This document shows positions 1 through 23,201 of a stretch of DNA of 23,201 nt, one piece after another. Source of the stretch: Sphingomonadales bacterium (GTDB taxonomy: Bacteria; Pseudomonadota; Alphaproteobacteria; Sphingomonadales; Sphingomonadaceae). The position numbers were made by a program, and so were the translations under genes. Every line of letters begins with the position of its first letter. The stretch's first letter is position 1. Below the pieces are notes generated by a model. It was not told the DNA's origin. It did not search any database and saw nothing but the letters and a program-made list of their open reading frames with translations. The stretch is from positions 1 through 23,201 of the forward strand of contig JAGPVK010000152.1 of assembly GCA_018067055.1 (NCBI GenBank), given 5' to 3'.

Positions 1-814
1 GAACACGAAAAACACCGTCGACCGGCTGCTTGTCGCCAATATCATGCCGATCATCAACGAAAATGACACGATCACCACCGCCGAAATCCGGGTTGGCGAC
101 AACGACCGGCTGTCGGCCAAAATAGCGCAGATGGTGCAGGCGGATGTGCTGGTCATCCTGACCCAGGTTGACGGCCTGTTCGATCGCGACCCGTCCGAGC
201 CAGGAGCAAAGCTGGTCGAGGAACTCAGCGACGTCTCTCCCTATCTGGCGGTGACCGAGGGCGTGAGCAGCCTTGGCAGTGGCGGCATGCTGACCAAGAT
301 ACAGGCGGCGCACATGGCGCAGAATGCTGGCTGCGAGACGCTGATCGCGCATGGCGAATATGAACAGCCGGTGACCTCGGTGCTGAACGGCGACCGGCGC
401 CATACCAAAATCTTGGCCAATGAACGGCCTGAATCCGCCTGGGCCAACTGGTTGTCCGACCGGTTGCAGATGGCGGGCAGCATCGTGGTCAACGCCCAGA
501 CCGCCGAAGCCTTCAAATCGGGCACGCGCCATATTGGCCGGGAAGACGTGCTCTCCATCCAGGGCCCTTATGTCAAAGGCGATGTCATCCATATTTACGG
601 GGAATCCGGTACCGAACTGGCGCGGGGCCTGACCAATTTCTCCTCCGACGAAACCATGGCTTTGGCTCGCAACCCGACGATGACGGCAATGCAGCTACTC
701 GGGTATAAAACCGGCGGCACGCTGATTACCGACAAGAATATGGTGGTACTGGATGACCGGCACCTTACTTGGGAATTGCCGGCAGGTGAGGATATGACCG
801 AAGTCGCTTCCTAG
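1..814 (+). CDS. proB: Glutamate 5-kinase, C-terminal part (5' end outside window)
   Basis: ProB phosphorylates L-glutamate to gamma-glutamyl phosphate, the first step of proline synthesis, in the cytoplasm. The open frame enters from the left edge (first full codon at base 2) and gives 270 residues. The kinase-domain motif PIINENDTITTAEIRVGDND is the conserved glutamate/nucleotide-binding segment, followed by QVDGLFDRDP. The last ~75 residues (SIVVNAQTAEAFKSG, then IQGPYVKGDVIHIYG and ELARGLTNFSSDE) look like the RNA-binding-type PUA domain found at the C-terminus of many ProB proteins. An ATG at 44 is internal, because conserved ProB sequence (NTVDRLLVANIMP) continues upstream of it, so the true start lies outside the window. 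The gene ends tail to tail with the MarR gene, and the two stop codons share the bases CTAG. Confidence 0.96.
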   Translation, partial: NTKNTVDRLLVANIMPIINENDTITTAEIRVGDNDRLSAKIAQMVQADVLVILTQVDGLFDRDPSEPGAKLVEELSDVSPYLAVTEGVSSLGSGGMLTKIQAAHMAQNAGCETLIAHGEYEQPVTSVLNGDRRHTKILANERPESAWANWLSDRLQMAGSIVVNAQTAEAFKSGTRHIGREDVLSIQGPYVKGDVIHIYGESGTELARGLTNFSSDETMALARNPTMTAMQLLGYKTGGTLITDKNMVVLDDRHLTWELPAGEDMTEVAS

Positions 815-1281
815 GGCCGGATTTCGCCAACCTCCAGGATCGGTGCGGAATCGAGCCGGTTGGCTTCCATCATCACCGCTATGCGCTGCACCGAAGAGAC
901 CAGCAGATTCTGCTCCCAGGGTTCCAGTTTGGAAAACGAAACCAGAAAATCTTCCTGCAACAATTCCGGAGCATTTTGAACGCATGCTCTTCCCTGTTCG
1001 GTCAGCACGATATCCACCGACCGCCCGTCATCCTCGCTTTTTTCGCGGGTAACCATCCCTGACTTTGCCAGCCGGTCGACAATCGAGGTTACCGTGGCAT
1101 GCGACAGATGAACCGATTTGGCGATTACCGACGGTTTTGCCCGACCCTCCTTGGCCAGTTCCTTCAACAACAACAGCTGCGGGGTGGTTTGACCGGTCTC
1201 TTTCTCCAGTTTTTTGGACTGCAAATCGATGGCCCGGTTGATCTGGCGCAAGGCCACCAAAAGCGCGTTTGAGTTTGACAT
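811..1281 (-). CDS. MarR-family winged-helix transcriptional regulator
   Basis: A 156-residue protein with the MarR layout: an N-terminal dimerisation helix, then a winged helix (QLLLLKELAKEG, PSVIAKSVHLSHATVTSIVDRLAKSGMV as the recognition helix region) and the wing motif REKSEDDGRSVDIVLTEQG with the family's D-x-R. MarR proteins are homodimeric DNA binders, usually repressors released by small ligands or oxidants. I chose the ATG at 1281; the frame extends to a TTG at 1311, but ATG gives the normal MarR length. Its only close neighbour, proB, is convergent, so its target is unknown. A dyad-symmetric element 35 bases upstream (1316-1338) has the ATTG/CAAT form common in MarR operators, which suggests autoregulation. 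Confidence 0.9.
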   Translation of the reverse strand: MSNSNALLVALRQINRAIDLQSKKLEKETGQTTPQLLLLKELAKEGRAKPSVIAKSVHLSHATVTSIVDRLAKSGMVTREKSEDDGRSVDIVLTEQGRACVQNAPELLQEDFLVSFSKLEPWEQNLLVSSVQRIAVMMEANRLDSAPILEVGEIRP

Positions 1282-1315
1282 GATGAGCCTGTTACAGGTT
1301 TTTGGCTGCAATAGC

Positions 1316-1338
1316 CCAGAAGATTGTCAATTTTCTGG
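1316..1338. promoter_or_regulatory. Probable MarR operator: 23-bp dyad upstream of the marR-type gene
   Basis: The element is symmetric about T1327. Inner half-sites ATTG (1323-1326) and CAAT (1328-1331) are flanked by outer arms CCAGAA (1316-1321) and TTCTGG (1333-1338), so 10 of 11 base pairs are symmetric and only 1322/1332 mismatch. Read on the minus strand, the centre contains TTGACA, a perfect -35 hexamer for the regulator gene, so a bound dimer would block the promoter. No convincing -10 is seen 17 bases on. ATTG...CAAT cores are common in MarR-family operators. A shorter dyad, CCTGT-t-ACAGG (1288-1298), lies between this element and the ATG. Confidence 0.6.
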
Positions 1339-1359
1339 TCGTTGGCCAAGCTTCGGCCG

Positions 1360-1785
1360 CTAGTCCCACACCGACCGGAACCGGATCTTGTCGCCAATCA
1401 GGTCGGCCACGGTGAAGCCGTCCAGATGGCGCAGGAAGGCTTCGATACCGCCGGCGAGAACATGACGCAGACCGCAGGCCGGCGTGATGACACAGCTGCC
1501 GTCGGCTCCATCAAAACATTCGACGAAGGCGCCATAATCCTCGAAGATGCGGACAACCTGTCCGACATTGATTGCCGCGGCTGGCTGATTGAGCAACAGC
1601 CCCCCGCTACGGCCGCGAACGCTGTCGACAAAGCCCTCTGCCGCCAGGCGCTGCGCGACCTTCATCAGATGATTTTTCGAAATGCCATATTGCCGGGCAA
1701 TTTCGGCGATCGAATGGTGGCCATCATGCGCGGCCAGATACATCAAGGTGCGAAGCGCATAATCGGTTTGAACGGATAATCTCAT
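1360..1785 (-). CDS. nsrR: Rrf2-family iron-sulfur repressor, NsrR-like (nitric oxide sensor)
   Basis: A 141-residue Rrf2 protein beginning MRLSVQTDYALRTLMYLA, the usual NsrR opening. The winged helix covers residues ~22-65 (SIAEIARQYGISKNHLMKVAQRL, then VRGRSGGLLLN). Three cysteines, C90, C98 and C104, in the form C-x7-C-x5-C with CVITPACGL, match the cluster ligands of NsrR and related Rrf2 sensors. In known NsrR proteins nitric oxide attacks the [Fe-S] cluster and relieves repression of NO-detoxification genes. It is divergent from a truncated-haemoglobin operon, and two NsrR-like boxes lie between them, one starting 3 bases above this ATG, so it probably represses both itself and the operon. 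IscR and RirA are less likely given the residues around the third cysteine and the operon content. Confidence 0.87.
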   Translation of the reverse strand: MRLSVQTDYALRTLMYLAAHDGHHSIAEIARQYGISKNHLMKVAQRLAAEGFVDSVRGRSGGLLLNQPAAAINVGQVVRIFEDYGAFVECFDGADGSCVITPACGLRHVLAGGIEAFLRHLDGFTVADLIGDKIRFRSVWD

Positions 1786-1787
1786 AA

Positions 1788-1810
1788 AAGATGCATATCA
1801 TATATTGCAT
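1788..1810. promoter_or_regulatory. nsrR: NsrR-like half-site box adjacent to nsrR start
   Basis: AAGATGCATAT (1788-1798) matches the NsrR half-site AAGATGYATTT at 10 of 11 positions. The opposite half, 1800-1810, is degenerate (about 6 of 11). It directly abuts the nsrR start codon on the minus strand and could mediate autorepression. NsrR can bind single good half-sites in other bacteria, so this may be a half-site rather than a full operator. Confidence 0.45.
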
Positions 1811-1830
1811 TTAAACGCCAAGCGGCATAA

Positions 1831-1853
1831 ACAGTGCATATGAAATACATCTT
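1831..1853. promoter_or_regulatory. NsrR-type operator upstream of the globin operon
   Basis: This is an 11-1-11 arrangement. The right half AAATACATCTT (1843-1853) is a perfect match to the NsrR half-site in reverse orientation. The left half ACAGTGCATAT (1831-1841) matches at 7 of 11 positions, including the TGCAT core. The centre is G1842. The box ends 15 bases before the globin ATG, where a bound repressor would block transcription or the early initiation complex. Confidence 0.65.
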
Positions 1854-1868
1854 AACCGAGTCGAGGCC

Positions 1869-2333
1869 ATGACCGAACTTAGCTATGCCGAACGCGCCAG
1901 AGCGAAAAAGACAGCGCAGGCCAATGCGCTGGGTATTGATGATGCTCTGATTTCCAATCTGGTTGAGAAATTTTATGGCGCCATCCGCGCTGACGCGCTG
2001 CTCGGGCCGATATTTAAATCTCATGTCGCAGACTGGACGCCCCATCTCGCCCGGATGAAGGATTTCTGGGCGTCGGTGACGCTTGAGTCCGGTCGTTTTC
2101 GCGGCAATCCGATGCTCAAGCATATCGCGGTCGGCGGCCTCGACAGTCTGCATTTCGACCGCTGGCTGGTGCTCTGGAATCAGACACTTGATGATGTCGC
2201 CCCCAGTGAAGCGGCGGCTCAGGTCTTTCGCGAGGCTGCTGACCGTATCGCGTCCAGCCTGCTCACCGGCATCAAGGTCCAGCGTGGCGGTCTCGACGCC
2301 ATTTCCAAACCAGAGGAGAAGCAATCATGTTGA
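1869..2333 (+). CDS. Group III truncated haemoglobin
   Basis: A 154-residue globin with the group III (P-type) pattern: FYGAIRADALLGPIF in helix B with the B10 tyrosine (Y36), W56 and the run RMKDFWASVTL, then FRGNPMLKHI, in which H85 is the proximal haem ligand, and RWLVLWNQTL with the tryptophan near position G8 (W102). Group III globins bind O2 and NO tightly; in Campylobacter the homologue is induced by nitrosative stress. The usual length is ~130 residues, and this protein has short extra tails at both ends (a charged RARAKKTAQA segment and ISKPEEKQSC). It is the first gene of a coupled operon behind an NsrR-type box, overlapping the next gene by 7 bases. NO scavenging or dioxygenation is the likely role, inferred from family and context. 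Confidence 0.92.
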   Translation: MTELSYAERARAKKTAQANALGIDDALISNLVEKFYGAIRADALLGPIFKSHVADWTPHLARMKDFWASVTLESGRFRGNPMLKHIAVGGLDSLHFDRWLVLWNQTLDDVAPSEAAAQVFREAADRIASSLLTGIKVQRGGLDAISKPEEKQSC

Positions 2334-2770
2334 TGGATTTTCAGATCGAAGGCGGGCAGGCGATCACCGCTGAAATCAATGCGGAAATGCAGAACCTGTC
2401 CGAGCACTGCCGGGCCCCGTCACATGAAAGCCGGACTTTTGAGCTGCCCGCTTCGGTATGGATCACCATGTTCGGTTCTTATGCTGTGTTCTTCGCGGCC
2501 TTATTCATGGCAACCGGTCACGGCACGGCTGCGATATTCGCGCTGGTGATCAGCATCGCCTATACCATCATGTATTTCGGCACCGCGGTGGTCTTGAACA
2601 ATATCAGCGCAGCCGAACGAAAATCTCGGCCTTGGGCTCACTCCGCCAGTGGAATCGAAACGCAGACGGGCTGGATGGACAATAGAGCCGCTTACGCCCA
2701 GATTTTGACGGTACCGATATTGCTGGCGGTCTTTGCCTGCTGCTTTGCCCTTATCCGGGCCGTGATCTGA
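2327..2770 (+). CDS. Unrecognised three-helix membrane protein in the NO operon
   Basis: I do not recognise a named family for this 147-residue protein. A ~40-residue N-terminal region is followed by hydrophobic helices at ~44-63, ~67-90 and ~124-145, separated by a polar loop (AAERKSRPWAHSASGIETQTGWMDNRAA). Cysteines sit at C28 and as a CC pair within the last helix; one histidine is near the second helix (H65). The start is ATG 2327 behind GAGGAG; an ATG two codons later (2333) is possible. It overlaps the globin by 7 bases, and its TGA shares an A with the next ATG, so all three genes are probably translationally coupled. An inner-membrane partner for the globin or for NO-related respiration is conceivable, but this is inference from context only. 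Confidence 0.85.
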   Translation: MLMDFQIEGGQAITAEINAEMQNLSEHCRAPSHESRTFELPASVWITMFGSYAVFFAALFMATGHGTAAIFALVISIAYTIMYFGTAVVLNNISAAERKSRPWAHSASGIETQTGWMDNRAAYAQILTVPILLAVFACCFALIRAVI

Positions 2771-3075
2771 TGTCCGGCACTGCCAAGCCAGCCGCGCCTT
2801 ATGGCGCTTCACCGATCTTCGATGAGATCAGCCTGCCTGACAAACTGCGCAACGAGCATAGCACCAAGGATGGCACCTGGGGCCTGCTGCGGGTGCTGGA
2901 AGGAGAGGTCGAACTGGTCTTTATCGATCCGCCATCGCAGCGCCTGGTAACGGTCGATGACCCCGCGCCGATCCCGCCGCAGGCGCCACATTTTGTCAAA
3001 CTGAACGGCCCGGTGAAAATGCAGGTCGAGTTTTATCGGGAAAATCCCTTGCCGGAGGAAAATAGCACGGATTGA
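2770..3075 (+). CDS. DUF1971 / YeaR-TehB-like small cupin-type protein
   Basis: A 101-residue protein matching the DUF1971 pattern: KLRNEHSTKDGTWGLLRVLEGEVELVFIDP, then PIPPQAPHFVKLNGPVKMQVEFYRE. The fold is expected to be a small beta barrel, as in the C-terminal part of some TehB tellurite-resistance proteins and in E. coli YeaR. E. coli yeaR is induced by nitrate, nitrite and NO and is repressed by NsrR, which agrees with its place here as the third gene of an NsrR-linked operon. The biochemical role of the family is not established. The start ATG overlaps the preceding stop by one base (TGATG). Confidence 0.88.
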   Translation: MSGTAKPAAPYGASPIFDEISLPDKLRNEHSTKDGTWGLLRVLEGEVELVFIDPPSQRLVTVDDPAPIPPQAPHFVKLNGPVKMQVEFYRENPLPEENSTD

Positions 3076-3100
3076 GGGATCACCCTCGGGTGCTTATCCC
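3076..3100. terminator. Possible hairpin between convergent operons
   Basis: Immediately after the DUF1971 stop, GGGAT (3076-3080) pairs with ATCCC (3096-3100), and inside it ACCC (3082-3085) pairs with GGGT (3088-3091). There is no T-run on either side, so this is at best a weak or factor-assisted terminator separating this operon from the convergent RND operon. Confidence 0.35.
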
Positions 3101-3123
3101 AAACCTTGCTGCGCCGCCGGACA

Positions 3124-6100
3124 TCAGGCCCGAGACGGATGCGCAATCAGCTGTTTCCAATATCGTTTGACCCGCCGCTTGCCGACATATTCCAATATCG
3201 TCAGCGCCGGGATCAGCAATTGCAGGATGATCGCGCCGAACAGCACGCCGAAACCCAGGCTGGCCGACATCGGGATCAGAAACTGTGCCTGAACGCTGGT
3301 TTCAAAGGTGATCGGCGCGACGCCGAGAAAGGTTGTCAGCGACGTCAGCATGATCGGCCGGAATCGCGATTTCGTCGCGTTTATGATCGCCTCTTCAATG
3401 GCCATGCCGTCGCGCAGATTCTCGTTGATGAAATCGATCAGGATCAGTGAACCGTTCACGATCACCCCCGACAGCGCGATCATGCCGAACATGCTGAGTA
3501 CACCCAGCGGCAGGCCAAGGATCAGGTGACCGATCAGCGCGCCAATGATGCCGAACGGGATCACCGCCATGATGATCAGCGGTTGCAGATAGGATTTGAA
3601 CGGGATCGCCAGCAGCGCATAGATCATCAGCAGCGCAGCGACAAAGGCAAGTCCCAGATCACCGAAAGATTCCTGCTGCTCCTCCTGCTCTCCGCCAAAG
3701 CTGTAAAGCAATTGCGGATAGTCGGCTTGCAGGGCCGGCATGATTTCGTCGGTCAGGGCGGTGGCAATTTCCTGACTGGTGACAATATTCGTATCGATAT
3801 CGGCGGTGACGGTCGTGATCCGTCGGCCATCGGTCCGGCGGATGATTGCCGGAGCCTGGCCAAAGGACACGTCGGCCAGGGTGGCCAGCGGTACTTCACC
3901 ACCGGGCACGCGGACCCGGAACCGTTCGACATCGACGATCGAATTGCGTTCCGCTTCCGGCAGCCGGATATAGACGCGCATGTCTTCCTGGCCCCGCTGT
4001 ACGCGCAGCGCTTCGCTGCCGAAGAATGCGGCACGCACCTGCAGCGCGACATCCTGCAAGGTTACTCCCAGGGAACGGGCCTCGGGCTTCAACCGCAACT
4101 GGATTTCCTTCAGCCCTTCATCCTGGTCGCTCTCGATATCGAACACGCCGGAAAAACGGTTCAGCCTTTGCATCAGTCTTGTCGATGCGGCCTCCACCAC
4201 CGCCGGATCCGGATCAGAAATCTGCACATCAACCGGTGCGCCAATCGAGATCAGGTCCGAGGCAAAGACCAGCGAGCGGGCTTCGACGATCGGACCGACG
4301 GTTTCCCGCCAGGCATTTTCGAAATCCCGTGATGCCAGCTCCCGCTGGTCACCGGGAATGAAACTGAACTGGACGCTGGCAATATTGGAAGCAAAACCGC
4401 CACTTTGGGCATTGGGCCCGGTGGCGCGCGGTGCCTGTCCGATCAGGGTGAAGATGCCACGCAGCGGCGATGGATCGCCTTCATCTGCGCGCGCTGCAAA
4501 TTTCGCGTAGGTTTCGCGGCCGCCCTGTTCGATCAGACGAGCGATTTTCTCGGTTTCCGCGATCGTCGTTCCGGCCGGCATTTCCAGGCTTGCCGTGACG
4601 ACATCGGCTTCGATAGCGGGAAAGAAGGAATTCTTGATAATGCCGGCCGGGATCAGCGAACCGATCAATATCAGCAGCGCGACGCTGCCCGCCAAAATCA
4701 CGAACGGCATGCGAACGGAAAATTTGACCGCCCGGTCGAGCGGGCCGTCGACGAAGGCCTGATAATAGACATCGACCTTTGCCTGAACCTGCTCGAAAAA
4801 CCGGGTCACGGGATTGTGGGTGGGCGTGCCGGGTATCGGCAAGTGGCTAAGATGATTGGGCAGAATCAGCAGGCTTTCGACCAGCGACAGGAACAGGACA
4901 GCGACCACGACCAGCGGAATGTCGGCCAGTATCTTGCCCATCACACCGCCGATGGCGAACAGTGGCGAAAAGGCCGCGACGGTGGTCAGCACGGCAAAAA
5001 TGACCGGCATGGTGACCCGCCGTGCGCCGCTGATCGCTGCACCCATACCGGTGCGCCCGGCTTCGCGGCGGGCATAGACGCTTTCGCCGACGACAATGGC
5101 GTCATCGACCACCAGCCCCAGCGCCAGAATGAAGCCGAACAGCGAGAACATGTTGATGCTGGAGCCAGCAAGATCGAGCAGAAAAATCGCGCCGACAAAG
5201 GTCACACCAATGCCCAGCGCCGTCCAGGCCGCCAGCCGGATGTCGAGAAACAGGGTGAGCGCGATCAACACCAGAAACAGGCCGATGGCGGCATTTTTCA
5301 GCAGCAGGCTCAGGCGATCATTCAGCAGTTCGCTATCGTCGCTCCAGACCGCGTAGGAAATCCCTTCCGGCAGCGAGTGCGCGAACGCGCCCTCGAGATA
5401 GCCCTTGGTCGCACGGGAGATATCCAGCACGCGTTCATCGCTGGTCCGGAAAACCTCGACGAATGCAACCGGCTTGCCGTTGTAAAGCGACACCAGGTCC
5501 GAATCCTCAAACTCGTCCCGGATGTTCGCGATCTGCCCGAGGCGGATCAAGGCACCATTTTCATTGCTGACCAGCACGATATCCTCGAAATTCTGCTGGT
5601 TATAATTTTGTCCGATGGTCCGCACGCGGACTTCTTCGGTGTCGGTGTCGATCGAACCGGCGGGGCTGTCCAGGCTGCTGGCGGCGATCGTGCGTGATAT
5701 ATCGTTGAGCGACAGACCAAAGGCCTGCAACGTATCTTGCGGTACCTCGATCGACACCTCGTAATCGCGGATCGAGCTGGTATCGACAAAGGAAATTTCG
5801 GGCAGAGCCGCCAGCGCATCCTCCAGCCGATAGGCTGTTTCCTTCAGCGCATTTTCGGAAACATCGCCAAAAATGGCAATGCGGACCACGCTTTGCCGGG
5901 TGGTCAGCTCGCGAACCTCGGGTTCTTCCGCTTCATCCGGAAAGGTCTGAATCTGGTCAATTTCAGCCTTTATGTCATCCAGCGCGCGATCGATATTCGT
6001 ACCGAGCTGCAATTCGACGGAGACCGTACCGATATTCTCCGCAGCAATGGACTTTACCTTCTTGACGTCCTCGACGGCTTCCACTGCTTCTTCAATTTTC

Positions 6101-6360
6101 TGGACAATCGATTCCTCGATCTCGTCCGGCGTAGCCCCGGGATAGGCAACGCTGATCTGGATTGTGTCGAGGCTATTTTCGGCAAAAACTTCCTGAACGA
6201 TCGTCCGGTAGGACAGGATGCCGGCGACGATCAGGAATAGCATCAGCAGATTGGCCGCGACACCATTGCGCGCCATGAAAGCAACGACCCCGCTCTGCTC
6301 CATTACTGCCTTGCTCGGTTGTTCCGGTACGGAAGGGTCTGAATCGCTGCGCTCGCTCAT
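3124..6360 (-). CDS. RND efflux pump permease subunit (HAE1/AcrB type)
   Basis: This 1078-residue protein is the inner-membrane proton-driven pump of a tripartite exporter. The expected architecture is seen: TM1 near residues 30-50 (GVAANLLMLFLIVAGILSY), a first large periplasmic loop (QISVAYPGATPDEIEESI), a TM2-TM6 bundle, a second periplasmic loop, then TM7-TM12. The TM4 motif ALGLVVDDAIVVGE carries the paired aspartates D419/D420 that relay protons in AcrB (D407/D408). This places it in the drug-exporting HAE1 group rather than the heavy-metal group. AcrB is 1049 residues, so the length is normal. The start ATG overlaps the adaptor stop (ATGA). It is the last gene of the operon. The substrate cannot be read from sequence. 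Confidence 0.95.
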   Translation of the reverse strand: MSERSDSDPSVPEQPSKAVMEQSGVVAFMARNGVAANLLMLFLIVAGILSYRTIVQEVFAENSLDTIQISVAYPGATPDEIEESIVQKIEEAVEAVEDVKKVKSIAAENIGTVSVELQLGTNIDRALDDIKAEIDQIQTFPDEAEEPEVRELTTRQSVVRIAIFGDVSENALKETAYRLEDALAALPEISFVDTSSIRDYEVSIEVPQDTLQAFGLSLNDISRTIAASSLDSPAGSIDTDTEEVRVRTIGQNYNQQNFEDIVLVSNENGALIRLGQIANIRDEFEDSDLVSLYNGKPVAFVEVFRTSDERVLDISRATKGYLEGAFAHSLPEGISYAVWSDDSELLNDRLSLLLKNAAIGLFLVLIALTLFLDIRLAAWTALGIGVTFVGAIFLLDLAGSSINMFSLFGFILALGLVVDDAIVVGESVYARREAGRTGMGAAISGARRVTMPVIFAVLTTVAAFSPLFAIGGVMGKILADIPLVVVAVLFLSLVESLLILPNHLSHLPIPGTPTHNPVTRFFEQVQAKVDVYYQAFVDGPLDRAVKFSVRMPFVILAGSVALLILIGSLIPAGIIKNSFFPAIEADVVTASLEMPAGTTIAETEKIARLIEQGGRETYAKFAARADEGDPSPLRGIFTLIGQAPRATGPNAQSGGFASNIASVQFSFIPGDQRELASRDFENAWRETVGPIVEARSLVFASDLISIGAPVDVQISDPDPAVVEAASTRLMQRLNRFSGVFDIESDQDEGLKEIQLRLKPEARSLGVTLQDVALQVRAAFFGSEALRVQRGQEDMRVYIRLPEAERNSIVDVERFRVRVPGGEVPLATLADVSFGQAPAIIRRTDGRRITTVTADIDTNIVTSQEIATALTDEIMPALQADYPQLLYSFGGEQEEQQESFGDLGLAFVAALLMIYALLAIPFKSYLQPLIIMAVIPFGIIGALIGHLILGLPLGVLSMFGMIALSGVIVNGSLILIDFINENLRDGMAIEEAIINATKSRFRPIMLTSLTTFLGVAPITFETSVQAQFLIPMSASLGFGVLFGAIILQLLIPALTILEYVGKRRVKRYWKQLIAHPSRA

Positions 6361-7736
6361 TTGACCGGTTTGGCCTTGGCATCGGATTTTGCTGTGCTTG
6401 GGCCCGTCGCCGGTGCCTTTGCTGCTCGCCGGGTTTCGGCAATTCTGACCCGCAGCCCCTCGGTTGCGATTTTCAGATTGCCGGTAACGACAGTCGGCTT
6501 GGCACCCAGACCTCTGGTGCTGATCAGCGCTGTTGTGTCGGATCGCTGATAAATATCAACGGTGACGATGTGCAACTTGCCGTCCTGAACCAGCCATATT
6601 TTGTTACCAGCCCGCAAGGCCGCCAGCGGCAGCACCGCATAGCTATCCAGTGCCCTGCCGGTTATTTCAGCCGCGACAAAACTGCCGACGAACAGGGGAG
6701 GGGTACCGGATGCGGTCGTTGATTTCGCGTCATTTTCCGCCACGGCGGCCGGCGCGCCTCCGCGTATCGGATTGGGGATACGAAGATACACATCAATCGT
6801 CCGCGTCTGCGGGTTGAGCAAGCCGTTGACCCGGTCAACATAGGCAGACCAGCGATAGCGCACACCGCCATAGTCGGAATATACCGACGCTTCGATCCTG
6901 GCTCCGGCACCCGCGCGGAACAATTGCGGGATCAGCGCAGCATCGCGTTCCGACAGCGGGATGACCGCTTCATAATCCGCAGTGCCGACGATTGAACCCA
7001 GCGACTGGCCGGGCTGGACGTAGCTGCCCAGGGCGATTTGTTCGGCCCGGACAATGCCTGAAAATGGCGCGCGCACCACGGTGCGCTGCAAGGCGGTCTG
7101 GGCGTTGGCGAGATTGGCTTGCGCTCGTCGCAGTCCGGCGCGAGCCGATTGCAACTGCGGTTGCCGGGTTGCGAGGCCGTTGGTGGCTATTTTCTGCCTG
7201 GATTGCGGACCGTCCAGCTCGGCTTTTTTTGCCAAAACGTCGGGAGGCAATATTTGCGCCGCATAGTCACTGCTGTCGACACTGGCATAGGCATTGCCGC
7301 CGCTGACTCCGCGTTGCTGGAAACGGTCCAGCTCGGCTTTCGCCAGAGTGACTTCTTCTTGGGCCTGCATCAGGGCGACATTTTGCGATGCGACATCGGC
7401 TTGCGCTGTTTGCACTGCATTCCGGTAATCCGAAGTATCGATGCGAAACAGCGTGGACCCCTGCGCCACACGCTGGCCTTCGCGCAGGTCAGGATTGACA
7501 TAGACCAGCTTGCCGGCAACCTCAGCCGCCAGCGTCAGTTCCTCGCGCGCACGTACCGTGCCGGCACCCTGGACCATCAGGTTGCCAGACCGTATTTCCA
7601 GCACTTCGGCTTCGACCAGCGGGATCAATTCCTCGGGCGGCTTCTCCTCCGGTTCGGAGCGTAGCAGGATCAGCATGGCGGCAATCAATATCGCCACGAG
7701 CAGGATCAAGCCGCCGATTACGCGTTGCCTTTGCAC
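6357..7736 (-). CDS. RND efflux periplasmic adaptor (membrane fusion protein)
   Basis: A 459-residue HlyD/AcrA-like adaptor linking the inner-membrane pump to the outer-membrane channel. One N-terminal membrane anchor (residues ~7-25, GGLILLVAILIAAMLILL) is followed by a lipoyl-like half-motif (GTVRAREELTLAAEVAGKLVYV), a long helical hairpin (~115-215) rich in A, Q and L, the second lipoyl half (VVRAPFSGIVRAEQIALGSYVQPGQSL, quoted as two parts: VVRAPFSGIV and IALGSYVQPGQ), and beta-barrel and membrane-proximal domains. The Pro/Ala/Lys-rich tail after residue ~440 looks disordered. The start is GTG at 7736, directly after the TAA of the upstream channel gene and preceded by GGAGAAG. It overlaps the pump gene by 4 bases. 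Confidence 0.94.
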   Translation of the reverse strand: MQRQRVIGGLILLVAILIAAMLILLRSEPEEKPPEELIPLVEAEVLEIRSGNLMVQGAGTVRAREELTLAAEVAGKLVYVNPDLREGQRVAQGSTLFRIDTSDYRNAVQTAQADVASQNVALMQAQEEVTLAKAELDRFQQRGVSGGNAYASVDSSDYAAQILPPDVLAKKAELDGPQSRQKIATNGLATRQPQLQSARAGLRRAQANLANAQTALQRTVVRAPFSGIVRAEQIALGSYVQPGQSLGSIVGTADYEAVIPLSERDAALIPQLFRAGAGARIEASVYSDYGGVRYRWSAYVDRVNGLLNPQTRTIDVYLRIPNPIRGGAPAAVAENDAKSTTASGTPPLFVGSFVAAEITGRALDSYAVLPLAALRAGNKIWLVQDGKLHIVTVDIYQRSDTTALISTRGLGAKPTVVTGNLKIATEGLRVRIAETRRAAKAPATGPSTAKSDAKAKPVK

Positions 7737-9224
7737 TTATTCTTCTCCCTGCATGGATGGCGGTGCGGCCATGATGTCCGGCGCGCCTGGCACATTGTCC
7801 CAGCTGCCGCCCAGGGCGCGATGCACGCCAAGCCGCGCCAAAGCGACGTCGCGCGCGGCAGATGATAAAGCGGACTGCACCTGATATTGCGCCCGCAACG
7901 CATCGAGATAATCGATATAGCTGCCGACTCCATTGGCAAAGCGGCGCGACTGCAATGCTGCCGTCGCCTGCGCCTCTTCCAGTTGCGAGAACAGAAAGCG
8001 GTATCGCTGCCGCTCCTCTTCATAGCGCTCGATTGCGGTTTCAACCTCCTGATAGGCGGTAAGCACCGTGCGCGCATAGACCGCCGTCTGTTGCGCATAT
8101 TGAGCATCCGCGACCTCGATATTCGCCCGGATGCGTCCGCCCTGGAACAACGGCGCGGTCAGGCCTGCGCCAAGATTCAACACCCAATTGTCGAAAATGT
8201 TGAGCACGTCCGCAGGATTACCGGCCTGACTGCCGGTGCCGGCAGAAAGACTGAGCGAGGGGAATCGCTCCGCTCGCCTGGCACCCAGATTATGTCGGGC
8301 AGATTCGAGTCGCTGGCTTTCCGCAAACACATCCGGTCGCTGGATCAGCAGATCGATCGGCAAGCCGGCAGGCACAGGCTCGAAGATCAGTTTCGGGGTC
8401 AGGGTCTTGCCGAGCAGTTCCTGCATATTGCTCGAATATCTACCCACCAGCACTGCCAGCTGTCCCTCGGTCGCGGCCAATTGGCTTTCCCGTTGCGGCA
8501 GGCTGGCTTGCACATTGCGGAAATCCTGCCGGACCTGGTATAGCTCAAAGGAGGTGATGAGACCGCGGCGATAGCGGTCTTCGCTCTGCTCGACGCGATC
8601 ACCCAGAACATCGATCATCTTGGTGGTCAGCGCGATTTGATGGCGCGCATCGACAATGTCAAAATAGCTGGTGATGCTCTCCGCCAGCACCGCCAGCCGC
8701 ACCGCCTGCAGATCAGCGGCAGCGGCAACCGCATCCGCGCGACCAGCCCGCGCGTCGTTGCGCAGCTTGCCCCAGATATCCAGTTCATAGGAAAAGGCGA
8801 GGCTCGATGAATAGGTCTCGTTCTGCAGCCGTCCCGCCGTCGCGCCGGGAAAGGAGCCAAAACTGGTTCCCGCGGTTGGCGAATCCGAATAGCTGCTGTT
8901 CAGTCCCGCGTTGACTTGCGGAAACAGGCCGCTTCTGGAAATACGCGCCCGCGCTTCCGCCGCGCGCAATCTTGCCGACGCTTCCGCCAGATCAAGATTT
9001 TTGACCAGCGCCTCGTCGAGCAAGCGGTTCAGCACCGGGTCTTCAAATCCGGTCCACCAACGGCTCGATTGATAGGGGCCATCGGCCTCATTCCGGTCAA
9101 ATGCCGCAGGGATGCCGGCGGCGATTTCGGGCGCCGTGGAATTGGGCGCAAGACTGGCACAGCCACTCGTGGCCGTCGCGATTGCAAACAGCAGATATAC
9201 GGGATTGTGGAACCGGTTTTTCAC
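7737..9224 (-). CDS. RND efflux outer-membrane channel, OprM/NodT-type lipoprotein
   Basis: A TolC-fold outer-membrane factor that completes the exporter. The open frame can be extended to 9389, but the stretch before codon 56 is not protein-like and would cover the TetR operator region. GTG 9224 puts a lipoprotein signal (NPVYLLFAIATATSGC) at the N-terminus, with a weak GGATG ribosome site. This gives 495 residues, typical of NodT/OprM channels. The lipobox cysteine is followed by ASLAPNSTAPE. Two internally repeated OEP domains are visible: WWTGFEDPVLNRLLDEAL and ARLRAAEARARISRSGLFPQ in the first, then LPIDLLIQRPDVFAESQRL, ARRAERFPSLSLSAG and QEVETAIERYEEE in the second. It is first in the operon (channel, adaptor, pump), divergent from the TetR gene. 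Confidence 0.93.
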   Translation of the reverse strand: MKNRFHNPVYLLFAIATATSGCASLAPNSTAPEIAAGIPAAFDRNEADGPYQSSRWWTGFEDPVLNRLLDEALVKNLDLAEASARLRAAEARARISRSGLFPQVNAGLNSSYSDSPTAGTSFGSFPGATAGRLQNETYSSSLAFSYELDIWGKLRNDARAGRADAVAAAADLQAVRLAVLAESITSYFDIVDARHQIALTTKMIDVLGDRVEQSEDRYRRGLITSFELYQVRQDFRNVQASLPQRESQLAATEGQLAVLVGRYSSNMQELLGKTLTPKLIFEPVPAGLPIDLLIQRPDVFAESQRLESARHNLGARRAERFPSLSLSAGTGSQAGNPADVLNIFDNWVLNLGAGLTAPLFQGGRIRANIEVADAQYAQQTAVYARTVLTAYQEVETAIERYEEERQRYRFLFSQLEEAQATAALQSRRFANGVGSYIDYLDALRAQYQVQSALSSAARDVALARLGVHRALGGSWDNVPGAPDIMAAPPSMQGEE

Positions 9225-9289
9225 AAAGTCATCCGCGATTGAATCGGCTTGTACTTTACCAAGCACCAAGAATATGTCAGTTATGAAAT

Positions 9290-9324
9290 TGAACGTCAAC
9301 GTTTTAATTGAACGTAACCGTTCA
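9290..9324. promoter_or_regulatory. Twin TetR operators between the RND operon and its repressor
   Basis: Two palindromes lie in the 137-base divergent gap. The first holds AACGT-ca-ACGTT within 9290-9303. The second is TGAACG-taac-CGTTCA (9309-9324) with perfect 6-base arms. Both begin with the direct repeat ATTGAACGT (9288-9296 and 9307-9315), spaced 19 bases, about two helical turns, which favours cooperative binding of two dimers on one face. A repressor here would control both the efflux operon and tetR. Confidence 0.65.
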
Positions 9325-9361
9325 TTTTTATCGCGCCAGATGGCTGCAAGAGGAGTGGACC

Positions 9362-10003
9362 GTGGCAGACACGGATGACAATTTAGCAATAGAACGAGCG
9401 GACCGTCCGTCGAGTCAGCGAAAAATCGCCAAAATCCTGGCGGCGGCCCGCGCCGAATTTTTCGGCAACGGCTTTTCTGCGTCGAGCATTGAAGCCATTG
9501 CGGCTCGCGCCGGCGTATCGAAAGTCACGATCTATAGCTGGTTCAAAACCAAGGAAAATCTATTTGCCGAAATGGTGAAGGGGGAATGCGCCCATCTGAG
9601 TCAGAATTTTGTCGCCGAGAATCTGGAATCAAAAGGGGTCCGCGAAGTCTTGATAGATACCGCAGAGAATATGCTGGATTTCCTGACGCGGGATGAACGG
9701 GTGCGGTTTGATCGGATTCTTGCTGCGGAAGTGAGCCGGGATCCAAGGGTCGGCAAATATTTCCTCGACAATGGCCCTCGCGCGCTGCTGCAAAATCTCG
9801 CCACGCTGCTACAAAGCGCAATGGATCAGGGGAAAATGCAAAGCTCCGACCCGATAGCTTCAGCAGAAATGTTTGTTGGTCTGGTCAAGGGACATTTGGA
9901 TTTGTTGCTTCGCTATGGCGAGACAATCAATCTGACAGCGAGCCAGAGGCGCGAACGCGCGGCGCGTGCGGTCGATGCATGGATGTTGATCCACCAGAAA
10001 TAA
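9362..10003 (+). CDS. TetR/AcrR-family repressor of the adjacent RND pump
   Basis: A 213-residue regulator. The N-terminal helix-turn-helix is clear (KILAAARAEFFGNGFSAS, then IEAIAARAGVSKVTIYSWF and KTKENLFAEMV). The C-terminal part (RFDRILAAEVSRDPRVGKYF, then MFVGLVKGHLDLLLRYG) resembles the AefR-like ligand domain (TetR_C_7). I chose GTG 9362 because AGAGGAG lies 6 bases upstream; the frame runs back to a TTG at 9308, but that would include operator DNA. It is divergent from the efflux channel gene with palindromes in between, the standard layout for a local pump repressor relieved by pump substrates. It ends 16 bases from the convergent ccmB stop. Confidence 0.92.
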   Translation: MADTDDNLAIERADRPSSQRKIAKILAAARAEFFGNGFSASSIEAIAARAGVSKVTIYSWFKTKENLFAEMVKGECAHLSQNFVAENLESKGVREVLIDTAENMLDFLTRDERVRFDRILAAEVSRDPRVGKYFLDNGPRALLQNLATLLQSAMDQGKMQSSDPIASAEMFVGLVKGHLDLLLRYGETINLTASQRRERAARAVDAWMLIHQK

Positions 10004-10019
10004 CGGCTGGCTGGCATTG

Positions 10020-10676
10020 CTATTCCCTGATCGCACGCAGCGCCGCGCCGGCGGCAAAGGGAGTGATCGCGACGAGCAGCAGCGAAATCGCAGCCAGAAA
10101 CAGCAACGCGCTGCCACCCTGTGCAGACAGGCTGCCGGCTCCGAAGATCAGCAGCGGAATCGCCAGCGGTACCAGCAGCAATCCGCCGAGTGCGCCCGCT
10201 CCTTTCAGGCCCGCGGTCAGCGCCGCGATCATCACCGCCAGCCCGGCCAGCGCCGGTGTTGCAATCGCCAGGCTCGCCAGCAATATACTCAGGGGAGTGC
10301 CCTCCAGTCCCATCAGGCCACTTGCCAGAAACGCGGCAAACAATAATGGCGGGCCAAAGGAAAGCCAGTGCGAGACCAGCCTCGCTGCAGCTATCATCTC
10401 ATCTGAAATACCGCGTACAATCAACTGATCATAAACACCATTTTCCAGATCCGGCTGGATCAAACGGTCGAGCGGCAACAGCGTCGCCAATAGCGCCGCA
10501 ATCCATAAAATGCCGCCGCCGGTTTGCAGCAGCAATTCGCGGTCTGGTCCTACGGCAAAGGGAAACAGCGTCGCTGCCGACAGATAGAAGATTACCGGTA
10601 GCCATGTACCGCCACTGGCATAGCTTTGCCGCACATCGCGCCAGATGATCGTGGCGATGGCGCGGATCACAAACAT
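10020..10676 (-). CDS. ccmB: Haem ABC exporter permease CcmB
   Basis: A 218-residue integral membrane protein with six hydrophobic helices and the CcmB hallmarks: an N-terminal RDVRQSYASGGTWLPVIFYL, then LLPLDRLIQPDLENGVYDQL and ARLVSHWLSFGPPLL. CcmB with CcmA, C and D handles haem delivery to the periplasmic chaperone CcmE in System I cytochrome c maturation. The length matches the family (~220). The start overlaps the end of ccmA by 10 bases, so the pair is translationally coupled. No ccmC, ccmD or ccmE follows in this window; the next gene downstream is the convergent tetR, so the remaining ccm genes must lie elsewhere. Confidence 0.94.
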   Translation of the reverse strand: MFVIRAIATIIWRDVRQSYASGGTWLPVIFYLSAATLFPFAVGPDRELLLQTGGGILWIAALLATLLPLDRLIQPDLENGVYDQLIVRGISDEMIAAARLVSHWLSFGPPLLFAAFLASGLMGLEGTPLSILLASLAIATPALAGLAVMIAALTAGLKGAGALGGLLLVPLAIPLLIFGAGSLSAQGGSALLFLAAISLLLVAITPFAAGAALRAIRE

Positions 10677-11293
10677 GCTTCCAATTCTTCCAGCGGCTGC
10701 AGTTGCAGAGCGATATCAAAAGCGATCGGCAACGGGATATGGCTGGCGGCCAGGATGATCCCGCCGTCGTCCAGATGGCTCTGCAACGCGGCGCCCAGCT
10801 GGTCGACCGAATCCGTATCAAGGCCATTGGCTGGCTCGTCGAGTAGCCATAATCTTGCGTCTGCCAGATAGGTGCGGGCGAGTCGCGCCCTTTGTCTCTG
10901 CCCGGTCGAAAAATAGCGCACCGGCACTTCAGCGAGATGGGCCAGTCCCGCACGCGCCATCGCCGAAGCGGTCTGCGTTTCATCCTTGCCATCCAGCCTG
11001 GCCCAGAAGCGCAAAGCCTGTTCCAGCGGCAGATGCTCGTCCAGCGCCAGCCGGTCATCGCACAGCGCATTTGTTTGCGGCGTCTCATATGATCCTGCAG
11101 ACGGCTGGAGCAGACCCGCCAGCAGGCGCAACAGGCTGGATTTGCCGACTCCATTGGGGCCGGTGAGCAATCCCGCCTGGCCCGGCGCCAGCGCAAATGA
11201 CAAGCCGCGGAACAATATTCGTCCGCCGCGCACGCAGCCCAGCGCCTCGGCCATAAGCCGATCGCTGCTTCCGGTTGACTGTCCTTCGTTCAT
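10667..11293 (-). CDS. ccmA: Haem ABC exporter ATP-binding protein CcmA
   Basis: A 208-residue ABC ATPase, short as expected for CcmA. Walker A is GPNGVGKSS (residues 45-53), the signature is [14 protein letters not shown], and Walker B is [12 protein letters not shown], followed by an H-loop in AASHIPLP. The ABC signature STGQ instead of SGGQ is common in CcmA proteins. It powers release of holo-CcmE in cytochrome c maturation. ATG 11293 has no clear ribosome site; ATG at codon 14 (11254) is an alternative that would remove a polar [10 protein letters not shown] lead. It is divergent from the pterin dehydratase gene, sharing a 53-base gap. Confidence 0.94.
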
Positions 11294-11346
11294 CGCACAG
11301 ACTTAAGGCACGAATTGGCGCGAAAGCCAAGCAAGGAGCAAGAAAT

Positions 11347-11643
11347 ATGGTGGCGCAACTGAATGATGACGAGCGCAAGGCGGCGCTGGCGCAGCTGTCC
11401 GACTGGCAATATGACGCGAAACGCGACGCGATCAGCCGCTCGTTCAAATTTGGCGACTTCACCGAAGCCTTTGCGTTCATGACCCGGGTCGCCCTGCACG
11501 CGGAAAAGGCCGACCATCATCCCGAATGGTTCAACGTTTACAACAGGGTCGACATCGTGCTGACCACCCATGACGCAGGCGAGAATGGCGGGCTGTCGCA
11601 GCGGGATGTGAATCTGGCGAAGGTGATCGAGGCGTGCCTCTAG
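11347..11643 (+). CDS. phhB: Pterin-4a-carbinolamine dehydratase
   Basis: A 98-residue protein with the PCD signature [20 protein letters not shown] and then LTTHDAGG-like LSQRDVNLA. The histidine pair HH and the later His in TTHDAG form the active site that dehydrates 4a-hydroxytetrahydrobiopterin, regenerating the cofactor of aromatic amino acid hydroxylases. I chose ATG 11347, which sits 8 bases after AAGGAG; the frame is open back to 11275, but that part overlaps the ccmA start and has no ribosome site. No phenylalanine hydroxylase gene is nearby. It converges on the SDR gene with 3 bases between the stops. Confidence 0.93.
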
Positions 11644-11646
11644 GCG

Positions 11647-12480
11647 CTATTTCTGTTCCGATCCGGCCAGCACATCACCCAGATCGCTGGTCAGGCTGAC
11701 CGATTGCTTGCGCACGCGGCCCGGCATCCAGCGAGCGGCAAAGGCCAGCTGCTTGGCCATTTTATTGACCGGCGTGTGTACCTTGTCGCCGTGCACCGCA
11801 CTCCAGGCCGCTGGTCCGATGATTGAAACCGGGCTGACCATGACGCCTGCTTCTTCCAGTCGCTCCTTGCCGCTCTGGTTGGTGCCTTCGACAACATTGG
11901 AAATGATATTGGTATCGATGAACCCCGGCATCAGCGAGCGTGATTTAATGCCATATTTGCGGAATTCGATATCATGCGATTCGGCGAGACCGCGCACCGC
12001 GAATTTGGTTGCGCTGTAAACGCTGAGATCGGCGACGCCATAAATGCCGGCTGCCGATGCGGTATAGAGAACGCAGCTGTCGGGTGTGCTTTTCAGCATC
12101 TCGAAACAGGCGCGGGTGCCGCTGATCACGCCGGTCAGATTGATCGCAATCATCCGGTCGATCGCGGCATCTTCCATTTCCTGGATCGGACCGCCTTCGC
12201 CGATCCCGGCATTGTTGAACAACACCGTCATCGTACCGCCGGTGATTGCACCGAATTCCGAAACCGCCTGTTTCCATTGCGCCCGGTCGGTCACGTCGAG
12301 CCGGTGAACCGAACTCTGTCCTTCCGGCAACAGCTTGGCACTTTCGGCCATGCCCTTGTCATTGATATCGGCAATCCCGACGAACCAGCCGTGCTCGGCA
12401 AAATAGCGGCCGACTTCCCGGCCGAGACCGGATGCACCGCCAGTGATGAAAATCGTTTTCTGTCCGCTTTGATAGCCCAT
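11647..12480 (-). CDS. Classical short-chain dehydrogenase/reductase
   Basis: This is a 277-residue NAD(P)-dependent oxidoreductase. The cofactor motif is TGGASGLG (13-20), D38 at the end of the second strand suggests NAD(H) preference, NNAG is at 89-92, and the catalytic triad is S142, Y155 and K159 (YSATK). The C-terminal extension past ~250 (WMPGRVRKQS, then LGDVLAGSEQK) is longer than in minimal SDRs. The substrate is unknown; hydroxylated lipid, steroid-like or acyl substrates are typical guesses for this group. The gene is monocistronic as far as seen: convergent with the pterin dehydratase and divergent from the ABC transporter operon. Dyads upstream (12504-12545) suggest control by a TetR-like factor. 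Confidence 0.92.
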   Translation of the reverse strand: MGYQSGQKTIFITGGASGLGREVGRYFAEHGWFVGIADINDKGMAESAKLLPEGQSSVHRLDVTDRAQWKQAVSEFGAITGGTMTVLFNNAGIGEGGPIQEMEDAAIDRMIAINLTGVISGTRACFEMLKSTPDSCVLYTASAAGIYGVADLSVYSATKFAVRGLAESHDIEFRKYGIKSRSLMPGFIDTNIISNVVEGTNQSGKERLEEAGVMVSPVSIIGPAAWSAVHGDKVHTPVNKMAKQLAFAARWMPGRVRKQSVSLTSDLGDVLAGSEQK

Positions 12481-12503
12481 GGTCCCGCTCCCGCCTCGTT
12501 ATT

Positions 12504-12545
12504 AACATTGATGTTCATTCGAGCGGTTTTTGACGCGAACGTCAA
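12504..12545. promoter_or_regulatory. Two operator-like dyads between the SDR and the ABC operon
   Basis: AACAT-tg-ATGTT (12504-12515) and TTGACG-cgaa-CGTCAA (12530-12545; perfect 6-base arms) lie 28 bases apart centre to centre in the 109-base divergent gap. Read on the minus strand, the first gives TGAACATCAATGTT, which matches TGAACGTCAACGTT in the RND/tetR operator region at 12 of 14 positions. The geometry fits TetR-family sites. The cognate regulator is not obvious. Confidence 0.45.
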
Positions 12546-12589
12546 GTGAAGTTGGACATCAACGGCAAAGCGCGGCACTATATATTCCG

Positions 12590-13363
12590 ATGCCTGTCTC
12601 CGGTCCTTCCATCAGCCTGCACAAGCTGAGCCGCCATTACGGTACGGTTCGCGCTGTTGATGGTGTATCGCTCGATATTGCAGCGGGCAGTCTGGTCGCC
12701 TTGGTTGGCCTGTCCGGCTCGGGCAAATCGACCCTGCTGAAAATGATCAACCGGCTGGTCGAACCGGACAACGGAAAGATTCTCATCGGTGACGAACCGG
12801 TCGAATCGGCCGACCCGCATGTCCTGCGCCGCCGAATCGGCTATGTGTTCCAGAATATCGGCCTGTTCCCGCATATGACGGTCGCGCGTAATGTCGCGAT
12901 CGGTCTGGAACTCGCTGGCGAAAAAGCGGGCCGCGATGCGCGGGTCGCGGAACTGCTCGATCTGGTTGAATTACCACAGGATCTTGCCGCCCGCATGCCC
13001 GATCAGCTGAGCGGCGGCCAGCAACAGCGCGTCGGGGTAGCTCGCGCACTGGCGACGCGGCCGGGTCTGATGTTGATGGACGAGCCGTTCGGTGCGCTCG
13101 ACCCTGTCACCCGCGACAATCTGACCGACCAATATAAGGCTCTGCACGACCGGCTTGGCCTGACCACGATCATCGTGACCCATGACATGGCGGAAGCATT
13201 ATATCTGGCTGATCGCATATTGGTGATGGAGGATGGCCAGATCAAGGCCGACGCCACGCCGGCCGAACTGCTTTCCGGCAATGTCGGCGACGAGGCAGAA
13301 GCGCTGGTCGCCATTCCCCGCGCTCAGGCCGCGCATCTGATCGCGTTGAGCAAGCAAGCGTGA
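12590..13363 (+). CDS. ABC transporter ATPase, osmoprotectant/ergothioneine type (OpuCA/EgtV-like)
   Basis: A 257-residue ABC ATPase with Walker A GLSGSGKST (40-48), Q-loop YVFQNIGLFPHMT, signature LSGGQQQR, Walker B LMLMDEPFGALDP and H-loop VTHDMAEA. The sequence from Walker B through DPVTRDNL is characteristic of the glycine-betaine/choline (OpuCA, ProV) import group. The C-terminal CBS pair found in OpuCA and in EgtV is absent; the protein ends ~30 residues after the nucleotide-binding domain. I chose ATG 12590; the frame reaches back to 12530 through operator-like DNA. No clear ribosome site is visible, so initiation may be close to the transcript start. The stop overlaps the permease start (GTGA). 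Confidence 0.92.
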   Translation: MPVSGPSISLHKLSRHYGTVRAVDGVSLDIAAGSLVALVGLSGSGKSTLLKMINRLVEPDNGKILIGDEPVESADPHVLRRRIGYVFQNIGLFPHMTVARNVAIGLELAGEKAGRDARVAELLDLVELPQDLAARMPDQLSGGQQQRVGVARALATRPGLMLMDEPFGALDPVTRDNLTDQYKALHDRLGLTTIIVTHDMAEALYLADRILVMEDGQIKADATPAELLSGNVGDEAEALVAIPRAQAAHLIALSKQA

Positions 13364-14895
13364 ACGACGCCTGGCAGCAAGCACTGGCCCGTGTCCCCGA
13401 ACTGCTGGCGGCGCATGTTCAACTCAGCTTTTCCGCGCTGCTGCTGGCGATGGTGATTTGCTTGCCGCTGGCGATCTGGGCAGTGCGATCCCCGAAGATT
13501 GCCGGCATTGCACTCGGCGTTGCCAGTCTCATCCAGACGATCCCGGGACTGGCCCTGCTGGCGCTTTTCTATCCCTTGCTGCTTGGCGTGTCGGCGCTGG
13601 TCGGTGGTGGCATTTCTGCCTTTGGCTTTCTGCCGGCGCTGCTCGCGCTGACGCTTTATGCACTGCTGCCGATCCTGCGCAATGCCGTGACCGGCCTGTC
13701 GGGCGTCGATCCGGCGGTCAGGGAGGCCGCAGATGGTCTGGGCATGACCGCCTGGCAAAAATTGCAACTTGTCGAGGCGCCATTGGCCGCGCCAACGATC
13801 ATGGCTGGCATCCGTACGGCTGCGGTCTGGACGATTGGTGCGGCGACCTTGTCCACGACGGTGGGCCAGCCCAGCCTTGGCGATCTGATTTTTGCCGGCC
13901 TGCAGACGCAGAACTGGACTCTGGTGCTGACCGGTTGCCTGTTTTCGGCAGCGCTGGCGATTGCGGTCGATCTGTTGCTCGGTCTGATCGAACGGGGAAT
14001 CCGCGAACGCCGCCGGATGTTGACGGGAATCGGGATGGCGCTGATCGCGGCGGGATTGTTGACCGCAACCCTGCCGCTGCTGATCGCGCGCGACAATATC
14101 GTGGTGATCGGCGCCAAGGGCTTCTCCGAACAGTTCATTCTCGCCAGGCTGATCGGCTCGCGCCTGGAAAAGGCGGGATATTCGGTCCGCTATCGGGATG
14201 GTCTGGGCTCGGCGGTGGTCTATCAGGCGCTGTCGGCTGGCGATGTCGACGTCTATGTCGATTATTCCGGCACGATCTGGACCAACCAGATGCAGCGCAC
14301 CGACAGCCAGCCGAAAACCGCGATGCTGGATACGATCGGGCAGTGGGCATATGCCCATCACGGGGTTAAAATGCTCGGCGCGCTGGGATTTGAAAATACC
14401 TATGCCTTTGCCGTGAGACCGGAGGATGCGCGGGCAAAATCGCTCCGGACGCTGGATGACCTGGCCCGGGTGTCGAGCGATTTCAATTTCGGCACCGATG
14501 TCGAATTTCTCGAACGGCCCGAGTGGCGGATGGTGCAGGCTGCTTACCCGATGCGCTTCAAGGACGCGCGTTCGTTCAACCCGACCTTCATGTATCCGGC
14601 TCTGGCCAGCGGCGAAGTGGATGTGATTTCCGCCTTTTCGTCCGACGGCCGGATTGCGGCCAATGGTTTTGTCATATTGGAGGACAACAAGGGGGCGGTG
14701 CCCTCCTATGAAGCGATCATGCTGCTGGCCCCGGATCGCGGCAGCGACGACAAATTTGTTGCGGCACTAAATCCGCTGATCGGCGCAATCACGGTGGAAA
14801 ATATGCGCAAAGCCAACTATATGGTCGATCGCGAAGATGACAAGAAAACGCCGAGGCAGACAGCGCTCTGGCTGAATGACAAGTTGAGGGAATGA
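13360..14895 (+). CDS. Fused ABC permease and substrate-binding protein (OpuCB-CC/EgtU-like)
   Basis: A 511-residue fusion. Residues ~1-220 form a five- to six-helix OpuCB-type permease with the EAA-like loop AVREAADGLGMTAWQKLQLVEAPLA (the core is EAADGLGMT). A helix at ~225-243 then places residues ~248-511 in the periplasm as an OpuAC/ProX-type binding domain: IGAKGFSEQFILARLIG, LSAGDVDVYVDYSGTIW, then FKDARSFNPTFMYPALASGEVDV. Such permease-binding protein fusions occur in betaine, choline and proline importers and in EgtU, the ergothioneine importer subunit. The ligand cannot be decided by eye. The start is GTG 13360, overlapping the ATPase stop; the stop overlaps the next gene (ATGA), indicating one operon. 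Confidence 0.92.
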   Translation: MNDAWQQALARVPELLAAHVQLSFSALLLAMVICLPLAIWAVRSPKIAGIALGVASLIQTIPGLALLALFYPLLLGVSALVGGGISAFGFLPALLALTLYALLPILRNAVTGLSGVDPAVREAADGLGMTAWQKLQLVEAPLAAPTIMAGIRTAAVWTIGAATLSTTVGQPSLGDLIFAGLQTQNWTLVLTGCLFSAALAIAVDLLLGLIERGIRERRRMLTGIGMALIAAGLLTATLPLLIARDNIVVIGAKGFSEQFILARLIGSRLEKAGYSVRYRDGLGSAVVYQALSAGDVDVYVDYSGTIWTNQMQRTDSQPKTAMLDTIGQWAYAHHGVKMLGALGFENTYAFAVRPEDARAKSLRTLDDLARVSSDFNFGTDVEFLERPEWRMVQAAYPMRFKDARSFNPTFMYPALASGEVDVISAFSSDGRIAANGFVILEDNKGAVPSYEAIMLLAPDRGSDDKFVAALNPLIGAITVENMRKANYMVDREDDKKTPRQTALWLNDKLRE

Positions 14896-15422
14896 CAGTG
14901 AAATCTGGATTTGCATATATATTGAAAATGGCCGGACTGGTCAGCTTGCTGTTCATGGCATGTTTTTCGGTAACGGCGCGCGCGGAAGTTACCGTCACTT
15001 TCTATTCTCATGATTTTGGCAAGAATTTCCCCCATGCTTTCTTCGTCGCCAAGGGCGAACTGGCCGACGGCAAGAAGATCGACACCGCCTTTGGATTTAC
15101 CGCCGTTAATGTGACGCCGGGCATATTGTTCGGGTCGGTCGAAGGCCATGTCCATGCACCGCCGGCCAAATATATCGCCAGCAGCAACCCGCACTTCACC
15201 GTCACGATCGACGATGGCAGATATGGTAAATTGATGGCTGTGGTGCAGAAATGGCAGGCTATTCCGCAGAAAAGCTACAGCCTCAACAAACGGAACTGCG
15301 TCCACTTCATCAATGACGTGATCAAGACGCTGGATCTCAAGACCAATTTGAAAACGGCAAACTGGAAGAAACCCCGGTCATTCATGGAAGAAGTCATGAA
15401 GCTCAATCCATTTCTCAAGTAA
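14892..15422 (+). CDS. Small exported protein with NlpC/P60-like Cys/His arrangement
   Basis: A 176-residue protein that I cannot place in a named family. A Sec signal peptide is clear (AYILKMAGLVSLLFMACFSV, cleavage after ARA at residue 31), so the mature protein is periplasmic or secreted. H48 in NFPHAFFVAKG and C136 in LNKRNCVHFINDV, in the order His then Cys, resemble circularly permuted papain-fold enzymes of the NlpC/P60 superfamily (LRAT/YiiX-like); H86, H88 and H101 lie between them. This assignment is an inference from motif order. ATG 14892 overlaps the transporter stop, but GAGGG (14886-14890) is only one base from it; GTG 14898 has ideal 7-base spacing and may be the true start. 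It lies inside the transporter operon. Confidence 0.82.
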   Translation: MTVKSGFAYILKMAGLVSLLFMACFSVTARAEVTVTFYSHDFGKNFPHAFFVAKGELADGKKIDTAFGFTAVNVTPGILFGSVEGHVHAPPAKYIASSNPHFTVTIDDGRYGKLMAVVQKWQAIPQKSYSLNKRNCVHFINDVIKTLDLKTNLKTANWKKPRSFMEEVMKLNPFLK

Positions 15423-15441
15423 CTGAAAAAAGGCGAGACTT

Positions 15442-16218
15442 ATGACCGACGTTTGCATGATAATCGGAGCCGGCGCAGGCATTGGCGGTCATGTCGGCAC
15501 GAGATTTGCCCAGGATGGCTATCATGCTGCGCTCTGCCGCCGCAGCGATCAGGATGGTCTCGACAAGATGGTCGCCGAAATCGAGGCATCTGGTGGCAAG
15601 GCTTCCGGCCACCTGCTTAACGCCGTTGATGAAGGGTCGATCGAGAAACTGATCGACGCTGTCGAAGCGGATATCGGACCGATCAACGTGCTGGTCTATA
15701 ATCTCGGCGCACAAATCGGCAACCGGACGCTGGCAGACACGCCGCTCAAGACCTTTGAGCTGGGCTGGCGAATGGGCAATCTCGGTGTGTTTCGGGTGGC
15801 ACAAAAGCTGTTCCCCAGAATGGTCGAGCGAGGCGGCGGTGCGCTGCTGGTCACCTCGGCGACAGCGGCGATGCGCGGCAATGCCGGGCAGCATAGCCAT
15901 GCCGCAGCCATGGGCGGGCGGCGTATGCTCTGTCAGTCGCTCAACGCGGAATTCGCACCCCGGAATATCCATGTCGCCCATATCCTGATCGACAGCGCGG
16001 TCAACGCGCCGGATACGCTGGGCAAGCTGCTCGGCCCAGAGCGTTTTGCCGAACTGCAGGATGCCAAAGCCAATGGCAAGGACGAGATCATGGAGCCATC
16101 GGCCATTGCCGACACCTATTTCCATATCGCTCACCAGCATCGCTCGGCCTGGACCTTTGAACTGGACATGCGTGCCTTTACCGACACGGCCTGGTGGAAT
16201 CATCCGCTCGATCTATAG
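15442..16218 (+). CDS. SDR-fold protein lacking the catalytic Tyr and Lys
   Basis: A 258-residue Rossmann protein. The glycine motif GAGAGIG (9-15) is present and R33-R34 after the second strand suggests NADP(H). NNAG is replaced by YNLG (86-89). The usual Ser is present (S139 in VTSAT), but the YxxxK pair is H153 and M157 (HAAAMGGRRMLCQSL). From RNIHVAHILIDSAV it resembles the atypical SDR group SDR_c10, known to lack the standard tetrad. It may be a cofactor-binding sensor or non-catalytic partner, or it may use other residues. It starts 19 bases after the exported protein with AAAGGCGAG upstream, and is the last gene of the transporter operon, converging on the glycosylase gene. Confidence 0.9.
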   Translation: MTDVCMIIGAGAGIGGHVGTRFAQDGYHAALCRRSDQDGLDKMVAEIEASGGKASGHLLNAVDEGSIEKLIDAVEADIGPINVLVYNLGAQIGNRTLADTPLKTFELGWRMGNLGVFRVAQKLFPRMVERGGGALLVTSATAAMRGNAGQHSHAAAMGGRRMLCQSLNAEFAPRNIHVAHILIDSAVNAPDTLGKLLGPERFAELQDAKANGKDEIMEPSAIADTYFHIAHQHRSAWTFELDMRAFTDTAWWNHPLDL

Positions 16219-16236
16219 CGCCTGATCCAGGGATCG

Positions 16237-16854
16237 TTACATCACCATCACATGATAATGGTGCCAGGTGAATATCGCCACGGCACCGCGATGCGGCGAC
16301 CAGGCTTCGGCTATCTGCCGCACCTCCTTTTCCGACGGCCGTTCCGCCAGATTGAGAAAATTGCCAACGCCGACCTGAATCGCCAGATCACCGGCTGGCC
16401 AGATATCCTGGCGACCCTGGGCAAACAGCAGATAGATTTCTGCCGACCAGCGACCAATGCCCTTGATCTTGGTGAGCAGCGCGATCGCCGCTTCATCGTC
16501 CTGTGGCAGATTGTCGAGGTCGAGCCCACCGGAGAGGATCAGTTCGGCCAGGCTTCTGGCATAGCCCTGTTTCTGGCGCGACAGCCCGCAGGCCCGCAGT
16601 TCGTCAAACTCGGTGGCAATCAGCGCTTCCGCCGGACAACCTTCGCCGAGCCGTGCCTCCAGCTTGTTCCATACCGCCGCTGCCGATGCCACGCTGACTT
16701 GCTGGCCGACGATGGTGCGGAGCAGGGTTTCGTAGCCTTCCGGGCGAATGCGCGGTTCCGGATAACCGGATTGGGCAATGGCGGTCGCCAGCCTCGGCTC
16801 GACCGCGGAGACATGGTCCAGCCCGGCCCTGATCATTTCTTTTGATAGGCCCAT
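16237..16854 (-). CDS. DNA-3-methyladenine glycosylase, AlkA/HhH-GPD type
   Basis: A 205-residue base-excision repair enzyme of the HhH-GPD superfamily that removes alkylated purines. The helix-hairpin-helix is LTKIKGIGRWSAEIYLL (127-143), and the catalytic aspartate is D156 in IWPAGDLAIQ. The TLLRTIVGQQVS segment before it is typical of bacterial AlkA-like enzymes without the N-terminal AlkA domain. I chose ATG 16854, with GAGG upstream; in-frame ATGs at 16905 and 16923 would add a basic, low-complexity lead (KRIKGRNEGRK) that I judge non-coding. It is divergent from the ferredoxin gene, sharing a 92-base gap. Confidence 0.92.
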   Translation of the reverse strand: MGLSKEMIRAGLDHVSAVEPRLATAIAQSGYPEPRIRPEGYETLLRTIVGQQVSVASAAAVWNKLEARLGEGCPAEALIATEFDELRACGLSRQKQGYARSLAELILSGGLDLDNLPQDDEAAIALLTKIKGIGRWSAEIYLLFAQGRQDIWPAGDLAIQVGVGNFLNLAERPSEKEVRQIAEAWSPHRGAVAIFTWHHYHVMVM

Positions 16855-16946
16855 CGATTTTCTGCCCTCGTTTCGGCCCTTGATTCTTTTTGACGGTCCA
16901 GACATAGCGTGCGGGATTTTCAAATAACAGTCACTAAGGGGTAGCT

Positions 16947-17264
16947 ATGCCAACGATTCACGTAACCGGCCGCGATGGCGAAGAAAAAGCGGTTTCCGTC
17001 GACAGCGGAGTCAGCGTCATGGAAGCGATCCGCGACAATGGTTTTGACGAACTGCTGGCACTGTGCGGCGGCTGCTGCTCTTGCGCCACCTGCCATGTCC
17101 ACGTCGACGCGGACTGGAAAGCGAAATTGCCGGAAATGAGTGAAGACGAGGATGACCTACTCGAAAGCAGCGATCACCGCGACGAATTTTCGCGGCTTAG
17201 CTGCCAGATCGAACTGTCGGATGATCTCGATGGTCTGAAAGTCCGGATCGCCGAGGAAGACTGA
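16947..17264 (+). CDS. 2Fe-2S ferredoxin, adrenodoxin/putidaredoxin type
   Basis: A 105-residue soluble electron carrier. Cluster ligands are C40, C46, C49 and C86 (C-x5-C-x2-C, then [12 protein letters not shown]), with the extra C43-C44 giving the run [14 protein letters not shown]. The acidic segment [11 protein letters not shown] is the partner-docking helix of the vertebrate-type ferredoxins that feed cytochromes P450, Rieske oxygenases or iron-sulfur assembly. No P450, reductase or isc genes are adjacent, so the partner is unknown. AAGGGG lies 6 bases before the ATG. A strong intrinsic terminator follows the stop, so the gene is probably monocistronic. Confidence 0.95.
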
Positions 17265-17286
17265 ATCTTCCTGCAGCATATAAGAT

Positions 17287-17319
17287 AAAGGGAGCGCCAT
17301 TCAGCCGCTCCCTTTTTTT
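17287..17319 (+). terminator. Rho-independent terminator of the ferredoxin gene
   Basis: AAAGGGAGCG (17287-17296) pairs with CGCTCCCTTT (17306-17315) as a 10-bp stem with a 9-base loop, followed by a T-run through 17319. It lies 22 bases after the ferredoxin stop. On the minus strand the trailing sequence is only moderately T-rich, but it could also help end the convergent lipoprotein transcript. Confidence 0.93.
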
Positions 17320-17330
17320 GTCCGCGAATT

Positions 17331-18074
17331 TTATCGGTTCAGTTTGATGATCGCACGCGGGCTGCCGTCCGGGCCGCTGGTGCCATCAACCTTCCAGCGC
17401 ATGTTCTTCATCGAATCGCTGATGGTCAGGCCGTCCTCGGTGTTGTTGGTCAATACATCGCCGTCGGTCACGATGGTGAAAATGCCGTCGATCGGCTCCA
17501 TTTTCGATTTCTCGGACGAGCCACCCATTGGCAACGGCCCCATTGCCCCGGCCAGTCCGCCCGGCCCCGCCATGGCCGGCGTCAGCACTTCCAGTTCGCC
17601 GCCGCTGCGCCGGATGATCTGGACGAAGGGAAATTGCATGGTCGCACCCGGTATTGTCGGAAAAGCGAACATCTGGTCGAAATTGCCGCTGACCGCATAT
17701 TCGACCTCGAACAGATTATCGCCGACATATTCAACCTTGTTCCAGCCATCATATTTGGCAAGCTGTGCGGCAAATTTTTTCAGGCCTTCCTCGTCGCCCG
17801 GCACTGCCCCGCCGAAAATTGCGCGCATCGCGGTGTTTTTCTGCTCATCGTCCTCTGGTTGGCTTTCGGACGATTCACCGTCCATCATCGCGGATTCGGA
17901 GGACATCTGCTTGTCATCGCCTTCGGCCAGTTGCATCTGGCCGTTATAGGTAAAGCTGTAGGTCCCGTCGTTCATCAGTTGCAACTGTGATTCAAACTTT
18001 CCCGGAATCAGCAAACAGCCAGCCAGCAGCATCGGCGCGACCAGTGCCAGCGCCCATTTGCAATATGTTTCCAC
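17331..18074 (-). CDS. Lipoprotein of unknown function
   Basis: A 247-residue putative lipoprotein that I do not recognise. The signal is VETYCKWALALVAPMLLAGC with lipobox LLAG before the modified cysteine. An unusually acidic, Ser/Met-rich linker (EGDDKQMSSESAMMDGESSE) precedes a region that looks beta-rich (KKFAAQLAKYDGWNKVEYVG, FEVEYAVSG, FVQIIRRSGGELEVLTPAM), and a Gly/Pro/Met stretch is seen around PGGLAGAMGPLPMGGSSE. I chose GTG 18074, with GGGGGA 8 bases upstream. The frame can be extended to 18188, but that would overlap rlmB and bury the signal peptide. It starts 2 bases after the rlmB stop, so the two are co-transcribed. It ends in the shared terminator region. Confidence 0.85.
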   Translation of the reverse strand: METYCKWALALVAPMLLAGCLLIPGKFESQLQLMNDGTYSFTYNGQMQLAEGDDKQMSSESAMMDGESSESQPEDDEQKNTAMRAIFGGAVPGDEEGLKKFAAQLAKYDGWNKVEYVGDNLFEVEYAVSGNFDQMFAFPTIPGATMQFPFVQIIRRSGGELEVLTPAMAGPGGLAGAMGPLPMGGSSEKSKMEPIDGIFTIVTDGDVLTNNTEDGLTISDSMKNMRWKVDGTSGPDGSPRAIIKLNR

Positions 18075-18076
18075 GG

Positions 18077-18823
18077 CTATTCCCCCTTTTTTCTGGTATA
18101 CTCCGCATATAAGGCAATCGCGGCGGCATTGGAAACATTCAGGCTTTCCATCTTGCTGCTCATCGGCAGGCGCGCCAGGGTATCGCAATGCGCCGCGACA
18201 TTCTGCCGCAGACCTTCGCCTTCTGCGCCCATGACCAGCGCCAGCTTGCCGGTCCCCATTGCGCTTTCCAGCTCATCATTACTGTCGCCATCCAGTCCGA
18301 TCCGCCAATAGCCGGCCTCGGCAATTTCATCGAGCGCGCGCGACAGGTTGACCACCCGGATCCAGGGAACGGTTTCCAGCGCTCCTGACGCCGATTTTGC
18401 GACGACGCCCGATTCGGGCGGTGCGTGGCGATCCTGGGTGATGATCGCAGCAGCATCAAAAGCAGCGGCGGACCGCAATATCGCACCGACATTATGCGGG
18501 TCGGTCACCTGATCGAGCAGCAGCAACGGACGATCGCTTTGCTGGTCCAGTATTTCGCCGAGCCAGATATCGGGCAGGGGATCAACATCGGCGACCATGC
18601 CCTGATGCGGCGCATCGCGCGGAATCACCCGGCCGAGATCGGCGACATCGCAGATCACAACGGCGATATCATCAGGAATCTCGAGCGTTGCCAGGGCTTC
18701 GCGGGTGATCGAGATCTTCTTGATCACCCGGTTGGGGTTGTCGAGCGCTGCTTCTACCGCGTGCCGTCCCCAGAATTTGAGTCCGCCACCGGTTTTCTTT
18801 ATAGATTTGTTCTTGCGTGCCAT
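18077..18823 (-). CDS. rlmB: 23S rRNA (guanosine-2'-O)-methyltransferase RlmB, TrmH/SpoU family
   Basis: A 248-residue SPOUT methyltransferase that 2'-O-methylates G2251 of 23S rRNA using S-adenosylmethionine. The N-terminal substrate domain starts KFWGRHAVEAALDNPNR, as in RlmB, after a basic tail (MARKNKSIKKTGGG). The knot-domain motifs are DQVTDPHNVGAILRSAAAF, ALVMGAEGEGLR and MSSKMESLNVSNAAAIAL. The length matches the family. It lies on the opposite strand to tRNA-Tyr, and its start is 135 bases from the tRNA, a pairing seen in several alphaproteobacteria (from memory). The lipoprotein gene follows at once. Confidence 0.94.
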   Translation of the reverse strand: MARKNKSIKKTGGGLKFWGRHAVEAALDNPNRVIKKISITREALATLEIPDDIAVVICDVADLGRVIPRDAPHQGMVADVDPLPDIWLGEILDQQSDRPLLLLDQVTDPHNVGAILRSAAAFDAAAIITQDRHAPPESGVVAKSASGALETVPWIRVVNLSRALDEIAEAGYWRIGLDGDSNDELESAMGTGKLALVMGAEGEGLRQNVAAHCDTLARLPMSSKMESLNVSNAAAIALYAEYTRKKGE

Positions 18824-18890
18824 AATTGCTCTCTAGACGCTCTGGCTCCTGCCGACAGCCTTTTTTTCTGCAAATTTCAATGGGCAGGCA

Positions 18891-18919
18891 TTGACAGTTT
18901 GCCATCCCTTCGTCATTGA
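18891..18919 (+). promoter_or_regulatory. Candidate promoter of tRNA-Tyr
   Basis: TTGACA (18891-18896) is a perfect -35 hexamer, and CATTGA (18914-18919) lies 17 bases downstream as a weak -10. Transcription would begin about 30 bases before the tRNA. A 6-bp hairpin, GCCGCC-gat-GGCGGC (18929-18943), lies in the leader. The rest of 18824-18958 shows nothing else. Confidence 0.4.
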
Positions 18920-18958
18920 GCCGCTCTTGCCGCCGATGGCGGCCTTGGATACCCGGAT

Positions 18959-19044
18959 GGACAGGTGGCCGAGTGGTTAAAGGCAGCAGACTGTAAATCT
19001 GCCCGTGTAAGCGTACATAGGTTCGAATCCTATCCTGTCCACCA
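18959..19044 (+). tRNA. tRNA-Tyr (anticodon GTA)
   Basis: A class II tRNA. The acceptor arms are GGACAGG (18959-18965) and CCTGTCC (19034-19040), followed by discriminator A and an encoded CCA (19042-19044). The anticodon stem GCAGA/TCTGC encloses loop CTGTAAA with GTA at 18993-18995. The long variable arm and the T-loop TTCGAAT are both present. Directly downstream lie an integrase remnant and repeats, so the 3' end appears to have served as an attachment site while remaining an intact tRNA gene. Confidence 0.97.
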
Positions 19045-19138
19045 TTACCCCTCAGGGGCCGCAGAAAACCAACAAACCACTGATTTTCCTTAACTTACTC
19101 TCTGCAAGAGAGTACGCAAAAGGGTACACAATCAGTGG
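19045..19138. repeat. Attachment-site-like nested repeats after tRNA-Tyr
   Basis: This stretch between the tRNA and the integrase remnant holds three kinds of repeat. An outer inverted repeat is CCACTGATT (19077-19085) against AATCAGTGG (19130-19138). An inner perfect hairpin is TACTCTCT-gca-AGAGAGTA (19096-19114). Direct repeats AGAGTACGCA (19109-19118) and AGGGTACACA (19121-19130) are 12 bases apart. A small CCCC-tca-GGGG hairpin follows the CCA (19048-19058). The arrangement fits integrase arm-type binding sites in front of an int gene that lies next to its attachment site; this function is inferred. Confidence 0.55.
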
Positions 19139-19235
19139 GTATTATTTTGAAGTATACCAAGCAAAACGCCAAGACAGGTCGTATCGATTACCGCAGAAAG
19201 TATCCTGACGATGTGTGGGCTTTTCTTCCCGGCAA
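19135..19235 (+). pseudogene. Tyrosine-recombinase integrase, N-terminal remnant
   Basis: From GTG 19135 (or TTG 19147) the frame reads ILKYTKQNAKTGRIDYRRKY then PDDVWAFLPGN, which resembles the N-terminal arm-binding region of tRNA-targeting phage and island integrases (a K/R-rich strand followed by YRRxxPxD). Only about 33 codons remain before the sequence becomes IS6-family DNA, and the accidental frame then stops at TAG 19291. The catalytic domain (R...H-x-x-R...Y) is missing. The position, 90 bases after tRNA-Tyr in the same orientation, is the classic layout of a tRNA-integrated element. The similarity is judged by eye and the fragment is short. Confidence 0.6.
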
Positions 19236-19415
19236 CCCGCGTTCGGCAAGCAAGTCTTCGACATCCCTCAGACTCAATGTAAATCCTGCATAGAGCCACA
19301 CGGCATGAATGATCAATTCAGGTGGGAAGCGATGGCGGTCGAATGACATTTTCTGCATTCGCTGCAACTATCGTGCTGTCGCTCTATCCGCCATAGGAGT
19401 TAATGTGACAGTGCC
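19233..19415 (-). mobile_element. IS6-family insertion sequence relic with transposase N-terminus
   Basis: On the minus strand an ATG at 19349 opens MSFDRHRFPPELIIHAVWLY, then AGFTLSLRDVEDLLAERGL: 39 codons matching the start of IS6-family transposases (HRFP, I-x-x-AVWLY, LSLRDVEDLLAERG). Upstream of the ATG the element ends at 19415 with GGCACTGTCACATTA, whose first eight bases equal the IS26-type terminal repeat GGCACTGT. The 66-base gap between terminus and start codon is as in IS26. The rest of the transposase and the other terminus are gone, and the relic joins the integrase fragment near 19233. It ends 7 bases before the phoD stop codon. Confidence 0.75.
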
Positions 19416-19422
19416 CAACGGG

Positions 19423-21120
19423 CTAACCGGAGATGTTTTCCGAATGAGGCAATTTGCTGGGCGTGAGCTTGCGTTTGCCCCTCGCTACCTGCATTCGATG
19501 GGTTCCGCTAACCTCTGCCGTGCGGGCGATGCGTGAGGGGATGAAGAGCCATTCATTCGAAATATGGTCGGCCTGCACATCGAGCACCATATAGCCCCGC
19601 TGGCTTGTGTCACACCATGCAAGATCAGGACTGGCATCGACAAACCGCTTGGCGATCGCAATCGGATCACCGTGAAAACGCTTGTCCATGCCAAGCGAAG
19701 AGACGCCTTGCACGGCCAGTTCCACGCCCACTGGTTGATCGCCATGTTCGAGGTTGAACGCCCAAGCATTATGACTGTCGCCGCTGAGGACCACAAGATC
19801 AGCATTTGCATTTTGGGAAGCCTGCAGCAAACGCTGCCGTGCCGCAGGATAGCCTTCCCAGCGGTCCATATGCTGCGGAACATCAATTGCCGAAAGGCGT
19901 GCGGCCACCTTCATTTCCTCGAGTTTCTTTGCGCTCACCCGATCGTCCGGACCAAATAGGACCGCGAAATCTTCGGGTATACGGGACCGCCCCATGATCA
20001 CCTGCTGCGCCAAGATTTGCCATTTCCGACCGGATGTGGTGGATGCGGCAAGCCCATCCGCGAGCCATTGTTCCTGTTCCGCTCCCATCATCGTGCGCGC
20101 TGGATCATTGAGCGGCCCGTCGCGAAAAGCTATCGCTGCGGCAGCGAGATCTTTTTCGTGGCCGCTGATAGCATCCCGCAAATCGAGCTGCTCCGAGCGC
20201 GCGATCAGCCGGGTTTCCAAACGAAACAATGTGGCAAGATCGCCAAGCTGATATTGCGTATATGGCTTGCTGCGCATGGGCAGCCATTCGTAAAATGCCT
20301 GCACACCGGCGGCCATCCTATCCTTCCATCGGCCTTCCTTGGCCGGATCGTGATTAGCCGCTCCGTTGTTCCAGCTGTTGTTCACGGTTTCATGGTCATC
20401 CCACATGACGATGATAGGGAAGCGCCGGTGCAATTCCTGCAAACCGGGATCGGCGCGATAACTGGCATAGCGCTTGCGATAATCGGAAAGACTGACCGTC
20501 TCGTGCGCGGGCTCGATACCCCGAAGCTCTGCCATCCCTTCAAGCGCATCAGATCGGTCCAGCTTGGATTCGTAAATATAGTCACCAAGATGAACGAGCA
20601 GGTCGAGATCATCGCGGGCCGCTGCGTGGGCATAGGCATTGAACCAGCCCGATGTAGCATTGGCACAGGAAAAGACGCCGATCCGGAACTGGTTCAACGC
20701 ACCTTCGGGCAAAGTGCATGTGCGTCCGACGGGAGAAGCCTCGCCGGTGTCAGCGCGGAACCGATAATAATACCAATGTCCCGGCATAAGGTTTTCGGGC
20801 CGGGCATGAACGCAGAAATCTCTGGCCGGTGTAGACAGAGCAGAAGAGCGAGAAACAATCCGCTCGAATTGCTCATCTTCTGCAACTTCGACCTGCAACC
20901 AGGCAGGTGCTGCGTCGGGCGACACATATCTTGTCCACAATGTAACGCTCCGCTGTTCCGGATCACCACTGGCGACGGAGTGGGTAAATGCCGGTCGCGG
21001 CGCCGCACTTAGCGATCTGGGCATAAACAGAGTCGGGCTGATCGCCGAAGCCTGTAGGAGCGAGCGCCGCGAAACGGCGGGTAATGGCGAGGACGGCAGT
21101 GCAAATTTTTTCTTGGTCAT
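19423..21120 (-). CDS. phoD: Alkaline phosphatase D / phosphodiesterase, exported
   Basis: A 565-residue PhoD-family metalloenzyme that hydrolyses phosphate mono- or diesters outside the inner membrane. A Tat-like signal is visible (SRRSLLQASA, R18-R19). The N-terminal Fn3-like PhoD_N domain (FTHSVASGDPEQRSVTLWTR) precedes the catalytic domain: GVFSCANATSGWFNAY, LLVHLGDYIYESKLD, IIVMWDDHETVNNSWNNG and VVLSGDSHNAWAF supply the Asp, Asn, His and Cys residues that bind the Fe/Ca centre in PhoD. The length is normal. The C-terminus (LPHSENISG) appears native although the IS6 relic lies 7 bases beyond the stop. It is divergent from a TonB-dependent receptor with a 164-base gap, in which I see no clear Pho box. 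Confidence 0.94.
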   Translation of the reverse strand: MTKKKFALPSSPLPAVSRRSLLQASAISPTLFMPRSLSAAPRPAFTHSVASGDPEQRSVTLWTRYVSPDAAPAWLQVEVAEDEQFERIVSRSSALSTPARDFCVHARPENLMPGHWYYYRFRADTGEASPVGRTCTLPEGALNQFRIGVFSCANATSGWFNAYAHAAARDDLDLLVHLGDYIYESKLDRSDALEGMAELRGIEPAHETVSLSDYRKRYASYRADPGLQELHRRFPIIVMWDDHETVNNSWNNGAANHDPAKEGRWKDRMAAGVQAFYEWLPMRSKPYTQYQLGDLATLFRLETRLIARSEQLDLRDAISGHEKDLAAAAIAFRDGPLNDPARTMMGAEQEQWLADGLAASTTSGRKWQILAQQVIMGRSRIPEDFAVLFGPDDRVSAKKLEEMKVAARLSAIDVPQHMDRWEGYPAARQRLLQASQNANADLVVLSGDSHNAWAFNLEHGDQPVGVELAVQGVSSLGMDKRFHGDPIAIAKRFVDASPDLAWCDTSQRGYMVLDVQADHISNEWLFIPSRIARTAEVSGTHRMQVARGKRKLTPSKLPHSENISG

Positions 21121-21284
21121 GGCCGCCGGCTAACGCGCTGGCGTGACACATTAATTAAACGTCCGAACTATTTAAAAACCGACCAATAACTTTCACATTT
21201 AATACATGTTGCAGCAATCAAGCCGTCATCACCGACCGCTAGCGGACGCCCCATAACTGGTTCACTCAAAATTGGGGATATAAA

Positions 21285-23201
21285 ATGGGTCGTGAAGTTC
21301 TTAACCGTAAAGGCCGCCGCACACGCTTGCTCCGTGCAGCAATTCTGGCTTCTGTCGCCTTGCCGGGAACGGCTATTGCCGGCGACGTCGTCGGGACAAT
21401 AAGCAGTGCATCGCTGGATCGGCCAGCGCGCGGCGTTACAGTAATGATCGAAGAGACAGGTCAGTCGGTCGGCACCGATCAAAACGGACGCTATACGATA
21501 CTCGGCCTAGATGCGGGCACCTACACTCTGCTCGTGCTGCAGCCGGGTTATAAAGACAAGAGAATGACGGTGACAGTGCCGCAGCAAGGTTCGGTAACTG
21601 CCGATGCCAGTATCGAACTAGAAGGCGACACCACAGACGGTGCCATCGTCGTCACCGGCGCGCGCACGTCGCGCCTGCTGGCGATTGAACGCAAGCGGGC
21701 CTTGCCTGTCATCTCGGACATTGTATCGTCCGATGGTATCGGCAAGCTGCCCGACTATAACACCGCCGAAGCATTGCAGCGGCTACCGGGAATCTCGGTC
21801 GAAATCGATCAGGGCGAACCGCGCTATGTCGTCATTCGTGGCGTTGATCCCAACCTGAATCAGGTGACCATCGACGGTAATATCGTCGGCATCCCTGAGG
21901 CAGAAGGACGGCGCGTCGCGCTTGACACTATCCCCTCGGACCTCGTCGCTGCCATCGAGGTTGTTAAAACCGTTACGCCTGATTACGACGCCAATGCCAT
22001 CGGCGGTTCGATCAATATCGTCACGCCGACAGCGTTCGATCAGAACAAGCCTTTCACTTATCTTTCCGGCCGCGGCATTTATAATGGAGCGTCTGACAAG
22101 TTCGGATTCGCTGCCAGCGCGATGCACGGGCAAGTGGTTGGCCCCAACGAGGATTTCGGAATTGTCGCTGGTGTAAGCTATTCAAAACGGTTCATCGATA
22201 GCCAACTGGTCGATCCGTTGGGCTGGACCGAAGTTTCGGACGGTTTCTTTGCCCCCACCGCTATGCGATATTTTGATTATTCGATCGTCCGGGAACGGAT
22301 TGGCGCAATCCTGAACCTCGACTGGCGGCCAAGCGATGCTGTCCATCTTTATATTCGCAATATCTACAATGAATTCACCGACGTCGAAGGACGCGACCAG
22401 TTCGATTATGACATGGAGCGCGGCGACATCACATTTCCGGCTCCGAACCAGGTCACCTATTCATCGGGCCGGGCATCCCGTGAATTTCGCCAGAACGAGC
22501 AGACCCAAAAGCTGTATAATATCTCGCCAGGTGCGGAATTCAGCTTCGGCAATGTCGATCTTGCGCTGAACTATACCTATGCCCATGCGCAGGAGCATAC
22601 ACCGGTGCGTGACGATATCGAATATCGCTCGGGCAGCGTGGCAGTGTCGACAATCCTGGTCGAAGGGGAACTACCTACGTTCGTTGATATCGATGACCGC
22701 CTGTTCGATCCGGCATCATTTCCGCTGCGTCGTATTCGCCTTCGCCGCGAGACAATTGACGAAGATCTTCACGCCATCAAGGCCGACATAAAAGTTAACA
22801 TTGCGGACGTGAGCGACAGTTTCGTCAAATTTGGTGTAAAATACACCGACCGGACCAAGGACCGTGACAATTATCAGGAACTTTGGAAACCAGCCGCCGC
22901 TGTTACATTTGCCGACACCGGTACCGCCCTGCCCGAAATCGCCAATTTTTACGATGGCGATTACCGGTTTGGACCGGCGATGGATTATGCAGCGACTCTG
23001 GACTATTTTTTCCAGCAGTACCCCGGCTCGCTGGTGCTGGACGAAGAGGCAACCGGCTTTAATGATCGCGCGTCAGATTATCACATCAACGAAAAAATCT
23101 ATGCCGGCTATGTGATGGCCAGCATGGAGTTGGGCGATCTGACCGCCATTGGCGGCGCGCGGATCGAGCGGACCGAGGGCACCTATGATGCATTTGCTAT
23201 C
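21285..23201 (+). CDS. TonB-dependent receptor, N-terminal 639 codons (3' end outside window)
   Basis: An outer-membrane, energy-coupled importer that runs off the right edge. The signal peptide is residues 1-32 (LLRAAILASVALPGTAIA). Residues ~33-113 form a carboxypeptidase-regulatory-like beta domain (RPARGVTVMIEETGQSVGTD, NGRYTILGLDAGTYTLLV). A TonB-box-like DGAIVVTG follows, then the plug (~125-235: LPDYNTAEALQRLPGISVE, YVVIRGVDPNLNQVTIDG, TPDYDANAIGGSINIVTPT) and the first part of the barrel. The plug wording matches the Xanthomonas/Caulobacter/sphingomonad receptor group (TIGR01782-like). GGGGA lies 6 bases before the ATG. A 10-bp palindrome, CCGCTAGCGG (21236-21245), lies in the gap upstream. 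Divergence from phoD suggests import of phosphorylated or phosphodiester-derived organic compounds; this is inference. Confidence 0.94.
   Translation, partial: MGREVLNRKGRRTRLLRAAILASVALPGTAIAGDVVGTISSASLDRPARGVTVMIEETGQSVGTDQNGRYTILGLDAGTYTLLVLQPGYKDKRMTVTVPQQGSVTADASIELEGDTTDGAIVVTGARTSRLLAIERKRALPVISDIVSSDGIGKLPDYNTAEALQRLPGISVEIDQGEPRYVVIRGVDPNLNQVTIDGNIVGIPEAEGRRVALDTIPSDLVAAIEVVKTVTPDYDANAIGGSINIVTPTAFDQNKPFTYLSGRGIYNGASDKFGFAASAMHGQVVGPNEDFGIVAGVSYSKRFIDSQLVDPLGWTEVSDGFFAPTAMRYFDYSIVRERIGAILNLDWRPSDAVHLYIRNIYNEFTDVEGRDQFDYDMERGDITFPAPNQVTYSSGRASREFRQNEQTQKLYNISPGAEFSFGNVDLALNYTYAHAQEHTPVRDDIEYRSGSVAVSTILVEGELPTFVDIDDRLFDPASFPLRRIRLRRETIDEDLHAIKADIKVNIADVSDSFVKFGVKYTDRTKDRDNYQELWKPAAAVTFADTGTALPEIANFYDGDYRFGPAMDYAATLDYFFQQYPGSLVLDEEATGFNDRASDYHINEKIYAGYVMASMELGDLTAIGGARIERTEGTYDAFAI

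Follow-up and report, generated by a model that had tools for sequence, protein, structure and literature searches.

A compact locus in a sphingomonad genome, in which an Rrf2-family regulator stands back to back with genes for a truncated haemoglobin, a small membrane protein (hereafter MP) and a DUF1971 cupin, raises the question of what these four proteins do together and which of the globin's two companions is its actual partner. The window, that is, the whole stretch of 23,201 nucleotides analysed here, is contig 14 of a fragmented Sphingomonadales assembly that is 80% complete. An initial annotation had read the locus as a membrane-linked module of nitric oxide (NO) detoxification in which a reductase or quinone-linked partner supports the globin; the positions that it gave for the open reading frames, and the overlaps of 7 bases between the globin and MP genes and of 1 base between the MP and cupin genes, proved exact. 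The four open reading frames (the regulator on the minus strand, divergent from the other three, all on the plus strand) and the predicted control sites are as follows.

1360..1785, minus strand: Rrf2-family regulator, NsrR-type, 141 amino acids (PF02082, TIGR00738, alignment with 5n07, Asp8 and Cys90/Cys98/Cys104)
1788..1810, plus strand: weaker predicted NsrR-type site (site 2), adjoining the regulator's own start (matrix, third in the window)
1805..1832, plus strand: possible globin promoter, TTGCAT, spacing of 16, CATAAA (read by eye; conserved block)
1831..1853, plus strand: predicted NsrR-type operator 1, ACAGTGCATATGAAATACATCTT, 15 bases 5' of the globin start (matrix and conservation)
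1869..2333, plus strand: group III truncated haemoglobin, 154 amino acids (alignment with 2ig3; Tyr36, Phe49, His59, Trp67, His85, Trp99)
2327..2770, plus strand: MP, a 147-amino-acid membrane protein with three predicted transmembrane helices, a beta hairpin and a charged N-terminal segment of 40 residues (model, hydropathy)
2770..3075, plus strand: DUF1971/YeaR-type cupin, 101 amino acids, with invariant His30 and His74 (PF09313)

The regulator scores 115.1 bits against the Rrf2 family model PF02082 (cut-off 30) and 111.2 bits against TIGR00738 (cut-off 73.3), and among solved sequences it comes closest to NsrR: first 5n07 (E 3.5e-18), presumably from S. coelicolor, then 5n08. The three conserved cysteines pointed out in the initial annotation, Cys90, Cys98 and Cys104, are retained in alignment with 5n07, together with Asp8, which we take to be a ligand of the NsrR cluster, in all 30 loci of our tree (G021, G111, G074, G518 and the loci of other families were left out of it). 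Against the NsrR equivalog model NF008240, the score is 117 bits, under the cut-off of 182, so that the protein is named NsrR-type here and not filed as the equivalog; the RirA equivalog model NF008886 gives 122 bits, under its cut-off of 193. The marginally higher RirA score could be taken to mean that the regulator senses iron or Fe-S status in the manner of RirA, and that the cassette serves a haem/iron or low-oxygen response. However, Asp8 is invariant, and the operator fits the NsrR matrix of E. coli.

This matrix was built from the 27 NsrR sites of E. coli CFT073 given in Table 4 of PMC5320621. It ranks positions 1831-1853 first in the 23.2-kb window, with a score of 24.6 against a training median of 22.5, so that the NsrR-type box placed at the promoter by the initial annotation is the best in the window and lies just 5' of the globin gene. 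The second score, 24.0, belongs to positions 21188-21210, and the third, 15.3, to site 2; among 300 local window shuffles, none reached either of the first two scores and 15 reached that of site 2. The best match to the NsrR consensus (17 of 22 positions; 0/300 shuffles) also lies directly 5' of the globin gene, and operator 1 is identical to the E. coli ytfE site at 17 of 22 positions. Of the 33 homologous intergenic regions scored with the matrix, 25 reach at least 20; the 8 that fall short include the two from other families (L034, L035). A blind test for an 11-1-11 inverted repeat, applied to the promoter of the window alone, found 7 of 11 pairs, which was reached in 115 of 300 shuffles and is not significant; the claim of an NsrR-type operator at the target genes therefore stands on the matrix and on conservation. 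In the second group of the genus, the operator is a near-perfect inverted repeat with up to 10 of 11 pairs, against 7 of 11 in the group of the window.

The weaker site 2 lies in a block that is conserved in relatives, and among the 11-mers of the window its half AAGATGCATAT ranks second; autoregulation of the regulator through this site is possible. A TTGC(A/T)TTTAA block is conserved across the promoters of the relatives, and a sigma-70 consensus scan of the region did not find the promoter read by eye at 1805-1832.

The only match of the globin among solved chains is the group III globin 2ig3 (E 1.3e-13), which we take to come from Campylobacter. Tyr36, Phe49, His59, Trp67, His85 and Trp99, for which we assume the labels B10, CD1, E7, E15, F8 and G8, respectively, are present in all 30 loci, and membership in group III follows from the similarity to 2ig3 combined with the proximal His F8 and the distal Tyr B10, His E7, Trp E15 and Trp G8. 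The score against Bac_globin (PF01152) is 17.2 bits, under the gathering score of 21, which is a detection threshold and not a definition of group III; relatives are labelled by their sources as group III truncated hemoglobins of Parasphingorhabdus or Sphingorhabdus. The protein is a single domain of 154 residues with no FAD/NAD reductase fusion and hence is not a flavohaemoglobin.

The distribution of these genes was followed in 196 genomes, our own included, of which 32 belong to its genus; the second pieces of the MP gene in G001 and of the globin gene in G014 were dropped before counting. Within the genus, the group III globin is present in 25 genomes, DUF1971 in 24 and MP, by search, in 21 (two of these being remnants); 7 genomes have none of the three. 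The flavohaemoglobin Hmp exceeds its cut-off in a single genome of the genus, G017, which is also the one genome of the genus that has the globin but not DUF1971 (the cupin is missing from its locus, L010). The remark in the initial annotation that no flavohaemoglobin was in view holds for the whole assembly, 80% complete, which yields no match to the Hmp model. The cassette is most likely an NO-inducible, NO-scavenging module that stands in for flavohaemoglobin in the genus. The set of regulator, globin, MP and cupin recurs across the genus and the family, so the arrangement is more than chance. Single loci deviate from it: the stretch at L025 (G111) yielded no regulator and has the cupin first, and among the first 30 loci, L028 and L029 are without the globin.

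The tightest partner of the globin is the cupin. This protein scores 69.2 bits against DUF1971 (PF09313, gathering score 23.1), the family to which E. coli YeaR presumably belongs too, and is related to the N-terminal part of the TehB homologue 3m70 (E 1.2e-4). His30, Trp37, Gly45, Pro70 and His74 are found in 43 of 43 loci, a selection among those fetched, and the pair of histidines looks like that of a metal- or ligand-binding cupin. DUF1971 occurs at 64 places in 59 of the 196 genomes, and at 59 of these places a group III globin gene is found on the same strand no more than 2 kb away; 8 of the 59, in other sphingomonads, are beside a flavohaemoglobin as well. The five exceptions are in G058, G114, G138, G165 and G193, and in G138 and G165, DUF1971 is the divergent neighbour of a flavohaemoglobin.

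The two proteins are also found in one open reading frame: in L048 (G011) and its 94% relative P0121, in L096 (G074), where MP is present downstream, and in P0256, P0257, P0266 and P0269. Both domains were detected in P0121, P0257, P0266 and P0269, the globin each time under the Pfam cut-off and the cupin part of P0266 being incomplete; in P0256, both are precomputed, and P0257 bears the source name 'truncated hemoglobin YjbI/tellurite resistance-related uncharacterized protein'. P0270-P0272 and P0274, found through a globin match, carry a precomputed DUF1971. One natural globin-cupin fusion measures 243 amino acids. Together with the fusions of the globin to MP described below, these proteins suggest that the partners work together.

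A different view of the cupin would be that it is a free-standing protein of NO damage, merely co-regulated with the globin, and that the fusions are incidental read-throughs. Its E. coli counterpart fits such a role: in the regulon described in PMC5320621, yeaR is a known NsrR target. The same paper, which calls it hypothetical, ranks it among the fifty most induced genes of strain CFT073, at about 160-fold. Beyond the relatives surveyed above, we looked at a set of 30 DUF1971 loci drawn from 40 places (10 places yielded no new locus), and none of the 25 outside Alphaproteobacteria has a group III globin neighbour; among the alphaproteobacterial ones, the globin gene lies beside L095, L141 and L144 (the window), and none is found at L134 and L136. 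A linkage of DUF1971 with this globin that is general in Pseudomonadota is thus rejected for the 30 loci seen. The fusion in L048, moreover, plausibly arose from deletion of MP. Against this, the second fusion, L096, keeps MP downstream, several diverged fusions exist and the co-location holds at nearly all places among the relatives, so that we regard a free-standing cupin as rather unlikely, if worth keeping in mind, and favour the cupin as the core partner of the globin.

The other companion, MP, belongs to no family over cut-off in Pfam or NCBIfam, as the initial annotation had surmised, and its weak matches to DUF983, Trp_oprn_chp and ExoX score far below theirs. None of the 120 relatives listed, of 219, has a precomputed Pfam domain, and those of 71-92% identity among the matches listed carry the source label of hypothetical protein, from Parasphingorhabdus or Sphingorhabdus. 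The structural model (mean pLDDT 75) has three long helices, with pLDDT of about 90, the last of which is preceded by a beta hairpin; the N-terminal 35 residues are below 50. A Foldseek comparison of the model with PDB gave no match at E of 0.001 or less, and the 21 matches at E up to 10 are unrelated; VIA-align produced only middling Z values, to unrelated chains. A search of solved sequences with the MP profile gave only four rows, all from one receptor and at E of at least 0.05, which were taken as chance.

The initial annotation proposed gene neighbourhoods as a check of its reading, and here MP does co-occur with the globin. It has matches in 56 of the 196 genomes, our own included, at 58 places (one second piece dropped), and all 28 matches of at least 34% identity, again with our own, are beside the globin gene; with the one in G074 (32%), they make up the 29 places that lie within 2 kb of it on the same strand. 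The other 29 places, all below 34% identity and not near the globin, represent a distant branch. Among those viewed, relatives of this branch stand by molybdenum-cofactor genes in L032, L036 and L039 and by Crp/Fnr-like regulators in L028, L029 and L032; Crp and MoaE were confirmed for L032, and the remaining neighbours were read by eye. Such surroundings, as at L032, would suit the iron or low-oxygen response considered above. In other alphaproteobacteria, however, MP relatives adjoin Rrf2 regulators with the globin or NnrS (L034, L035, L040), and both DUF1971 and NnrS as neighbours point to NO; a RirA-like sensor of iron appears improbable on balance, and we retain an NO-responsive, NsrR-type regulator as the preferred reading.

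Where it is intact, MP is under purifying selection, constrained like its neighbours: in a comparison of 8 loci in 28 pairs, of which three of the genes gave 27 finite values, omega is 0.145 for MP, 0.125 for the regulator, 0.132 for the globin and 0.134 for the cupin. Synonymous differences amount to 0.56-0.60 per site and are thus partly saturated. The columns invariant in 21 sequences are P41, W45, Y52, F55, L59, F84, T112, G115, Q125, L127, P130, A134 and F136; among charged positions, near-invariance is limited to Asp4 and Glu34, and no histidine or cysteine is conserved in 28 sequences. All charges outside the membrane are confined to the N-terminal side and the loop between the second and third helices. 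The N-terminus and this loop would accordingly share one side of the membrane, together with any globin fused to the N-terminus. Judging by the globin, this side would be the cytosol; the positive-charge excess is weak.

Fusions of the globin to MP exist as well. In L034 (identical to P0241, from an alphaproteobacterial MAG), both are in one open reading frame, the MP half being found also by the MP profile (E 1.4e-13), and in P0255, the globin is followed by a second half read by eye as MP-like. These two distant fusions support a putative membrane link of the globin. With the linkage and the operator, they uphold the membrane-linked NO module proposed in the initial annotation, but the part assigned there to MP, that of the needed reductase or quinone-linked partner, is not supported. 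Electron delivery from MP to the globin would accord with their linkage and fusion, and separate proteins of about 530 residues, P0247 and its kin, carry behind a group III globin a transmembrane-like segment and then a CxxCH-containing domain, a hint that globins of this kind can be wired to membrane redox chemistry. MP itself, however, has no conserved histidine or cysteine, which makes a haem or thiol redox role unlikely, belongs to no redox family, gives no informative fold match and has repeatedly been lost with the globin kept. We consider MP as a redox partner very doubtful, and a tether likelier.

The losses concern five nested lineages (G001, G014, G002, G031 and G011 in the 30-locus tree, each beside kin with full MP) in which MP is lost or gutted while the regulator, globin and cupin are kept; support for the pairing is 0.72 in the case of G031 and between 0.94 and 0.99 in the other four. 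In-frame remnants that keep the N-terminus and the C-terminal end persist in G001 (67 residues), G014 (60) and G002 (44; found only by reading the sequence, not by search). MP is absent in G031 and gone in G011, where the globin and cupin form one open reading frame, and G021, outside the tree, has the globin and cupin without MP. The assemblies comprise 180 contigs for G001 and 30 for G014, both drafts, 5 for G002, 8 for G011 and 1 for G031; the globin of G014 reads in two frames. Given these five lineages, tethering by MP cannot be essential. The three remnants retain the overlaps, of 7 bases with the globin gene and of 1 or 4 bases with the cupin gene, and the simplest reading, from only three events, is that MP is dispensable whereas translation has to continue into the cupin gene. 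The choice of partner in the initial annotation is partly supported: MP is linked, but the cupin, treated there as an appendage, is what stays and fuses.

The explanation that best accommodates the whole, to which we assign a probability of roughly 0.6, is an NO-response cassette with the cupin as core partner and MP as a tether. The [Fe-S] Rrf2 regulator would repress the operon via the operator at 1831-1853, which overlies the globin promoter, and its own gene probably via site 2, until NO damages its cluster and repression is released. The group III globin would then oxidise or scavenge NO, taking over a job that flavohaemoglobin does elsewhere, and the cupin, seen as its core partner because the two constantly lie together in this order and have fused naturally more than once, would bind or act next to it. 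MP, for which linkage, purifying selection and the globin-MP fusions argue as a membrane accessory, might keep the globin on the inner membrane, at its cytosolic face, close both to a supply of electrons and to the respiratory chain, a target of NO poisoning; the electrons used by the globin would come from a general cell reductase rather than from MP. Such a cassette probably helps the bacterium survive NO.

Each element has known counterparts. The NsrR regulon of E. coli, as outlined in PMC5320621 (hmp, ytfE, hcp and yeaR-yoaG), shares with the locus an Rrf2 repressor, an 11-1-11 operator and YeaR among the targets, whereas the locus here has a group III truncated globin, with DUF1971 encoded in the globin's operon or joined to it by fusion, and places regulator and targets back to back in a single cassette. 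The Campylobacter globin Ctb, of the same group and with all six key residues in the 2ig3 alignment, differs in its setting: the regulator here is of the Rrf2 and not the Crp-Fnr type, cupin and membrane partners are present, and no Hmp-like globin was found in our assembly. Ctb is under NssR control, according to PMC3820574, where an NsrR-controlled operon of a truncated haemoglobin and a ferredoxin reductase in Legionella is also described. That operon pairs a truncated globin with a co-transcribed partner under NsrR, as predicted for our cassette, but its globin is GlbN and its partner a reductase, in place of a cupin and a membrane protein. With flavohaemoglobin Hmp, the cassette shares the presumed task of NO removal and the type of regulator, but its globin is without the reductase domain.

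NsrR-controlled globins, including a truncated-globin operon, are thus already in print (PMC3820574); what is new is the pair of partners, cupin and MP, and their fusions. In a literature search that left subscription papers mostly outside, we found nothing on group III truncated haemoglobin with DUF1971 or this membrane family, on DUF1971 with nitric oxide, or on a group III truncated hemoglobin operon with a cupin. The parts of PMC9686644 on group III truncated hemoglobin and NsrR describe no such operon, and those of PMC4648194 and PMC10866078 on truncated hemoglobin and NsrR hold nothing on the combination of globin, cupin and MP.

A bolder version of the preferred explanation, which we put forward as speculative and on present evidence improbable, is that cupins of the DUF1971/YeaR family are dedicated partners of NO-handling globins: here the two-histidine cupin would dock on the group III globin and carry out the step for which flavohaemoglobin uses its reductase domain, with MP tethering the pair to the membrane. 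The step in question might be re-reduction, or the handling of haem or product. If this were true, the strongly NO-induced orphan YeaR would get its first molecular role; either way, DUF1971, beside a group III haemoglobin at 59 of 64 places and several times fused to it, offers a concrete place to seek the function of YeaR. The MP family, for its part, is found fused to a globin of this kind in distantly related proteins, which suggests that some bacterial NO-scavenging globins act at the membrane.

Besides the site at the promoter of the cassette, the window contains a second strong match to the NsrR-type 23-mer matrix, located between two genes that were named by eye:

19423-21120, minus strand, PhoD-like phosphatase gene, one flank of the site
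21188-21210, second strong NsrR-type 23-mer, matrix score 24.0
21285 onward, plus strand, TonB-receptor-like gene, the other flank of the site

A score of 24.0 was reached in none of 300 shuffles. The site is also present in the three other genomes, among the 32 of the genus, that have a long match at this position (loci L151, L152 and L153, with scores of 24.1, 27.1 and 20.3, respectively). Its persistence is, however, weak evidence that the site is constrained, because the entire 200-base stretch around it is 89-99% identical across these matches.

Altered versions of the cassette occur within the genus. In one (L010 in genome G017), the cupin is missing downstream of the membrane protein and a different gene occupies its position; this is also the only genome of the genus with a flavohaemoglobin over the cut-off. 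In another (L030 in G014), the globin is split across two reading frames and the membrane protein is an in-frame remnant, reflecting either decay or an assembly error.

Elsewhere, a relative of the membrane protein (L040 in G576) is flanked on one side by an NnrS gene (PF05940, 360 bits) and on the other by a divergently transcribed Rrf2 regulator; no globin was found within the locus. A distant paralogue occurs in other sphingomonads (L028, L032, L036 and L039), in blocks with a lipoprotein-like gene that include a Crp/Fnr-type regulator in L028 and L032, and moaE/moaA-like genes in L032, L036 and L039, both confirmed in L032 only.

In other Sphingomonadaceae, genes for group III truncated globins, DUF1971 proteins and flavohaemoglobins are grouped together (L076, L078, L079, L084 and L087), and three further loci (L088, L090 and L095) combine the first two with a short flavohaemoglobin-like globin match. 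In proteins P0244-P0254 and P0273, mostly of about 530 aa, a group III truncated globin is fused to a TM-like segment and a CxxCH-motif domain. The second part of P0247 received no name from Pfam or NCBIfam; in the sequences that were read (P0247-P0249 and P0273), the CxxCH-motif domain looks, by eye, haem c-like.
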